The notes beneath the pieces are model-generated. The model had not been told where the DNA came from. It was given only the letters and a program-made list of their open reading frames with translations, and did not search any database. Positions 1-64,000 of a stretch of 64,000 nucleotides of DNA are shown here, piece by piece. Each line of letters starts with the position of its first letter. Within the stretch, counting starts at the first letter, position 1. This DNA is from Oscillospiraceae bacterium. GTDB lineage: Bacteria > Bacillota > Clostridia > Oscillospirales > Oscillospiraceae. The stretch lies in assembly GCA_015067885.1 (NCBI GenBank), contig SVLO01000007.1, forward strand, positions 1 to 64,000, read 5' to 3'. The position numbers were made by a program, and so were the translations under genes.

Positions 1-602
1 CCTCCATCTACACCGTGGAAGAGGCCGCCAAGTACGGCATCGAGCTGCACTACGTCAACACCCGCATGGAGAACGCCACCGAGTACCTGCGCAGCCTGAC
101 CGGCGGCACCGGCTACGACGACGTGGTATGCTTCGCCCCTGTGGCCCCTGTCATTGAGCAGGCCGACGACATCCTGGGCTTTGATGGCTGCCTGAACTTC
201 TTCGCCGGTCCCACCGACAGCAAGTTTAAGGCTCCCTTCAACTGGTACAACGTCCACTACCTGTACACCCACGTGGTGGGTACCTCCGGCGGCAACACCG
301 ACGATATGCGTGAGGCTATCGAGATGATGAACGCCGGCAAGCTGAACCCCTCCGCCCTGGTCACCCACATCGGCGGCCTGAACGCGGCCATCGACACCAT
401 TCTGAACCTGCCCAAGATCCCCGGCGGCAAGAAGCTGATCTACAACCACATCGATCTGCCCCTGGCCGCCATCGACGAGTTCGAGGAGCTGGGCAAGACC
501 GATCCCATGTTCGCTGAGCTGGACCGCCTGTGCAAGGCCAACAACGGCCTGTGGAACCCCGAGGCGGAGAAGTACCTGCTGGCCAACGCCAAGAAGATCT
601 GA
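1..602 (+). CDS. Zinc-type alcohol/polyol dehydrogenase (L-sorbose-1-phosphate reductase-like), 3' part only
   Basis: The reading frame is open from the first bases, so the 5' part of the gene lies outside the window; about 200 C-terminal residues are visible. They look like the substrate/NAD-domain end of medium-chain dehydrogenases of the sorbitol/L-sorbose-1-phosphate reductase type, notably the stretch THVVGTSGGNTDDMREAIEM and the preceding 'CLNFFAGP' segment. Such enzymes interconvert a sugar or sugar phosphate with a polyol using NAD(P)H. The catalytic zinc ligands and the Rossmann glycine motif would be in the missing part. A terminator follows at 651-683, so it ends its own transcript. 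Family call is good; the substrate is inference from distant resemblance. Confidence 0.7.
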   Translation, partial: SIYTVEEAAKYGIELHYVNTRMENATEYLRSLTGGTGYDDVVCFAPVAPVIEQADDILGFDGCLNFFAGPTDSKFKAPFNWYNVHYLYTHVVGTSGGNTDDMREAIEMMNAGKLNPSALVTHIGGLNAAIDTILNLPKIPGGKKLIYNHIDLPLAAIDEFEELGKTDPMFAELDRLCKANNGLWNPEAEKYLLANAKKI

Positions 603-650
603 TCCTTTACAACATCGGTCTTGTAATTTACATTTTTAGTCCTAACTGTT

Positions 651-683
651 GGGGCGAGGTTGCAAAACCTCGCCCCTTTTTTT
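651..683 (+). terminator. Rho-independent terminator after the polyol dehydrogenase
   Basis: Ten-base arms GGGGCGAGGT (651-660) and ACCTCGCCCC (667-676) are followed by a run of seven T residues. Confidence 0.9.
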
Positions 684-709
684 ATAATACCCTTGCAAAA
701 TATTCCTTT

Positions 710-738
710 TTTACAATGACATCCGTTAATTCTATACA
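710..738 (+). promoter_or_regulatory. Candidate sigma-A promoter of the epimerase operon
   Basis: TTTACA (710-715), 17-base spacer, TATACA (733-738), about 75 bases before the first gene. A second TATAAT lies at 761-766 without a good -35 box. The stretch between the terminator and the first gene is AT-rich and holds nothing else. Confidence 0.5.
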
Positions 739-815
739 TGATTTCCCAATCCGCTTCCTATATAATTAGCCTACCCATTTATAATTTAAGCCGCTAAATA
801 ACGGAGGTATGTATT

Positions 816-1613
816 ATGAAAAAACTGGAACTGGGTTTGCAGATCCACTGCGTGCGCGACGCCTTTATGGAGGACCCCGAGACCACCCTGCGGCAGGTTG
901 CCGACATGGGCTACGACGGCATCGAACTGGTGCTGCAGTACTGCCCCTTTGAGCCGGAGCGCTACGGCAGGGCGCTGAAGGAGACCGGTCTTGCCTGCTA
1001 CTCCATCATGCTGGACTGGAAGCACATGATCGTCCCGGAGGATTTGGAGCGCACCATCGAGCTGGCCCGTGCCACCAACTGCCCCGTTATCATCATGGCC
1101 GCCGTTCCCAAGCCCACTTTGGAGGAGGCAGACGGCAACCCCGCCCTGATGCAGGAGCTGCTGGAAACCGCCCAAAAGTACACCAAGGTTCTGCAGGAGG
1201 CCGGCTTCGAGACCGGCTACCACGACCACGACCGGGACCACATGGTCTTCGTGGACGGTAAGGAGTCCTTCATGGACTACCTGCTGCGCAACACCGGCGA
1301 CGATTATATGTACATGATCGACACCGGCAACGCCATGGCCGGCGGCGTGGACCCCATCGCCAAGATCCGCCAGTTCCCCCACCGCTCCCGCATCGCCCAT
1401 CTCAAGGGCTTTGCCGCCGAGACCCGCTACCTCACCCCCATGTGGAAGTGCGAGATCGACACCGACGAGCTGGTCAAGACCCTGGTCAACGAGGGCGGCG
1501 CAGAGATCATCAGCATCGAGTTCGGCACCGCCGTGGACGCCACTCCCTTCGAATGGGCCAAGCAGTCCTACGATTGGCTGCGTGACAAGCTGACCGCCAA
1601 CGGTCTGCTGTAA
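816..1613 (+). CDS. Sugar phosphate isomerase/epimerase, TIM barrel (operon gene 1)
   Basis: 265 residues of the xylose-isomerase-like TIM-barrel superfamily (IolE/IolI/hydroxypyruvate-isomerase type). The start is fixed by CGGAGG nine bases upstream of ATG 816. Family hallmarks visible are the metal/acid residues at strand ends: YHDHDRDH in mid-protein, IDTGN, AHLKGF and a late ISIEFG. These enzymes isomerise, epimerise or dehydrate keto-sugars with a divalent metal in the cytoplasm. It is the first of four close genes (gaps 12-18 bases) ending at 4328, all carbohydrate-active. The exact substrate cannot be read from sequence. Confidence 0.8.
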   Translation: MKKLELGLQIHCVRDAFMEDPETTLRQVADMGYDGIELVLQYCPFEPERYGRALKETGLACYSIMLDWKHMIVPEDLERTIELARATNCPVIIMAAVPKPTLEEADGNPALMQELLETAQKYTKVLQEAGFETGYHDHDRDHMVFVDGKESFMDYLLRNTGDDYMYMIDTGNAMAGGVDPIAKIRQFPHRSRIAHLKGFAAETRYLTPMWKCEIDTDELVKTLVNEGGAEIISIEFGTAVDATPFEWAKQSYDWLRDKLTANGLL

Positions 1614-1631
1614 GTGGAAGGAGAAAACGCC

Positions 1632-2456
1632 ATGAAAGTCGGCATCCTTATTAAAATTGACGAATATCCCAGCCCCTACGAGGCTATCGCCCACAACGCA
1701 AAGCTGGGCTTTGACAACGCCCAGTTGTCCATGTGGGATATGTCCCTGTACAACGACGACACCGTTGCTGAGATCAAGCGGGCCTGTGAGGAGTTCAACA
1801 TGACCATCACCGCCGTGTGGTGCGGCTGGTCCGGCCCCGTGGTTTGGCCCTACCCCAACGGCTACCTGACCCTGGGCCTTGTCCCTGCCGAGTACCGCGC
1901 CCAGCGTATCCAGGAGATTTTGAAGGGCGCCGACTTCGCCCACGCTTTGGGGGTAAAGGACATCATCACCCACATCGGCTTCCTGCCCGACAACCCCTTT
2001 GACCGGGACCACCTGGGCGTGGTGCAGGCCCTGCGCTACATCTGCACCAAGCTGAAGGCGCGGGACCAGTACTTCCTCTTCGAAACCGGTGAGGAGCTTC
2101 CCCTGTCCCTGGTCTACCTCTTCAACGACGTGGGCGCGGACAACCTGGGTATCAACTTCGATCCCGCCAACTTCATCCTCAACGGCCGGGGCAGCCACCC
2201 GGTCACCACTTTGAAGTTCCTTGGCCGGTACGTGCGCGGCTTCCACGCCAAGGATGCCCTGCAGCTTGTCCCCCCCGAGTGCAAGAAGGTGGAGAAGCCC
2301 ATCGGCCAGGGCGACGTGGACTTCCCCGGCCTGATCGCCGTGCTGCGTGAGTACGGCTACGACGGCGCCCTGACCATCGAGCGGGAGAACTACGGCGACC
2401 CCAACCGGGACGCGGAGATCACCGCCGGCAAGGCCTATTTGGAAGCGCTGCTGTAA
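1632..2456 (+). CDS. Sugar phosphate isomerase/epimerase, TIM barrel (operon gene 2)
   Basis: 274 residues. ATG 1632 is chosen because GGAAGGAG precedes it; an in-frame GTG at 1614 directly abuts the previous stop and has no ribosome site. Family marks are LFETGEELP, NFDPANF, GFHAKDA and a C-terminal GDVDFPGLIAVLREYGYDG followed by LTIERE, as in IolE-like and L-xylulose/tagatose-type epimerases. It shares only family features with the proteins on either side, so the three are distinct paralogues rather than a recent duplication. It probably acts on an intermediate of the same pathway. Substrate unknown. Confidence 0.8.
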   Translation: MKVGILIKIDEYPSPYEAIAHNAKLGFDNAQLSMWDMSLYNDDTVAEIKRACEEFNMTITAVWCGWSGPVVWPYPNGYLTLGLVPAEYRAQRIQEILKGADFAHALGVKDIITHIGFLPDNPFDRDHLGVVQALRYICTKLKARDQYFLFETGEELPLSLVYLFNDVGADNLGINFDPANFILNGRGSHPVTTLKFLGRYVRGFHAKDALQLVPPECKKVEKPIGQGDVDFPGLIAVLREYGYDGALTIERENYGDPNRDAEITAGKAYLEALL

Positions 2457-2468
2457 GGAGGTAACTGT

Positions 2469-3296
2469 ATGAAAATCGCAACCTTTGCCCATCAGTTGTT
2501 CGTCATGCAGAATCAACTGGACTGCGACACCCTGGCCGAGGTACTCAAGCGGCCGGAGCTGGCCGGGCTGCAGTGCGTGGACCTTGACAGCCGCCACCTG
2601 GACGTGCGCTCCCTGCGCAAGGTCAAGCAGCAGTTGGACGACAACGGCATCTCCGTGTCCAGCATGTACTGCGACCTGCGGCTGGATGCCATCGCCGCCC
2701 GGGGCCGCACCGCCCTGTCCGACGAGCTGGACGTACATTTGGAGCGCTGCGCCGACCTGAACACCAACATCTTCATGCCCGTCCCCCTGTTCAACGGTGA
2801 CCTGTCCCGGGAGGACCGGCAGGCACAGATCTTGGACTTCCTCCACATGGCGGTGGAACGTTCCCCCCAGTACGGCGTGACCATGGTGCTGGAAAACTTC
2901 TCCGCCCTTAACAGCACCATCGCCACCATCGCGGATATGAAGTTCTATCTGGACCGCGTCCCCGCCCTGCAGTACGTGCTGGACACGGGCAGCTACTGGT
3001 TCTCCGACGTTGACGACTCGCTGGACGCCTGCATCGCCCTGCTGGACCGCACCATCCACGTCCATTTGAAGGATATTATCCCCGTGGACGTCAACCCGCC
3101 CAAAATCTCCAAAAACAACGGTCGCGGCTTCGACCACGCCGTCACCTGCGAGGGTGCCATCCCCATCCGCGAGATCATCGCGGAGCTGGACAAGGCCGGC
3201 TACAACGGCGCCCTGTCCATCGAGCTCATCACCAATGACGAGCCGCTGCTCAAGACCCAGCGTTCCATCCATAATCTGCAGCAGCTCGTCCACTGA
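2469..3296 (+). CDS. Sugar phosphate isomerase/epimerase, TIM barrel (operon gene 3)
   Basis: 275 residues, start ATG 2469 after AAGGAGG. TIM-barrel epimerase features are the late barrel strands with MVLENFS, YVLDTGSYW, HVHLKDI and ALSIELI, which supply the usual Glu-Asp-His-Glu metal set. It follows the previous gene by 12 bases and is followed by the oxidoreductase after 15 bases, so it is almost certainly co-transcribed. Three such barrels with a Gfo/Idh/MocA enzyme suggest a route that oxidises, epimerises and eliminates on one sugar or glycoside; this is inference. Confidence 0.8.
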   Translation: MKIATFAHQLFVMQNQLDCDTLAEVLKRPELAGLQCVDLDSRHLDVRSLRKVKQQLDDNGISVSSMYCDLRLDAIAARGRTALSDELDVHLERCADLNTNIFMPVPLFNGDLSREDRQAQILDFLHMAVERSPQYGVTMVLENFSALNSTIATIADMKFYLDRVPALQYVLDTGSYWFSDVDDSLDACIALLDRTIHVHLKDIIPVDVNPPKISKNNGRGFDHAVTCEGAIPIREIIAELDKAGYNGALSIELITNDEPLLKTQRSIHNLQQLVH

Positions 3297-3311
3297 TAAG
3301 GAGGAAATCGT

Positions 3312-4328
3312 ATGCTTCGCTATGCAATTATCGGCTTTGGCGGCCTTGGTAAGGTCCACATGAACAACATGCTCCGCCTGGAGCAGGAGCGTCCCGGCCA
3401 GATGAAGCTGTGCGCCATCTGCGGCGCCTCCAAGGAGGCTTTTTTCCAGAACGTCAGCCTGAACTTCGGCACCGTGGATATCTCCAAAATCGACCTGACC
3501 GAGTGCGGCTTCTACGAGGACTATAAGGAGCTTATCGACAAGGAGAAGCCCGACTTCGTCATCTCCGCCACCCCCACCTTCATGCACGAGGAAGTGGCCG
3601 TCTACGCCCTGGAGCGCGGCATCCACATTCTGTCCGAAAAGCCCATGTCCCTGACCGTGGAGGGCTGCCAGCGCATGACCGCCCAGGCCGAAAAGTCCAG
3701 CGCCAAGCTGATGATCGGCCAAAGCGCCCGCTTCACCGCCGCCGCCGTACGTATGAAGCAGTTCATCGACCAGGGTACTTACGGCAAGGTCCGCCGCATG
3801 GAGTTCTGCCGCTATTCCCAGACCCCCCTGTGGACCTACAACAACTGGATTTTGGACCCGGAAAAGAGCGGCGGCTGCGTGCTGGATATGCACATCCACG
3901 ACGTGGACCTGCTCAACTGGTTCTTCGGCAAGCCCCGGGCCATCTCCTCCGTGGGCACCAATGACAAGGTGGAGCTGGAGAGCGTCATCACCCGCTACGA
4001 TTACGACGGCATGGTGGTCACCGGCAGCGCCGACTGGTCCATGCCCCAGACCTATCCCTTCACCAAGCAGACCATCATCAACTTCGAGAAGGCCACCGTC
4101 ATCTACACCCCCGACAAGAAGCTGATGGTCTACACCGACGAGGAGAGCCACGAGGAGGACATTGGCCCCGAGGACTCCCACTTTGCCGAGCTCAAGACCT
4201 TCATCGAGTGGATTTTGGACGGTAAGGACTGCTCCCACATCACCAGCAGCACCTCCGTCACCGACTCCGTGCGTATGGCCCTGGCCGAGATCCAGTCCCT
4301 GCGCACCGGCGAGACCGTCAAGCTGTAA
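3312..4328 (+). CDS. Gfo/Idh/MocA family NAD(P)-dependent oxidoreductase
   Basis: 338 residues, start ATG 3312 after AAGGAGG. The N-terminal Rossmann motif is GFGGLGKVHMNNML, the family Lys is in EKPMSLTVEGC, and the C-terminal substrate domain carries GGCVLDMHIHDVDLLNWFFG, whose DxxxHDxD pattern is the usual catalytic/substrate-binding helix of this family. Members oxidise or reduce a sugar hydroxyl (inositol dehydrogenase, glucose-fructose oxidoreductase, 3-keto-glycoside formation). Last gene of the operon, followed by the terminator at 4341. Family is certain; the substrate is not. Confidence 0.88.
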   Translation: MLRYAIIGFGGLGKVHMNNMLRLEQERPGQMKLCAICGASKEAFFQNVSLNFGTVDISKIDLTECGFYEDYKELIDKEKPDFVISATPTFMHEEVAVYALERGIHILSEKPMSLTVEGCQRMTAQAEKSSAKLMIGQSARFTAAAVRMKQFIDQGTYGKVRRMEFCRYSQTPLWTYNNWILDPEKSGGCVLDMHIHDVDLLNWFFGKPRAISSVGTNDKVELESVITRYDYDGMVVTGSADWSMPQTYPFTKQTIINFEKATVIYTPDKKLMVYTDEESHEEDIGPEDSHFAELKTFIEWILDGKDCSHITSSTSVTDSVRMALAEIQSLRTGETVKL

Positions 4329-4340
4329 ACAGCCATTATA

Positions 4341-4388
4341 AAAGACGCCTCATGGCCAACAACGGTTGTCCATGAGGCGTCTTTTTTG
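4341..4388. terminator. Bidirectional terminator between convergent genes
   Basis: Long stem AAGACGCCTCATGG / CCATGAGGCGTCTT with TTTTTTG on the plus side and TTTTATAA on the minus side. It can end both the epimerase operon and the glycyl-radical operon. Confidence 0.9.
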
Positions 4389-4400
4389 TTTGATTTCTTT

Positions 4401-5276
4401 TCACTCTACTAATTCCCGCCACTGTGCCACGGTTTCTTTTGCCGGCTCTTTCACGGTTGCGCATTGGTATTCCCGCCCCAGCTGGGCATATTTATAGGCC
4501 CCCAGCTGATGGTACGGCATAATCTGCACTCCTGTACAATGCTTCAGGGAAGCGGCAAGCTCTTTGGCCCGGAGCAGATGTTCCTGTCGGTCGTTCCAGC
4601 CGGGAATCACCGGCAGGCGCAATACGGTTTTTACCCCCATGGAATCCAAAAGCCGCAAGTTGGCCAAAATCGGTGCGAGCGCAACACCGGTATATTGCAG
4701 ATGCCGTTTCTCGTCCGTTTCCTTCAGGTCGAACAGGATAAGGTCACTCTGCTCTGCCACCGCCCGCAGCGCAGCCGCTGTTCCGAAGCCGCTTGTTTCC
4801 ACGGCGGTATGGATCCCCGCCTGTCTGCACCTGCTCAACAGGTCAGCCGTAAACTCCGCCTGCAGCAGCGGCTCTCCACCGGAAACGGTCACGCCTCCGC
4901 CGGATGCGTCATAAAACGCACGGTCGCGAATCACTTCTTCAAAGACTTCCTCTGCGCTCCTTGCATATCCGGACATCTCCAGCGCCTGGGTCGGACAGGC
5001 GGACGCACACTTCCCACAGCCGACGCACAAATCTCTCATAAATGTATGACTACCTTGGGCCGCTGCGTGGCACCCCCGGGGGCACACCGCCGCGCAGCAG
5101 CCGCAGTTGGCGCATTTCTGCGTCGCATACAGGACCTCCCGGCAGGTATTCTGCGACTCCGGGTTGTGGCACCAGGCGCAGGACAGAGGGCAGCCTTTCA
5201 GAAAGACCGTGGTGCGGATACCGGGTCCGTCGTCTGTACAGCAGCGGGTAATGTTGATCAGTTCAGCTGTTTTCAT
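4401..5276 (-). CDS. Glycyl-radical enzyme activating enzyme (radical SAM)
   Basis: 291 residues. The radical-SAM cluster motif CxxxCxxC is seen as GCPLSCAWC near residue 30, after the typical activase entry CTDDGPGIRTTVF. It is followed by an inserted two-cluster ferredoxin-like domain (CANCGCCAAVC and CVGCGKCASAC, about residues 55-100), the mark of activases of non-PFL glycyl-radical enzymes. It uses SAM to abstract hydrogen from the partner's glycine. The gene starts three bases after the stop of the glycyl-radical enzyme and has no strong ribosome site of its own, so it is probably translationally coupled. Confidence 0.93.
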   Translation of the reverse strand: MKTAELINITRCCTDDGPGIRTTVFLKGCPLSCAWCHNPESQNTCREVLYATQKCANCGCCAAVCPRGCHAAAQGSHTFMRDLCVGCGKCASACPTQALEMSGYARSAEEVFEEVIRDRAFYDASGGGVTVSGGEPLLQAEFTADLLSRCRQAGIHTAVETSGFGTAAALRAVAEQSDLILFDLKETDEKRHLQYTGVALAPILANLRLLDSMGVKTVLRLPVIPGWNDRQEHLLRAKELAASLKHCTGVQIMPYHQLGAYKYAQLGREYQCATVKEPAKETVAQWRELVE

Positions 5277-5279
5277 CGC

Positions 5280-7259
5280 TTACTTGTGGATGCTTCGCGC
5301 AATGATCACGCGCTTCATCTCGTCGGTCAGGTTGTTGAAGTAGTCCGAGAAGCCCCCCACCCGCACCACCAGATCGCGGTGCAGCTCCGGGTGGTCGTAC
5401 GCCTCCTGCAGGGTCTCCGCGCTGGCACAGCTGATTTGCATCTGCTGGCCACCCAGTGCCATATAACCCAAAACCAGGGCACGAAGATGCTCATCTTTTA
5501 TTTCGGGGTCGATGTTGAAGTTCAGCACCGGCGTGCCGATGGCCCGTTTCAAATCAAGGGATGCCACGCTCTTCAAAAGCGCCGTAGCCCCCTTCACATC
5601 CTTGCCGTAGATGGCACCAAGGGAGTCACACAGGGGCGCTTTGGCGGGGCGGCCATCCGGAGTCGCGCCCACAAGGCGGCCGAAATTCGCCACCGACCGG
5701 AACATGATGGATGCGGCTAGAAAGCCGTCGCTCATGGCCGGCTTTTTATCGTCCAGCATGGAGTAAATATCCGTGCTGACACGATTTGCCATGGCATTAG
5801 CCTCGGGGTCATCGGTTCCAAAGGCACAGGGGTGGCGGCGGCAGCGGTCCAAAAACGGCTCGTCACTTTCCGAAAGCAGGCGCAGGAACTCCTCCTTCTT
5901 ACAGGTCTTATCCCGGAACACCACATCCCGAATGACCAGCAGGCTGTCGATTACATTGATCATGCCGGCAAAGGAAACGATGCTCCACTTATAGCGGGTT
6001 CCAAACGCATTGAAGTCCGTTTCATTGTCGATACAATCATCGATAAGCAGGGTGCGCATAGGCAGCGGGGAGTATTTGCTGCGCTTGATTTGGGAATTGC
6101 TGATTTCTCTGGTAACGATGTCCACATTGCCCCGCACATCGTCAATAAAGCCTTGATAAAATTCTTCAAAGCTCTGCGCACGGAGCAGGCGGCTGTACAT
6201 ACTGCGTTCTAAAATCCAAAGCAGATTGATGCCGCAATCCACCGAGCCAACATTGGTATACCCCGCAATCTGACTTTCCGTGCAGCCAGACCCGCAGAAC
6301 ATTCGCAGATCCTCCTCTGTCAGTTCAGGAAATCGTTTTTGCAGACCGCCCAGCATTCCCTTGGGATTATAAAACGCCGGTTGACCGCAGCTGGTTCGGA
6401 TGGCCTCAAAGGCCTTTTCCCACACCTCATCCGGGGTAGTCTCATCCACAAACAGTTCGATCATGGGGCGGCGGCGACCCTTTACCGCCTCCAGGCATTG
6501 CAGGGTCAGGGGCGTGTAATTGGTATGCAGGGACATAGAATAGCCTTCATTAATGTCCAGATTATCATACAGGTTTTCCAGCAGCGGCACGATATTTTCC
6601 CCATTGAAGTAAGGCAGCAGGCCATTGGCAAGGGACCCCAGATTGTCGCAGCCATCCAGATACATGACCGCGTTCCAGGCGAAAACCGCCTCATAAATAT
6701 CCCGGGCCGGATACAGGGGAACCCGGGTCATAGCCTGAATGACCCGTTCCTCCGCATTGACGGACTTCAAATAAGATACGCACCGGTCCACCCAACACTG
6801 AATGCCGGCCATAAGCTCCAACAAACCCTCGCGCATATCCACATCCGCAATCTTTTCGATGCGTGGGATATAGGCAAGCAGTCCCTCGCGAAGCACCCGC
6901 TCATAGTGGGGAATGGAATGTTGGGACATATTCCCGGCCACCGTATGCTCCGGCGGAACGGAGCCGCCGTTGTACACCCGAAATTCCCGTTCAAACGCAT
7001 CCGCCAGTTCTGAACCGATACGGTGGCGCCGTTCCGGCATCAAGGTGAACCCATTCATAAAACCGTGTGTAATGGCATAGTCCCTGTCCAGCACCCCGGA
7101 GGGGTACAGGGGCTTCCCCTCATAGGCAGGCAGCCGGCAGGTCTCTAAATAGCGGCGCGTACCCAACGCTTTTCGATAGAACAGTGACCGCTCCGGCTGC
7201 TCGAACAATCCGGCGGCACCATATTCACCCAGTTCAAAAAAACGTTTGGAAATATCCAT
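5280..7259 (-). CDS. Compact glycyl-radical enzyme, substrate unknown
   Basis: 659 residues from ATG 7259, which follows AGGAGGGATATC; an upstream in-frame ATG at 7295 would put that ribosome site inside the gene. The glycyl-radical loop is RVGGFS, with the radical Gly about 23 residues from the C-terminus. The thiyl-radical Cys lies in FCGSGCTESQI. A Glu two places after that Cys matches the GCVE motif of eliminase-type members (choline lyase, glycerol and propanediol dehydratases), so a dehydratase or lyase reaction is more likely than pyruvate formate-lyase activity. It is over 100 residues shorter than those families (usually 780-850). Activase downstream, AraC regulator divergent. Confidence 0.88.
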   Translation of the reverse strand: MDISKRFFELGEYGAAGLFEQPERSLFYRKALGTRRYLETCRLPAYEGKPLYPSGVLDRDYAITHGFMNGFTLMPERRHRIGSELADAFEREFRVYNGGSVPPEHTVAGNMSQHSIPHYERVLREGLLAYIPRIEKIADVDMREGLLELMAGIQCWVDRCVSYLKSVNAEERVIQAMTRVPLYPARDIYEAVFAWNAVMYLDGCDNLGSLANGLLPYFNGENIVPLLENLYDNLDINEGYSMSLHTNYTPLTLQCLEAVKGRRRPMIELFVDETTPDEVWEKAFEAIRTSCGQPAFYNPKGMLGGLQKRFPELTEEDLRMFCGSGCTESQIAGYTNVGSVDCGINLLWILERSMYSRLLRAQSFEEFYQGFIDDVRGNVDIVTREISNSQIKRSKYSPLPMRTLLIDDCIDNETDFNAFGTRYKWSIVSFAGMINVIDSLLVIRDVVFRDKTCKKEEFLRLLSESDEPFLDRCRRHPCAFGTDDPEANAMANRVSTDIYSMLDDKKPAMSDGFLAASIMFRSVANFGRLVGATPDGRPAKAPLCDSLGAIYGKDVKGATALLKSVASLDLKRAIGTPVLNFNIDPEIKDEHLRALVLGYMALGGQQMQISCASAETLQEAYDHPELHRDLVVRVGGFSDYFNNLTDEMKRVIIARSIHK

Positions 7260-7310
7260 GATATCCCTCCTATCTACGCAAACTATATCATCCACACATG
7301 TAAATGTACA

Positions 7311-7340
7311 TTGACGGAACTATCCCAAATATGGTAAAAT
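7311..7340 (+). promoter_or_regulatory. Promoter of the AraC gene in the divergent gap
   Basis: TTGACG (7311-7316), 18-base spacer, TAAAAT (7335-7340), about 27 bases before the start. The 107-base gap to the glycyl-radical gene also holds ACATGTAAATGTACAT at 7297-7312, an imperfect dyad that may be a regulator site. Confidence 0.55.
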
Positions 7341-7366
7341 CATAACTAAAGGAGGGTTCGTACACC

Positions 7367-8170
7367 ATGACGTTAAATATGTATGCCAGCGGCGACACGC
7401 CCCTTCTGCACATCCGCTGCATGGGTTGCAATCGATTGCCGGACACCGTCAAGGTTGCCCCCATGCTCCGCAACTCCTACATTGTTCATTACGTTGTTAA
7501 GGGTCGCGGGTTCTACAACGGTTCGCCGGTTGAAAGAGGCCAGGGGTTTTTGATTTATCCCGGCCAGATGGTGGAGTACCATGCAGACCCCCAGGATCCG
7601 TGGGAACTTCTTTGGGTCGTCAGCGAAGATCCGAATATGGCGCCCCTGTTCCAATCCTACCATGCGGATTCCGTGTCGCAGGTCTTTTCCTATGATTTTG
7701 TCCCTGCCGTATCCGATACGATGGACACCCTTGTCATGCTCACCCGAACCGTCCAGCGCCCCTCCGTACTGCTGGAGCTGTTTCTGCGCATATGGAATCA
7801 TCATGACCGGGATCCGCTTCGCACAACCGCCCAATCGAAAGCGCAGACTTACGTGGAGTTTGCCCTGGATTACATCCACACCAATTACCAATCTCCGGTG
7901 TCCGTCGAAGATCTTGCTGAACTTTTAGGTGTCAGCCAGCCCTATCTGTTTCGCATTTTCAAAGCAGTCACCGGGAAATCCCCCAAGACCTATTTGGGTG
8001 ATTACCGTCTGCTGCAGGCCAAAAAACTGCTTGCGGAAACCAAATTGACCGTCACGGAGGTTGCCAACTCTGTGGGCTACCCCGACGTGCTTGCCTTCTC
8101 GCGGTTCTTTTCCCAAAAAGAGGGGGTCTCTCCCCGCGCCTACCGCCAGTCAATCACAAACAGCATCTGA
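7367..8170 (+). CDS. AraC-family transcriptional regulator
   Basis: 267 residues, start ATG 7367 after AAAGGAGG. The N-terminal half is a cupin-like effector domain (FLIYPGQMVEYHADP). The C-terminal 100 residues hold the two AraC helix-turn-helix motifs: SVEDLAELLGVSQPYLFRIF and TVTEVANSVGYPDVLAFSRF, then the conserved GVSPRAYR. Because it is divergent from the glycyl-radical enzyme and activase, it is the likely activator of that pair in response to the substrate; this is inference from position. Confidence 0.92.
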   Translation: MTLNMYASGDTPLLHIRCMGCNRLPDTVKVAPMLRNSYIVHYVVKGRGFYNGSPVERGQGFLIYPGQMVEYHADPQDPWELLWVVSEDPNMAPLFQSYHADSVSQVFSYDFVPAVSDTMDTLVMLTRTVQRPSVLLELFLRIWNHHDRDPLRTTAQSKAQTYVEFALDYIHTNYQSPVSVEDLAELLGVSQPYLFRIFKAVTGKSPKTYLGDYRLLQAKKLLAETKLTVTEVANSVGYPDVLAFSRFFSQKEGVSPRAYRQSITNSI

Positions 8171-8173
8171 CAC

Positions 8174-8205
8174 CACCGCCCCGATTTTATGTCGGGGCGG
8201 TTTAC
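8174..8205 (+). terminator. Terminator after the AraC gene
   Basis: Stem ACCGCCCCGA / TCGGGGCGGT around an ATTTTATG-type loop, followed by a short T-rich tail. Confidence 0.65.
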
Positions 8206-8224
8206 ATTTAATTGGAATAACCCC

Positions 8225-8254
8225 TTGCAATCTGTAGATGTTATGGTGTAGAAT
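8225..8254 (+). promoter_or_regulatory. Promoter of glnS
   Basis: TTGCAA (8225-8230), 18-base spacer, TAGAAT (8249-8254), about 48 bases before the gene. No T-box-like leader is visible in the short 5' region. Confidence 0.65.
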
Positions 8255-8302
8255 AAGTAGTTGATAAGATAACATTTCCCAATACTGACAGGAGGGATTA
8301 TC

Positions 8303-10009
8303 ATGGCTGACGAAACCATTCTGAACACCGCCGAAGAGGGCGCTGTCACCAGCCAAAACTTCATCCACGAGTTTATTACCGAGGATCTGGCCGAGGGCGG
8401 CCGGTGCGAGGGTATGCAGGTGCACACCCGCTTCCCGCCCGAGCCCAATGGCTACCTCCATATCGGCCACTGCAAGGCGCTGATCATCGACTTCGGCTCT
8501 GCCGAGAAGTTCGGCGGCATCTGCAACCTGCGTATGGACGACACCAACCCCGCCAAGGAGGACACCGAGTTCGTCGACGCCATTCAGGAGGATATCCACT
8601 GGCTGGGCTTTGACTGGGGCGACCGGTTCTTCTACGGCAGCGACTATTTTGAGAAGACCTACGAGCTGGCGGTGGGCCTGATCAAAAAGGGCCTTGCCTA
8701 CGTGTGCGAGTTGACTCCCGAGGAGTTTAAGGAGTACCGCGGCGACATCGGCACTCCCGCCCGCTCCCCCTGGCGTGACCGCCCCATCGAGGAGTCTTTG
8801 GATCTGTTCGAGCGTATGCGCAAGGGCGAGTTCCCCGAGGGATCCAAGACCCTGCGCGCCAAGATCGACCTGGCCAGCGGCAACTTCAATATGCGCGACC
8901 CCGTCATCTACCGCATCCGTTACATCCACCACCACCGCCAGGGCGACAAGTGGTGCATCTTCCCCATGTACGACTTCGCCCACCCCATTCAGGACGCGTT
9001 GGAGGGCATCACCCACTCTCTGTGTTCTCTGGAGTACGAGGATCACCGTCCCCTGTACGACTGGGTCATCAACAACACCGACGTACCCTCCAAGCCCCGG
9101 CAGATCGAGTTCGCCCGCCTGGGTATCAACTACACCGTTATGTCCAAGCGTAAGCTGCGCAAGCTGGTGGAGGAGGGTTACGTGTCCGGCTGGAACGACC
9201 CCCGTATGCCCACTCTGTGCGGTCTGCGCCGCCGTGGCTACACCCCCGCCGCCATCCGGGACTTCTGCGACCGCATCGGCGTGGCCAAGAACCCCTCCAC
9301 CGTGGAGTACGGCTTTTTGGAGCATTGCCTGCGTGAGGACCTGAACGAGTCCGCCCGCCGGGTCATGGCCGTGCTGCGCCCCATCCCCCTGACCATCACC
9401 AACTACCCCGAGGGTCAGTCCGAGACCTTTGAGGTGGAGAATAACCCCAACCGTCCCGAGGACGGCACCCGACCCGTCACCTTCTCCCGCCACCTGTTTA
9501 TCGAGGCGGACGACTTTATGCAGGAGCCTATCCCCAAGTACAAGCGCCTGTTCCCCGACGGCCCCGAGTGCCGCCTGAAGGGCGCCTACCTCATCACCTG
9601 CACCGGCTGCGTCACCGATGAGAACGGCAACGTCACCGAGATTTTGGCCACCTACGACCCCGAGTCCAAGGGCGGCAACCCCGCCGACGGCCGCAAGGTC
9701 AAGGGTGCCACCATCCACTGGGTGGACGCCGCCACCGCCATCGACGCCGAGGTGCGCCTGTACGATAACCTGTTCTCCGACCCCGATCCCGACGGCGGCG
9801 ACAAGGACTTTTTGGACTGCCTGAACCCCGGCTCGCTGGAGGTGCTGACCGGCTGCAAGCTGGAGGCGTCCCTGGCCAACACCGACCCTGCCGACCGATT
9901 CCAGTTCATGCGTCTGGGCTACTTCTGCGCCGACAGCGTGGACTCCACCCCGGACAAGCCCGTGTTCAACCGCGCCGTCAGCCTGAAGGACGGCTTCAAA
10001 GCCAAATAA
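8303..10009 (+). CDS. glnS: Glutaminyl-tRNA synthetase
   Basis: 568 residues, start ATG 8303 after AGGAGG. Class I signature HIGH is in FPPEPNGYLHIGHCKA near residue 45, and the KMSKS loop is the MSKRKL form typical of GlnRS. The Rossmann catalytic core is followed by the two beta-barrel anticodon-binding domains (about residues 340-550). Length matches bacterial GlnRS (about 550). It charges tRNA-Gln directly. Most Firmicutes instead use a non-discriminating GluRS plus GatCAB, so its presence is a lineage trait or an old acquisition. Its own promoter and terminator suggest a single-gene transcript. Confidence 0.95.
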   Translation: MADETILNTAEEGAVTSQNFIHEFITEDLAEGGRCEGMQVHTRFPPEPNGYLHIGHCKALIIDFGSAEKFGGICNLRMDDTNPAKEDTEFVDAIQEDIHWLGFDWGDRFFYGSDYFEKTYELAVGLIKKGLAYVCELTPEEFKEYRGDIGTPARSPWRDRPIEESLDLFERMRKGEFPEGSKTLRAKIDLASGNFNMRDPVIYRIRYIHHHRQGDKWCIFPMYDFAHPIQDALEGITHSLCSLEYEDHRPLYDWVINNTDVPSKPRQIEFARLGINYTVMSKRKLRKLVEEGYVSGWNDPRMPTLCGLRRRGYTPAAIRDFCDRIGVAKNPSTVEYGFLEHCLREDLNESARRVMAVLRPIPLTITNYPEGQSETFEVENNPNRPEDGTRPVTFSRHLFIEADDFMQEPIPKYKRLFPDGPECRLKGAYLITCTGCVTDENGNVTEILATYDPESKGGNPADGRKVKGATIHWVDAATAIDAEVRLYDNLFSDPDPDGGDKDFLDCLNPGSLEVLTGCKLEASLANTDPADRFQFMRLGYFCADSVDSTPDKPVFNRAVSLKDGFKAK

Positions 10010-10016
10010 TCCACCA

Positions 10017-10047
10017 AAACACACCGCACACTCTGCGGTGTGTTTTG
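10017..10047 (+). terminator. Terminator after glnS
   Basis: Stem AAACACACCGCA / TGCGGTGTGTTTT with its own T-rich 3' arm. Confidence 0.85.
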
Positions 10048-10076
10048 CCCATGACCTATGAAATGAGGGTTTTGTT

Positions 10077-11210
10077 ATGAGTCAAGTGTATCGCTTTTCC
10101 GCCCCCGGCCGCACGGAGATCTGCGGCAACCACACCGACCACCAGCACGGCTGCGTGCTGGCCGCGGCGGTCAATTTGGACTCTGTGGCCGAAGTCACTT
10201 TGAACGAAACCGGCGTGATCCGCATCCTGTCCCAAGGCTACGCCCCCGTGGAGGTGGCCGTGGACGACCTTGCCCTGCGCGAGGAGGAGAAGAACACCAC
10301 CGCCGCCCTGGTCCGGGGCGTGGCCGCCGGATTTGCCCGCCGGGGCGCCGTGCTGGGCGGGTTTGAGGCTTCTGTCACCTCCACCGTCCTGCCCGGCAGC
10401 GGTTTGAGTTCCTCCGCCTCCTTCGAGGTGCTCATCGGCACCATTCTCAACGAGCTGTTCTTTGACCGCAAGCTCACCGCCGTGGAGATCGCCCAGATCG
10501 CCCAGTGGGCGGAGAACGCCTACTTTGGCAAGCCCTGCGGTCTGATGGACCAGGCCGCCTCCTCCGTGGGCGGCATGGTCTTTATGGACTTCAACGCCCC
10601 CTCCGCCCCCATTGTGGAGCGGGTGGACTTCGACTTCGCGGCCGCCGGTCACGCCCTGTGCATCATCGACAGCGGCGCCGACCACGCCGACCTGACCGAC
10701 GAGTACGCCGCCATCACCCGGGAGCTGGGCGCCCTGTGCGCCCACTTCGGCGCCAAGGTGCTGCGGGACGTACCCCGGGCGGAGTTCTTCGCCCGCCTGC
10801 CCCAGTTGAAGGGTCAGGTCCCCGACCGGTCCATCCTGCGCGCCATCCACTTCTATCAGGAGAACGACCGGGTCCTGCGCCAGGTGGAGGCTCTGCGCCG
10901 TGGCGACTTTGCCACCTTCCTGACTCTCGCCCGCCAGTCCGGCCGCAGCTCCTGGATGTATCTGCAGAACATCGTCCCCACCGGCGCGGTGGCCCATCAG
11001 GACGTGGCGGTAGCCCTGGCCCTGTGCGACATCCTGCTGGGTGACCGTGGCGCCTTCCGCGTCCACGGCGGTGGCTTTGCCGGCACCATTCAGGCCTTTG
11101 TCCCCCTGGATATGCTGGACGAGTTCAAGTCCGGCATGGAGGCCGTGCTGGGCGAAGGAAGCTGCCACGTGCTGTCCGTCCGCGCCGAGGGCGGCGTGCG
11201 CCTGGCCTGA
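10077..11210 (+). CDS. Galactokinase-like GHMP sugar kinase
   Basis: 377 residues. The galactokinase signature is present in the form PGRTEICGNHTDHQHG at the N-terminus, where classical GalK has GEHTDY. The GHMP ATP loop is PGSGLSSSASFEV (about residues 102-115), and the third motif is HGGGFAGTIQAF. It phosphorylates a sugar at C1 with ATP in the cytoplasm. The changed signature (ICGNHTDH) leaves open that the substrate is another aldose. It is followed after 12 bases by the glycerol-1-phosphate dehydrogenase gene, so the two are co-transcribed. No galT or galE is nearby. Confidence 0.82.
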   Translation: MSQVYRFSAPGRTEICGNHTDHQHGCVLAAAVNLDSVAEVTLNETGVIRILSQGYAPVEVAVDDLALREEEKNTTAALVRGVAAGFARRGAVLGGFEASVTSTVLPGSGLSSSASFEVLIGTILNELFFDRKLTAVEIAQIAQWAENAYFGKPCGLMDQAASSVGGMVFMDFNAPSAPIVERVDFDFAAAGHALCIIDSGADHADLTDEYAAITRELGALCAHFGAKVLRDVPRAEFFARLPQLKGQVPDRSILRAIHFYQENDRVLRQVEALRRGDFATFLTLARQSGRSSWMYLQNIVPTGAVAHQDVAVALALCDILLGDRGAFRVHGGGFAGTIQAFVPLDMLDEFKSGMEAVLGEGSCHVLSVRAEGGVRLA

Positions 11211-11222
11211 CGGAGAGCTGCC

Positions 11223-12482
11223 ATGGACATCAACCAACTGCTTCAAGGCCTGGACTGCCCCTGCGGCCGTCCCCACACCTGCCCCATACAGTACGTGTAC
11301 ATCGAGCCAAACGCCGCCGCCCGCCTTGGCGAAATTTGCGGCCACCGCGACCGTGTACTGCTGGTCGCGGACGAGAACACCTACGCCGCAGCCGGCAGGC
11401 AGGTCGCAGAGGCTCTGCAAGGCAAGTCCGTCCGGCAGGTCCTCTTCCCCGGCGCCCCCCTGCTCATCCCCAACGAAGATGCCATTGACACAGTGACCGC
11501 CGCCCTGGGCGACGCGGAGCTGATCGTGGGTGTGGGTTCCGGTGTTATTCAGGATCTGTGTAAGTACGTCAGCCACCAAAGCCACGTCCCCTACGTCATC
11601 GTGGCCACCGCCCCCTCCATGGACGGCTACGCCTCCAGCGGCGCGGCCATGATCACCGGCGGCATGAAGGTGACCTACCCCGTGGGTCTGCCCACCGCCA
11701 TTTTGGCCGACCCCGCCGTGCTGGCACAGGCGCCGCTGGAAATGCTCAAGGCCGGCTACGGCGACATCATCGGTAAGTACTCCTCTCTCAACGACTGGAA
11801 GCTGAGCCATCTGGTCAACGGTGAGTACTTCTGCCAGCAGATCTACGATCTGACCTTTGAGCAGGTGCAGAACACCATCCGACTTGCCGACGGCATCCTC
11901 AAGCGGGACGAGGCCGCCATGGCCGCCCTGATGGAGGCGCTGGTGGTGGTGGGCATCCTGCTGAGCTTCGTGGGCAACTCCCGCCCCGCCTCAGGCAGCG
12001 AGCATCACCTGTCCCACTTCTTCGAGATCACCGGCATCATCAACGGCCGGGACTACTTCCCCCACGGCATCGACGTGGCCTACTCCACCATCATCACCGC
12101 CCAACTGCGAGAACGGCTGCTGCAGGCCGAATTCCCCGCCAGGCTCTACCGCCCCGACCCGGCCCGGTACCGGACGGACATGGAGCGGATCTACAAGCAG
12201 GTGGCCCCCGGCTGTATGGCCCTGCAGGAGGAGATGGGCCGCTATCAAAGCAGCGACGCTGCCCCCTACCTGGACCACGAGTCGGCCATCCGTTCCGTGC
12301 TGGCTGAAATGCCCTCCGCTGACGAGATCGTCCGCCTGCTTGGCCTTGTGGAGCTTGACCCGGCGGAGTTTTACGCCTTCTATGGCGACGAGTTACTGGC
12401 CGATGCCATCCATTATGCCAAGGACCTCAAAGACCGTTACACCGTGCTTTGGATGTATTACGATTTCTTTGGTACTGTTTGA
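11223..12482 (+). CDS. sn-Glycerol-1-phosphate dehydrogenase family protein (AraM/EgsA type)
   Basis: 419 residues of the iron/zinc alcohol-dehydrogenase-like fold. NAD-binding marks are GVGSGVIQDLCKY and ATAPSMDGYASSGAAM, the signature of glycerol-1-phosphate dehydrogenases. The metal residues are supplied by the Asp of GYGDIIGKY and the His residues in EHHLSHFFE and PHGIDVAY. The enzyme reduces dihydroxyacetone phosphate to sn-glycerol-1-phosphate; in bacteria of this type it feeds heptaprenylglyceryl lipids or arabinose-linked metabolism. ATG 11223 lies 12 bases after the kinase stop, with a weak GGAGAG site. A strong terminator follows. Confidence 0.85.
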   Translation: MDINQLLQGLDCPCGRPHTCPIQYVYIEPNAAARLGEICGHRDRVLLVADENTYAAAGRQVAEALQGKSVRQVLFPGAPLLIPNEDAIDTVTAALGDAELIVGVGSGVIQDLCKYVSHQSHVPYVIVATAPSMDGYASSGAAMITGGMKVTYPVGLPTAILADPAVLAQAPLEMLKAGYGDIIGKYSSLNDWKLSHLVNGEYFCQQIYDLTFEQVQNTIRLADGILKRDEAAMAALMEALVVVGILLSFVGNSRPASGSEHHLSHFFEITGIINGRDYFPHGIDVAYSTIITAQLRERLLQAEFPARLYRPDPARYRTDMERIYKQVAPGCMALQEEMGRYQSSDAAPYLDHESAIRSVLAEMPSADEIVRLLGLVELDPAEFYAFYGDELLADAIHYAKDLKDRYTVLWMYYDFFGTV

Positions 12483-12490
12483 TCCCCACC

Positions 12491-12527
12491 CAAAGGGCCG
12501 CTGCCTGTGGCAGCGGCCCTTTTTTAC
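12491..12527 (+). terminator. Terminator after the kinase/dehydrogenase pair
   Basis: Stem AAAGGGCCGCTGCC / GGCAGCGGCCCTTT followed by a T run. Confidence 0.92.
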
Positions 12528-12569
12528 CGCTTTTCCGCAAGAATTACAATACAGACCACAGCATTCACA

Positions 12570-12598
12570 TTGTAAAGCGGCAGTTCCATCGCTATAAT
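12570..12598 (+). promoter_or_regulatory. Strong promoter of the six-gene operon
   Basis: TTGTAA (12570-12575), exact 17-base spacer, TATAAT (12593-12598), 34 bases before the first start codon. No obvious operator palindrome and no adjacent regulator gene. Confidence 0.8.
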
Positions 12599-12631
12599 TA
12601 AGCTATGATGTTATGAAAAAAGGTGTCGATT

Positions 12632-13948
12632 ATGGTTAAAAAGGTCTACACAACGGCCCAGGAGTTCTTCGCACAAAACGAAGGCTTGGGTTTGAATCTC
12701 CCCTACAGTGAGAACACCGACCTCCTCGCTGCCCCTCTGAGCGTCGGAAAGCTCACCATCCCCAACCGCCTGGCCTGTCAGGCTATGGAGGGCTGCGACG
12801 GCACCGCCGACGGCAGTCCCGACGAGCTGACCGTCCGCCGCTACGACCGCTTTGCCGCCGGCGGCGCGGGCCTGATCTGGTTCGAGGCTACCGCCGTCCT
12901 GCCCGAGGGACGTGCCAACCCCCGTCAGCTCTATATCCACAAGGGCAATCTGGACAACTTCAAGCGCCAGGTGGAGCGCATCAAGGAGACCGGCCTGAAA
13001 ACCAACGGCTTCGAGCCGGTGGTCATCATGCAGGCCACCCACTCCGGCCGCTACAGCAAGCCGGAGGGTACTCCCGCCCCCCTCATCGCCTACAACAACC
13101 CCATCTTCGAGGGTGACAGCCCCATCTCCGCCGACCGCATCGTCACCGACGATTATTTGGACACGGTGCGTAATGCACTGGTGGAGGGTTCCGCCCTGGC
13201 TCAGCAGGCCGGCTTCGACGGCGTGGACATCAAAGCCTGCCACCGCTACCTCAATTCCGAGCTGCTGTCCGCCTACCACCGCCCCGGCAAGTACGGCGGC
13301 AGTTTGGAAAACCGCACCCGCCTGCTGCGGGAGGGTATTGCCGGCGCCATGGAGCGCTGCGGCGGTAACTTTATCGTGTCCTCCCGCATGAACGTGTACG
13401 ACGGGTTCCCCCGCCCCTACGGCTTCGGCGTGGGTGAGGACGGCACCGATTTCGACCCCACGGAGCCGGTTTGGCTGTTGAAGCAGTTGCGCCGTCAGGG
13501 TGTGGAGCTGCTGAACATCACCATGGGCAACCCCTACTTCAACCCCCACGTCAACCGCCCCTACACCATGGGCGGGTATGAGCCGCCGGAGCATCCCCTG
13601 ACCGGCGTGGCCCGTATGCTCCACGGCATTGCCGCCTTGAAGCGGGAGGTACCTGAGCTGAAGCTTATCTGCTCCGCCGTGACCTACCTGGGCGTGGCCG
13701 CCCCCAATGTGGTGGCCGCCTTTGTGGAGCAGGGTGGCTTTGACATGGGCGGCTTTGGCCGCACCGTCTTCGCCTACCCCGACTTTGCCAACGACATCGT
13801 CAAAACCGGCGGCATGGACAAGAACAAACTGTGCATCTGCTGCTCCAAGTGTACCGAGATCATGCGCACCCCCGGCGGCACCCCCGGCTGCGTCATTCGG
13901 GACCGGGACGTGTATCTGCCCATCTACAACCGCCAGTGCAAGAAATAA
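12632..13948 (+). CDS. NADH:flavin oxidoreductase, old-yellow-enzyme-like (operon gene 1)
   Basis: 438 residues. ATG 12632 is preferred over an in-frame GTG at 12623 because AAAAAAGGTG is correctly spaced for it. The N-terminal half is the FMN TIM barrel (IPNRLACQAMEGCDG, AAGGAGLIWFEATAV, the NPRQLYI loop); FDGVDIKACHRYLNSEL holds the usual active-site strand. Near the C-terminus CICCSKCTEIM and a later GCVIRD give closely spaced Cys residues, as in the 4Fe-4S cluster of 2,4-dienoyl-CoA reductase-like members, but the separate FAD/NADH domains of that group are missing. It likely reduces an activated C=C bond. First gene of a tight operon to 19379. Confidence 0.85.
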   Translation: MVKKVYTTAQEFFAQNEGLGLNLPYSENTDLLAAPLSVGKLTIPNRLACQAMEGCDGTADGSPDELTVRRYDRFAAGGAGLIWFEATAVLPEGRANPRQLYIHKGNLDNFKRQVERIKETGLKTNGFEPVVIMQATHSGRYSKPEGTPAPLIAYNNPIFEGDSPISADRIVTDDYLDTVRNALVEGSALAQQAGFDGVDIKACHRYLNSELLSAYHRPGKYGGSLENRTRLLREGIAGAMERCGGNFIVSSRMNVYDGFPRPYGFGVGEDGTDFDPTEPVWLLKQLRRQGVELLNITMGNPYFNPHVNRPYTMGGYEPPEHPLTGVARMLHGIAALKREVPELKLICSAVTYLGVAAPNVVAAFVEQGGFDMGGFGRTVFAYPDFANDIVKTGGMDKNKLCICCSKCTEIMRTPGGTPGCVIRDRDVYLPIYNRQCKK

Positions 13949-13961
13949 GGGAGGTTTTTCC

Positions 13962-14687
13962 ATGAAGATCGCTTTGGTTACCGGCGTGGCCGCCGGCATC
14001 GGAAAGGCTGTTGCAGAGCGCTTCCTGCGGGAGGGCTACGCCGTCTACGGCATGAGCCGCCGCCCCCAGCCTCCCATGGACCACCCCAACTTCCACTACA
14101 TCTCCGGCGACATCTCCGTACCGGCTGACCGGGAGCGGTTCGTGTCCGCCCCCGACCATGTGGATGCCCTGGTCAACGTGGCCGGCGTGGCCCCGAAGGT
14201 CCGGGCCGACCTGCTGGACATGACCGAGGAGAGCTACGACTACGTCATGGACATCAACACAAAGGGTACCCTGTTCCTCACCCAGCTTGCCGCCAATCGC
14301 ATGATCGGCAACGAGCTGACCGGCGGCGTGCGGGGACATATCTGCAACATCTCCTCCCTGTCCGCCTACACCAGCTCCGTCAACCGGGGCGAATACTGCA
14401 TTTCCAAGGCCGGCGTGACCATGATCACCCGCCTGTTTGCCGACCGCCTTGCCGAGTACGGCATCCCCGTCAACGAGGTCTGCCCCGGCATCATCGCCAC
14501 CGACATGACCTCCGGCGTGCAGGAAAAGTACGACCGGCTCATCGACGGCGGCCTGCTGCCCATCCAGCGCTGGGGTACCCCCGAGGACATTGCCGAGGCC
14601 GTTTGGGCCATCTGCGGCGGCCACCTGCCCTACATGACCGGCCAGTCCGTCAACATCGACGGCGGCTTCCACCTGCGCCGTCTGTAA
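13962..14687 (+). CDS. Short-chain dehydrogenase/reductase (operon gene 2)
   Basis: 241 residues from ATG 13962, preceded by GGGAGG; the frame is open further upstream but that part lies inside the previous gene. Rossmann motif TGVAAGIG (residues 7-14), NVAG at mid-domain, catalytic Ser in NISSLS and the YCISK form of YxxxK; the C-terminal PYMTGQSVNIDGGF is the classical SDR ending. It performs NAD(P)-linked oxidation or reduction of an alcohol/ketone. Placed between two flavoenzymes, it probably works on the same carbon skeleton. Confidence 0.93.
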   Translation: MKIALVTGVAAGIGKAVAERFLREGYAVYGMSRRPQPPMDHPNFHYISGDISVPADRERFVSAPDHVDALVNVAGVAPKVRADLLDMTEESYDYVMDINTKGTLFLTQLAANRMIGNELTGGVRGHICNISSLSAYTSSVNRGEYCISKAGVTMITRLFADRLAEYGIPVNEVCPGIIATDMTSGVQEKYDRLIDGGLLPIQRWGTPEDIAEAVWAICGGHLPYMTGQSVNIDGGFHLRRL

Positions 14688-14691
14688 CGCC

Positions 14692-16605
14692 ATGAACAAC
14701 GTGAATGTAATTTCGGTCGATGCTCTTGTCATCGGCACCGGCGCGGCGGGCTACAACGCCGCCATCCGTCTGCATCAGTTGGGGGTGGGCTGCGCTATCG
14801 TCACCGAGGGAGTGAAGATGGGTACCTCCCGCAACACCGGCAGCGATAAGCAGACCTACTACAAGCTGGGGCTGGGCGGCGACAGTGCCGACAGCGTGGC
14901 GCAGATGGCCGCCGACCTGTTTGCCGGCGGCAGCATGGACGGCGACACTGCCCTGTGCGAGGCCGCCCTGTCCGCCCGCTGCTTTCTGAATCTGTGCGAG
15001 CTGGGTGTCCCCTTCCCCGTTGACCGCTACGGCCAGTACGTGGGCTACAAGACCGACCACGACCCCCGGGCAAGAGCCACCTCCGCCGGTCCCCTGACCT
15101 CCAAGTTCATGACCGAAGTGCTGGAGCAGGAGGCTGCCCGGCGCAATATTCCCGTCTATGACGGCCTGTACGCCCTTGAGGTGCTGAAGGACGAGGGCGG
15201 CGTGTGCGGCCTGCTGTGTTTGGAGCGGAACACCGGCAATTTGACCGCCTTCCACACCTCCAACCTCATTATGGCCACCGGCGGCCCGGCGGGTATGTAC
15301 GCCCACAGCGTGTACCCCCATTGCCACACCGGCTCCACCTCCCTTGCCATCCTGGCCGGAGCAGAAATGCAGAACATGACCCACTGGCAGTTCGGTCTTG
15401 CCTCCGTGGCCCCCCGCTGGAACGTGTCCGGCACCTATATGCAGGCCCTGCCCCGCTTCGTGTCCGTGGACGAGGATGGCGTGGAATACGAGTTCCTGTC
15501 CGACTTCTTCCCCGACCCCTACGAAGCATTGTCCTGCGTGTTCCTCAAGGGCTATCAGTGGCCCTTTGACAGCAGCAAGGTCTTGACCGGCTCCTCCGTC
15601 ATTGACCTTTTGGTCTACCGTCAGTGCGTCCTGCTGGGCCGCCGGGTGTACCTGGACTTCCGCGCCAACCCCTTCGGCTTGACCGAGATCGACTTTGACC
15701 GCCTGGCCCCCGAGGCCAGGGACTACCTGCACGGCGCCGGTGCCTGCTTCGGCACCCCGCTGGAGCGGTTGCTGCACATGAACGCCCCGGCCTATGACCT
15801 CTATCACGGCAAGGGCGTGAACCTGAAAACCGAAATGCTGGAGATCGCCCTGTGCGCCCAGCATTGCAACGGCGGCGTGGCGGTAGACCTGTGGTGGCAG
15901 AGTTCCGTCCCCGGCCTGTTCGCCGCCGGCGAGTGCGCCGGCACCCACGGCATCGCCCGCCCCGGCGGCAGCGCCCTGAACGCCGGACAGGTTGGCTCCC
16001 TGCGGGCCGCCCAGTACATCGCCGCCCATCCCCGCCCCCAGTGTGATGAGCCGACCTTTTCCGCTCGGCTGGAGCAGGTCCTGTCCGCCCATCAGGGCTA
16101 TGAGGATACGCTGCTTGCCAACCCGGACAATGCCGACGCCCTGCTTGCCGACGCCCGCCGCCGCATGAGTAGTTTTGGCGGCGCCATCCGGGACCGGCTG
16201 GCCATGGAGCAGGCCTTGGAGCAGACTGAGCAGGCCCTCTCCGCCTGGCCCACAGGCGTTGGTGTCTGCAAAGCAGAACACCTTTACAAGGCTTATCAAT
16301 ACAGAGATACGCTGGTCTGTCAGCAACTCTGTCTGCACGCCATGCTGGACTACGCCGCCCAAAACGTCGGCACCCAGGGTTCCGCCCTGTATCCCTGCGC
16401 CGCCGGGCAATTGCGGGCCGGTCTGGATGCGTCGTTCCGCTTCTCCCCCGACCCCGCCGCCTGTCGGGACCGGGTACAGCAGGTCCGTCTGCTGTCCGAC
16501 GGCACCGTAGCCGCCACCTGGCGACCCGTCCGTCCCATCCCCGCCGAGGGCGAGGTATTTGAAACCCTTTGGCGCCGGTTCCGTGAGGACCGCAACGTAT
16601 ATTAA
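14692..16605 (+). CDS. FAD-dependent oxidoreductase, fumarate reductase/SDH flavoprotein family (operon gene 3)
   Basis: 637 residues. FAD dinucleotide motif GTGAAGYNAA near residue 14, the second FAD patch TSRNTGSDKQTYYK, and the C-terminal FAD/dimer motif FAAGECAGTHGIARPGGSAL. The long middle region is the capping domain, and the last 100 residues are the helical domain. No signal peptide, FMN-binding domain or haem motif is seen, so it is cytoplasmic and needs another electron donor, possibly the flavoprotein encoded by gene 1. Members reduce or form conjugated double bonds of carboxylates or steroid-like ketones. Starts four bases after the SDR stop without a clear ribosome site, implying coupling. 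Confidence 0.88.
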   Translation: MNNVNVISVDALVIGTGAAGYNAAIRLHQLGVGCAIVTEGVKMGTSRNTGSDKQTYYKLGLGGDSADSVAQMAADLFAGGSMDGDTALCEAALSARCFLNLCELGVPFPVDRYGQYVGYKTDHDPRARATSAGPLTSKFMTEVLEQEAARRNIPVYDGLYALEVLKDEGGVCGLLCLERNTGNLTAFHTSNLIMATGGPAGMYAHSVYPHCHTGSTSLAILAGAEMQNMTHWQFGLASVAPRWNVSGTYMQALPRFVSVDEDGVEYEFLSDFFPDPYEALSCVFLKGYQWPFDSSKVLTGSSVIDLLVYRQCVLLGRRVYLDFRANPFGLTEIDFDRLAPEARDYLHGAGACFGTPLERLLHMNAPAYDLYHGKGVNLKTEMLEIALCAQHCNGGVAVDLWWQSSVPGLFAAGECAGTHGIARPGGSALNAGQVGSLRAAQYIAAHPRPQCDEPTFSARLEQVLSAHQGYEDTLLANPDNADALLADARRRMSSFGGAIRDRLAMEQALEQTEQALSAWPTGVGVCKAEHLYKAYQYRDTLVCQQLCLHAMLDYAAQNVGTQGSALYPCAAGQLRAGLDASFRFSPDPAACRDRVQQVRLLSDGTVAATWRPVRPIPAEGEVFETLWRRFREDRNVY

Positions 16606-16617
16606 GGAGGAATTGTT

Positions 16618-17358
16618 ATGACCACCGGCTTGGTTTCCATTTCGTTCCGTCCCCTGACCCCGGAGCAGCTTGTTGCCGCCGCGGCGCAGGCGGGCCTTTC
16701 CTGTATCGAGTGGGGCAGCGACGTCCACGCCCCCTGTGACGACGAGGCCCGGCTGCAGGAGATCGTGGCCCTGCAAACGCAGTACGGCCTGACCTGCTGC
16801 TCTTACGGCACCTACTTCCGCCTGGGCAAGGACGATGTGTCCCAGCTACCCGACTACATCCGTGCCGCCAGGATCCTCGGCACCGACATTCTGCGCCTGT
16901 GGTGCGGTGAAAAGAACCCCGACGAATTCACCGCCGAGGAAAAGGCGGCTCTCTTTTCCGACTGCAAGGCCGCTGCCGCCATTGCCGAGCGCGAGGGCGT
17001 CATCCTGTGCCTGGAGTGCCACAACAACACCTATACCCAGACCAAGGAGGGTGCGCTGGAGCTGATGGAGCACGTTAACTCCCCCGCCTTCCGTATGTAC
17101 TGGCAGCCCAACCAGTACCGCACCGTGGAGGAAAACATCGCCTACGCCACCCTGCTGGCCCCCTACACCACCCACATCCACGTGTTCCAATGGAAGGGCA
17201 AGGAGAAGTTCCCCCTGTCCGACGGCATCGAGGAGTGGCGTGGCTACCTCAAGTGCTTTGAGGGGGACCACGCCCTGCTGCTGGAGTTTATGCCCGACCA
17301 CCAGGTGGCCACCCTCCCCCGGGAGGCCGACACCCTGCGCGAGATCATCGGAGGTTGA
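16618..17358 (+). CDS. Sugar phosphate isomerase/epimerase-like TIM barrel (operon gene 4)
   Basis: 246 residues, ATG 16618 after AAGGAGG. A xylose-isomerase-like barrel with LCLECHNNT, HIHVFQWKG and LLEFMP supplying Glu, His and Glu of the metal site. At the strand that usually gives the metal Asp (DTGN or DPAN) it has YWQPNQYRT instead, so this ligand appears lost or moved. Usually shorter than the barrels of the 0.8-3.3 kb operon. Role may be an isomerase or lyase acting on the operon's substrate; the altered metal site makes this uncertain. Confidence 0.72.
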   Translation: MTTGLVSISFRPLTPEQLVAAAAQAGLSCIEWGSDVHAPCDDEARLQEIVALQTQYGLTCCSYGTYFRLGKDDVSQLPDYIRAARILGTDILRLWCGEKNPDEFTAEEKAALFSDCKAAAAIAEREGVILCLECHNNTYTQTKEGALELMEHVNSPAFRMYWQPNQYRTVEENIAYATLLAPYTTHIHVFQWKGKEKFPLSDGIEEWRGYLKCFEGDHALLLEFMPDHQVATLPREADTLREIIGG

Positions 17359-17363
17359 CAACT

Positions 17364-18365
17364 ATGACTACCATTTTTCTCAACAAAGACGCCGCCTACA
17401 TCAACCGGGTCTTTCCCGACGACGTCCGCCGTCAGATCTGCGATTTGGCCGACGGCCGGTACGAAACCGTGCTGTTGGATGAGCTGCTGAACGACCCCGG
17501 GCAGTTCGCCGAGGTGAAGTACCTGTTCTCCACCTGGGGTATGCCCACCCTGACCGAGGAGCAGATCCGCACCTGCCTGCCCAAGCTGGAGTGCGTGTTC
17601 TACGCCGCCGGCTCGGTGCAGTACTTCGCCCGCCCCTTCCTGGACCTGGGTATCAAGGTGTTCAGCGCGTGGATGGCCAACGCCGTCCCCGTGGCGGAGT
17701 ACACCGTAGCCCAAATTCTGTTGGCCAACAAGGGCTACTACGCCACCTCCCGCATGATGAGCGGCGGCGAGGCCGCCCCCGCCAAGGTCCTGGGCCGCAA
17801 CTACCCCGGCAACTACGGCACCCCCGTTGGCATTTTGGGTATCGGTGCCATCGGCGAGCTGGTGTGCGAGATGCTCAAACCCTTTAACCTGAAGGTGCTG
17901 GCCTATTCCCGCTCCCTCACCGAGGAGCGTGCCGCCGCCCTGGGCGCGGAAAAGGCGGATATCGACACCATCTTCCGCACCTGCCAGGTGGTGTCCAACC
18001 ACATTGCCGACAATGAGAAGACCAAGGGCATCTTTGGCCGGGAGCAGTTTGCCTCCATGCTGCCCAACGCCACCTTCCTGAACACCGGCCGGGGCGCCCA
18101 GGTGCAGGAGGACGCGCTGGCCGAGGTTTTGGCCCAGCGCCCCGACCTGACGGCGGTGCTGGACGTGACCTTCCCCGAGCCTCCCCTGCCTGAAAGTCCC
18201 TTCTACAAGCTGGACAACTGCGTGCTGACCCCCCACATCGCCGGCTCCAGCGGCAACGAGGTGCATCGCATGGCCCAGTATATGCTGGAGGAGTTCGCCA
18301 GCCACTTGAAGAGTGAGCCTTGCAAATACGAGGTCACCATCCCCATGCTGGAGCGTATGGCGTAA
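17364..18365 (+). CDS. D-isomer-specific 2-hydroxyacid dehydrogenase (operon gene 5)
   Basis: 333 residues from ATG 17364, nine bases after GGAGG; an in-frame TTG at 17355 directly touches that site and is unlikely. NAD-binding motif GILGIGAIGELV at about residue 155, then LNTGRGAQVQEDAL and the catalytic-His region LTPHIAGSSGNEVHRMA. The family oxidises D-2-hydroxyacids or reduces 2-ketoacids in the cytoplasm. The usual catalytic Arg/Glu regions are in diverged form. It overlaps no neighbour and is spaced for co-transcription. Confidence 0.85.
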   Translation: MTTIFLNKDAAYINRVFPDDVRRQICDLADGRYETVLLDELLNDPGQFAEVKYLFSTWGMPTLTEEQIRTCLPKLECVFYAAGSVQYFARPFLDLGIKVFSAWMANAVPVAEYTVAQILLANKGYYATSRMMSGGEAAPAKVLGRNYPGNYGTPVGILGIGAIGELVCEMLKPFNLKVLAYSRSLTEERAAALGAEKADIDTIFRTCQVVSNHIADNEKTKGIFGREQFASMLPNATFLNTGRGAQVQEDALAEVLAQRPDLTAVLDVTFPEPPLPESPFYKLDNCVLTPHIAGSSGNEVHRMAQYMLEEFASHLKSEPCKYEVTIPMLERMA

Positions 18366-18377
18366 CGGGAGGTCATC

Positions 18378-19379
18378 ATGGATCACATTCAGGACATCAT
18401 CGACCGCATCGAACAGGTGGTGCAGTCCCACCGTCTGGCCGACGGACAATACCGCCGCTGGCTGTGGCAGAACGCAACGGGCAGCCGGGATTTGGGTCCC
18501 AACCCCTACGGCTGCGCCGACGCGGCCAACATTCTCTACACCATCAACCGCTTCCCCCGGGATTTGGAGGAACGGCAGGCGTGGGTGCAGACTCTGCAAA
18601 GCTTCCAGGACCCGGAAAGCGGCCTGTTTCACGAGGCCACCCACACCCCCTACCACACCACCGCCCACTGTGTGGCGGCGCTGGAGCTGTTTGACGCCGC
18701 CCCCCTCCACCCCTTGACTGAGATGCACCGGCACCTGCCCACAGGTAAGCTGGAAGAATTTTTGGACAGCTTGGATTGGGTCGAAAATCCCTGGGGCGAC
18801 TCCCACAAGGGCGCCGGTCTGTACGCCGCCATGGTGCTGACAGACGAGGGCAACGGTGATTGGTATCAGCGCTATTTCCAATGGCTTTGGGACAACGGCG
18901 ACCCGGACACCGGCTTTTGGAAACAGGGCGCCCCCCGGCAGCCCGACGCCGCCCCACTCTACCAGTTCATGGCTGGCGGGTTCCACTACCTGTTCAACCT
19001 GGAGTATGCCAAAATGCCCCTGCGTTACCCCGAGAAGGTCATCGATTGCTGCCTTGAGATGTATGACACCGACAACATCCTGCCCTACATGGGCAAGAAG
19101 TGCAGCTTCATCGACATCGACTGGGTGTACTGCCTGACCCGGGCCTCCCGGCAGACCCCCCACCGCCATCAGGAAGTCAAGGAACACCTGCGCCGCCTGT
19201 GGCGCACCAGCCTGGACTTTTGGCGCAGCGTGGATTGGGACAAGGACGAGTCCGTCCACGACCTGCACACCCTCTTTGGTGAGATATGCGCCCTGGCCGA
19301 GCTGCAGCAGGCCCTGCCCGGTGAAATTATCACCCACCGCCCCCTGCGCCTTGTCCTGGACCGCAGACCGTTTATTTAA
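18378..19379 (+). CDS. Helical-repeat (alpha/alpha-toroid-like) protein of unknown function (operon gene 6)
   Basis: 333 residues, ATG 18378 after CGGGAGG. I do not recognise the family with certainty. It is rich in Trp, Tyr, His and Asp, with repeated segments such as LQSFQDPESGLFHEATH, LWDNGDPDTGFWKQG and NPWGDSHKGAGLYAA. These resemble the 'D-x-x-(S/T)-G-x-(F/W)' repeats of (alpha/alpha)6 toroids found in prenyl/terpene cyclases and in unsaturated glucuronyl hydrolases. No signal peptide, so cytoplasmic. It may be a cytoplasmic glycosidase or cyclase-like enzyme completing the pathway. The operon terminator follows directly. Confidence 0.6.
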   Translation: MDHIQDIIDRIEQVVQSHRLADGQYRRWLWQNATGSRDLGPNPYGCADAANILYTINRFPRDLEERQAWVQTLQSFQDPESGLFHEATHTPYHTTAHCVAALELFDAAPLHPLTEMHRHLPTGKLEEFLDSLDWVENPWGDSHKGAGLYAAMVLTDEGNGDWYQRYFQWLWDNGDPDTGFWKQGAPRQPDAAPLYQFMAGGFHYLFNLEYAKMPLRYPEKVIDCCLEMYDTDNILPYMGKKCSFIDIDWVYCLTRASRQTPHRHQEVKEHLRRLWRTSLDFWRSVDWDKDESVHDLHTLFGEICALAELQQALPGEIITHRPLRLVLDRRPFI

Positions 19380-19382
19380 CAC

Positions 19383-19424
19383 AAAAGCAGAGCACCAACT
19401 TTGTTGGCGCTCTGCTTTTACTTT
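19383..19424. terminator. Terminator of the six-gene operon, also usable by the XRE gene
   Basis: Stem AAAAGCAGAGC / GCTCTGCTTTT with an inner ACCAAC / GTTGGC pairing, T-rich on both sides. It overlaps the end of the minus-strand regulator gene (stop at 19418). Confidence 0.85.
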
Positions 19425-19660
19425 ATCTCTTGTTCCAAATCAGCAAACAGTTCGGAATTAAAAAACTCGGTAATCGTAATACCAAGACCGTCACACAGTT
19501 TCTTGATTGTAGCCGTTGTTGCACTATTATTTCGTCCGCTGATAATGTTGTTTACCGTAGATTGGGTCACGCCACTAATTGTACACAGCTTGTTGACTGA
19601 CATTTCGTGCTGGTCACACAATTCTAAAATCCGCTTTTTAACCGCTTCTCCAATGGTCAT
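19418..19660 (-). CDS. Small XRE-family regulator
   Basis: 80 residues. Three candidate starts lie together (GTG 19669, ATG 19666, ATG 19660); 19660 is chosen because AAGAGG then has normal spacing. The protein is a single Cro/CI helix-turn-helix: LCTISGVTQSTVNNIISGRN is the HTH core, with a short acidic C-terminal tail. Much lower GC than its surroundings. It faces a zinc-ribbon gene across a nested palindrome, so autoregulation through that site is likely (inference). Confidence 0.82.
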   Translation of the reverse strand: MTIGEAVKKRILELCDQHEMSVNKLCTISGVTQSTVNNIISGRNNSATTATIKKLCDGLGITITEFFNSELFADLEQEIK

Positions 19661-19706
19661 TCCCATCACCTCTTATTTAGAGGTTAATAAATTCCTCTTG
19701 CAAAGG

Positions 19707-19744
19707 TTAACTCTTTTGAGTTAAAATAAACTCAAAAGAGTTAA
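19707..19744. promoter_or_regulatory. 38-bp nested palindrome, probable operator
   Basis: Arms TTAACTCTTTTGAGTT (19707-19722) and AACTCAAAAGAGTTAA (19729-19744) are exact reverse complements around AAAATA. Each arm is itself a dyad (AACTC-TTTT-GAGTT), giving four AACTC half-sites. It lies in the divergent gap between the XRE gene and the zinc-ribbon gene, 47 bases from one start and 25 from the other. Confidence 0.7.
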
Positions 19745-19768
19745 ATCTGTGAAAGGAGGCCCCGAGAA

Positions 19769-19951
19769 ATGGGATTGTACCTTCGAGAGCCGGGAGAGCC
19801 AATTTTCTGCAACTATTGCGGCAAAAGCATTTTAGGCCCCAAAATTCTTATCCCCAAAACTGCCGACGGAACTTCCGTTTGTCCCAAATGCGTTGAATCT
19901 TTACACCTAACCGATGTTTGTATTCCGCAATTAGGCACATCGCTTCAATAA
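19769..19951 (+). CDS. Small zinc-ribbon protein, unknown function
   Basis: 60 residues, ATG 19769 after AAAGGAGG. Two CxxC pairs (CNYC near residue 14 and CPKC near residue 38) form a likely zinc ribbon. There is no other recognisable domain, membrane segment or signal. It is the divergent partner of the XRE regulator and probably controlled through the shared palindrome. Its low GC matches that regulator and differs from the flanking operons, hinting at a small acquired module. Confidence 0.75.
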   Translation: MGLYLREPGEPIFCNYCGKSILGPKILIPKTADGTSVCPKCVESLHLTDVCIPQLGTSLQ

Positions 19952-19988
19952 AAAAACATCCGTCACCCACTGGGTGACGGATGTTTTG
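19951..19988. terminator. Bidirectional terminator between the zinc-ribbon gene and the ATP synthase operon
   Basis: Stem AAAACATCCGTCACCCA / TGGGTGACGGATGTTTT, A/T runs on both sides; it ends the plus-strand gene and the minus-strand atp operon. Confidence 0.92.
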
Positions 19989-19990
19989 TC

Positions 19991-21651
<1,661 letters not shown>

Positions 21652-21672
21652 CTACCTCGCTCCTTTCTTACG

Positions 21673-22476
21673 TTACACGCCGCTTCCCGCGACGATTTCG
21701 GTGATTTCCTGCGTAATGGCGCTCTGTCGGGCGCGGTTGTACTCCAGACCCAGGCGGTCGATCATCTCCTGAGCGTTCTTGCCCGCGCTGTCCATGGCCA
21801 CCCGGCGGGCGGCCACCTCGCTGGCAAAGCTCTCCTTCACGCAGGAGAGTATCATGCCCGCGATATACTCGGGAATGACCGCGTTCAGGACGGTGGGGGC
21901 GTCCGGCTCAAAGATGGCATCCTCCGCCCTGCCCCGGTTTTCCGGCACAAGGGGCAGCAGCCAGTTGACGTATGCCTCCTGACTCATCATGGAGTGGTAC
22001 CGGGTACACACCACGCCCACGCGGTCGAATTCCTCGCCGCAGAACCGCTGACACAGACTTTGGGCCAGGGCCATGGCGTCGGCGTAGGTATAATGCTCGG
22101 CGTGGCGCAGGTCCCCGCCGAAGCGGTCACAGGCCCGCTTGCCGATGGGGATGATCTCCACATCGGGGTACTGGCGCAGCAGGCGGAAAATGTTGGCGTT
22201 ATAACCCCCGGCCAGGCCACGGTCGCCGGCCACCACCACAAGGCAGGTCCGGTCCGTGTCCCGCTGTGTCATATAGGGCGTCTTCCGGCATTCCTCGCTG
22301 TTTGCAAGGCGGCCGATCATCTCACCCAGGGCATCGGCGTAGGCCTTGCCCTTGTTCATGGCGTCGGTGGCCTTTCGTATCTTGGAGGAGGCTACAAGGC
22401 CCATGGCTTTTGTCAGATGCAGGGTGGAGTCCACGCTTTTGATGCGTGTACGCAGCTGTTTGATGTCAGCGCCCAT
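21673..22476 (-). CDS. atpG: ATP synthase F1 gamma subunit
   Basis: 267 residues, slightly shorter than the usual 285-290. The N-terminal helix IKQLRTRIKSVDSTLHLTKA and the C-terminal helix with MIDRLGLEYNRARQSAITQEI are the two coiled-coil ends of the rotor shaft; VVAGDRGLAGGYN is the conserved family motif. Starts five bases after the atpA stop. Confidence 0.96.
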   Translation of the reverse strand: MGADIKQLRTRIKSVDSTLHLTKAMGLVASSKIRKATDAMNKGKAYADALGEMIGRLANSEECRKTPYMTQRDTDRTCLVVVAGDRGLAGGYNANIFRLLRQYPDVEIIPIGKRACDRFGGDLRHAEHYTYADAMALAQSLCQRFCGEEFDRVGVVCTRYHSMMSQEAYVNWLLPLVPENRGRAEDAIFEPDAPTVLNAVIPEYIAGMILSCVKESFASEVAARRVAMDSAGKNAQEMIDRLGLEYNRARQSAITQEITEIVAGSGV

Positions 22477-22480
22477 ACCC

Positions 22481-23974
22481 TTACCTCTTCATCTCGGTCA
22501 GGGCCTGCTCCAGCCGGGCAATATCCTCGTCGTCCCAGCTTCCGGACTCCACCCGCTGCAGGAAGTCGGCATACTTGACCTCCAGCAGCTCGTAGAGCCG
22601 GGCCTCGTAGTCCTTGACCTGCTTGACAGGGGTGTCGTTGAGCCAGCCGTTGATGACGGCGTAGACGATGGCCACCTGACAGCCCACACGCACCGGGGCA
22701 TTTCTGCCCTGCTTCAGCACTTCCACGATACGCTCACCAAGGGCCAGACGGGCCTTGGTGTCCGCGTCCAGGTCGCTGCCGAACTGGGCGAAGGACTGCA
22801 GCTCCCGGTATTGGGAGTAGAGCAGCTTCAGCTCGCCGGCCACCTTCTTCATACCCTTGAGCTGGGCCGAGCCGCCCACGCGGCTGACCGAGATACCGGG
22901 GTTGATGGCGGGCATGACACCGGCATGGAACAGCTCCGTTTCCAGGAAGATTTGTCCGTCGGTGATGGAGATGACGTTGGTGGGGATATAGGCGGACACG
23001 TCGCCGGCCTGAGTCTCGATCAAGGGCAGGGCGGTGATGGATCCGCCGCCGTATTCCGGTGCCACGCAGGCCGCCCGCTCCAGCAGGCGGGAGTGGAGGT
23101 AGAACACGTCGCCGGGATAGGCCTCACGCCCCGGGGGACGGCGAATGAGCAGGGACAGGGCGCGGTAGGCCACCGCGTGCTTGGACAGATCGTCGTAGAT
23201 GATCAGCACGTCGCGACCCTGCTCCCGGAAATGCTCCGCCATGGCGCAGCCGGAATAGGGGGCCACGTACTGCAGCGGCGCGGACTCGGAGGCGGAGGCG
23301 GACACGATGATGGTGTAGTCCATAGCCCCGGCGGCGGTGAGCTGGTTTGCGATCTGCACCACGGAGCTGTTCTTCTGTCCGATGGCCACGTAGATGCAGA
23401 TGACCCCGGTGTTGCGCTGGTTGATGATGGTGTCGATGGCAATTTCCGTCTTACCGGTCTGGCGGTCGCCGATGATCAGCTCACGCTGGCCCCGGCCGAT
23501 GGGGATCATGCTGTCGATGGCCTTGATACCCGTCTGCAGAGGGACGGACACGCTCTTGCGCTCGATGATGCCGGGGGCCTCGGACTCGATGGGCCGGATG
23601 GCCTCGGCGGGGATGGGACCCTTGCCATCGATAGGCTCGCCCAAAGCGTTGACCACGCGGCCCAGCATGGCCTGCCCCACGGGGACGGACAGAACACGCC
23701 CGGTGCGCTTGACGGTGGAACCCTCACGAATGTTGTTCTCGTTGGACAGCAGGGCCACGGAGACGGTCTCCGCCTCCAAATTCTGGGCCATGCCGAAGCT
23801 GCCGTCCTCAAACTCCAGCAGCTCGCTGGCCATACATGCCTGCAGGCCGTAAACACGGGCGATACCGTCGCCCACAAGGATGACCGTTCCGGTCTCCTTC
23901 ATCTCGATTTTGGCGTTGTAATTTCGGATTTGCTCCTTGATTACATTACTGATCTCTTCCGGTCTTGTGGTCAT
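22481..23974 (-). CDS. atpA: ATP synthase F1 alpha subunit
   Basis: 497 residues. P-loop GDRQTGKT, non-catalytic-site features and the arginine-finger region VSRVGGSAQ as in all AtpA. The N-terminal [14 protein letters not shown] is the delta-binding segment. Overlaps the atpH stop by four bases (ATGA), so the two are translationally coupled. Confidence 0.98.
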
Positions 23975-24498
23975 CGTATCACTTCCTTCACTTCAGACAG
24001 GCGCTGACGCAGGCTGCCGTCCAGGATGTTGCCATCCAGCTCCACGACCAAGCCGCCCAGCAGTTCCTTGTCCACAACGTATTCCGCCCGGACCTGACCC
24101 TTGCAGCGTCGCTCCAAGGCAAGCTGCAGCTTCTGTTTTTCTTCCTGGGTCAGCTCCACGGCGCTGGTAACGGTCGCGTTGGCAATATGCTCCGACGCGT
24201 CCAAAAGGCCCCGATAGACCTCCACCGACTCCACAAAGCAGTCAATTCTGCCCTTCTCGCACATCAGCTTGAGGTAGGACAGCACCTGCTCCGGGGCGGT
24301 GTCGGCAAAGGCCGCCTCGATGGCCTGCAGCCGCTGGGCCATGGGGATGGCGGGGGAAGCCAGCAGCAGGGCGTAGTTGGGCTGGTCGGCAAAGACCGCC
24401 TTCACCTGCTCCAGCACCTGACCGTACTCCCTCTGCCGGTCCTCTTCACAGGCCAGCATAAACAAAGCCTGCGCGTATTCCTTACTGATTTCAGCCAT
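23971..24498 (-). CDS. atpH: ATP synthase F1 delta subunit
   Basis: 175 residues from ATG 24498, with GGTG six bases upstream; a GTG at 24507 would add three residues and is possible. Family marks are YAQALFMLA at the N-terminus and the C-terminal [21 protein letters not shown]. It links F1 to the b-subunit stator. Start overlaps the end of atpF. Confidence 0.95.
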
Positions 24499-24997
24499 TC
24501 TCGTCACCTATTTCCTCGATAAACGAGTCGATGAGGGCGCGATGATCCTGCTGATTGATCTCCCGCTCCAACAGCTTTTCCGCCAGGGCGCCGGAAACCT
24601 CCACGATCTCCTGCTTGATACCGGCGGCGGCCTTCTGCCGCTCCAGCTCCGCCTCGTTTTGCGCGGCGCGGATAATGCTGTCGGCACGTTCCTGCGCCTC
24701 GGCCACCAGCGTATCGCTGCGGCGGCGGGCATTGTCGGTGGCATCCTGCAGGATGCCGTCGGCCCGGGCGTCCGCCCCGGCCAGCTTTTCCTCCCATTCC
24801 TTGCGGTTCTGCTGCGCCTCGGCATTGGCGGCGTCGGCCGCGTCATAGCGGTCGTCGATCTCCTTCTGCCGCTGCTCCAGCACACGCTTGACCGGCTTGA
24901 ACAGGAACTTTTTCACGATCAAAAACAGAATCACGAGATTGAGCAAAGAAATCAAGATCAGCCACAGATTGACCGAAATGATATCCAGCGTTTGCAT
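24491..24997 (-). CDS. atpF: ATP synthase F0 b subunit
   Basis: 168 residues: one N-terminal membrane helix (about residues 8-30, LWLILISLLNLVILFLIV) followed by a long charged coiled coil rich in Ala, Glu and Arg that forms the stator stalk. Ribosome site GGGGAG before ATG 24997. Only one b-type gene is present, so the stator is a b homodimer. Confidence 0.96.
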   Translation of the reverse strand: MQTLDIISVNLWLILISLLNLVILFLIVKKFLFKPVKRVLEQRQKEIDDRYDAADAANAEAQQNRKEWEEKLAGADARADGILQDATDNARRRSDTLVAEAQERADSIIRAAQNEAELERQKAAAGIKQEIVEVSGALAEKLLEREINQQDHRALIDSFIEEIGDENG

Positions 24998-25015
24998 TGC
25001 TTATCTCCCCTTGTG

Positions 25016-26208
<1,193 letters not shown>

Positions 26209-26235
26209 CGTGTGATCACCCCTATCAATCGCAGG

Positions 26236-26643
26236 TTAAATGTTTTCATTGGATTTCCTGTCAAACAGCGGGCGGAAGGCAATGGCGACCCGCGGGAAAA
26301 ACAGCGGAATGATGGTGGCCCACAGGTGCAGGAACACCGCACCCAGTATGGTCGCCACGACCAGGAGCATCATACGGTACAGTTGAGAGGTCTTTATGGC
26401 GTTTTTGGCCCTTTTTTCATCCTGCCCCAGCGCCTTTTGCACCGTCAGGCCCATCAGAAAGAAATTCAGCACACCGACGCCGCCACTTAAAGCATTACCC
26501 AACAGCATTCTGATATTCCACGGCTCTATGACATCAAACCGCCCCAGCACAAGAAATACCGCCTGCAGCAGCGCGCTGAGTCCCAGTACCCAATACAGGA
26601 TATACAGGGTTTCCTTCCGCACGGTTGCGTCCACTTGTTTCAT
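26236..26643 (-). CDS. atpI: ATP synthase subunit I-like membrane protein
   Basis: 135 residues, four predicted membrane helices (about 12-32, 43-65, 86-106, 109-130), no other motif. Position as the first gene before atpB, size and topology fit AtpI, which assists c-ring assembly or Mg2+/ion uptake. Sequence similarity in this family is weak, so the name rests mainly on context. Confidence 0.75.
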   Translation of the reverse strand: MKQVDATVRKETLYILYWVLGLSALLQAVFLVLGRFDVIEPWNIRMLLGNALSGGVGVLNFFLMGLTVQKALGQDEKRAKNAIKTSQLYRMMLLVVATILGAVFLHLWATIIPLFFPRVAIAFRPLFDRKSNENI

Positions 26644-26669
26644 TGTATCTCACCCCTGATAAAGCACAA

Positions 26670-26712
26670 GGGACCCAACTCCCCTGCAGACAGCTGGCTC
26701 CCTTTTTTCTCT
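26670..26712. terminator. Hairpin in the atp operon leader
   Basis: AAGGGA-CC ... GG-CTCCCTT followed by TTTTTT on the plus strand. No plus-strand gene ends here, so it may be a leader hairpin of the atp transcript or a remnant terminator. The stem is short and interrupted. Confidence 0.35.
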
Positions 26713-26723
26713 ATCCGTTTTAC

Positions 26724-26754
26724 ATAGTATTTCACATTTTCCGGACTTTGTCAA
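26724..26754 (-). promoter_or_regulatory. Candidate promoter of the atp operon
   Basis: TTGACA (26749-26754 on the minus strand) and TACTAT (26724-26729), spacer 19 bases, which is long; AATACT overlapping it would give 17. About 80 bases before atpI. Confidence 0.5.
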
Positions 26755-26786
26755 CTATTTAACGCGCGTTCCTATTGCATTCACAC

Positions 26787-26819
26787 GCAAAACGGTCGCC
26801 GTCCGTCGGACGGCGACCG
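26787..26819 (-). terminator. Terminator of the DUF1295-like gene
   Basis: Thirteen-base perfect stem CGGTCGCCGTCCG / CGGACGGCGACCG, followed on the minus strand by TTTTGC. Confidence 0.8.
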
Positions 26820-26828
26820 CCAGATCTC

Positions 26829-27629
26829 TCACGCCACCAGCCACTTATACCTGACCACGCTGTACAGCGGGATCAAGGGCAGCAGGATGGGGACTTTGGT
26901 GCTGTATTTCTGATACTCCGGGTCATCGCCGTAGGTTCGGTTCTGTCGCAGCTCCAGTCGGCGGGCGCCGCTGAACATGACGTAGACGATGCCGACGTAG
27001 CCGATCCCGGCCACGACCCACTGTCCAACGCTCAGAGAGCCGATGCCCACAAGCAGCACACCGGTCCACAGGATCAGTTCCCCCAAATAGTTGGGGCAGC
27101 GAACGATGCGGTACAGGCCGGTATCCACAAAGCGGTTGGCATTTTTGGCCTTGGCCGCCTTTTTCTGCTGGTCTGCAACGGTCTCCATCAGAAAACCAAG
27201 CAGCATCAGCGCCCCGCCCACATAGGTCCACGCATTGCTGCCATCCCCATTGTCCAGACGGTAGAACACGGGGCTGACCATGGTCACGTACAGCACCGCG
27301 CAGGCGATCCAAATGGACAGCTTGACAAAACCGGGAATGGTCTTGCTGTCCTTGATCTCATTACCCAAATGCTTATGGTAGGACTTCAACTTCGCCTCGC
27401 GATAGGCCAAATAGCCACCCAGGCGGCAGCCGTAAACCACAAACAAAGCACAGCACAGCGCCATGCCCCAATCCATGGTTTTGCCGTACAAGGCAAACAG
27501 GAGAACGCCTTCGGCGGCGATGGCAAAGCCGTAGCCGATGGAGAAAAACCACACATACTGCTTAAAACCGATGGCGCTGACCACAAAGGCCACGATCACC
27601 ACCGCCCAAAAATACGCAGGAAATACCAT
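26829..27629 (-). CDS. DUF1295 / steroid 5-alpha-reductase-like integral membrane protein
   Basis: 266 residues from ATG 27629 (GGGAGGTG six bases upstream); the frame stays open to 27668 but without a ribosome site. Six to seven membrane helices. The C-terminal part has the ICMT/5-alpha-reductase-like signature LYRIVRCPNYLGELILWTG, with the conserved Arg-x-PNYxGE. Members are NADPH-dependent reductases or isoprenylcysteine-type methyltransferases in the membrane; the actual substrate is unknown. Transcribed alone, with its own terminator. Confidence 0.8.
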   Translation of the reverse strand: MVFPAYFWAVVIVAFVVSAIGFKQYVWFFSIGYGFAIAAEGVLLFALYGKTMDWGMALCCALFVVYGCRLGGYLAYREAKLKSYHKHLGNEIKDSKTIPGFVKLSIWIACAVLYVTMVSPVFYRLDNGDGSNAWTYVGGALMLLGFLMETVADQQKKAAKAKNANRFVDTGLYRIVRCPNYLGELILWTGVLLVGIGSLSVGQWVVAGIGYVGIVYVMFSGARRLELRQNRTYGDDPEYQKYSTKVPILLPLIPLYSVVRYKWLVA

Positions 27630-27700
27630 AACGAACACCTCCCAAACAGTAACGGTATCATACCACATTCCGCCGACCAGCGCAATACACTCCGTGGCGG

Positions 27701-28894
27701 TTATCCGCTCATTCCATCATGCACCTTCATAATGACCTTCAGGCGCCGAGGAAGCTGCCTGCCCCTCAATTCCTCCAAATCGATAACCGCGATCCCCAAC
27801 TGAGCTGCGCGGTGGCGCGCGGCTGCGTTGCAGGGTTCGGTGGCAACAATGGCCGCCTTGGCACCTTTCCCCCCAAACCGATCCCGGAGGATGGCCAATT
27901 CGTTAAGAGCCTCTGTCCGAATTTCACTTGTCTTACAGCTGAGAAACAAGGGAATGACCCCCCGGGCGGCCATCACGTCGATCTCATTGGACACACTTGC
28001 GTGACCCAGCGTGTCGTCCCAGCGCACCACGGCACTGCTGATGACATCGTTGAAGATACCCGTATCCACACAGGCCTTGTAGGCGTACAGTTCCAACACG
28101 CTGCCCACATCCCGCAGCCACGCCCGGATGTTGGCGTCCCGAAAACGGAAAGAAACGGATCGTTCGGGTTCGATGATAAGTTCCGTAATAAACCCAATTC
28201 GGGCAAGGTCCTCCAACGCCGCCTCGTTGGCGGAATTCCTTTTGCCGCGCTCCCCCTTCACCGTGTAGGCACCCTCCACACGCAGCGGGGGCGTCTGCCC
28301 GTATTCCGCGTGGGAAATGCGCTGGATATAGGCAATTATATCCGGCCATTGGCGTCGAAAGCGCAAAAAGCAGGCGAAGAACGGCTCAAAATCCTCCATA
28401 TACCGGTCCAAAATGGCGTTGTCCACCCGCCCGGGCCCCAGCGTTCCCCCCGCCATGAGAAAAAACTCCTCCACAGAATAGGACAGGGTACACGGGAGGT
28501 CGTCCGCAAAGGGGGCACCGCTGATGTCGTAAAAGCGATTCTTTTTCCGGGAGTAGGTAAAGGCAGGGGCGCCGGTTTGGACGGAAAACATACCCGCGGC
28601 AAACAGGGCAGCATCACTGCCCCCGGTCACGTCCACCGCGCAGTCCGGGTATCTGGCACCGATGGCAAGCAGCTGATCGAGGATGCGGTCGGCCTTGAAC
28701 AGGCTGACCTCTGTAAAAATCAGCTCCGGCTCCCATCCCCGGCGCAGGAAAAAGGCCCGCAGCTTCTCCTGCCGGCTTCGGTTGCGCGCCAGCTCCCCCG
28801 GGCAGAGATAAATGACACGTTGCGGACGAAACATATCCGGCGCCAAAATGTTTTCTATGGCCCGCTCGTCATACAGTTCGATCAGGGTGTCCAC
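27701..28894 (-). CDS. Stand-alone CARF-DUF1887 protein (Card1/Can2-like nuclease family)
   Basis: 397 residues, GTG start 28894 after GGGGAGGAG (no in-frame ATG fits). N-terminal CARF-type Rossmann domain (about 1-140): the ligand loop is VDVTGGSD (residues 88-94). A linker/winged-helix region (about 200-265) joins it to a C-terminal PD-(D/E)xK-like nuclease domain: Glu269 in LELYAY, NEID at 303-306 and SCK at 319-321. In Card1/Can2 the CARF domain binds cyclic oligoadenylate and unleashes the nuclease. Here the acidic residue of (D/E)xK is Ser, and no CRISPR-Cas gene is in the window. Confidence 0.83.
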   Translation of the reverse strand: MDTLIELYDERAIENILAPDMFRPQRVIYLCPGELARNRSRQEKLRAFFLRRGWEPELIFTEVSLFKADRILDQLLAIGARYPDCAVDVTGGSDAALFAAGMFSVQTGAPAFTYSRKKNRFYDISGAPFADDLPCTLSYSVEEFFLMAGGTLGPGRVDNAILDRYMEDFEPFFACFLRFRRQWPDIIAYIQRISHAEYGQTPPLRVEGAYTVKGERGKRNSANEAALEDLARIGFITELIIEPERSVSFRFRDANIRAWLRDVGSVLELYAYKACVDTGIFNDVISSAVVRWDDTLGHASVSNEIDVMAARGVIPLFLSCKTSEIRTEALNELAILRDRFGGKGAKAAIVATEPCNAAARHRAAQLGIAVIDLEELRGRQLPRRLKVIMKVHDGMSG

Positions 28895-28929
28895 GAATCA
28901 TCTCTCCTCCCCTGTTCTTTGTTATATAT

Positions 28930-28958
28930 ATTATACCGATATATCCGGATAATTGCAA
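28930..28958 (-). promoter_or_regulatory. Promoter of the CARF-DUF1887 gene with palindrome in the spacer
   Basis: TTGCAA (28953-28958), 17-base spacer, TATAAT (28930-28935) on the minus strand. The spacer contains the perfect 10-base palindrome TATCCGGATA (28942-28951), a possible repressor site. Confidence 0.7.
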
Positions 28959-28970
28959 CGGCGTATCGCA

Positions 28971-29240
28971 CAGGGTTCCAGTCCCTGGGGCGTGCATAAC
29001 AAAAAGCCAGTATCCCGATGGGATACTGGCTTTTTGGCACGCCCGAAGCCGCGGCGAAGCAAAATGTGCCGGGGACACGTTTTGCCGCTGCGGACTTCGC
29101 GGCGCAGGACATGCCACCGGCATGTCCTGTGACCGCCGCTCACCCTCTCAGGGTTCGAGTCCCTTCGGGGAAAAGAAACAAAACAGCCGCCACCCGATGG
29201 GTGACGGCTGTTTTGGCACGCCCGAAGGGACTCGAACCCC
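28971..29240. repeat. Hairpin-rich stretch with tRNA-Arg-derived repeats
   Basis: The 319 bases between the CARF gene and tRNA-Arg hold no credible gene. They contain CAGGGTTCCAGTCCCTGGGG (28971-28990), resembling a T-arm. A hairpin with flanking A/T runs lies at 29001-29035. TTTTGGCACGCCCGAAG occurs at 29032-29048 and is repeated exactly at the tRNA 3' end (29211-29227). A perfect 11-bp hairpin occupies 29105-29129. GGGTTCGAGTCCCTTCGGG (29151-29169) is an exact inverted copy of the tRNA-Arg T-arm (29221-29239). The stretch looks like duplicated tRNA 3' ends joined to terminator hairpins. Confidence 0.7.
29176..29213 (-). terminator. Terminator of tRNA-Arg
   Basis: Stem AAACAGCCGCCACCC / GGGTGACGGCTGTTT directly after the CCA end, with TTTTGTTTC on the minus strand. 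Confidence 0.85.
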
Positions 29241-29289
29241 CAACTTTCAGAACCGGAATCTGACGCTCTATCCATTGAACTACGGACGC
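29214..29289 (-). tRNA. tRNA-Arg (anticodon CCG)
   Basis: 76 bases with encoded CCA. Acceptor GCGTCCG pairs with CGGGCGT (two G-U pairs), the D-stem is GTTC/GAGC, the anticodon stem is TCAGA/TCTGA with loop TTCCGGT (anticodon CCG, reading CGG), and the T-loop is TTCGAGT. All arms of the cloverleaf are present. Confidence 0.96.
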
Positions 29290-29306
29290 GTATCAACGAC
29301 CCTGTT

Positions 29307-29335
29307 ATTATAGCAAGGTCGTTTGAAAAAGTAAA
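29307..29335 (-). promoter_or_regulatory. Promoter of tRNA-Arg
   Basis: TTTACT (29330-29335), 17-base spacer, TATAAT (29307-29312) on the minus strand, 18 bases before the tRNA 5' end. Confidence 0.75.
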
Positions 29336-29377
29336 GAGAAAAATGCCGCCTTTGGTAAATTCATTCCCGGCAAGCGG

Positions 29378-29593
29378 TCACAGCACGAAATCTTCGTCCT
29401 TCAGGTTGGCAAACTCCGTCTTGGCGGGGCGGGGCGGGGTACGGCGCAGGGGGTCGTACTCAAAGGCCCGGCAATGGGACGTCACGTCCATCACGCCCTT
29501 TTTGGGGCAGACCACCTGCTGGTCATTGAGGTAATGACCCTTGGCGCAATAGGCACAACGAGGGTCAATTTTCTTTTGAAACAGCTTGGGCAT
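29378..29593 (-). CDS. Small Cys-containing protein of unknown function
   Basis: 71 residues, ATG 29593 after CAGGAGG. An N-terminal CAYC pair and later VVCPKKG and SHC residues make a possible zinc site; the C-terminal half is Pro- and charge-rich and probably unstructured. No known function. It follows the YlbJ-like gene by 30 bases on the same strand and may be its co-transcribed partner. Small clostridial proteins of this kind are conserved but uncharacterised; that conservation is an impression, not tested here. Confidence 0.72.
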   Translation of the reverse strand: MPKLFQKKIDPRCAYCAKGHYLNDQQVVCPKKGVMDVTSHCRAFEYDPLRRTPPRPAKTEFANLKDEDFVL

Positions 29594-29623
29594 ACAATTC
29601 CCTCCTGTAACAGACTGGGTATA

Positions 29624-30778
29624 TTATACCGCAACTTGCCGCCCTTTTCCACCCCTTTTTTTCCTATTTCTTCTCCCAAAAAGCGCCACGGCCAAAAAAC
29701 CCAGCCACAGCACCCACGCCGCCGCCATTGACACGGACAGCTTGGGGACAAGTCCGTTTTCCACCTGCGGCACCAGCCAGCCGGCAGCGGGCAGCGCGTT
29801 GGGGAACCATCTGACAAGCCCTACCGCAAACAGCGCCGACAGCGCACCATGCAACGCCTTGCCCGCCAAATACGTACCCACCCGCAGACCGCTGTCCATC
29901 AGAAAGCTCAGCACCTGACAGTGGACGCACAGCCCCGCCCATCCCAGCATGAAAGCCGCCATGGGCAGCCGCCCCGACCCGGCCAGACCACGGACACCGG
30001 AGGACACCTCCAACAGCCCCCGCAGCAGTTGGTACGCCTGCTGCGCATCCATCCCAAACCATGTCAGCGCCCGCGTGAGTGTTTCCAGCACACCGACCCG
30101 GGCCAGCAATCCCAATATGACCGAGAAGGTCATCACAAAGGCGCAAATGTTCAGCACTCCGGTCAGGGCGGAACGCACGCTGCGGGTAAACGCCAGCGCA
30201 AAGCTTACTCCGCCGCCGGCAGGGCGCAAATCCGGCTTACAGCGCTCCTCCACCCCACCGTAAAAGCGAAATAACACCCCAACGCATACCGACGCCGCCA
30301 CATGGACCAAATACAGCGCAAGACCGGCCCGGCCGCTGCCAAACACCCCCGCCCCCACCACACCAAGGATGAATGCCGGCCCGGAATTGTTGCAAAAGGC
30401 CAGCAGCCGTTCGGTCTCCGTTTGGGAACAGCACCCTTTCTGATACAGCTCAATGGCCGTGCGCGCCCCCACCGGGTAGCCGCCCACCAACCCAAGCACC
30501 AACGCCGTCGCTCCCGCCCCATTCACCCGAAACAGCGGCCACATGACCCGCTCCACCAGTCGTCCCAAATGTCTTGCAAGGCCCAGCTCCACTACCATGC
30601 CGGACAAAACGAAAAAGGGAAACAGGGACGGAACAATGGTTTCGGCACACAGGGAGATGCCTTGCTGTGCCGCCTGCATACTCTGCTGCGGACAGGCGAT
30701 CAGCACCGCCGCCGCGCACAACAGCACCACTGCATATACCAGCTCCCGACAGGCCGGTCGCAACAATCTCCGCAGCAT
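29624..30778 (-). CDS. YlbJ-like sporulation integral membrane protein (nucleoside-recognition domain)
   Basis: 384 residues with about nine membrane helices. Two Gate-type repeats are visible: AETIVPSLFPFFVLSGMVVELGL near the N-terminus with the downstream GLVGGYPVGARTAIELY, and FCNNSGPAFILGVVG. These match YlbJ/SpmA-like proteins needed for spore cortex formation in Bacillus. The ATG start at 30778 lacks a strong ribosome site (GGGGGTGTTATC). It supports the organism being a spore former, although family members also occur in non-sporulators. Confidence 0.8.
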   Translation of the reverse strand: MLRRLLRPACRELVYAVVLLCAAAVLIACPQQSMQAAQQGISLCAETIVPSLFPFFVLSGMVVELGLARHLGRLVERVMWPLFRVNGAGATALVLGLVGGYPVGARTAIELYQKGCCSQTETERLLAFCNNSGPAFILGVVGAGVFGSGRAGLALYLVHVAASVCVGVLFRFYGGVEERCKPDLRPAGGGVSFALAFTRSVRSALTGVLNICAFVMTFSVILGLLARVGVLETLTRALTWFGMDAQQAYQLLRGLLEVSSGVRGLAGSGRLPMAAFMLGWAGLCVHCQVLSFLMDSGLRVGTYLAGKALHGALSALFAVGLVRWFPNALPAAGWLVPQVENGLVPKLSVSMAAAWVLWLGFLAVALFGRRNRKKRGGKGRQVAV

Positions 30779-30811
30779 GATAACACCCCCAAAGCACTAT
30801 CCAAACAATAT

Positions 30812-30851
30812 GCGCCCCGGGCAGGAACTTGCCTGTCCGGGGCGCGTTTTG
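30812..30851. terminator. Hairpin downstream of the carboxypeptidase gene
   Basis: GCGCCCCGGGCAGGAA / GCCTGTCCGGGGCGC-type stem; TTTT is on the plus side, while the minus side has only a weak T-rich tail (ATATTGTTT). It sits between two minus-strand genes. Confidence 0.6.
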
Positions 30852-30865
30852 TCAGGGTTATGTAG

Positions 30866-32227
30866 TTATCTGCGGCGCCCCCGGTAATTGCGGCGACCGC
30901 TGTACCGTTTGGAGCCGTAACGATTGCGGCGGGACGGAGTCAAAATTTTGCGCAACACCAGCACCACAATGGCCACCACCGCCACAGCCGCCACGATGCG
31001 CACAATGGGATGACAGAGGAATTTTTTGATTTGGTTCAGGCGATAGAGCAGCGCAGAGCGCTCCACCGTACGGACCGCCACCAGGTTGACCGCACCAAGG
31101 GTCTCCCCCTCATAGGTCAGCACCAGCTTGCCAAGCACCTGTCCCTCTTCCACCGGGGCGTCAACGCTGTCGCTGTCCAGTTGGATCGTCCTGACCACCT
31201 TGTCCGTATCCATATCGTTGGGCAGTGTCCGCTCCAACTGCGCCTCGGGGCGGACCAGCACGTGTTCGGTGGCGGACAGGGTCACGCCCACCTGAGCAAT
31301 GGGGGTGACCGTGTCCACGATTTCCCGGCGGCTGAAGTTGTTAAAGCCCCAATCAAGCAGTTGGCGGCTTTCCGAGAATTGGCGGCGATCGTTTTTCCCG
31401 TTGTCCAGGGGAACCATGGGTGCCTCCAGCACCACGCAGATCAGATATTGTTCCTCGTCCTGGGCCGCGGACAGCAGACAGTAATTATTCCCGCTGGCCG
31501 TGCCGGTCTTGATACCGATGGCCTTGCTGTAGAGATAGTCCGAACCAAAATGCCAATTGGACAGCAGGGCGTTGGTGTTGTATATTTTTCTGCTTTCGGT
31601 CTCACCGCTCCCATCACTTTTGGGGATGGCGGGCATGGTATATTGCTTGGTCGCCACGATGGTGCGGAAGGTTTCATGCTCCATGGCCTTGCGGGCGATC
31701 AGATACATATCGCGAGCGGTGGAGTAGTGTCCCTCAACCGGCATACCGTGTGGATTTACGAAATTCGTGTTGGTGCAGCCCAGCTCCGCGGCCTTGGCAT
31801 TCATCCGTGCGGCAAAGGTCTCCTCATCCTCATCCACCGTCCGGGCCAAAATGCTGGCCGCGTCATTGGCGGAGGACACCATCATACAGTACAGCAGATC
31901 CTCCACACGCAGCTTATCCCCGACCTCAAAGCCGTAATAAGACCCCTGGTGATAGACGCTTCGGACGGTGATCTCCTGACTCATACTCAATTGCCCCGCG
32001 TCCACCGCCTCCAGCACCAGCATGGCGGTCATCACCTTGGTCAGGCTGGCCGGTTCCAATCGCGTATCGGCATTCTTCTCGTACAGCACCTGATCGTATT
32101 TCGCATCCATCAGCAGCGCCGCCTTGGCAGACAGCTCCGGCTGCTCCAGCGCCATGGCCGCGGGACACAGCGCCGCCAGTGCCACAATCAACGATAAAAT
32201 CGCAGCAAAAAAACGACATTTTCTCAT
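30866..32227 (-). CDS. D-alanyl-D-alanine carboxypeptidase (PBP5/DacF type)
   Basis: 453 residues. Signal peptide (about 1-26, ending CPAAMA). Penicillin-binding motifs: SLTK (Ser61-Lys64), SAN (119-121) and KTG in GIKTGTASG. After the peptidase domain comes the PBP5-like beta domain (about 290-390), then one membrane helix (VRIVAAVAVVAIVVLVL) and an unusual very basic tail rich in Arg, Tyr and Gly (NRYGSKRYSGRRNYRGRRR). It trims pentapeptide side chains outside the cell. Start ATG 32227; own promoter upstream. Confidence 0.95.
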   Translation of the reverse strand: MRKCRFFAAILSLIVALAALCPAAMALEQPELSAKAALLMDAKYDQVLYEKNADTRLEPASLTKVMTAMLVLEAVDAGQLSMSQEITVRSVYHQGSYYGFEVGDKLRVEDLLYCMMVSSANDAASILARTVDEDEETFAARMNAKAAELGCTNTNFVNPHGMPVEGHYSTARDMYLIARKAMEHETFRTIVATKQYTMPAIPKSDGSGETESRKIYNTNALLSNWHFGSDYLYSKAIGIKTGTASGNNYCLLSAAQDEEQYLICVVLEAPMVPLDNGKNDRRQFSESRQLLDWGFNNFSRREIVDTVTPIAQVGVTLSATEHVLVRPEAQLERTLPNDMDTDKVVRTIQLDSDSVDAPVEEGQVLGKLVLTYEGETLGAVNLVAVRTVERSALLYRLNQIKKFLCHPIVRIVAAVAVVAIVVLVLRKILTPSRRNRYGSKRYSGRRNYRGRRR

Positions 32228-32271
32228 AGGAAAAACCTCAAATCTATGATAAACTCCAAGAAGATGTATTT

Positions 32272-32300
32272 ATTATAGCAGATGAACCCATCTCTTGCAA
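32272..32300 (-). promoter_or_regulatory. Promoter of the carboxypeptidase gene
   Basis: TTGCAA (32295-32300), 17-base spacer, TATAAT (32272-32277) on the minus strand, 45 bases before the start. Confidence 0.75.
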
Positions 32301-32333
32301 TGGGTAATGTCACAGACGTCGGGAGGGAGCAAA

Positions 32334-32717
32334 ATGAAACGGCTGTCGGTCTACGAATGGGTGGTGAGCGCACTGTGCATGATCTGTTTGGTGCTGTGTA
32401 TCGGCTGGCTGTTTCTCCACCGCACGGCACCTGCCGGTTGGTGGGTACGGACCGAACGCAACGACCCCTACATCGCAAACCGTCCGGACGCCGGGTTCAA
32501 CGCGGACGGCCTGCTTCCGGGGGAGGTAATCGATCTGAATACCGCCACCCGCTCCGACCTGCTGCGCCTGCCCAACATTGGCGCCGTCCGCGCCGACGCC
32601 ATACTGGCCTATCGCGGGACCCAGGGGGCCTTCACCTGTGTGGACGAGCTTGCCAATGTTTCCGGCATCGGCCCCACCACTTTGGAACAGCTGCGCCCAT
32701 ACCTGTCTGCGGGATAA
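32334..32717 (+). CDS. ComEA-like helix-hairpin-helix protein, membrane-anchored
   Basis: 127 residues from ATG 32334, preceded by GGGAGGGAG. One N-terminal membrane anchor (about 10-30), a 30-residue linker, then two helix-hairpin-helix motifs: DLNTATRSDLLRLPNIGAVRA and ELANVSGIGPTTLEQLRPYL. This is the architecture of ComEA, the membrane DNA receptor for natural transformation, but shorter and without the SLBB domain of the classical protein. No other com genes are near. Confidence 0.85.
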   Translation: MKRLSVYEWVVSALCMICLVLCIGWLFLHRTAPAGWWVRTERNDPYIANRPDAGFNADGLLPGEVIDLNTATRSDLLRLPNIGAVRADAILAYRGTQGAFTCVDELANVSGIGPTTLEQLRPYLSAG

Positions 32718-32747
32718 TCTTGTTCCTTCGATGTGCCGTGGGTGTAT

Positions 32748-32775
32748 GGACTTTTCGCGCGATCCGTGTTATAAT
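32748..32775 (+). promoter_or_regulatory. Promoter of the tagA-like/tmk operon
   Basis: TGGACT (32748-32753), 16-base spacer, extended TGTTATAAT with TATAAT at 32770-32775. Confidence 0.6.
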
Positions 32776-32818
32776 GTAATGGATGTGTACGTCACCTCAT
32801 GTTGGGAGGCAGATTTGA

Positions 32819-33556
32819 TTGAAAATCAATGTTTTGGGCATAAATTTTGATGCACTGGACCCCAAGCAGGCTTTGGAATGTGGCGCTTCTCTGCTGGAGC
32901 AGACCGGCTTTCACTATGTCGTTACCCCCAATCCCGAATTTATCCTGGCCGCCGAGAAGGACGAGGAGTTCCGGCAGGTGCTTAACCACGCCGATTTGGT
33001 CCTGCCCGACGGCATCGGCGTCGTCTACTCCGCCAAGCTGTTGGGTACTCCTCTGAAGGGCCGCGTACCCGGTGTGGAGTTTGCCGAGGGTATGCTGGCC
33101 GAGCTGGACCGCCGCGGCGGCCGCCTGTTCCTGCTGGGCGCCAAGCCCGGCGTGGCGGAGCAGGCCGGTGCCAACATCTGCGCCAAATACCCCAATTTGG
33201 TGCTGTGCGGCACGCACGACGGTTATTTCAAAGAGGACAAGCCTGTGGTGGACCTGATCGCGCAGGCCCGGCCCGACCTGCTGTTTGTCTGTCTGGGCGC
33301 CCCCCGGCAGGAGAAGTGGATGGCCCAATTCGGTCCCGCCACCGGCGCCAAACTGGCCGCCGGCCTGGGCGGCTCTCTGGACGTGTTCGCCGGCACGGTG
33401 CAGCGCGCCCCGAAGATTTGGCAGAAGCTGAATTTGGAGTGGGCCTATCGTCTTATGAAAGAGCCGAAACGAATCGACCGTATGGCAAAGCTGCCTCTGG
33501 TGCTGTTCAAGGCCATCGGGGTTCGCCTGTCCGGCGGCAGGAAGGAGGATGCGTGA
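32819..33556 (+). CDS. WecG/TagA/CpsF-family glycosyltransferase
   Basis: 245 residues with a TTG start (32819) nine bases after GGGAGG; no ATG fits. Family motifs TPNPEFILAAEKDEEF, DGIGVVYSAKLLG, RVPGVEFAEGM and FVCLGAPRQEKWM, plus GLGGSLDVFAG, identify the GT26 fold, which adds N-acetylmannosamine to undecaprenyl-PP-GlcNAc in teichoic-acid linkage-unit synthesis. Length is usual. Stop overlaps the tmk start (TGATG). Confidence 0.9.
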   Translation: MKINVLGINFDALDPKQALECGASLLEQTGFHYVVTPNPEFILAAEKDEEFRQVLNHADLVLPDGIGVVYSAKLLGTPLKGRVPGVEFAEGMLAELDRRGGRLFLLGAKPGVAEQAGANICAKYPNLVLCGTHDGYFKEDKPVVDLIAQARPDLLFVCLGAPRQEKWMAQFGPATGAKLAAGLGGSLDVFAGTVQRAPKIWQKLNLEWAYRLMKEPKRIDRMAKLPLVLFKAIGVRLSGGRKEDA

Positions 33557-34221
33557 TGGCCGGTAAACTGATCGTATTTGAGGGGACGGACGGCTCCGGC
33601 AAGTCCACCCAGTTCAAGGCACTGTGCCAGCGCCTTTCCGACGACGGCACCGCCTTCGAGCGGCTGGTCTTCCCCCAGTATAAAGAGCCTTCCTCCGCCC
33701 TGATCCGTATGTATCTGGCCGGTGAGTTCGGCTCCCGTCCCGGCGATGTGAACCCCTACGCCGCCTCCGCCTTCTACGCGGTGGACCGTTACGCTTCCAT
33801 GAAAAAGGTTTGGGGTGAACAGTATGAACAGGGCGGCTTGATCCTGGCAGACCGCTACACCACCTCCAACGCCGTGCATCAGTCCTGCAAGCTGCCTGAG
33901 GGCGAGCGGGCGGATTTCTGCCGCTGGCTGGACGAGTTCGAGCATGACAGGCTGGAACTGCCCCGTCCCGACCTTGTCCTCTATTTGGATATGCCCACGG
34001 AAATGGCGGTGAAGCTGCTGCGCAGCCGGGAACAGGCCACCAACACCCAGGCCGACATTCACGAGGTAGACTCCAATTACCTCTCCACCTGCCGTGCCGC
34101 CGCTTTGCAGGCGGCCCAGGTGCTTGGCTGGACGGTAATTCCCTGTGTCAAGGATGGCGTCCTGCGCTCCATTGAGGACATTCACAGCGAGATTTGGTCC
34201 CTGGTCCAGCGCGTGCTGTAA
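33556..34221 (+). CDS. tmk: Thymidylate kinase family protein
   Basis: 221 residues from ATG 33556, which overlaps the stop of the preceding gene and follows GGAGGATGC; the open frame extends upstream but only inside that gene. P-loop EGTDGSGKST, DRYTTSNAVHQ (substrate-binding DR) and the LID region with Arg residues (RSREQATNTQADIHE). It makes dTDP from dTMP. The LID is diverged from classical Tmk, so another nucleoside monophosphate kinase activity is not excluded. Confidence 0.88.
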   Translation: MAGKLIVFEGTDGSGKSTQFKALCQRLSDDGTAFERLVFPQYKEPSSALIRMYLAGEFGSRPGDVNPYAASAFYAVDRYASMKKVWGEQYEQGGLILADRYTTSNAVHQSCKLPEGERADFCRWLDEFEHDRLELPRPDLVLYLDMPTEMAVKLLRSREQATNTQADIHEVDSNYLSTCRAAALQAAQVLGWTVIPCVKDGVLRSIEDIHSEIWSLVQRVL

Positions 34222-34258
34222 TTATCTCATATCTTTTATCTCATAATCGGAGGTCACT

Positions 34259-34804
34259 ATGGTTTGTTTTCTGCTTGGAACCGGCTTTGAAGAAGCCGAA
34301 GCCCTCGTCCCCGTCGACCTGCTGCGCCGGGCCGATATTCCGGTCTGCCTGGCCGGCGTGGACGGCAGCGCGATCTCCGGCGCCCACGGTATCACCGTCA
34401 GCGCCGATCGTCCCGTGTCCGATGTTAAGCGTGAGGAGTTGGAACTGGTGGTACTGCCCGGTGGTTTGGGTGGCGTTGCCGCCATCCGGTCCAGCGCCGA
34501 GGCCATGGACCTGATCCGCTGGGCTCACGAGCATGGTGTGCGCCTTGCCGCCATCTGCGCCGCCCCCACCATCCTGTCCGATCTGGGTTATTTGGACGGC
34601 AAGCAGGCTGTATGCTACCCCTCTATGCTGGACAAACTCACCACCGCCCACACCACCCACGGTCAAAGCGTGGTGGAGGACGGTTCCATCATCACCGCCA
34701 ACGCCGCCGGCAGCGCCTTTGAGTTTGGTTTCAAGCTGATTGAAGCCCTGCGCGGTGCCGAGGCCGCCAACAAAGTCAGCCGTGCCATCTACTTCCATCG
34801 CTGA
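34259..34804 (+). CDS. DJ-1/PfpI (ThiJ, YajL-like) family protein
   Basis: 181 residues, ATG 34259 after CGGAGG. The flavodoxin-like fold has the nucleophile elbow LAAICAAPTIL with the conserved Cys, the N-terminal Glu in GFEEAEALVP and the motif ANAAGSAFEFGFKLIEAL. DJ-1/YajL proteins act as deglycase/chaperone-like stress proteins. Position downstream of tmk and just before the folate gene suggests one transcript. Confidence 0.92.
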   Translation: MVCFLLGTGFEEAEALVPVDLLRRADIPVCLAGVDGSAISGAHGITVSADRPVSDVKREELELVVLPGGLGGVAAIRSSAEAMDLIRWAHEHGVRLAAICAAPTILSDLGYLDGKQAVCYPSMLDKLTTAHTTHGQSVVEDGSIITANAAGSAFEFGFKLIEALRGAEAANKVSRAIYFHR

Positions 34805-35342
34805 GCGCAAGGTGGCGCTGCGCCGGGACATTCGCGCCCGGTTGTCCGCCATGCCGGAGCAGGTCCGTCTTGGTGAGGACGAAGCGCTGTTTGCCGCCTT
34901 TCTCGCCCTGCCTCAGGTACAGCGGGCCGGAACCCTGTTTTTATTCTACGGCGTTGGCACAGAACCCCGCACCGGTCCGCTGATCGACCGGCTGCTGGCT
35001 TTGGGCAAGCGCGTTGCCCTGCCCCGTATGCTGCCGGAACACGGTATGGACGTGCTGGTCCACGACCCTGACCACCCCCTTGTGCAAAACCGATTCGGCC
35101 TGTGGGAACCGGAGGCCGCCTGTACCGCCCTGTCGCCGGAAGAGATCGATGTGGCATTGGTCCCCGCCTTGTGCTATGATAGACAAAACTACCGGCTCGG
35201 CATGGGCGGCGGATACTATGACCGCTGGCTGGAACATTACCACGGCACCACTGTGGGCCTTTGCCGGGCCTCGCTGCTGGCTGACCGCTTGCCCACGGAG
35301 CCGCATGATCGCCCGGTGGATCTGGTCGTCACAGACAAATGA
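34782..35342 (+). CDS. 5-formyltetrahydrofolate cyclo-ligase family protein
   Basis: About 186 residues. The start is uncertain: GTG 34782 overlaps the DJ-1 gene by 23 bases, GTG 34812 would remove ten residues, and neither has a good ribosome site. Family marks are KVALRRDIRARL at the N-terminus, the ATP/substrate loop GLWEPEA and the signature GMGGGYYDRWL. It converts 5-formyl-THF to 5,10-methenyl-THF with ATP. Confidence 0.88.
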   Translation: MPSTSIAERKVALRRDIRARLSAMPEQVRLGEDEALFAAFLALPQVQRAGTLFLFYGVGTEPRTGPLIDRLLALGKRVALPRMLPEHGMDVLVHDPDHPLVQNRFGLWEPEAACTALSPEEIDVALVPALCYDRQNYRLGMGGGYYDRWLEHYHGTTVGLCRASLLADRLPTEPHDRPVDLVVTDK

Positions 35343-35344
35343 AA

Positions 35345-35371
35345 CGGGCGGAGCCGAAGCCCCGCCCATCT
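35345..35371 (-). terminator. Terminator of the small Cys/Gly-rich gene
   Basis: GGGCGGGG CTTCGG CTCCGCCC on the minus strand, then GTTTCATTT. It may also fold at the end of the plus-strand folate gene. Confidence 0.65.
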
Positions 35372-35375
35372 CCGT

Positions 35376-35540
35376 TCAACAACCGCAGCCGCAATCGTCC
35401 CCGCAACCGCACCGGTTGCCGCAGCCGCCAAAGTTGCTGCCGCAGCCGCAGCTGTTCCCGCTGCCGCAGCAGCAGAACAGGATGATGATCAAAATGATGA
35501 TCCACAAACATCCACCATTGCCCCAGCTGTTACCACACAT
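35376..35540 (-). CDS. 54-residue Cys/Gly-rich membrane peptide
   Basis: A short gene, opposite in strand to its neighbours. ATG 35540 lies seven bases after GAGGTGA, the stop is TGA at 35376-35378, and a terminator follows. The peptide starts MCGNSWGNGGCLW, has an all-aliphatic segment of nine residues ending in CCC, and a C-terminal half of alternating Cys and Gly (GNSCGCGSNFGGCGNRCGCG and beyond), with 14 Cys in all. Its shape resembles the small Gly/Cys-rich sporulation or spore-coat peptides of Firmicutes; function unknown. Confidence 0.75.
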   Translation of the reverse strand: MCGNSWGNGGCLWIIILIIILFCCCGSGNSCGCGSNFGGCGNRCGCGDDCGCGC

Positions 35541-35666
35541 GTAACTTCACCTCATTCAAAATAGTCACCCGCCCGGTTTCGGTCAGGTGCCGTACCATCC
35601 CATACTATGGCGCGGACCTGTCCCCTGTTCCGGTGTACCACGTTTTTATTGTCAGGAGTTGAGCTT

Positions 35667-36806
35667 ATGCCGCAAGAGAACCGTACCCCCCGCCGCCGTT
35701 CCCGCCGCCGAGGTCGCACCGCCAGCTTTACCGCCCTTTATATCGTGGTCCTGCTGTGTCTGCCCGTGATACTGTCCGCAGTCATTTGGATCGGCGCCAA
35801 CGATGTGCTGGCTCTGAACAAGCCCGAACACAGCGCCACCATCGTCCTGACGGAGGATTATTTTACCATCCGTACCAAGACGGACCAGGACGGCAACGTC
35901 ACCACCACGTACAACGCCAAAATGGGCAAAGTGGCCTCCCTTCTGAAAAAGAACGACCTGATCGAGTTCAAGGCCCTGTTCCGTCTTTTCTCCACCGCAA
36001 CGGACGGCGAGAAAAAGCTGCGCCCCGGCGCCTACCACCTGAACACCGAGATGGACTATCGCTCCCTTATCGCCGGCATGGGCGCTCATTCGGACAGCCG
36101 CGTGGTGGTGGAAGTCACCATTCCGGAGGGTTATACCGTGGCCCAGACCTTCCAACTGTTGGAGGATAACGGCGTTGCCAGTGCCGAGGTACTGACCGAA
36201 TACGCCGCCAGCTACAACTACGGCTTCTCCTTCCTGCAGGACATTCCCCTGGGTGACGCCACCCGTTTGGAGGGTTTCCTCTTCCCCGACACCTACGAAT
36301 TTTATGTTAACCACGACCCCAAGTATGTCATCAACAAGATGCTGCAGAACTTTGACGCCAACTACACCGATGAGATGCGTGACTTCGTGGCCTCCAGCAA
36401 GTACAGTCTGCGGGAATATCTGACCGTGGCCTCCCTCATCGAGCGCGAGACCGACGGCACCGACCGCGGCAAGATCGCCTCCGTTATCTTCAACCGCCTG
36501 GAAAATCCCAACGCCTCCGCCGGCACCAACGGCTATCTGCAGGTGGACGCCACCCTGGTCTATATCACCGGCCACGCACCCACAGCGGCAGACAAGGAGA
36601 TCGACTCTCCCTATAACACCTACAAGTACCCCGGCCTCCCCCCCACTCCCATTGCAAACCCGGGTCTGAAATCGTTGAAGGCCACCCTTGACCCCGACAA
36701 TACCGGCTACTTCTTCTACGCCCTGGGCGACGATGGGCATCATCGTTTCTTCACCGATTACAACAGTATGCGCAATTGGATGAACACCCAGGCTCTCTAT
36801 CAATAA
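35667..36806 (+). CDS. mltG: Endolytic murein transglycosylase
   Basis: 379 residues from ATG 35667, with CAGGAG upstream; an ATG at 35607 lacks a site. Arg-rich cytoplasmic N-terminus (RTPRRRSRRRGR), one membrane helix (about 21-43), LysM-like subdomain, then the YceG catalytic domain: EVTIPEGYTVAQTF, EGFLFPDTYEF, ASLIERET with the catalytic Glu, and the ending SPYNTYKYPGLPPTPIANPG. It cleaves nascent glycan strands to set chain length. The gene is monocistronic or co-transcribed with the U32 gene 60 bases on. Confidence 0.96.
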   Translation: MPQENRTPRRRSRRRGRTASFTALYIVVLLCLPVILSAVIWIGANDVLALNKPEHSATIVLTEDYFTIRTKTDQDGNVTTTYNAKMGKVASLLKKNDLIEFKALFRLFSTATDGEKKLRPGAYHLNTEMDYRSLIAGMGAHSDSRVVVEVTIPEGYTVAQTFQLLEDNGVASAEVLTEYAASYNYGFSFLQDIPLGDATRLEGFLFPDTYEFYVNHDPKYVINKMLQNFDANYTDEMRDFVASSKYSLREYLTVASLIERETDGTDRGKIASVIFNRLENPNASAGTNGYLQVDATLVYITGHAPTAADKEIDSPYNTYKYPGLPPTPIANPGLKSLKATLDPDNTGYFFYALGDDGHHRFFTDYNSMRNWMNTQALYQ

Positions 36807-36819
36807 ACCACTTCCGCCG

Positions 36820-36846
36820 CCCGGATGCCCCAGGGTATCCGGGCGC
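36820..36846 (+). other. Stem-loop between mltG and the U32 peptidase gene
   Basis: GCCCGGAT / ATCCGGGC around GCCCCAGGGT, without a T run; probably an mRNA structure rather than a terminator. Confidence 0.5.
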
Positions 36847-36867
36847 GCGCTGTCAGGAGGGTTCCCC

Positions 36868-38091
36868 ATGACCACCCCCAACATCGAATTGCTGGCCCCC
36901 GCCGGCGATATGGAACGGCTGCACATGGCGCTGGCCTACGGTGCCGATGCCGTGTATTTGGCCGGCACCACCTTTGGTATGCGGGCCTTTGCGGGTAACT
37001 TTGACCGCGACCAGCTACGCCAGGCGGTGCAACTGGCCCACGCCAAGGGCGTGCGGGTCCATGTGACCTGCAACACCATGCCCCGCAACAACGAGATCGC
37101 CGCCCTGCCCGGGTGGCTGGAGTTTCTGCAGGACGCGGGAGTGGACGCCGTCATCGCCGCCGACGTGGGGGTGCTGGCCCTGGTCAAACGCCACGCGCCA
37201 CGCGTGCAGGTACACATATCCACCCAGGCCAGCATCGTCAACTACCAGTCCGCCAACGCCTGGCACGACCTGGGTGCAAGTCGCGTGATTTTGGCCCGGG
37301 AACTGTCCCTGGATGAAATCGCCGCCATCCGGGCCAAGACCCCCAAAACCCTGGAGCTGGAGGCCTTTGTCCACGGTGCCATGTGCGTGTCCTACTCCGG
37401 ACGATGCCTGCTGTCCAACTACATGACCGACTCCAACCGGGACTCCAACCGTGGCGCCTGCGCCCAGCCCTGCCGCTACCGGTACACCCTGATGGAGGAA
37501 AAACGTCCCGGGGAGCATTTCCCCGTCTTTGAGGATGAACAGGGTACTTACATTTTGAACTCCCGGGATATGTGCATGATCGACCATATTCCGCAGCTCA
37601 TGGCCGCCGGCCTTGACAGCCTGAAAATCGAGGGTCGGGCCAAGTCCGCCTACTACGCCGCCATCATCACCGGCGCCTACCGCCACGCCATCGACGCGGC
37701 CGTGGCCGGTCAGCCCGTGGACCCCGTATGGCGCGACGAGGTGGAAAAGGTCAGCCACCGCCCCTACTCCACCGGCTTCTACTTCGGCCACCCGGGGCAG
37801 TATTACCAAGATGGCCGCTACATCCGGGATTGGCAGGTGTGCGCCGTGGTGGAGTCCTGCACCCCCGACGGTTTGGCCACCCTGTCCCTGCGCAACAAAT
37901 TCACCGCCGGGGACCAGGTGGAGATCGTGGGTCCCCACACCCCCGCCCTCTCCTTCCGCGCCCCCATAATGCGGGACATGGACGGCTTTGAGCTGGAGCA
38001 GCCCCGCAAACCGGAAATGCGCTTTACCATGCAGCTACCCAGGGCGGTCCCACCCCTGTCCCTGCTGCGCCATCAGGCGGAGGGGCTGTAA
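36868..38091 (+). CDS. Peptidase U32 family protein (RlhA/TrhP-like)
   Basis: 407 residues, ATG 36868 after AGGAGG. U32 features: the N-terminal barrel LLAPAGDMERLHMALAYGAD and the signature EAFVHGAMCVSYSGRCLLS with its Cys residues, then SNRGACAQPCRYRY, a Cys set that can hold an iron-sulfur cluster. C-terminal domain from about 330. Current knowledge ties such proteins to hydroxylation of RNA bases (23S rRNA C2501 or tRNA U34 5-hydroxyuridine) rather than to proteolysis. Which RNA is targeted here is not known. Confidence 0.92.
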   Translation: MTTPNIELLAPAGDMERLHMALAYGADAVYLAGTTFGMRAFAGNFDRDQLRQAVQLAHAKGVRVHVTCNTMPRNNEIAALPGWLEFLQDAGVDAVIAADVGVLALVKRHAPRVQVHISTQASIVNYQSANAWHDLGASRVILARELSLDEIAAIRAKTPKTLELEAFVHGAMCVSYSGRCLLSNYMTDSNRDSNRGACAQPCRYRYTLMEEKRPGEHFPVFEDEQGTYILNSRDMCMIDHIPQLMAAGLDSLKIEGRAKSAYYAAIITGAYRHAIDAAVAGQPVDPVWRDEVEKVSHRPYSTGFYFGHPGQYYQDGRYIRDWQVCAVVESCTPDGLATLSLRNKFTAGDQVEIVGPHTPALSFRAPIMRDMDGFELEQPRKPEMRFTMQLPRAVPPLSLLRHQAEGL

Positions 38092-38112
38092 GGCATATCT
38101 ACTTTGCGTAGG

Positions 38113-38141
38113 TTGCGCCGAACGCCATTCCATGCTATGCT
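38113..38141 (+). promoter_or_regulatory. Promoter of the HTH-desulfoferrodoxin gene
   Basis: TTGCGC (38113-38118), 17-base spacer, extended TGCTATGCT with -10 at 38136-38141, 25 bases before the start codon. Confidence 0.65.
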
Positions 38142-38165
38142 CAAAACAGAAAGGGCGTGGATACC

Positions 38166-38750
38166 ATGAACAGCTATGTCACCGGCGCAACCATCAAATC
38201 CCTGCGGGAAACCAAAACCCTGACCCAGGCGGAGCTGGCCCAACAACTGGGGGTCAGCGACAAAGCCGTGTCGAAATGGGAGACCGGAAAAGGTCTGCCC
38301 GACATTTCCCTGCTGCAGCCTTTGGCCGCCGCACTGGGGGTGTCCCTCATCGAGCTGATGAATGGCGAGGCAGTCGTCAATCGAAATGTGTCGGGCAACC
38401 TGATGCGCTCCAAGTTCTACGTCTGCCCCATCTGCGGCAACGTACTCCACGCCACCGGGGACGCCCTCATCAGTTGCTGCGGCATCACCCTGCCCCCTTT
38501 GGAGGCGGAGGAGCCGGATGCGGAGCACAAGCTGACCATGGAAAAAGTGGAAGACGAGCAGTTTTTCACCGTCTGCCACCCCATGACCAAGCAGCACTAT
38601 ATTTCCTTCCTCGCTTACGTCACCTCGGATCGGCTGCAGCTTGTCAAGCTGTACCCGGAGGGTGAGGCCCAGACCCGCTTTCAACTGCGCGGCCGGGGAT
38701 TTGTGTACTTCTATTGCAATAAACACGGACTGTTCAAACAGAAGATATAA
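38166..38750 (+). CDS. XRE-type regulator fused to a complete desulfoferrodoxin
   Basis: 194 residues from ATG 38166 (GTG 38157 is an alternative). Residues 1-65 are a Cro/CI helix-turn-helix (LTQAELAQQLGVSDKAVSKW). Residues 84-110 match the desulforedoxin FeS4 centre: Cys87, Cys90, Cys104 and Cys105. Residues 118-194 match superoxide reductase: His121, HPM (His138), HYI (His144), and CNKH with Cys184 and His187, the 4His-1Cys iron site. A DNA-binding domain joined to both iron centres suggests a superoxide- or redox-sensing regulator, or a DNA-bound superoxide reductase. Own promoter and terminator. Confidence 0.9.
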   Translation: MNSYVTGATIKSLRETKTLTQAELAQQLGVSDKAVSKWETGKGLPDISLLQPLAAALGVSLIELMNGEAVVNRNVSGNLMRSKFYVCPICGNVLHATGDALISCCGITLPPLEAEEPDAEHKLTMEKVEDEQFFTVCHPMTKQHYISFLAYVTSDRLQLVKLYPEGEAQTRFQLRGRGFVYFYCNKHGLFKQKI

Positions 38751-38754
38751 AGAC

Positions 38755-38788
38755 AGCGGCGGCACAATGTGCCGCCGCCGTTTTTTGC
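38755..38788 (+). terminator. Terminator after the HTH-desulfoferrodoxin gene
   Basis: Stem GCGGCGGCAC / GTGCCGCCGC around AAT, followed by TTTTTT. Confidence 0.92.
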
Positions 38789-38858
38789 CCGCATCGGGCG
38801 TTCCGCGCCTGTATTTCTGACTGTAGGGGTGGCCCCGCGTGGCCGCCCGCGCATCGGT

Positions 38859-38978
38859 TTATGCCGGGATGCCCAGTTCCTCCAGCGCCTCCCGCTCGTT
38901 GTCGGCGGAAAAGCAGAACCGCCCCGCGTGGTCGTAGACCTCCACATGACCTCGCACCCAAACAATACTGTAATCCAT
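38859..38978 (-). CDS. 39-residue protein of unknown function
   Basis: ATG 38978 with AGGAG at normal spacing, stop TAA at 38859-38861. The peptide starts MDYSIVWVRGHVEVYDHAGR and ends in a helical acidic stretch (ADNEREALEEL). It is compact and soluble, with beta-hairpin-like first half, and no known function. The good ribosome site and amphipathic end argue that it is real; no homology could be tested. Confidence 0.6.
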   Translation of the reverse strand: MDYSIVWVRGHVEVYDHAGRFCFSADNEREALEELGIPA

Positions 38979-39623
38979 CGTCCGCACTCCTTTCGTTTTC
39001 TTATCTTGACTGTATTATAGCAAGAAGAAAGTACCATAAGACGGACTTTTATCGTCAGTGTGCTGTTTCGCCCTGCGGGGCGACCTACTTTGCCCCCCGG
39101 CGGCAAAGTAGGCAAAACGCCACCGGGGTTGGCGTGGGATGAGATTGGCCGCTTCGCGCCTGCATCTCATACACGCTGCACCCCGGACCCCAAGGGAACG
39201 GCTCGTAAGCGGCAGATATTCCTTGCGTCCGGCGCACCTGTGACGATACCACGATGCGGCTTTAGGCTGCCGCCCCGCCAAGCATCAACTAAACTGCACT
39301 CCCACTGGACAAAAGCGCCTGCTGCGATGGGTGTTTCGTTCCTGCGGTGCAAGTCGGCGGGAGTTTGTTAGACGAGCAAAGTTACAGATAGCACAGAGTG
39401 CGGAAGCATAATCTGCGCCGGATGGGTCAGAGGTGACCGCCGACCGTGTGGGTGTGACCCCACGGATACCACCCAAAGGAAGTTTTAAGAAACCATGGGT
39501 TTCTTAACGCCTTTTTCGTGTCTTTTGTGGCGCTACAAAAGACACCCGCCCGGGGGCGGAACATCTTTTCACAAAACAAGAGCCGCCTCAGTGAGGCGGC
39601 TCTTGTTGCAATTAAAACCAAAA
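38979..39623. repeat. Gene-free, hairpin-bearing repeat-like element
   Basis: No credible gene in 645 bases. Three perfect stem-loops stand out: CCTACTTTGCC / GGCAAAGTAGG (39084-39112), TTAAGAAACC / GGTTTCTTAA (39485-39507) and GTGTCTTTTGT / ACAAAAGACAC (39518-39545). The stretch between the first and last, about 460 bases, keeps neither codon structure nor ribosome sites. It looks like an interspersed intergenic element; multi-copy nature cannot be shown from one window. Confidence 0.5.
39571..39608 (-). terminator. Terminator of metG
   Basis: Stem ACAAGAGCCGCCTCA / TGAGGCGGCTCTTGT, TTTTGTG on the minus strand. Confidence 0.85.
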
Positions 39624-41588
39624 TCAGCACATTTTCGCGCCGGCGGGGATCTTGTCATCCAGCATGAGCAGGTTCAGCTTCTCCTCGCCCTTCTCGGTGT
39701 GGACGGCGGAAATCAGCATGCCGCAGGACTCCTGTCCCATCATCTTGCGGGGGGGCAGGTTGACGATGGCCATGAGGGTCTTGCCCACCAGCTCCTCGGG
39801 CTTGTAGAACTTGGCGATGCCGGACAGGATCTGCCGGTCGGTGCCGGTGCCGTCGTCCAAAATGAACTTCAGCAGCTTGTCGCTCTTCTTCACGTTTTCG
39901 CAGGCCTTGACCTTCACGGCCCGGAAGTCGGACTTGCAGAAGGTGTCGAAGTCCACGCTCTCGGCCAGCTGCGGCTCCAGCTCCAGGTCGGGCAGGGCGG
40001 CCTTCTTGGCGGCCTCGGCAATGGCCTCCAGCTCGGCGATGGCCTTCTCAGCGTCGATGCGGGGGAACAGGTTGTCGCCGCGGCACACCTTGGCCTCCGC
40101 CTTCAGGGAGCCGTACACGGCGGCGCTGTCCCAGGTGGAACAGCAGGGGCAGGCGCCGATCTGCTCCAAAATCTTGGCGGCGGAGTCGGGCATGAAGGGG
40201 GTCAGCAGGATGGCGGAAATGCGCAGGCACTCCAGCAGATTATACATGACGGTGGCCAGGCGTTCGCCGTTGGCGCCCATATCCTTGGCCAGGGCCCAGG
40301 GGGCGTTCTCGTCGATGTACTTGTTGGCCCGGCCGATGACCTTGAACACCTCGGCCAGGGCGTTTTGGAAGGCGTACTGCTCCATCTGCTCCTCGTAGCG
40401 CCCACGCAAGCCGGAGGCCAGGGCCAGCAACTCGTCGTCCAGGGCGTCCGCCTTGCGGGCGGCGGGGAGCTGGCCGCCGAAATACTTATCCACCATGGAC
40501 ACGGTGCGGCTGAGCAGGTTGCCCAGGTCGTTGGCCAGGTCCACATTGATGGTGCCGATCAGGCTCTCGTTGGAGAAGTTGCCGTCGGAGCCGAAGGGGA
40601 AGGTGCGCAGCAGGAAGAAACGCAGGGCATCCACGCCGAACATCTCCGCCAGCACGTAGGGGTCCACCACGTTGCCCTTGGACTTACTCATCTTACCGCC
40701 GTCAAGCAGCAGCCAGCCGTGGCCAAAGACCTTCTTGGGCAGGGGCATATCCATGCTCATGAGCATGGCGGGCCAAATGATGGAGTGGAACCGGACGATC
40801 TCCTTGCCCACGAAATGGACGTCGGCGGGCCAAAAGTCCTTGTAATCGTCGTATTTATCGTTCAAAAAGCCCAAAGCGGTGGTGTAGTTGAACAGGGCGT
40901 CCACCCACACATAGACCACGTGGCCGGGGTCGAAGTCCACCGGCACGCCCCAGGTGAAGCTGGTGCGGGACACACACAGATCCTCCAGGCCGGGCTTGAT
41001 GAAGTTGTTGACCATCTCGTTGACCCGGGAGCGAGGCTCCAAAAAGTCGGTGTTTTCCAGCAGGTCCTGCACCTTATCGGCGTACTTGGACAGGCGGAAG
41101 AAGTAGGCCTCCTCCTCCGCGTCCTCCACGGGGCGGCCGCAGTCGGGACACTTGCCGTCCACCAGCTGGCTCTCGGTCCAGAAGGACTCGCAGGGCTTGC
41201 AGTACTTACCCTTGTAGCTGCCCTTGTAGATATCACCTTTCTCGTACATGGCCTTAAAAATCTTCTGAATGGCGGCCACGTGATAGTCATCGGTGGTGCG
41301 GATAAAGCGGTCGTTGGAGATGTTCATCAGCTTCCACAGGTCCAAAATGCCCCGCTCGCCCTTGACGATGTTGTCCACGAACTCCTGGGGAGTCACGCCG
41401 GCCTGGGCGGCCTTGTCCTCGATCTTTTGACCATGCTCGTCGGTGCCGGTCAGAAACAGCACGTCGCAGCCGGTCAGCCGCTTGTAGCGGGCCATGGCGT
41501 CGGTGGCCACGGTGCAGTAGGTGTGGCCGATGTGCAGCTTGTCGCTGGGGTAGTAGATGGGGGTGGTAATATAAAATTTCTTATTCAT
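39624..41588 (-). CDS. metG: Methionyl-tRNA synthetase
   Basis: 654 residues from ATG 41588, preceded by GGAGGATACC; the frame is open further upstream but inside the preceding gene. HIGH is seen in YYPSDKLHIGHTY, the zinc knuckle in CKPCESFW and CPDCGRP, and KMSKS in GGKMSKSKGNVV. The last 110 residues are the tRNA-binding EMAP-II/Trbp111 domain, starting near FCKSDFRAVKVKAC, which makes the enzyme a dimer. It starts inside the last codons of the membrane-protein gene (8-base overlap). Confidence 0.97.
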   Translation of the reverse strand: MNKKFYITTPIYYPSDKLHIGHTYCTVATDAMARYKRLTGCDVLFLTGTDEHGQKIEDKAAQAGVTPQEFVDNIVKGERGILDLWKLMNISNDRFIRTTDDYHVAAIQKIFKAMYEKGDIYKGSYKGKYCKPCESFWTESQLVDGKCPDCGRPVEDAEEEAYFFRLSKYADKVQDLLENTDFLEPRSRVNEMVNNFIKPGLEDLCVSRTSFTWGVPVDFDPGHVVYVWVDALFNYTTALGFLNDKYDDYKDFWPADVHFVGKEIVRFHSIIWPAMLMSMDMPLPKKVFGHGWLLLDGGKMSKSKGNVVDPYVLAEMFGVDALRFFLLRTFPFGSDGNFSNESLIGTINVDLANDLGNLLSRTVSMVDKYFGGQLPAARKADALDDELLALASGLRGRYEEQMEQYAFQNALAEVFKVIGRANKYIDENAPWALAKDMGANGERLATVMYNLLECLRISAILLTPFMPDSAAKILEQIGACPCCSTWDSAAVYGSLKAEAKVCRGDNLFPRIDAEKAIAELEAIAEAAKKAALPDLELEPQLAESVDFDTFCKSDFRAVKVKACENVKKSDKLLKFILDDGTGTDRQILSGIAKFYKPEELVGKTLMAIVNLPPRKMMGQESCGMLISAVHTEKGEEKLNLLMLDDKIPAGAKMC

Positions 41589-42420
41589 CTTCGGTATCCT
41601 CCAAATTCTTGTCCTGTTCGGTTTCGTTCTCCTCTTCCTGCTCAGGACACATTCGTTCGGGTCGTTCGGGGCCAAAGGCCGCACCCAGCAGCATATAGCT
41701 CTGCGCCGTCAGCCAAACCATGCCGCCCAGCCACACCAAAGTGTTGCTAAGACCCACGCTGTCGGCAAGGGCCGCCGGGGTCAGGGCGATGGCCAGCAGG
41801 CTGTACACGCAGGTGCGGCCCGCGCTGCCCTTATCCAGGGCCAGGCTGGCGTATCCGTACAGGGCCAGTACCATGGCCACGGCGGACAAAAGCTGCCACA
41901 TATACAGCTGCACCTCCGGCTGGCGGGCGTGCTGCTGATAGATACAGACCAACCACAACAGCGTGGCAAAAGACGGCCCCATGAGCAGGACAGGCAACCC
42001 GTCCGACCAAAGCCCCCGGTAGATGCCGCGTGCCGCGGCTGCGGCCGCAGCGCCCCCAAGCACCAGCAGGACCGAGGCCAGCAGGAGCATGATCTTACGC
42101 TCCCCGCCTGTGTACACCTGCCACAGGCTGACCCCGCCGGCAATCAGCAGGACCATGCCGCCGGCAAGGGCGGCCATAGCGTACCCAGCCGAGGGAGCGT
42201 AGAACCAATCCGCCGGACCGCGGCGGCCCATCCCGCGACAGCCCAAAACAAAGGTCACGGCCAGCGCCGCCATCAGCACCGGCAGCAACAGGCCGGGCAG
42301 GGTCACGCCCATCAGCCTTGTTACCGGATCGTAGGCACTATTCAATTCCCATCTGCGCAGGGCAAACCCCGCGATACCGCCCACCCACGCAAGGGCAGGC
42401 AGCAGGATGTGCTTTTTCAT
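41581..42420 (-). CDS. Eight-helix membrane protein of unknown function
   Basis: 279 residues, ATG 42420 after AAGGAGG. About eight hydrophobic segments cover residues 5-250, followed by an acidic cytoplasmic tail (MCPEQEEENETEQDKNLEDTEDE in outline). No catalytic motif recognised. It overlaps metG by eight bases and shares its promoter, so the synthetase depends on its translation. The family is seen next to housekeeping genes in clostridia, but no role can be given. Confidence 0.78.
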   Translation of the reverse strand: MKKHILLPALAWVGGIAGFALRRWELNSAYDPVTRLMGVTLPGLLLPVLMAALAVTFVLGCRGMGRRGPADWFYAPSAGYAMAALAGGMVLLIAGGVSLWQVYTGGERKIMLLLASVLLVLGGAAAAAAARGIYRGLWSDGLPVLLMGPSFATLLWLVCIYQQHARQPEVQLYMWQLLSAVAMVLALYGYASLALDKGSAGRTCVYSLLAIALTPAALADSVGLSNTLVWLGGMVWLTAQSYMLLGAAFGPERPERMCPEQEEENETEQDKNLEDTEDE

Positions 42421-42452
42421 ACGCGTCCTCCTTGCAGAGAAACTAACAAGGT

Positions 42453-42481
42453 ATTATATACCTATTTTCAATAAAAAGCAA
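42453..42481 (-). promoter_or_regulatory. Promoter of the membrane protein-metG operon
   Basis: TTGCTT (42476-42481), 17-base spacer, TATAAT (42453-42458) on the minus strand. The -35 overlaps an AAAAGC / GCTTTT hairpin that may end the tmcAL gene. Confidence 0.7.
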
Positions 42482-42496
42482 CCGACAGAACGGCTT

Positions 42497-43693
42497 TTAT
42501 TCTGTTGTCACCGGCCCGCAGGTCCATTCCCGACCCGGGGTGGGAATAGACTCCAGGCACAGATCATACAAATCGGTACAGCGGCACTCCAGTTCAAACA
42601 GCCGCCGGGCATCTCCCTCCAACCGCTTGGCGTGGGCGGGCTTAGTGATAACGGGTAGAGCAGCCGCCTTGCGCATCTTGGCCAGCACCGCCCTCCCCCG
42701 CTGGTTGAACCCCAGCACCCGGATATAGGGAGGCGTTTCGGGAACGTCCGCCACTGTCATGCCCAGGTAGGCCCACAGCACCAGCCGCCGCAGCCGGGCG
42801 TGGGTGAAGCGGCGGGTCTTGGCCCGGTCAAAGAAGTCGGCCAGGTCGGTGCAGGTCCTCCCCGCCCGCTCCAGCCGTTGGGGCAGGCCCTCCAATGCGC
42901 CGGAGTCGGGCAGCTTGGCCCAATCCTCCGCCGTCATGGTGCGCAGCCGGGCCAAAACGGCGCGCTCCGCCCGCTGCAGGTCGGGGCGGGCGGCGTTTTG
43001 CAGCCACTCCAAACCGCCGGCAGGCAGGAATTCCTCCACCGCCCGCCAGTTCTCCCGCATGATTTCACGCCGCAGTTGGGTGGCGGAGCGGAAGACGGCC
43101 TCCTCGGTCACTTGATTATGCCCCGCCCCCTGTCGCAGGACGGTCATGGGTTCCACGTCACTTCCCAATGCGTTTAGGGCGCGGATATACTCCACCCCAA
43201 GGTTGTTGTTGGCCCCGGACAGCAGATTGCCCATGTCCTTACCCAACAACTGCTCCACCGCCCGCTGGCGGCAGACTGCAAAGGTTTCCCCCTTGTCAAG
43301 CATTGGTCCAAGGGCGGTGCGGTACTCACGGCTGTCCAAGCACGCCGCCACCCGGCGCAGCTTGTCCACGTCGCCGCACTCACTGCCGAAGCTGATGGCA
43401 TCGACGACGCCGCAGGCATGGAGAATGGATACCGCGCCCCGGGCGAAGGACTCCGCCGAGGACATGGCCCAAACCGTGGGCAGTTCCAGCACAAGGTCCG
43501 CCCCGCCCATCAGGGCAAGCTGCGCACGGGTCCATTTGTCCACCACGGCGCAGTGGGCCTGCTGCACCCAGCTGCCGCTCATGACGGCGACCACCGCGCA
43601 GTCCCCGCCCATCGCGGCCCGGGTGACCGCGATTTGATGGGCGTGTCCCGTATGGAAGGGGTTATATTCCGCCACGATGCCGGCGACCTTCAT
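42497..43693 (-). CDS. tmcAL: tRNA(Met) cytidine acetate ligase
   Basis: 398 residues from ATG 43693 (GGAGTGG upstream); a GTG/ATG further upstream has no site. The N-terminal nucleotidyltransferase fold shows GIVAEYNPFHTGH (HxGH motif) and VMSGSWVQQAHCAVVDKWTRA, plus GADLVLELP. This is the YlbM/TmcAL family, which activates acetate with ATP and places N4-acetylcytidine at the wobble base of elongator tRNA-Met. It lies back to back with acetate kinase. Confidence 0.93.
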   Translation of the reverse strand: MKVAGIVAEYNPFHTGHAHQIAVTRAAMGGDCAVVAVMSGSWVQQAHCAVVDKWTRAQLALMGGADLVLELPTVWAMSSAESFARGAVSILHACGVVDAISFGSECGDVDKLRRVAACLDSREYRTALGPMLDKGETFAVCRQRAVEQLLGKDMGNLLSGANNNLGVEYIRALNALGSDVEPMTVLRQGAGHNQVTEEAVFRSATQLRREIMRENWRAVEEFLPAGGLEWLQNAARPDLQRAERAVLARLRTMTAEDWAKLPDSGALEGLPQRLERAGRTCTDLADFFDRAKTRRFTHARLRRLVLWAYLGMTVADVPETPPYIRVLGFNQRGRAVLAKMRKAAALPVITKPAHAKRLEGDARRLFELECRCTDLYDLCLESIPTPGREWTCGPVTTE

Positions 43694-43741
43694 AAAAATC
43701 CACTCCAAAGAAAAAATAATGAGAAAATGTCAAAAAACGGC

Positions 43742-43770
43742 TTGTCCTTTTTATAAAAAAGGATTAAAAT
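43742..43770 (+). promoter_or_regulatory. Promoter of ackA
   Basis: TTGTCC (43742-43747), 17-base AT-rich spacer, TAAAAT (43765-43770). A long AT-rich leader of about 75 bases follows, with a small CGCGCCGAGGC hairpin-like patch near 43800. Confidence 0.65.
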
Positions 43771-43844
43771 AGATTGCTGTAATTAGTTTAATATATTCCT
43801 CGCGCCGAGGCAATAAAAACATCGCTTTGAAGGAGAGAAAATCA

Positions 43845-45038
43845 ATGAACATTCTGGTCATCAACGCCGGCAGCTCCTCCCTGAAGTATCAGCTGCTCAA
43901 TCCCGAAACTCAGCAGGTCCTGGCCAAGGGTCTGTGCGAGCGTATCGGCATCGACGGCAAGTTCACCTACAAGCCCGAGGGCAAGCAGGCCATCAAGGAG
44001 GCCGACGTGGCTATGCCCACCCATTCCGAGGCTATCAAGGCCGTGTTGGACGCCCTGGTGGACAAGGACAACGGCGTGATCGGCTCCATGGACGAGATCG
44101 ATGCGGTGGGTCACCGCGTGGTCCACGGCGGCGAGAAGTTTGCCAAGTCCGTCCTCATCACCGACGAGGTCATGGCCGCCATTGAGGAGTGCAACCCCCT
44201 GGCTCCCCTGCACAACCCCGCCAACATCATCGGCATCAAGGCCTGCCAGTCCCTGATGCCCTCCACCCCCATGGTGGCCGTGTTTGACACCGCCTTCCAT
44301 CAGACCATGCCCCCCGTGGCCTATACTTACGCCCTGCCCTACGAGTACTACGAGAATGACAAGGTCCGCCGCTACGGCTTCCACGGCACCAGCCACAAGT
44401 ACGTGGCTCAGCGCGCCGCCGCCATGCTGGGCAAGCCCATGGAGCAGCTGAAGCTCATCTCCTGCCACCTGGGCAACGGCTCTTCCGTCACCGCCGTCAA
44501 CTGCGGCAAGTCCGTGGACACCTCCATGGGCTTCACTCCCCTGGCCGGTCTGCCCATGGGCACCCGCTGCGGCGACATCGACGCCGGCATCATGGAGTAC
44601 CTGATGAACAAGTACAACATGAACATCAAGGAGATGCTGAACGTCATGAACAAGAAGTCCGGTGTGCTGGGTGTTTCCGGCGTGTCCTCCGACTTCCGTG
44701 ACCTGGAGGCCGCCGGCAAGGAGGGCAACGCCCGCGCCGCCCTGGCTGTGGAGGTCTTTGAGTACGGCGTCAAGAAGCTGATCGGTTCCTACGCCGCCGC
44801 TATGGGCGGTGTGGATGCCGTTATCTTCACCGCCGGCGTGGGCGAAAACGGCGGCCACAACCGCGCCAACATCACCGCCGGTCTGGACTTCATGGGCATC
44901 AAGATCGACGCCGAGAAGAACAAGGTCCGCGGCGAGGAGATCGACATCTCCGCCGAGGGTGCCACCGTCCGCACCCTGGTCATCCCCACCAACGAAGAGC
45001 TGATGATCGCCATCGACACCGCCGCTCTGGCCAAGTAA
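43845..45038 (+). CDS. ackA: Acetate kinase
   Basis: 397 residues, ATG 43845 after AAGGAG. N-terminal signature [11 protein letters not shown], second signature [11 protein letters not shown], and the ATP-site [10 protein letters not shown] region typical of the ASKHA fold. It converts acetyl phosphate and ADP to acetate and ATP, the last step of acetate fermentation. No pta is adjacent. Codon use is highly biased (few rare codons, GGC/CTG/AAG), suggesting strong expression. Confidence 0.98.
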
Positions 45039-45052
45039 TTCCATCAAACCTG

Positions 45053-45089
45053 CAAAAGCGGGCGCCCAGCCGGGTGCCCGCTTTTTTAT
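45053..45089 (+). terminator. Terminator of ackA
   Basis: Stem AAAAGCGGGCGCCC / GGGTGCCCGCTTTT followed by TTATT. Confidence 0.93.
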
Positions 45090-45193
45090 TCAAAAGGAAA
45101 CCTCCGGTTTCCTAAACTCTACCTCCCTTCGGTTTACGCTTTCTTCTCGGGATGGTAGGCTTGATACATCAAATTTTGAAAGGAGCTTACCCT

Positions 45194-45589
45194 ATGTCAA
45201 ACAAATCCATGGGCGAGATCATCAGCGCGCTGCGCAAGGAAAAAGGTATGACGCAGAAAGAGCTTGCCGACTGGTTCCACATCACCGATAAGGCCGTTTC
45301 CAAGTGGGAGCGCAACCTCGCCTGCCCGGACATCCAACTCATTCCCGACCTGGCAGAGGTGCTGGGTATTTCCGTGGAGGAGCTGTTGAACGCAAAGCCC
45401 GTGGCCCCGTCCGGTCACAGGGGCGCCGGATACCTGCTGGGTATCCTTGCCGGTGCAATTCCCCTCACCGTCGGAGTTGCCGTAACGGTCACGTCCGCCC
45501 TCGGCGCACTTGATACAGGGGCAGGATTTGCCCTGTTGGGTATTGGCCTGGCCTGCGTTGGTCTGAACGCCTTAAAGGGCAGACATTGA
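45194..45589 (+). CDS. XRE-family regulator with C-terminal membrane helices
   Basis: 131 residues from ATG 45194 (AAAGGAGC upstream). Residues 8-65 are the helix-turn-helix (MTQKELADWFHITDKAVSKW); from about 75 two hydrophobic helices follow (GYLLGILAGAIPLTVGVAV and GFALLGIGLACVGL). This architecture, HTH plus membrane tail, is common in clostridial stress or envelope regulators. No obvious target gene beside it other than the sdpRI pair on the other strand. Confidence 0.85.
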   Translation: MSNKSMGEIISALRKEKGMTQKELADWFHITDKAVSKWERNLACPDIQLIPDLAEVLGISVEELLNAKPVAPSGHRGAGYLLGILAGAIPLTVGVAVTVTSALGALDTGAGFALLGIGLACVGLNALKGRH

Positions 45590-45590
45590 G

Positions 45591-45625
45591 AACCCGCCCC
45601 GCCGTTTGGCGGGGCGGGTTTCATT
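45591..45625 (+). terminator. Terminator after the XRE/membrane gene
   Basis: Stem AACCCGCCCCGCC / GGCGGGGCGGGTT around GTTT, then TTCATT. Confidence 0.9.
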
Positions 45626-45674
45626 CTCGTTATTGCGTAGGGTCCGATACCCACATCGGGCCGTCCCCCTCCCT

Positions 45675-46322
45675 TTAGTCAAGGAAGGCTTTTTTCTTGT
45701 AAATCACATAGGAATACACCAACGGCACCAGCACCGCCACGAAGAACAGCCCAAACAGCACCACGCGCAGGGACTCAAACCACGCGCCGATCAAAATCGC
45801 CACGCCGCAGGCCACCATACAGATACCCGCCACCCGATGAGTCCGAGCCCAGATGTCCGGGTCGTTCATGGTCCAGGGCACACGGATACCGCACACGCTG
45901 TTCACCCGGCACTTGGGCAAAAAGTTCCCTAGGGCCACGAAGAGTACGCCCATCATCAAACAGGCAATCAGGCCAATATCCACCGCAAGCTCCAGGGCGT
46001 AGGCGTACACCATCCCCTCGGTAAGCAGACAGATAAAGGGTACGATCCAGCACAGCAGACCAACAGGAAGCCCCTTTTCCCCGCCACCCACACGCAGGAT
46101 GGCCCACAGGCACAGCAGATGCAGCACCAGCAAAAATGCCGGGATGCCGAACACCACCACCCACTTGGGCGACCAGCCGTTTGGTACGTTGTCGAAGTCA
46201 AAGTGGGTGGCCACCACCTCGGGCAGTCTGTTCCAAAGGGCCAGGCCGGCCACCGTGGGCAGCAACATCACCATCGAGGACAAAAGCAACGACCATTTAT
46301 ACCGTTTCAATGTTTGTTTCAT
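45675..46322 (-). CDS. SdpI-like immunity/signal membrane protein (DUF1648)
   Basis: 215 residues from the second of two adjacent ATGs (46322), which has the better spacing to GGAG; 46325 is the alternative. About six membrane helices. N-terminal DUF1648-type segment LPEVVATHFDFDNVPNGW with the PxHF/N motif, and the SdpI signature RVNSVCGIRVPWTMNDPDIWARTHRVAG. In Bacillus SdpI confers immunity to the SdpC toxin and sequesters the repressor SdpR. It overlaps the upstream ArsR gene by 26 bases. No sdpC-like gene is seen. Confidence 0.88.
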   Translation of the reverse strand: MKQTLKRYKWSLLLSSMVMLLPTVAGLALWNRLPEVVATHFDFDNVPNGWSPKWVVVFGIPAFLLVLHLLCLWAILRVGGGEKGLPVGLLCWIVPFICLLTEGMVYAYALELAVDIGLIACLMMGVLFVALGNFLPKCRVNSVCGIRVPWTMNDPDIWARTHRVAGICMVACGVAILIGAWFESLRVVLFGLFFVAVLVPLVYSYVIYKKKAFLD

Positions 46323-46587
46323 CATTTTCTCCTTTCAGCTCCGCAAGCCAAAGCATGACCTCCTCCAGTACCGAGGCGTTCAGCTCGTAATAGATATACT
46401 TCCCCTCCCGGCGGTCCCGAATCAGTCCCGCCTGCCGCAGCACCGCAAGGTGCCGGGAAATGGCCGCCCCGGTCACATCGAACCGCCCGGCAATATCCCC
46501 CGCGGGCAGAGGTCCCTTTTTCAGCAAATTCAAAATCTGTCGCCGAATGGGGTCGCTCAAAGCCCGCATGGTATCCTGTATGGCCAT
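46297..46587 (-). CDS. ArsR-family repressor, SdpR-like
   Basis: 96 residues from ATG 46587, with GGAGCGATGAC before it. Winged helix-turn-helix with LSDPIRRQILNLLKKGPLPAG, FDVTGAAISRHLAVLRQAGLI and the wing REGKYIYYELN. The metal-binding Cys of arsenic sensors are absent, as in SdpR. It overlaps and precedes the sdpI-like gene. Likely represses its own promoter through the palindrome at 46605-46627. Confidence 0.9.
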   Translation of the reverse strand: MAIQDTMRALSDPIRRQILNLLKKGPLPAGDIAGRFDVTGAAISRHLAVLRQAGLIRDRREGKYIYYELNASVLEEVMLWLAELKGENDETNIETV

Positions 46588-46604
46588 GTCATCGCTCCTT
46601 TCGT

Positions 46605-46627
46605 TTAACATTTAAGTTAATTGTTAA
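46605..46627. promoter_or_regulatory. 23-bp palindrome, probable SdpR-like operator
   Basis: TTAACATTTAA-G-TTAATTGTTAA: eleven-base arms with one mismatch, just downstream of the -10 box and 18 bases before the repressor start codon. Confidence 0.65.
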
Positions 46628-46631
46628 TCGT

Positions 46632-46660
46632 ATGATACCATCTGCCCCTCAGTCTGTCAA
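46632..46660 (-). promoter_or_regulatory. Promoter of the sdpR-sdpI pair
   Basis: TTGACA (46655-46660), 17-base spacer, TATCAT (46632-46637) on the minus strand. Confidence 0.8.
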
Positions 46661-46689
46661 GTGGGAGTGATTTCCGGCCCAAGAAAAAA

Positions 46690-46718
46690 TTGTATTGCCG
46701 GGCCAAGCGTGCTATAAT
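46690..46718 (+). promoter_or_regulatory. Promoter of the SGNH hydrolase gene
   Basis: TTGTAT (46690-46695), 17-base spacer, extended TGCTATAAT with -10 at 46713-46718. Confidence 0.7.
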
Positions 46719-46750
46719 CGACCCATGACACAAACAAGGAGGGCAACCCC

Positions 46751-47317
46751 ATGAAAGTGACGCTGCTGGGCGACTCCATCCGAATGGCGGGCTACGGCCC
46801 CCTGGTCCCCGCCCTGCTGGGGGACGGCTTTGAGGTCTATCAGCCCCAGGACAACTGCCGTTTCGCCAAATACACCCTGCGGGGTCTGTTCGACTGGGAA
46901 AAGCAGATGGCGGGCAGCCAAATCGTCCACTGGAACAACGGTCTGTGGGACTTCTGCGACCTGTTCGGGGACGGCCCCTTCTCCACCGAGGATGAGTACA
47001 CGACCAATATGCTGCGCATCGCCGACCTTCTGCTGGCCCGGCACGACAAGGTCATCTTCGCCACCACCACCCCGGTAACGGAGCAGAACCCCCACGACAA
47101 AAACCCGGTCATCGAACGATACAACCGCCTCATCGTCCCCCTGCTGGAGGAAAAGGGCATCCTCATCAACGACCTGCACGCCACCGTGGTACAAGACATC
47201 GACCGCTATATCCGCAAGGACGACAACATCCACCTGACCGATGCCGGTGCCGCCGTGTGCGCCCGACAGGTGGCCGACGCCATCCTGGCCGTTTCCAAAA
47301 CCGTCACCCAACCGTAA
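46751..47317 (+). CDS. SGNH/GDSL-type hydrolase
   Basis: 188 residues, ATG 46751 after AAGGAGG. Catalytic blocks: GDSIRMAG (block I Ser), HWNNGLWD (the Gly/Asn block), and DNIHLTDAG (block V Asp-x-x-His). No signal peptide, so a cytoplasmic esterase or deacetylase, for example of acetylated sugars. Isolated gene with its own promoter. Confidence 0.85.
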   Translation: MKVTLLGDSIRMAGYGPLVPALLGDGFEVYQPQDNCRFAKYTLRGLFDWEKQMAGSQIVHWNNGLWDFCDLFGDGPFSTEDEYTTNMLRIADLLLARHDKVIFATTTPVTEQNPHDKNPVIERYNRLIVPLLEEKGILINDLHATVVQDIDRYIRKDDNIHLTDAGAAVCARQVADAILAVSKTVTQP

Positions 47318-47324
47318 AACCGTC

Positions 47325-47353
47325 TTGCCCCTCGACAAAAATCGTGCTATAAT
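47325..47353 (+). promoter_or_regulatory. Promoter of the anion permease gene
   Basis: TTGCCC (47325-47330), 17-base spacer, extended TGCTATAAT with -10 at 47348-47353. Confidence 0.65.
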
Positions 47354-47394
47354 TTGCAGCTGTGTGCGTTATTTCTCTGAAAAGAGGTCTTACT

Positions 47395-48516
47395 ATGCAA
47401 ATTTTGCGTGGGATATTCTCCTTTTTCCGCCGCAACGTGGTGATGACGGTGGCCCTGTGCGCGGCCATTATCACGAGCTTCATTGTGCCGCCGGATGCCC
47501 AATACATCGGTTATTTCGACTTCAAGACTCTGTCCTGCCTGTTCTGCGTGCTGGCGGTGGTGTGCGCGTTGCGGCACATCCACTTTTTCTACATTTTGGC
47601 CGAGCAGGTGGTCCGCCGGTTCAAAACCGCCCGGTTGAGCGTGCTGGTGCTGGTGTACATCACCTTCATCGGCTCCATGTTCATTGCCAACGACATGGCG
47701 CTGCTGACCTTCCTGCCCCTGGGCTATTTCGTGCTGACCACCACCAACAAGCAGAAGTATATGGCGGTCACCTTTATTCTGCAGAACATCGCCGCCAATT
47801 TGGGCGGTATGCTGACCCCCTTCGGCAATCCGCAGAACCTGTACCTCTACACCAAATTCAACATTCCCACTCCGGAATTCATGGCCATCATGGCCCCGCC
47901 CTTCGCACTGGCCATCGTGCTGATCACGGTGTGCTGCTTCCTGTTTATCAAGCCCGAACCGCTGGAGCTGCCGGAAAACTACGTCAAGCTCCCCAAACGG
48001 CTAACCGTCCTGTATCTCGTTCTGTTCGCCCTGTCCATCGCCATCGTGTTCCGGGGCGTCCCCTATTGGGTGGGCCTTATCATCATCCCGCTGGTACTGC
48101 TGTTTGTGGACCGCAAGGCCTTGGCTGCCGTGGACTATCCCCTACTGCTGACCTTCGCCTTCTTCTTCGTCTTCTCCGGTAACATGGCCCGCATTGACGC
48201 GGTACGAAATCTGCTGTCGGCTCTGCTGGACAAAAGCACACTGCTGTTCAGCACCCTCTCCTGCCAAGTTATCAGCAACGTCCCCTCCGCTATCCTGCTC
48301 AGCCAGTTTACCGAAAACTACCGGGATCTGCTGGTGGGTGTCAATATCGGCGGAACCGGCACCCTGATCGCCTCCCTGGCAAGCCTCATTACCTTCACCC
48401 AGTACACCCGCTATAACCCCGGCAGGGGCGGCTATTACATCAAGCTGTTCTCCCTGTTCAACTTCGGTTTTCTCGCCGTACTGACAGCGTTCATGCTGTT
48501 GCTGAAATCCGTCTAA
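47395..48516 (+). CDS. SLC13/ArsB-NhaD (ion transporter superfamily) permease
   Basis: 373 residues from ATG 47395 (AGAGG upstream). About ten membrane helices. The half-repeat hairpin NDMALLTFLPLGYFV and the following NIAANLGGMLTPFGNPQNLYLY carry the SNT-like Asn-Pro motif of citrate/dicarboxylate or NhaD-like carriers; the second-half counterpart is QVISNVPSAILLSQFTENY. It probably moves a carboxylate or similar anion with Na+ or H+. Shorter than usual SLC13 proteins (450-500). Confidence 0.82.
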   Translation: MQILRGIFSFFRRNVVMTVALCAAIITSFIVPPDAQYIGYFDFKTLSCLFCVLAVVCALRHIHFFYILAEQVVRRFKTARLSVLVLVYITFIGSMFIANDMALLTFLPLGYFVLTTTNKQKYMAVTFILQNIAANLGGMLTPFGNPQNLYLYTKFNIPTPEFMAIMAPPFALAIVLITVCCFLFIKPEPLELPENYVKLPKRLTVLYLVLFALSIAIVFRGVPYWVGLIIIPLVLLFVDRKALAAVDYPLLLTFAFFFVFSGNMARIDAVRNLLSALLDKSTLLFSTLSCQVISNVPSAILLSQFTENYRDLLVGVNIGGTGTLIASLASLITFTQYTRYNPGRGGYYIKLFSLFNFGFLAVLTAFMLLLKSV

Positions 48517-48519
48517 CGT

Positions 48520-48550
48520 AAGGCCTCCGCCCATGGCGGAGGCCTTTTAT
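48520..48550 (+). terminator. Terminator of the permease gene
   Basis: Stem AAGGCCTCCGCC / GGCGGAGGCCTT followed by TTAT. Confidence 0.88.
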
Positions 48551-48554
48551 CTCG

Positions 48555-48583
48555 TTGACAAATCCCCTGCGCTATCTTAGAAT
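48555..48583 (+). promoter_or_regulatory. Promoter of the YfhO-type gene
   Basis: TTGACA (48555-48560), 17-base spacer, TAGAAT (48578-48583). Confidence 0.8.
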
Positions 48584-48613
48584 ATAGGTATCTTCGAGAA
48601 AGGGGGCGCGGAT

Positions 48614-50929
48614 ATGAGCCGACCCCGCACCCGTCTGTGGATGGGAATTGCCAGTTTTCTTCTGCCCGGCGCGCTGTTTTTAGCTATCTGCGCCGCCATG
48701 GGCTTTGCCCCCTTTGGGGACAGCTCCATTTTAATTTTCGACCTGTCCGACCAGTTTGTGGAGTTTTTATGCGCCCTAAAAGAGGGGGACGTGTTCTTCA
48801 GTTGGAACACCGCCCTGGGCGGCAGCTATATTGGTACCTTCTCCTACTACGTGTCCAGCCCCTTCTCCCTGCTGACCCTGCTGTGTCCCAACGAAGCCAT
48901 GCCCATGGCCGTGGTTTTCCTCATCGCCCTGAAGCTGTGCTGCGCGGGGCTGACCTTCTTCCTGTTGCTGGGTCGGCGCACGGGTCGATATGACCTGACC
49001 GGAGTTGCCTTTTCCCTGTGCTACGCCCTGATGGCCTACAACATGGCCTATTCCATGTCCTTCATGTGGCTGGATGGGGTGCTGTGGCTGCCCATACTGC
49101 TCATGGGTGTGGAGGACATTTTGGACAACAAGTCCGCCCGCCTGCTGGTGGCGGCGCTGGCGGTCAGCTTTGTATCCAGTTGGTACATCTCCTACATGAC
49201 CGGCCTGTTCTGCGCCCTCTATCTGCTGTGGCGCTGTGTCTGTGAAGTAGTTCCCCTTCGCACTACGCTGACCAATCTGTGGCGGCTTATCCTGCGGGCC
49301 GGCCTTGCGCTGCTGCTGACGGCGTGGCTGTGGCTGCCCACCGCCCTTGCCATGTTCGGCGGCAAGCTGGCTCAAAGTACCACTCCCCTGTCCGTGGGTT
49401 TCAATTGGCCCATCACCACCTTGTTCTATAAGCTGTTTTCCACCGGAGCTTACGACTCGGTGACTTATACCGGTTCGGCGTTCCTCTACTGCTCGGTCCC
49501 CGCCGTGCTGCTGGCACTGGTTTGGCCCTTCCTGCCCGGACGCACCAAACGCGCCCGATGGGCCACTGGGATCATGGCCGCGGTCCTGGTGCTGTCCCTG
49601 TGGCTGTCCCCCCTGGATGCCGTGTGGCACCTGTTTCAGGCGCCCAACAGTTTCCCCGGCCGCTGGGCCTTCGTGGTGTCCTGCTTTATCCTGCTGCTGG
49701 GCTACGACAGCCTGCTGCAGCTTCTCAAGCCCCTGTCCTCCACCCGCCTGCTCACCCTGCTGCTGACGGTCGTGCTGGCGGTGGATATGGGTGCCAACGG
49801 CCTGACCATTTTCCGTCGGCTGGATGAGGAGTTGGGCTTTGAGTCCTATTCCTCCTATCACGACTATAAGGTGCAGATGGGGTCGCTGGTGGACCAAATC
49901 AACGCCGACGAGGGGTTCTCCCGGGCGGTCAGCGACGTGGGGCGCAGCCGGAACGAGCCTGCCGCCTTCGGCTATAAGGGCATCGATTTCTTCTCCAGCA
50001 GCTACGATGCCAACGTCAACCGGGTTTTGAGAAGTTTCGGTCTTACTCAAAGGTGGTTTTGGGTCACCGACCAAGGCTCCACCCCGGTCACCGACCTGCT
50101 GCTGGGCGTCAACTACCACATCAGCGACGGAACCATGCCCCCCTGGTACACCCCCGTGGCCCAAAGCGGCGAGCTGACCCTGTACCGCGGTAATCTCACC
50201 GCCGCCCCCGGCTACTTCACCGACTCCGAGCTGTTCCTGCACCCCAACTGGTGCGGCACGGACGGCATTTCTGCTCAAACCCGCACTCTGTCCGCCCTGA
50301 GCGGTGAGGACGAGGCCGTGTTCACCCAAATAGGCTCTACCGTGCGCACCGACGAGGAGTTTTCCACCACCTGGACCTTCACCTCCGACGGCAACCCCAT
50401 CTACGGTCGCTTTGTCCCGGTGGAGGACCATGACGCCCTGTTGTACGTCAACGGCGTGCCGCACGGCGAAATCTACACCAGCGAAACCGACTGCCTGCTC
50501 TACCTCGGCACCTTCTTCCAAGGCACTACCGTGGAGGTCACCCTTATCACCACCGCCCCGGCTGAGCGGCGTGTGGAAATGTTCTGGGAGCTGGACACCG
50601 CCGTGCTGACCCGGGCGGCAGAGCGCCTGGAGCAGCGCGCTCTGCAGGTCACCGACTACTCCAGCGGCTATTTGGCCGGCACCGTCACCGCCGATACCGA
50701 CGGTTGGCTCTATACCTCCATCCCCGCCCAGCCCGGCTGGACGGTGCGTGTGGACGGCCAGGTGGTGGAACACACCGCTTTGGACGATGCCCTCATCCTC
50801 GCCCCCCTGACCGCCGGCGAGCATACGGTTTCCTTTACCTACACACCTCCGGGCCTGTATGTCGGCCTTGGCCTGACCGGCATCGGTCTTGCTCTGTGCC
50901 TGTGGCTGCTGCTGCGGAAAAAGAAATAA
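48614..50929 (+). CDS. YfhO-family integral membrane protein
   Basis: 771 residues, ATG 48614 after AAAGGGGGCG. About twelve membrane helices up to residue 400, an extracellular domain of about 330 residues, and a final membrane helix (LYVGLGLTGIGLALCLWLLL) with a KKK tail. Family patch near the start: SDQFVEFLCALKEGDVFF and the Trp/Gly motif of the first loop (NTALGGSYIGTF). YfhO proteins are GT-C-like and linked in Bacilli and Listeria to lipoteichoic-acid glycosylation. Acceptor unknown here. Confidence 0.88.
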   Translation: MSRPRTRLWMGIASFLLPGALFLAICAAMGFAPFGDSSILIFDLSDQFVEFLCALKEGDVFFSWNTALGGSYIGTFSYYVSSPFSLLTLLCPNEAMPMAVVFLIALKLCCAGLTFFLLLGRRTGRYDLTGVAFSLCYALMAYNMAYSMSFMWLDGVLWLPILLMGVEDILDNKSARLLVAALAVSFVSSWYISYMTGLFCALYLLWRCVCEVVPLRTTLTNLWRLILRAGLALLLTAWLWLPTALAMFGGKLAQSTTPLSVGFNWPITTLFYKLFSTGAYDSVTYTGSAFLYCSVPAVLLALVWPFLPGRTKRARWATGIMAAVLVLSLWLSPLDAVWHLFQAPNSFPGRWAFVVSCFILLLGYDSLLQLLKPLSSTRLLTLLLTVVLAVDMGANGLTIFRRLDEELGFESYSSYHDYKVQMGSLVDQINADEGFSRAVSDVGRSRNEPAAFGYKGIDFFSSSYDANVNRVLRSFGLTQRWFWVTDQGSTPVTDLLLGVNYHISDGTMPPWYTPVAQSGELTLYRGNLTAAPGYFTDSELFLHPNWCGTDGISAQTRTLSALSGEDEAVFTQIGSTVRTDEEFSTTWTFTSDGNPIYGRFVPVEDHDALLYVNGVPHGEIYTSETDCLLYLGTFFQGTTVEVTLITTAPAERRVEMFWELDTAVLTRAAERLEQRALQVTDYSSGYLAGTVTADTDGWLYTSIPAQPGWTVRVDGQVVEHTALDDALILAPLTAGEHTVSFTYTPPGLYVGLGLTGIGLALCLWLLLRKKK

Positions 50930-50936
50930 CATTCGA

Positions 50937-50972
50937 AAAGGGTGCAAACCATTTGGTTTGCACCCTTTTACT
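50937..50972 (+). terminator. Terminator of the YfhO-type gene
   Basis: Stem AAAAGGGTGCAAACCA / TGGTTTGCACCCTTTT. It lies 14 bases from the convergent lipoprotein gene and can serve both strands. Confidence 0.9.
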
Positions 50973-50984
50973 AGAATACTAGAT

Positions 50985-51458
50985 TTAATATTTACCACAT
51001 TCGCATTGGGTAAGGCAAAACACCAATTCGTATGCGTCTTCCCACGTATGTAGATATCTATCATATTCGCTATCTATATCTTCAAAACAGGCGACCACCC
51101 GCTCTTCTGCCATATCGTATGCAAAAACCAACAGTTTTTCTTCTCCTCCAACCGTGTTTATCCTGCAAGCAGCATATTCATACTCTGACGTTAAGGCAAC
51201 CAATTCAATCTCTAAATCGACCAGTTTTTGGCATGCAATAAACTTCAGATCGGCATAATCATATTCCTCCCAGGCAATATTGGATCGACCGTATAGCATT
51301 GTCACCACCCAGTCATAGCTATACTTATGACCATCCAAAGTCCTATGTCCACAGGCAGCTGTAACCTCTGTCAGAACATCCTTTTCTTCCATCTGCTCAC
51401 CACAACCAACAAGTCCAAACATCAAAAAAGCCAATACCAATGCCATTATACGTTTCAT
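50985..51458 (-). CDS. Small lipoprotein of unknown function
   Basis: 157 residues, ATG 51458 after AAAGGAG. Signal peptide with lipobox LVGC (Cys19), then an acidic, Cys-containing extracellular domain without a known fold. Clearly AT-richer than its neighbours and with different codon use (AAA, ATA, TAT), suggesting recent transfer. Bounded by similar GGGTGCAA stem-loops at 50941 and 51600. Confidence 0.8.
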   Translation of the reverse strand: MKRIMALVLAFLMFGLVGCGEQMEEKDVLTEVTAACGHRTLDGHKYSYDWVVTMLYGRSNIAWEEYDYADLKFIACQKLVDLEIELVALTSEYEYAACRINTVGGEEKLLVFAYDMAEERVVACFEDIDSEYDRYLHTWEDAYELVFCLTQCECGKY

Positions 51459-51641
51459 GTAATATTCTCCTTTCTAATCTTTATCCGGAAACAGCTCTTC
51501 GTTCTGTAAATGTCTTCGCCCCTAAATAAAAAGTACACCTAAGTATTCAGATGTGTCGCAAGTTAAGTCTATCATAATTTCTTGCAAAAAAGCACTAGGG
51601 TGCAAGCTATATAATTTGCACCCTATTCACAGGTTATTGTA
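51459..51641. other. AT-rich gap upstream of the lipoprotein gene
   Basis: No gene seen. It contains the stem-loop GGGTGCAA ... TTGCACCC at 51599-51623, similar in stem to the terminator at 50941-50966, and an unassigned promoter for the lipoprotein gene. Confidence 0.5.
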
Positions 51642-51677
51642 TAAAGTCCGGCAGCCCAATGGCTGCCGGACTTTTAT
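51642..51677 (-). terminator. Terminator of cysK
   Basis: Stem AAAGTCCGGCAGCCC / GGGCTGCCGGACTTT-type around AAT; T runs on both sides. Confidence 0.85.
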
Positions 51678-51685
51678 TTATCCAA

Positions 51686-52615
51686 TCAATCGTCAAACAA
51701 AGGGGTGGAGAAGTACCGTTCGGCAGTGTCGGGCAGAACGGTCACAACGGTCTTGCCGGGTCCCAGCTTCTTAGCCATCTGAATGGCAGCCGCCACGTTG
51801 GTACCGGAGGAGATACCGCACATCAGGCCCTCTTCCCTGGCCAGGCGTCGGGCAGTGTCCAGCGCCTCTTCATCGCTGACGATGTAGATGTCCTCATAAA
51901 TGGAAGTGTTCAAAATCTCGGGGATCAGGCCGTCACCAATGCCCATCTGCAGGTGGGTGCCAACGGTGCCGCCGGCAAGGATGGCGGCGTTTTCCGGCTC
52001 CACGGCCCAAATGGTCATTTTGGGGTTCAGGGCCTTCAGCGTCTCGCCAATACCGGTGATGGTACCGCCGGTACCGATACCGGAGCAGAAGCCGTCAATG
52101 GGGCCGCCCACCTGCTCCAAAATCTCCAAGCCGGTCTGGTGCCGGTGGATCATGGGGTTGGCGGGGTTGACAAACTGCTGGGGTACGAAGACGTTGGGTT
52201 CCTCACGCTGCATACGAAGGGCGGTCTGCAGGCAGTTTTCGATGGCGTCACCAATGTTGCCCTCGTCATGGATCAGCACCACCTCCGCGCCGTAGTGCTG
52301 CATCAGCTTTTTGCGCTCGATACTGACGGAGTCGGGCATGATGATGCGCACCTTATAACCCAAAACCGCACCCACCAGCGCAAGGCCAATGCCCTGGTTG
52401 CCGGAGGTAGGCTCCACAATGATGGTGTCCTTGGTGATTTTTCCGCTGCGCACGGCGTCCATGACCATGTTGTAGGCCACGCGGGTCTTGATGGAGCCAC
52501 CCACGTTCAATCCCTCGTACTTGACCAGGACTCGTGCCGCCCCCTCTGGCACCATGTGGTTGAGCTGGATCATGGGTGTCTGACCCATGGCGTCCAAAAT
52601 GTTTTGATGTATCAT
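51686..52615 (-). CDS. Cysteine synthase (O-acetylserine sulfhydrylase family)
   Basis: 309 residues from ATG 52615 (GGAGAG upstream); the open frame upstream runs through tRNA-Pro and is not coding. PLP enzyme of fold type II: the Lys lies in GLNVGGSIKTRVA (classical enzymes have NPAGSVKDR), the phosphate/Asn loop is PTSGNQGIG (usually TSGNTGIG), and the glycine loop is GIGTGGTITGIG. It makes cysteine from O-acetylserine and sulfide. The two altered motifs put it in a divergent branch, so cystathionine-beta-synthase-like or other beta-replacement activity is possible. Confidence 0.88.
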   Translation of the reverse strand: MIHQNILDAMGQTPMIQLNHMVPEGAARVLVKYEGLNVGGSIKTRVAYNMVMDAVRSGKITKDTIIVEPTSGNQGIGLALVGAVLGYKVRIIMPDSVSIERKKLMQHYGAEVVLIHDEGNIGDAIENCLQTALRMQREEPNVFVPQQFVNPANPMIHRHQTGLEILEQVGGPIDGFCSGIGTGGTITGIGETLKALNPKMTIWAVEPENAAILAGGTVGTHLQMGIGDGLIPEILNTSIYEDIYIVSDEEALDTARRLAREEGLMCGISSGTNVAAAIQMAKKLGPGKTVVTVLPDTAERYFSTPLFDD

Positions 52616-52646
52616 AGCTCTCTCTCCATATACAGAATTCTTTGCT

Positions 52647-52723
52647 TGGTCCGAGTGACAGGATTCGAACCTGCGGCATCCTGCTCCCAAAGCAGGCGCG
52701 CTACCAACTGCGCTACACCCGGA
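52647..52723 (-). tRNA. tRNA-Pro (anticodon TGG)
   Basis: 77 bases with encoded CCA. Acceptor TCCGGGT pairs with the 3' ACTCGGA, anticodon stem CCTGC/GCAGG with loop TTTGGGA (anticodon TGG), T-loop TTCGAAT. It lies 31 bases upstream of cysK and may be on the same transcript. Confidence 0.97.
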
Positions 52724-52737
52724 TATTACACCACCAC

Positions 52738-52766
52738 AGTATAATATATCCATCCAACGATTGCAA
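52738..52766 (-). promoter_or_regulatory. Promoter of tRNA-Pro
   Basis: TTGCAA (52761-52766), 17-base spacer, TATACT (52738-52743) on the minus strand. The -35 is shared with the trmB promoter. Confidence 0.75.
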
Positions 52767-52789
52767 GTATTCTTTTCCTGTGGTAAGAT
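52761..52789 (+). promoter_or_regulatory. Promoter of trmB, sharing its -35 hexamer
   Basis: The self-complementary TTGCAA (52761-52766) also serves the plus strand: 17-base spacer, TAAGAT (52784-52789), 20 bases before the trmB start. Confidence 0.7.
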
Positions 52790-52809
52790 ATTCGGTGAGG
52801 TGAATCCCA

Positions 52810-53514
52810 ATGAGAATGAGAAAGAAACCCAATCTGATCCCCCGGATGGAGCGGTGCGGCCACCTGCTGGTGGACACGTCCGAGCAGCCCTTCCCCAACC
52901 GCGGCCACTGGCGGGACCTGATGCCCGGCGCCACCGCCCTGCATCTGGAGCTCGGCTGCGGCAAGGGCCGCTTCACAGTGGAGACCGCCGCCCAAAATCC
53001 CGACGTGCTGCACGTGGCTGTGGAGCGGGTCCCCGACGCCATGGTCATCGCCATGGAGCGTGCCAAGGAGCTGGGCCTGACCAACGTGTTCTTCGTGGAC
53101 GACGACGCCCGCCGCCTGCCGGAGCTATTCGCTCCCGACGAGGTGGACCGGATTTATGTTAACTTCTGCGACCCCTGGCCCGGTCATCGGCACTCCAAGC
53201 GCCGCCTGACCGCCGTGGGCTTTTTGGAGCTGTACCGCCAGGTCCTCAAGGACGGCGGACAGATCCACTTCAAGACAGACAACCGGGACCTGTACGAATG
53301 GTCCCTGTTCCAGTTCCCCAAGGCCGCCTTTGAGCTGTCCCAGGTCACCCGCAACCTGCATGAAAACGGCATCTGCGGGGTCATGACCGACTACGAGGAG
53401 AAGTTCCACAACCTGGGCACCCCCATCAACCGCTGCGTGGGTACCAAGCTGTTCCGCGAGGCTCCCCCCACCCCCGAAATTCCCGACGACGAGCCGGAGC
53501 AGGACGAAGAATAA
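52810..53514 (+). CDS. trmB: tRNA (guanine-N7)-methyltransferase
   Basis: 234 residues, ATG 52810 after GAGGTG. SAM motif I LELGCGKGRFTVE, motif with VAVERVPDAMVIAMERA, and the family core NFCDPWPGHRHSKRRL (usual form NFSDPWPKKRHxKRRL), then DGGQIHFKTDN. It methylates G46 of tRNAs. An acidic tail (PDDEPEQDEE) extends the C-terminus. Confidence 0.96.
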   Translation: MRMRKKPNLIPRMERCGHLLVDTSEQPFPNRGHWRDLMPGATALHLELGCGKGRFTVETAAQNPDVLHVAVERVPDAMVIAMERAKELGLTNVFFVDDDARRLPELFAPDEVDRIYVNFCDPWPGHRHSKRRLTAVGFLELYRQVLKDGGQIHFKTDNRDLYEWSLFQFPKAAFELSQVTRNLHENGICGVMTDYEEKFHNLGTPINRCVGTKLFREAPPTPEIPDDEPEQDEE

Positions 53515-53517
53515 AGC

Positions 53518-53555
53518 AACACCCCCGAGGAAGCTCCTCGGGGGTGTTCGTTTTA
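53518..53555. terminator. Terminator of trmB, also downstream of the feo operon
   Basis: Stem AACACCCCCGAGG / CCTCGGGGGTGTT followed by CGTTTTA on the plus strand. Confidence 0.88.
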
Positions 53556-53687
53556 CTCGTGGGGGCAGCTTTTGCACTTGCTGCAGTCGCCGCAGCAACC
53601 GCCGCCCTGTTTATGGCTGCGCCAGATGGAATAGATCACCAGTCCGACCACAAGGGCCAGCACCGCAATTACAATGATATCGCCCAC
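53553..53687 (-). CDS. FeoB-associated Cys-rich membrane peptide
   Basis: 44 residues with GTG start 53687, five bases after AGG; GTG 53693 would add two residues. One membrane helix (DIIVIAVLALVVGLVIYSIW) and a C-terminal cluster of Cys (GGGCCGDCSKCKSCPHE). It starts eight bases after the feoB stop. This matches the small FeoB-associated Cys-rich proteins that accompany clostridial FeoB, thought to assist ferrous iron uptake. Confidence 0.82.
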   Translation of the reverse strand: MGDIIVIAVLALVVGLVIYSIWRSHKQGGGCCGDCSKCKSCPHE

Positions 53688-53694
53688 AGGCACC

Positions 53695-55881
53695 TCACTT
53701 CCCCGCGCCTACACCGTCAAGGCGATTGACTTTACCAGCCTTGTAGCCCTTGCGGAACACCAGCCAAACGAGGGCAGCCAGCACCACAATCGCCACCACA
53801 GTCCACACGCTGAAGGGGGCGGTGCCGCTGATCAGGCCGCCAATCTGATAGACGACCATAGCAATGGCATAGGCAAACACGCACATATATCCAATGGCGA
53901 AAGCCGTCCACTTGCCGCTGTTCATCTCCCGCCGGATGGCACCCATAGCTGCAAAGCAGGGAGCGCACAGCAGGTTGAAAATCATGAAGCTGTAGGCACG
54001 CAGGGGGCCGAAGTCCCGGGCCACCAGGCCCCAGATCTCGTCGCCGGTCTCGGACAGCTCCCCGGCGTAGTTGTAGAGGGTACCGAAGGTCATAACGACC
54101 TCCTCCTTGGCAATGAGGCCCGTGACGGTGGCCACGGCGGCCTTCCAGGCCATATCGCCCATCCAACCCAGGGGATAGAAGATCCAGGCGATCATCTTGC
54201 CCATGGTGGCCAGCAGGGAGTAGTTGTTGTCCTCCACCACGCCGAACACGCCGTTCTGGAAGCCGTAGCTCTGCAGGAACCACAGCACGATGGAACTCAG
54301 CAGCACGATGGTGGTGGCCCGCTTGACAAAGTCCCAACCGCGCTCCAGCGTGGTGCGGGCCACGTTGCGGACCGAGGGCAGGTGGTAGGCGGGCAGCTCC
54401 ATAACGAAGGGAGCCGCATCCCCGGCCAGGGCCTTAAACTTCTTCAAAATCACACCGGACACCACCACGGCGGCGATGCCGATGAGGAAGGCAGACAGGG
54501 CCACCAGGGGGGAATTGTCAAACACAGCGCCGGCAAACAGACCGATGATGGGCATCTTGGCGCCGCAGGGAATAAAGCCGGTAGTCATGACGGTGATTTT
54601 ACGGTCACGCTCGGTCTCGATGGTGCGGGAGGCCAAAATACCCGGCACGCCGCAGCCGGTAGCCACCAACATGGGGATGATGGACTTGCCGGACAGGCCG
54701 AACTTGCGCAGGATCCGGTCCATAATAAAGGCCACACGGGCCATGTAGCCGATGTCCTCCAAAACAGACAGCAGCAGGGACAGCACCAAAATCTGCGGCA
54801 CGAAGCCCAGCACTGCGCCCACACCGGCCAAAATGCCGTCCATAATCAGCCCGTACAGCCAGCCGCTGACCCCTAGGGTGGTCAGGATGCCGTCGAAGAA
54901 GGTGGGGACCCACTGGCCAAACAGCACGTCGTTGGCCCAGTCGGTACCCATAGTACCGATGGAGAAGGGATAGCTGCCCATAGCGATGGCGTACATCAGG
55001 TACATGACACCGGCGAAAATGGGCAGAGCCAAAATGCGGTTGGTCACGATGCGGTCGATCTTCCCCGACAGGGTCAGGCCGTGCTTGGCCCGCTTCTTCT
55101 TCACCGCCCGGCCCACAATGTCCGTGATGTAGCGATAACGCTGGTCGGCAATGATGCTCTCGGCATCGTCATCCAGCTCCCGCTCACAGTCAGCAATATG
55201 CTTTTCCAGATGTTCCAACAGCTCTGCATCCAGGCCCAGCTCGGCGCGGACGTTCTCGTCCCGCTCGAACATCTTGATGGCGTACCAGCGCAGATAGTTG
55301 CCCAGCACCTTGCCCTCGATAGACTCCTCAATGTGGGCCAGGGCGTGTTCCACGCTGCCGTTGAACACGTGGGGCATCTCGCCGTGGCTGTGGTTGCGGG
55401 CCAGCTCCACGGCCTTGGCCGCCGCCTCTGCACAGCCTTCCCCCTTCAGAGCGCTGATCTCCATTACCACGCAGCCCAGGGCGCGGCCCAGCTTCTCCAG
55501 GTCGATCTCATCCCCGGCCTTGCGCACCAGGTCGATCATATTCACCGCAACCACCACAGGATGGCCCAGCTCAATAAGCTGGGTGGTCAGGTAGAGATTT
55601 CGCTCAATATTGGTGCCGTCCACAATGTTCAAGATGGCATCGGGATGCTCATTGACCAGATAAGTACGGGTGACCACTTCCTCCGGCGAATAAGGAGAAA
55701 GAGAATAAATACCGGGCAGGTCCTGAATGACGACATCCTTATGGCCCTTCAGCCGCCCCTCCTTCTTCTCCACCGTAACGCCGGGCCAGTTGCCCACATA
55801 CTGATTGGAGCCGGTCAGGTGATTGAACAGGGTGGTCTTACCGCTGTTGGGATTGCCCGCAAGGGCAATTTTAATGTCCAT
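53695..55881 (-). CDS. feoB: Ferrous iron transporter FeoB
   Basis: 728 residues from ATG 55881, the second of two near ATGs and the one correctly spaced to AAGGA. N-terminal G domain: GNPNSGKTTLF (G1), DLPG (G3), NMID (G4). Helical GDI spacer domain to about 270, then the membrane part with about nine helices and the two Gate/nucleoside-recognition Cys segments (GCGVPGILASR and PCGAKMPIIG). It imports Fe2+ driven by or gated by GTP. Between feoA and feoB lies a box matching the operators upstream. Confidence 0.96.
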   Translation of the reverse strand: MDIKIALAGNPNSGKTTLFNHLTGSNQYVGNWPGVTVEKKEGRLKGHKDVVIQDLPGIYSLSPYSPEEVVTRTYLVNEHPDAILNIVDGTNIERNLYLTTQLIELGHPVVVAVNMIDLVRKAGDEIDLEKLGRALGCVVMEISALKGEGCAEAAAKAVELARNHSHGEMPHVFNGSVEHALAHIEESIEGKVLGNYLRWYAIKMFERDENVRAELGLDAELLEHLEKHIADCERELDDDAESIIADQRYRYITDIVGRAVKKKRAKHGLTLSGKIDRIVTNRILALPIFAGVMYLMYAIAMGSYPFSIGTMGTDWANDVLFGQWVPTFFDGILTTLGVSGWLYGLIMDGILAGVGAVLGFVPQILVLSLLLSVLEDIGYMARVAFIMDRILRKFGLSGKSIIPMLVATGCGVPGILASRTIETERDRKITVMTTGFIPCGAKMPIIGLFAGAVFDNSPLVALSAFLIGIAAVVVSGVILKKFKALAGDAAPFVMELPAYHLPSVRNVARTTLERGWDFVKRATTIVLLSSIVLWFLQSYGFQNGVFGVVEDNNYSLLATMGKMIAWIFYPLGWMGDMAWKAAVATVTGLIAKEEVVMTFGTLYNYAGELSETGDEIWGLVARDFGPLRAYSFMIFNLLCAPCFAAMGAIRREMNSGKWTAFAIGYMCVFAYAIAMVVYQIGGLISGTAPFSVWTVVAIVVLAALVWLVFRKGYKAGKVNRLDGVGAGK

Positions 55882-55899
55882 TTCCATCTTCCTTTCGCA

Positions 55900-55915
55900 G
55901 TTAGTCTTAACTAAC
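55900..55915. promoter_or_regulatory. 16-bp palindrome between feoA and feoB (metal-regulator-like box)
   Basis: GTTAGTCTTAACTAAC, six-base perfect arms around four bases; same length and half-sites as the boxes at 56193 and 56241. Confidence 0.6.
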
Positions 55916-55937
55916 TATCGTGCATAAAAAAGCGGTG

Positions 55938-56159
55938 TCACTCCACCTCGATCATTTCGGCATCTGCCTTACGCAGACTCAAGGCGTAACCACGCAGGTC
56001 CAGCTCCATGGGATCGCCCAAAGGAGCCACCTTTCGCACGTAAATTTCCACGCCCTTGGTAATGCCCATATCCATAATGCGGCGGCGGACGGGTCCCTCT
56101 CCATTCAGCTTGACCACCACGGCACATTTGCCCACAGGCACATCTTTTAATGTCTTCAT
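55938..56159 (-). CDS. feoA: FeoA ferrous iron transport accessory protein
   Basis: 73 residues from ATG 56159, after GAGGAGGGG; GTG 56165 is an alternative. SH3-like fold with the family marks RRRIMDMGITKGVEIYV and APLGDPMELDLRGYALSLRK. It interacts with FeoB. First gene of the operon, directly behind the regulated promoter. Confidence 0.95.
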   Translation of the reverse strand: MKTLKDVPVGKCAVVVKLNGEGPVRRRIMDMGITKGVEIYVRKVAPLGDPMELDLRGYALSLRKADAEMIEVE

Positions 56160-56192
56160 GTTCACCCCTCCTCGCTCTCGCCGGGTTTGCGA

Positions 56193-56256
56193 GTTAGCTT
56201 CATCTAACTTTCACGGGTGAGTATACACCCTCGCACAAAAGTTGTCAATAGCTAAC
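56193..56256. promoter_or_regulatory. Two operator-like boxes flanking the feoAB promoter
   Basis: GTTAGCTTCATCTAAC (56193-56208) lies just downstream of the -10; GTTGTCAATAGCTAAC (56241-56256) covers the -35. Both are 16 bases, with GTTAG/CTAAC half-sites (the second imperfect), as expected for a DtxR/MntR-type iron repressor. Confidence 0.65.
56220..56248 (-). promoter_or_regulatory. Promoter of feoAB
   Basis: TTGACA (56243-56248), 17-base spacer, extended TGTATACT with -10 at 56220-56225 on the minus strand. Confidence 0.88.
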
Positions 56257-56271
56257 TGAAATTTTTTCCAA

Positions 56272-56306
56272 AAAGACACCCCCATGTATCATACATGGGG
56301 GTGTCC
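56272..56306 (-). terminator. Terminator of the uvrC-side operon (after the coiled-coil gene)
   Basis: Stem GACACCCCCATGTAT / ATACATGGGGGTGTC with TTTTTGG on the minus strand, immediately before the feo promoter. Confidence 0.92.
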
Positions 56307-56319
56307 TGCCTTTTTGTTG

Positions 56320-56841
56320 TCAGTTATCCTCTGCCTCAGCGTCGAACACGAGGCGGGAAACGGTGCTTGTAACAGGTCCGGGGGCCCCGGCGGCGGCCCG
56401 GAAGCGGACGCGGGAACCCTGAATTTCCTTGTACGCCTCGGCCACAGCCTCCTCAGTGCGGCGCAGGGCATCCTCGCAGTACTCGTTGGCAGAGCGCTTG
56501 AGTTCGCGGCTGCGCTCCTCCGCCTGCTGCATCATCTCGGCGCTGCGCTGGCGAGCCTGGGCATAAATCTCGTTTTCAGCCAGCATCTGCTTGGCCTTAT
56601 CCTCCGCCTGCTGGCGGATCAGGTCCGCCTCCCGCTTGGCGGAGGCGATGTACTCCGTGCGCATATCCAAAAGGCGCTTGGCCTCAGCCAGTTCCATGGG
56701 GAACTGAGCGCGAATATCGTCGATGAGATCCAAAGCACGGTCCCGCTCCACAGCGCACTTATCGCCGGAGAACGGCACATTCTTCGCCTCATCCACCATT
56801 TCAAAGAGCATATCCAGCAATTCTTCCACTCCGCTTGCCAT
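56320..56841 (-). CDS. Coiled-coil protein of unknown function next to coaD
   Basis: 173 residues from ATG 56841 (GGAAGGG upstream), one base after the coaD stop. Almost entirely helical and charged; residues 50-135 form a coiled coil (IRQQAEDKAKQMLAENEIYA region), without a membrane helix. It resembles F-type b subunits only in composition. Genes of this type often accompany coaD and rsmD in clostridia, possibly in division or septum processes; no function can be claimed. Confidence 0.75.
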   Translation of the reverse strand: MASGVEELLDMLFEMVDEAKNVPFSGDKCAVERDRALDLIDDIRAQFPMELAEAKRLLDMRTEYIASAKREADLIRQQAEDKAKQMLAENEIYAQARQRSAEMMQQAEERSRELKRSANEYCEDALRRTEEAVAEAYKEIQGSRVRFRAAAGAPGPVTSTVSRLVFDAEAEDN

Positions 56842-56842
56842 A

Positions 56843-57343
56843 TCAGTTACCCTTCCTTTCTTGTATCTGCTTTGCGCGTGCATTTACGTCATCTATAATT
56901 TCCCGGGGGACGAAATCGGTCAAATCCGCCCCATACTTGGCCAGCTCCTTCACCACGGTGGAGCTGAGATAGGTATATTTCTCGCTGGAGGCGAGGAACA
57001 TGGTCTCCAGCTCCGGGTTGAGCTTGCGGTTGGTCACCGCCATCTGAAACTCCTGCTCGAAGTCGGACACGGCCCGCAGTCCCTTGACCACCACGTGAGC
57101 GCCCCGGCGTTTGGCATAGGTGGCCAGCAGCTCGTCAGAGAAATCGACCTCCACGTTATCAAACCGCGCCGTCGCCCGGCGCAGCATATCCACCCGCTCG
57201 TCGGGGGTGAACATTCCCTGCTTGTTAAAGTTGACCATCACGCAGACGATGACCTTATCGAAGCAGCGGCTGGCCCGCTTGATGATGTTCAGATGGCCCA
57301 GCGTCACCGGGTCAAAGCTGCCGGGATAGATGGCAATGCTCAT
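56843..57343 (-). CDS. coaD: Phosphopantetheine adenylyltransferase
   Basis: 166 residues. Nucleotidyltransferase motif GSFDPVTLGHLNII (HxGH form) at the N-terminus, EVDFSDELLATYAKRRGAHVVVKGLR and the ISSTxVKE-type end TYLSSTVVKELA. It makes dephospho-CoA from phosphopantetheine. Overlaps rsmD by four bases, so translation is coupled. Confidence 0.97.
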   Translation of the reverse strand: MSIAIYPGSFDPVTLGHLNIIKRASRCFDKVIVCVMVNFNKQGMFTPDERVDMLRRATARFDNVEVDFSDELLATYAKRRGAHVVVKGLRAVSDFEQEFQMAVTNRKLNPELETMFLASSEKYTYLSSTVVKELAKYGADLTDFVPREIIDDVNARAKQIQERKGN

Positions 57344-57897
57344 AGGGTCCCACTCCCCTGTCGGCGGTATACAGTCAGCTTGATTTTGCCATAGCGGTAC
57401 TCTTTCCCCTTTTCGTAGGGGGCGGCCAGTTCCGGCAATGGGGCGCTGTCTGCACTTTCACACACCATTATACCATGTTCCGCCAAAATGTCAAACTTTC
57501 CGATGGCAAAAATACAGTTTTCCAGCAACGGCGTGTTGTATGGCGGGTCCAACAGGATCAGGTCAAATTTTTCCCGGCTGCCGGTCAAGAACGCAAGGGA
57601 CTCCCCCTGCACCACCCGGGCCTTGTCCGAAAAGCCGGTGGCCTGCAAATTCTCCCTGATGATCGCCGCGGCCTGACGGCTTTGGTCCACGAAGGTGCAG
57701 CTTGCCGCACCGCGGGACAGGGCCTCGATCCCCAATTGGCCGGTGCCGCCGAACAGGTCCAGCACCTTTCTGCCCTCGATATCAAATTGTACGATATTGA
57801 ACAGGGATTCCTTCACCTTGTCGGTGGTGGGCCGGGTGTCCATGCCGGGCAGCTCCTTCAGCCGCCGGCCCCGGGCTGTGCCGGAAATTACGCGCAT
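57340..57897 (-). CDS. rsmD: 16S rRNA (guanine(966)-N2)-methyltransferase
   Basis: 185 residues, ATG 57897 after GGAAG. SAM-binding VLDLFGGTGQLGIEALSRGA and the catalytic LILLDPPYNTPL (NPPY-type motif). The start MRVISGTARGRRL is characteristic. First gene of the rsmD-coaD-coiled-coil operon. Confidence 0.96.
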   Translation of the reverse strand: MRVISGTARGRRLKELPGMDTRPTTDKVKESLFNIVQFDIEGRKVLDLFGGTGQLGIEALSRGAASCTFVDQSRQAAAIIRENLQATGFSDKARVVQGESLAFLTGSREKFDLILLDPPYNTPLLENCIFAIGKFDILAEHGIMVCESADSAPLPELAAPYEKGKEYRYGKIKLTVYRRQGSGTL

Positions 57898-57942
57898 GAT
57901 TCTTCTTCCTTTCTCTGCAACGGCGCGCCGGGTCGTCGCGCC

Positions 57943-59763
57943 CTACGCGTTCTTAAAATACTCATACACCGCCCGGGCGGTGCGCTTGTCCACCACTTCC
58001 GCCAGTTGCTCCAAACTTGCGGCTTTGATGGCCTTGACGGTCTTAAAATGCTTCAAAAGCTGCTGCCGCCGTTTCTCTCCCACCCCGGGAATATTGTCCA
58101 GCACCGAGCGTTTGACCCGGTCAGACTGTAGCTTGCGGTGGTACTCGATGGCAAAGCGGTGGGTATCCTCCTGGATTTGGCCGATAAGAGCAAACAGGGC
58201 GGGAATGGCCTGAATTCCGATCTCCCGCCCGTCCGGGCCGATGAGGGCCCGGGTGCGATGGCGGTCATCCTTGACCATTCCGTAAGCGGGGATGCTCACA
58301 CCCATCTGCTCCATGACCTCCACGGCAACCCGCACGTGTTCCTGCCCGCCGTCTATGAGCAGCAGGTCAGGGCGCCCGCCAAAGGCCTCGTCCCCATCCA
58401 GCAGCCGCTGCAAACGGCGCTGCAGCACCTGTGCCATGGCGGCATAGTCGTCCGGGCCGTCCATGTTACGCAGCTTGAAATGCCGCCAGTCGCTCTTGCG
58501 CGGGCGGCCATCCTCATACACCACCATGGATGCCACGATGTCACTGCCCCCGGTGTTGGAGATGTCGTAAGACTCCACACGCCGTGGCGGCTCGGCAAGG
58601 CCCAGCATACGGCCCAGGGTCTGCAGCAGCTTGCTCTGCCGCTCGGCTCGGTTGGTGGCCCGCTCCACTTCCTCCCGGGCATTTTGATTGGCCAGCCGGA
58701 TCAATTCCACCTTTGCCCCCCTCTGGGGTGTCAGCAGTTCCACCTTATGTCCCACCTGCTCGGTAAACAGGCGGGTCAGGGCCACCGCGTCGTCCAGCTC
58801 ACAGGGCAGCAAAATCTGCCGGGGCAGCTCCCCCCGCCCGGCATAATACTGCCGCACAAGGCCGGAGATGATCTCTTGCTCGGCCTCCTCCATGGGGGTG
58901 TCGATGAGTTCCATGTCTTTGGCGGTCAGGTCGCCATCCACGTAGTGCAGCACCACGAAGCAGCTTTTGACCTCGCCCCGGAAAAAGCCGGTCACGTCGG
59001 TGTCGGCCAGGGAGCCGGCCACCACCTTCTGCCGCTTGCTCAAAAGCTCAATGGCACGCAGCCGGTCCCGAAGCAGGGCCGCCTGCTCAAAACGCAGGTC
59101 CTCTGCCGCCCGCTCCATCTCAGCGGTCAACTCCGCCGTCACATCCTTGAACCGCCCTTCCAGCAGGCCGATGGCCTGGGTGATGGCACGGTCGTGGTCG
59201 GATCTCATCCCCGCATCCCGGCAATAGCCGTCACATTGACCCATGTGGTGGTTCAGACAGGGGCGCTCCCTGCCGATGTCCCGGGGAAACTGTTTCCCAC
59301 AGGCGGGCAGGCGGAGTGCATTCCGGATGGCGTCAATGATGGCCTGCGTGCTTCCCCGGCTGGCGTAGGGGCCGAAGTAGCGCGCCCCATCCTGGGCCGG
59401 GCGGTTGGCCAGGGAAAAGCGGGGGTATTCCTCCCCCACGGAAAGACGGATGTGGGGATACCCCTTGTCGTCCTTCAGCAGGATGTTGTACCGGGGCTGG
59501 TGCCGCTTGATAAGGGAGTTTTCCAGCACCAGGGCCTCGAACTCGCTGTCTGCAATGATGACGTCAAAATGGTCGATCTGGGCCACCATGGCCCGGGTCT
59601 TGCCGGAGTGGCCGGCAGAGTCCTGAAAGTATTGGCTCACACGGTTGCGCAAGGCTTTTGCCTTGCCAACGTAGATGACCTGGCTGTGCTTGTCCTGCAT
59701 GATGTAGACGCCAGGCTTCAGGGGCAGCGAATGTGCCTTATCCCGCAATTGCTCAAAGGTCAT
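57943..59763 (-). CDS. uvrC: Excinuclease ABC subunit C
   Basis: 606 residues, ATG 59763 after AAAGGAGG. Order of domains: GIY-YIG nuclease (GVYIMQD, IYVGKAKALRNRV), a four-Cys region near residue 150 (CGKQFP...CLNHHMGQCDGYC), UvrB-interacting UVR helix pair (about 200-235), the RNase-H-like 5' nuclease with SYDISNTGGSDIVASMVV, and C-terminal helix-hairpin-helix (NIPGVGEKRRQQLLKHF). It makes both incisions in nucleotide-excision repair. Confidence 0.97.
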   Translation of the reverse strand: MTFEQLRDKAHSLPLKPGVYIMQDKHSQVIYVGKAKALRNRVSQYFQDSAGHSGKTRAMVAQIDHFDVIIADSEFEALVLENSLIKRHQPRYNILLKDDKGYPHIRLSVGEEYPRFSLANRPAQDGARYFGPYASRGSTQAIIDAIRNALRLPACGKQFPRDIGRERPCLNHHMGQCDGYCRDAGMRSDHDRAITQAIGLLEGRFKDVTAELTAEMERAAEDLRFEQAALLRDRLRAIELLSKRQKVVAGSLADTDVTGFFRGEVKSCFVVLHYVDGDLTAKDMELIDTPMEEAEQEIISGLVRQYYAGRGELPRQILLPCELDDAVALTRLFTEQVGHKVELLTPQRGAKVELIRLANQNAREEVERATNRAERQSKLLQTLGRMLGLAEPPRRVESYDISNTGGSDIVASMVVYEDGRPRKSDWRHFKLRNMDGPDDYAAMAQVLQRRLQRLLDGDEAFGGRPDLLLIDGGQEHVRVAVEVMEQMGVSIPAYGMVKDDRHRTRALIGPDGREIGIQAIPALFALIGQIQEDTHRFAIEYHRKLQSDRVKRSVLDNIPGVGEKRRQQLLKHFKTVKAIKAASLEQLAEVVDKRTARAVYEYFKNA

Positions 59764-59799
59764 GGCGTGAGCCTCCTTTCACAGAATTTTCTGCTTTCG

Positions 59800-60585
59800 T
59801 TACGCCTGCTGGCCGCGGTAATATTCCACCCGATCGGCCAGCTTCTTCGCCGCCCGGCCGGCGTGCTGATAGTACTGCTCCGGTGTCCAGCCGTCGTACA
59901 CGTCGCTGGCCGGAGCGCACAGCTCCAGCATCAGGCTGCGGTCGTAGTCCACCGCCGCGATGGAGGCCGCCACCCGCTCGTAGTCGATTTTTCCGTCGTA
60001 GGGAATCAAGTGTTCGTCCCGCCCGAAGCGGTTGTCGTGGACGTGGAGCTGGCTGAGCCGATCACCGAACAGGGGCATATACCGCCGCCCGTTGGCAAAG
60101 GCCTCCTCATGTCCCACGTCCCAGCAGAAGCCGGCAGTGGGGAACTGCTCAAAGGCAAAGGCGATATTGGCCAAATACCGCTGGTTTTCAAAGGCGATCT
60201 TCACCCCGCGCTCGTCGGCATAGTCCACCAGCGCCTTAAACCGCTGATAACCCGCCTCGTTGATACGGGGCGCGACGCCGGAGGACAGGTGTACCACCGA
60301 CACGGGGATGCCGTTTGCCGCGCACAGGTCCACGCTGCGCTTTTGGCGGTCCAGCATGACCTCGCCCGCCTCCCCCTCCTGCCACAGGTCGTTGAGTTCC
60401 TTGCCCAGGGGGGCGTGGAGGCTTTCGCAGGCGATACCCGCTTTTTGGATGGCCTGCAGCAGGGCGTCCCGCCTGGGATTCTCCGCAATGACAAAGGTGG
60501 TTTCAAAGCCGTTTTCCCGCATCAGCCTGATCTGCAGATCAATGTCGATGTCGCCAAAGGCGTTCATGTTGATTCCGATTTTCAT
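59800..60585 (-). CDS. Sugar phosphate isomerase/epimerase, TIM barrel
   Basis: 261 residues from ATG 60585 (GAAGGA upstream). Metal-site strands: KIAFENQRYL, CWDVGHEEAF, QLHVHDNRFG, and a late Glu in SLMLELCAP. The Glu-Asp-His-Glu set is intact, unlike the barrel at 16618. It stands alone, 36 bases before uvrC on the same strand; substrate unknown. A fifth member of this family within the window. Confidence 0.82.
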   Translation of the reverse strand: MKIGINMNAFGDIDIDLQIRLMRENGFETTFVIAENPRRDALLQAIQKAGIACESLHAPLGKELNDLWQEGEAGEVMLDRQKRSVDLCAANGIPVSVVHLSSGVAPRINEAGYQRFKALVDYADERGVKIAFENQRYLANIAFAFEQFPTAGFCWDVGHEEAFANGRRYMPLFGDRLSQLHVHDNRFGRDEHLIPYDGKIDYERVAASIAAVDYDRSLMLELCAPASDVYDGWTPEQYYQHAGRAAKKLADRVEYYRGQQA

Positions 60586-60665
60586 GGATTTTCCTTCTTT
60601 CACACAGTGGGTTTGATTTATTATCTTCCATCACCGGAAAATTGTCAACCGCAAAGGAATGTGGG

Positions 60666-60706
60666 AACAAAAAACGGCATAGTCGAATGTTCTTCGACTA
60701 TGCCGA
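60666..60706 (-). terminator. Terminator of the HPr gene
   Basis: Thirteen-base perfect stem CGGCATAGTCGAA / TTCGACTATGCCG with TTTTTTGTT on the minus strand. Confidence 0.93.
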
Positions 60707-60729
60707 TATTTTGGGTGTGACCTATTTGC

Positions 60730-60993
60730 TTACTCAGCGAAATCAGAAGAAATCAGCTGAACCAGCGCCTCGACAGCTTCCTGCTCGTCGGCGCCGTCCG
60801 CAATCAGATTGATAGCGGTGCCCTTGATAATGCCCAGGGAGAGAACGCCCAGCAGGCTCTTGGCGTTGACCTTGCGATCCTCGCGCTCGACCCAGATGGA
60901 ACTTTTGAACTCGTTGGCCTTCTGAATGAAGAACGTGGCAGGGCGAGCGTGCAGGCCCACCTGATTGTTCACAATGGCTTCCTTGCTATACAT
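60730..60993 (-). CDS. HPr family phosphocarrier protein
   Basis: 87 residues from ATG 60993, with GGAGG 12 bases upstream (a little far). GLHARPATFF contains the phosphorylatable His (His15 position) and NAKSLLGVLSLGI the regulatory Ser (Ser46 position), so it is a true HPr rather than Crh. It carries phosphate from enzyme I to PTS transporters and, as Ser-P, acts with CcpA. Single gene, with no ptsI beside it. Confidence 0.94.
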   Translation of the reverse strand: MYSKEAIVNNQVGLHARPATFFIQKANEFKSSIWVEREDRKVNAKSLLGVLSLGIIKGTAINLIADGADEQEAVEALVQLISSDFAE

Positions 60994-61036
60994 ACTTGCT
61001 TTGCACCTCCGCTTCACACGGCGTATTTTCACCCAT

Positions 61037-61066
61037 AGCATATCAAATTACCCACTGTTTCGTCAA
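61037..61066 (-). promoter_or_regulatory. Promoter of the HPr gene
   Basis: TTGACG (61061-61066), 18-base spacer, TATGCT (61037-61042) on the minus strand. Confidence 0.7.
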
Positions 61067-61192
61067 CGGCAATTTGAACAAATCCACGGCCTTAAGTTGG
61101 TAAAAATAACAGTTTCCCCTGTCACTCTGCCCAAAAAATTGCTATGGACTTCTGCTGAACAACTGTCCATACATCACGGACATCCTCCGCGA

Positions 61193-62266
61193 TCATTCCC
61201 CTTGAGCGCACTTCAAAAACTCTGCTAAATCCTGGGCGTAAAGATGATACAGCCCAAACAGCAACTGCTGCTTTTTCACTTCCACGTCTTCGCGCAGGAT
61301 ATCACCCACCAGGAGGGGCGGAAAGAGCGCCAGCTTTCCGACTGTACCCCAACCGAACTTGAATTTTGCGTTCTTCTTTTGTTTTTCCGAAATCTGCAGG
61401 GTATTCATCGCTGCGAGGAATTCCTTATAATTCTTCGATTTGCTTAACGCGCCCGGGTCCGCCTCAATGGTCGCAATATGGTCGTTCCACCCGTATTTCA
61501 CGCCAAATCGCTCAAAGCGGGTCTGCTCAGCCGTTAACGGCGCGGTGTGCTTAACCTTTCCAATGATCAGTACCTTGTCGTCAGAGGTTAATTTGTCACG
61601 AAACGCTTCCCAAGCCGCTTCATTCCAAATAATCGTATGCACCGTCCCGTCCTTTGTCCCAACAACGGCGTCCTCATCAATATCGTCTTCCGCCTTGATC
61701 AGCTTGTCCAGTTCGGTACTCAGCAGTTTGTTTTTGCAGACGATGATCAGGGTGGTCACCCCTTCATCCACATCTGCGTCAAATTCCGCCTGTACCTTGG
61801 CCTTTTCCGCCTTCTTATTTGCAATCAGCTTCGCACCCCGGTAGATCATATACTCCGGCGATACGAAACCGCCAATTTTGACCATGGTGGCAAATATATG
61901 ATCGGGGACTTTAGTCAGAAAGCCTTGGGCCGTATTTGCAGCCGGATAAAACAACCCAACAACGCCGAGCAGAACTTCTATAGTTTTTTTCACCGCTCCC
62001 GGGTTGTTCTCCGCAAGCGCAAACACGCTGACGTATTTCAATACATCTGCAACGCTTTTCCACTTTGCGCTTTCCAGGGCATCCACATTCATGATCGCTT
62101 TCAGCTGTTCGATTTCTTCTTTCTCCAGCTTGCGATTGCCGACTTCCTTGTCAATGGCATTTACGAGGACTTGAATATCATCCCCCTTAACAGACTGCGA
62201 GATCTTTTCGATATTCAGAAGAACAGACTGGCTGCTGTCAGCTTTTTGTTTCGTTGCCACGTTCAT
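61193..62266 (-). CDS. 357-residue protein of unknown function
   Basis: ATG 62266 after AAAGGTGC. I do not recognise it. N-terminal 90 residues are helical and charged; a hydrophobic helix lies at about 104-122 (VLLGVVGLFYPAA) with a second amphipathic patch near 130-155. A mixed alpha/beta domain follows (TTLIIVCKNKLLSTELDKLI, DKVLIIGKVKHTAPL), and the C-terminal tail is Leu-rich. Lower GC and more AAA/ATT codons than neighbours. It sits beside a duplicated mutS2 end, which suggests an inserted gene. It may be a membrane-associated defence or stress protein; this is a guess. Confidence 0.75.
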   Translation of the reverse strand: MNVATKQKADSSQSVLLNIEKISQSVKGDDIQVLVNAIDKEVGNRKLEKEEIEQLKAIMNVDALESAKWKSVADVLKYVSVFALAENNPGAVKKTIEVLLGVVGLFYPAANTAQGFLTKVPDHIFATMVKIGGFVSPEYMIYRGAKLIANKKAEKAKVQAEFDADVDEGVTTLIIVCKNKLLSTELDKLIKAEDDIDEDAVVGTKDGTVHTIIWNEAAWEAFRDKLTSDDKVLIIGKVKHTAPLTAEQTRFERFGVKYGWNDHIATIEADPGALSKSKNYKEFLAAMNTLQISEKQKKNAKFKFGWGTVGKLALFPPLLVGDILREDVEVKKQQLLFGLYHLYAQDLAEFLKCAQGE

Positions 62267-62316
62267 GCACCTTTCTTTCTGTGTGTTCGGTTGTTCTTCC
62301 GCATTTGCAACCGCAA

Positions 62317-62511
62317 CTTACCGCAATTCCGCCACGGTAACACCGTCCTCAAGGCGCAGTCCCTTTCTGCGGAAAGGGTTTGTGCTTCGCACCCTGCGCC
62401 TTCCGGGTGGGAACCCCGTTCCCCCCGGATGCCCCCCTCCGGCCTCCGGCGGGGACGTGGGGTTTTTGTTCCGTAACTTTTGGGTTACCGCAATTCCGCC
62501 ACGGTAACACC
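62317..62511. repeat. Direct duplication of the mutS2 3' end (27-bp repeats)
   Basis: TTACCGCAATTCCGCCACGG and the next seven bases occur identically at 62317-62343 and 62485-62511. The second copy is the last codons and stop of mutS2; the first is a copy lying 141 bases further on. The spacer (62344-62484) is GC-rich, C-tract-bearing and holds no gene. Confidence 0.85.
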
Positions 62512-64000
62512 ATCTTCACCTTCGCCGTAGCGGCCGGGGCGGAAACTCTTGACGTATCGGCTGTGCTTGAGATGTTCCCGCACCGCCTTACGCACGGCAC
62601 CGGTCCCCTTACCGTGTATGATGCGCACACTCTCCAAGTGGCCCAGCAGGGCATTGTCCAGGAAAATATCAAGGCTTGCCAGGGCCTCGTCCACCATCAT
62701 GCCACGCAGGTCCACCTCGCTGCTGGCGGCGGTGGTACGCAGGGTGCGCTCAGCACGACGAATGACCTTGCCTGCCTCTTTCCTGGCGTGGGCGGCGGAG
62801 TCCTCCACCACCCGGACCTCCTCCTGCTTGGCTGTGATCTTCAGGATACCCGCCTGCAGCTGCAGAATACCGTCCTTGTTGACGGAAATGACCTGGGCCT
62901 TGGTACCCATGGACACCAGTTCCACCATATCCCCCGCCACAGCGGGACGGGTGGGCGGCGGCAGTTCTTCTTCCGGCTGGGCGCCGATGGTGCGCTCCGC
63001 CTCGTTCAGCAGGCGGCGCGCCTCAGCCCGGCGGTCGTTCACCGCCTGCCAGTTGTCCTGCTTCTGTTGCTGACGGCGCATATCCTTCAGCTCGGCAAAG
63101 ACCTGGTCGCTGGCCTGTCGGGCCTGCTCGATGATCTCCCGGGCCTCGGCCTGGGCCTTTTCCACCACCTTGGCCCTCTCCTGCTCCAGCCGTTTGCGGT
63201 GTTCCTCCACGGTTTTGGCGGACTGCTCCATCTCCAGCCGTAACTGGGCGGCCCGGAGCTTCTCCCGCTCCATCTCCTGCCGTTGCTCATCCAACTGGGT
63301 CAGCACGTCTTCAAACCGGACGCTCTCCGCGTCCAGCCGCTGGGCCGCCCGCTGGACCACTTCCTCGGACAGGCCCAGCCGCCGGGAAATGGCAAATGCA
63401 TTGGACTTGCCGGGAATTCCCACGATAAGGCGATAGGTGGGGGCCAGAGTCTCCACGTTGAATTCACAACTGGCATTTTCCACCCCCGGGGTGGTCATGG
63501 CGTAGTGTTTCAACTCCGCGTAGTGGGTGGTGGCGGCCACCTTAGCCCCCTGTCGGCGTGCCTGCTCGATGATGGCGGCGGCCAGGGCCGCGCCCTCCAC
63601 CGGGTCGGTACCGGCCCCCAGCTCGTCCATCAGCACCAACGTATCCTCGTCCGCCTGCTCCAACACCCCCACGATGGTAGTCATGTGGGAGGAGAAGGTG
63701 GACAGGGATTGTGCAATGGACTGCTCGTCACCGATATCGGCCAGCACGCGGTCAAATACCCGCACGGCGCTGTCCGCCCCGGCGGGAATGTGCAGGCCGC
63801 ACTGAGCCATGAGGGTCAGCAGGCCCATGGTCTTCAGGGTAACGGTCTTGCCGCCGGTGTTTGGGCCGGTGATGACCAGGGTATCAAACCGCTCCCCAAG
63901 CTCCAAATCGTTGGCAACCGCCGTCTTTCGGTCCAACAGGGGGTGCCGCGCCTTTACAAGGCTCAGCCCCTTACCGGACAGGCGCGGCTGGCTTGCGTCC
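62485..64000 (-). CDS. mutS2: MutS2 endonuclease, 5' part outside the window
   Basis: The frame runs open to the window end, so the N-terminal DNA-binding/lever part is missing; about 505 residues are visible. ATPase motifs: Walker A GPNTGGKTVTLK, Walker B LVLMDELGAGTDP and the signature IAQSLSTFSSHM. A long coiled coil follows (RFEDVLTQLDEQRQEME region). The C-terminal Smr nuclease domain has VDLRGMMVDEAL and IIHGKGTGAVRKAV. MutS2 lacks mismatch-binding residues and acts in ribosome-collision rescue or suppression of recombination. Confidence 0.95.
   Translation of the reverse strand, partial: DASQPRLSGKGLSLVKARHPLLDRKTAVANDLELGERFDTLVITGPNTGGKTVTLKTMGLLTLMAQCGLHIPAGADSAVRVFDRVLADIGDEQSIAQSLSTFSSHMTTIVGVLEQADEDTLVLMDELGAGTDPVEGAALAAAIIEQARRQGAKVAATTHYAELKHYAMTTPGVENASCEFNVETLAPTYRLIVGIPGKSNAFAISRRLGLSEEVVQRAAQRLDAESVRFEDVLTQLDEQRQEMEREKLRAAQLRLEMEQSAKTVEEHRKRLEQERAKVVEKAQAEAREIIEQARQASDQVFAELKDMRRQQQKQDNWQAVNDRRAEARRLLNEAERTIGAQPEEELPPPTRPAVAGDMVELVSMGTKAQVISVNKDGILQLQAGILKITAKQEEVRVVEDSAAHARKEAGKVIRRAERTLRTTAASSEVDLRGMMVDEALASLDIFLDNALLGHLESVRIIHGKGTGAVRKAVREHLKHSRYVKSFRPGRYGEGEDGVTVAELR

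Follow-up and report, generated by a model that had tools for sequence, protein, structure and literature searches.

The gene at positions 38166..38750 (+ strand) of the window, by which we mean the whole 64,000-nucleotide stretch of Oscillospiraceae DNA analysed here, encodes a member of the HTH-Dx-SOR class, and with a probability of roughly 0.5 its product is an autoregulatory iron-based redox sensor. A conserved palindrome lies ahead of the gene and suggests that its product regulates its own synthesis; in such a sensor, judging from the residues around the iron, superoxide reductase (SOR) turnover is most likely weak or altered. On a bolder and less probable reading, the gut bacterium that hosts the gene would possess a transcription factor in which an Fe(His)4Cys centre of the SOR type senses superoxide, something of which we know no other instance; dedicated superoxide sensors are few, and SoxR is the one usually named. 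The dedicated switch and the altered iron site are worth testing, and the operator makes an architecture entry of 2011 directly testable with one protein and one 18-bp DNA.

A single frame of 194 amino acids carries an XRE/Cro-CI helix-turn-helix (HTH) at residues 10-64 (38193..38357, +; Pfam HTH_3, 2.3e-15, with a predicted fold of the same type), a desulforedoxin-like Cys4 site from Cys87 to Cys105 with a spacing of x13 (38424..38480, +), and an SOR iron site composed of His121, His138, His144, His187 and Cys184 (38526..38726, +). The earlier note had described this combination of an HTH, four cysteines (Cys87, 90, 104, 105) and five SOR-iron ligands in one protein, and the description was confirmed. 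The novelty that it implied was not, as the class HTH-Dx-SOR had already been named in 2011 by SORGOdb (main-text passages of PMC3116461), where it accounted for 19 of 325 SOR proteins. As in that class, the N-terminal HTH of the window protein precedes the Dx-SOR module, with the four Cys of centre I followed by the four His and one Cys of centre II. Those passages describe neither an operator nor a function for the class and do not compare its active site, nor is a function reported in the accessible parts of PMC12724145, PMC11980386 and PMC2824530. In the open-access literature that we searched, the name HTH-Dx-SOR occurs in one paper and no experiment on the class was found; the class itself is known, while its operator and active-site signature were not found in print in open-access papers. 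TrtA of T. denticola was considered as a related protein and rejected, since only an HTH is described for it in the part of PMC12724145 at hand. Compared with XRE/Cro-CI regulators such as P22 c2, SinR and DdrO, the fusion differs in that its sensor or dimerisation part is an iron protein. A second XRE HTH is present in the window at 45206-45409 (+), in a frame of 157 aa, and is 46% identical over residues 5-72.

Relatives of the fusion are common in the order to which the window belongs, with occurrences in 71 of the 394 genomes sampled and in 43 of 168 genera. The match extends to the start of the HTH in 63 of these 71 genomes; in the other eight it starts at residue 33-83, and the five of these that were examined reflect interruption by a mobile element. 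A scan of named genomes yielded at least 582 stretches encoding some relative (E up to 1e-3), of which the best 80 were retained; the closest relative among the matches listed, with 82% identity, came from a goat-caecum Oscillospiraceae MAG (JAFQHV010000010.1). In total, 107 distinct fusion sequences were extracted, including one with an internal stop (L093) and two cut by contig ends (L088 and L092). Dropped before counting were L003 and L004 (same contigs as L032 and L064), the partial L031, and L001, which is the same gene as L002. Because L069, L088 and L092 have less than 80 nt of upstream sequence, 104 upstream regions were available. The tree comprised 105 rows, without L088 and L092, and its bootstrap had not settled; the structure alignment comprised 42 sequences.

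The gene is preceded by an operator-like palindrome which, together with the start of the -35 box, reads TCTACTTTGCGTAGGTTG (38098..38115, +) and matches the footprinted motif exactly. It runs into the -35 hexamer TTGCGC (38113..38118, +), whose TTG is nearly invariant in main-clade promoters, and a -10 hexamer TATGCT (38136..38141, +) follows at 17 nt, the spacing seen in relatives; a generic promoter scan did not list this -10 hexamer. A likely ribosome-binding site, AAAGGG (38150..38155, +), is assigned from its position. Downstream of the gene, a Rho-independent terminator (38756..38784, +) consists of a stem at 38756-38778 and a T-run, and the fold of 38746-38800 has a z of -5.7.

Footprinting of the upstream regions gave a consensus layout in which the palindrome continues directly into the -35 box (TCTACGcaGCGTAGGTTG), so that the palindrome adjoining the box, the spacer and the -10 box can be written as TCTACGnnGCGTAGGTTG, 17 nt, TATAAT. 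With at most two mismatches, CTACNNNNCGTAGGTTG occurred in 82 of 104 upstream regions, against 0.05 per 104 in shuffles; CTACN5GTAG with 0 or 1 mismatch occurred in 78 of 104, against 2.3 per 104. The best TATAAT-like hexamer lay at 17 nt in 68 of 75 aligned main-clade promoters. Across the 394 genomes of the order, 23 exact operator sites were found (reversed control 2), 19 of them directly 5' of an HTH-Dx-SOR gene, and 400 genomes of the family contained 38 (reversed control 2). The union of both samples held 54 exact sites, 47 of which stood in front of HTH-Dx-SOR genes, counting one (L218) known only by its first codons before the contig end. The remaining sites preceded a paralogous XRE regulator (three sites, L212-L214), a truncated HTH-Dx-SOR remnant (L177), another such remnant followed by a flavoprotein (L171), a flavoprotein similar to the latter (L179) and, in one case (L182), nothing that was recognised. 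This palindromic operator at the promoter, nearly exclusive to the fusion gene and one paralogous HTH gene, lends good, if indirect, support to the suggestion of the earlier note that the protein autoregulates, and is what would be looked for in an XRE/Cro-CI regulator.

In the host's own assembly (43 contigs, 1.93 Mb, 87% complete), the only exact operator site is the one before the fusion gene. A role as master of a regulon in this genome was considered and rejected, as the strict site matched once exactly and once with two mismatches, against 13 reversed-control matches; by inspection, no promoter is evident around the two-mismatch site. Nor do the neighbouring genes form a conserved operon: among 1657 clustered flanking frames, no neighbour family occurred at more than 14 of the 107 loci. 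At 12 of the 107 loci, a downstream frame on the same strand, presumably of ThiF type, was noticed, and it begins 3-10 nt away in the eight of the 12 cases for which distances were listed. One genome (G230) contains two HTH-Dx-SOR genes (L186, L192), each with an exact operator in front.

The flavoproteins at operator sites carry a CxxCxxC...C motif. In genome G382, an exact operator directly precedes one of them (L179), a 138-aa stretch of which matches FMN_red (1.2e-16); in G204 (L171), the operator is followed by the truncated HTH remnant, with the flavoprotein close by. Both genomes also carry a full HTH-Dx-SOR gene, and the flavoprotein may be a second target. C. difficile CD0828 was considered as a parallel, in the role of an FMN-dependent donor, and dropped; PMC11980386 concludes that CD0828 probably does not serve as the donor of Sor. 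In genome G337, a variant operator, CTACGGAGCGTTGATTGC, is found in front of another gene (L236, contig C9), which we take to encode a chloramphenicol-acetyltransferase-type protein, and this occurrence may be due to chance.

The iron part of the fusions differs consistently from that of stand-alone SORs, for which 30 loci of 36 high-scoring rows among the sampled relatives served as controls. Compared with classical desulfoferrodoxin or 2Fe-SOR (1dfx, 2ji1; C. difficile Sor), the fusions add the HTH and lack the Lys before the first His, which is present in 2 of 107 fusions (L046 and L110, where Glu-Lys-His is kept) and in 30 of 30 stand-alones. They also lack Trp190 (0 of 107 against 30 of 30) and have shorter spacings: x13 in place of x15 within the Cys4 site (107 of 107 against 30 of 30 by alignment; a text pattern instead gives 13 in 102 and another value in five), x16 in place of x19 (106 of 107 against 30 of 30) and x39 in place of x41-42 (106 of 107 against 29 of 30). 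New in the fusions are Lys142 (106 of 107, against 1 of 30 stand-alones) and a Lys or Arg at position 186 (84 of 107), where all 30 stand-alones have Leu. Accordingly, the window protein, with Ala-Glu-His, x16, x5, x39 and x2, departs from the classical centre II motif (E)(K)H(x)19-27H(x)5H(x)40-63C(x)2H given in the accessible part of PMC11980386, and its Cys spacing of 13 departs from the classical centre I motif C(xx)C(x)15CC. In the SOR of D. baarsii, the Lys forms a hydrogen bond to the peroxo intermediate (figure legend in PMC2824530). In archaea, an SOR without the Lys in its natural form is active, and its T24K variant (4brj) is among the solved structures. The altered active site may therefore mean either that catalysis is lowered or that other basic residues have taken over, and the new Lys142 and Lys/Arg186 might be the replacements of the catalytic Lys.

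All five SOR-iron ligands are kept in 85 of 107 fusions. Of the metal sites, the Cys4 site is kept best, its columns holding Cys in 107, 107, 107 and 104 of the 107 sequences. His121 has been lost in one clade of 20 members, which was recovered in all 200 bootstrap trees (support 100/76) of the 105-row tree, and four of the 20 also lack His144, Cys184 and His187. The clade retains all four Cys and the HTH, and its operator has co-diverged; to judge from these alignments, the regulatory part outlives the SOR site, although this clade may simply have changed its function. Of the earlier suggestion that the protein senses or removes superoxide at DNA, sensing remains plausible, while removal has become less secure, with the Lys absent in 105 of 107 members and iron ligands missing from one clade.

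The leading alternative, which we consider possible but less probable than a sensor, is a functional superoxide reductase that regulates how much of it is made, with the HTH as a thermostat that adjusts the amount to need or iron supply. In its favour is the retention of all five ligands in most fusions; this would be expected of a protein whose iron chemistry, perhaps enzymatic, is still of use, and counts against the sensor, as do the two fusions that retain Glu-Lys-His and the activity of the archaeal SOR without the Lys. So does the host genome, in which no second SOR was found besides the fusion (assembly 87% complete), so that the fusion might be the working enzyme there, and in which the single exact operator belongs to its own gene, making the protein itself the regulated product. 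This alternative would have the lost Lys replaced by Lys142 and Lys/Arg186, whose near-restriction to the fusions agrees with it; we regard that part as equally tentative. Against it stand the near-universal loss of the Lys, the loss of ligands in a clade whose HTH and operator persist, and the frequent company of a canonical SOR (E below 1e-9), which would often make the enzyme redundant: such an SOR is present in 49 of the 71 genomes that carry the fusion, all 71 being counted, and in 137 of 323 without it (p 6.7e-5, kinship ignored).

In the iron-based sensor that we prefer, the desulfoferrodoxin part would dimerise, and C. difficile Sor is indeed mainly a dimer according to the accessible part of PMC11980386. 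The dimer would set two XRE HTHs on the palindrome at the gene's own -35 box; oxidation of the Fe centres by superoxide or O2, or loss of iron, would alter DNA binding, and this would in turn reset the amount of fusion protein. The SOR iron probably still reacts with superoxide, be it for sensing or in a slow or altered turnover, and the Lys-assisted catalysis of stand-alone SORs would be missing, because the loss of the Lys is near-universal. Assuming a transcription start some 7 nt beyond the -10 box, the dyad lies near -43; this and the poor -35 box (TTGnnn) would fit a CI-like activator contacting RNA polymerase, and a repressor blocking the -35 box is almost as likely. That sensing is the main job of the protein, with the state of its iron controlling binding, we regard as an even bet. 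More doubtful is the evolutionary proposal that an SOR iron site was turned from enzyme to sensor, giving a compacted one-gene redox switch with the Lys nearly always gone and a single dedicated operator.

An iron-centred autoregulator might instead respond to NO, H2O2, O2 or the supply of iron or zinc, detected at either the Cys4 or the open Fe(His)4Cys site. The preservation of the Cys4 site even where the SOR site decays would suit such a signal, and NO binding at an SOR site features as a title in the SORGOdb reference list. We nevertheless consider this unlikely, since the SOR ligands are kept in the main clade and nothing in the flanking frames of the 107 loci names another signal.

The operator can be followed beyond the fusions. 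When a looser operator pattern was searched for in 60 genomes, the host's own included, 27 sites were found in 23 genomes: 19 before an XRE regulator whose membrane C-terminus bears IGGADGPTAI, three before HTH-Dx-SOR and five before neither. The 19 loci (L142-L143, L145, L148-L155, L157-L163 and L168, one of them, L152, known by its C-terminal part only) come from same-genus relatives. This regulator resembles the fusion in its HTH type and in its operator, CTACTTTTCGTAGGTTG, which is practically identical, and differs in having no iron domain; its C-terminus shows a weak likeness to part of the OAD_beta model (E 0.072). Since the two share only the HTH type, the operator site travels with the HTH and not with the iron domain. 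In the sister clade without His121, all 20 of 20 HTHs have Arg40 and Cys44, against Thr40 in 84 of 87 elsewhere, and in most of the clade G(T/G)CGA replaces GTAGG as the right half-site. Half-site and HTH residues 40/42/44 thus change together in this one clade; as a single event on the tree, the co-change is only supportive of binding by the HTH. That the HTH is a structural relic and the palindrome is bound by another regulator is very improbable, given a site found before two kinds of gene with only the HTH type in common and otherwise nearly exclusive to HTH-Dx-SOR, and given the strong conservation of HTH residues around the recognition helix, even though HppE and related iron enzymes appeared among the fold matches with their N-terminal part aligned to the fusion HTH. 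The HppE-type iron epoxidases, whose enzyme part is of the cupin type, are an earlier example of a mononuclear-iron enzyme that carries an HTH-like domain, with a chemistry unrelated to that of the fusion.

Finally, the interrupted genes share a common break point. In five genomes (G071, G295, G337, G257 and G160; loci L225-L229, L230-L233 and L235), the fusion frame begins in the middle of the HTH, immediately after the end of a recombinase-like frame and always at the same recognition-helix codons (SKWE). The recombinase-like frame, which we take to encode a large serine recombinase, was extended in four genomes, where it measures 511-591 aa. The absent 5' half of the G071 gene was located, together with its operator, on the same strand at a distance of about 10.5 kb, and it ends just after SKWERG. 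A mobile element thus seems to use the recognition-helix codons of the fusion gene as its target.
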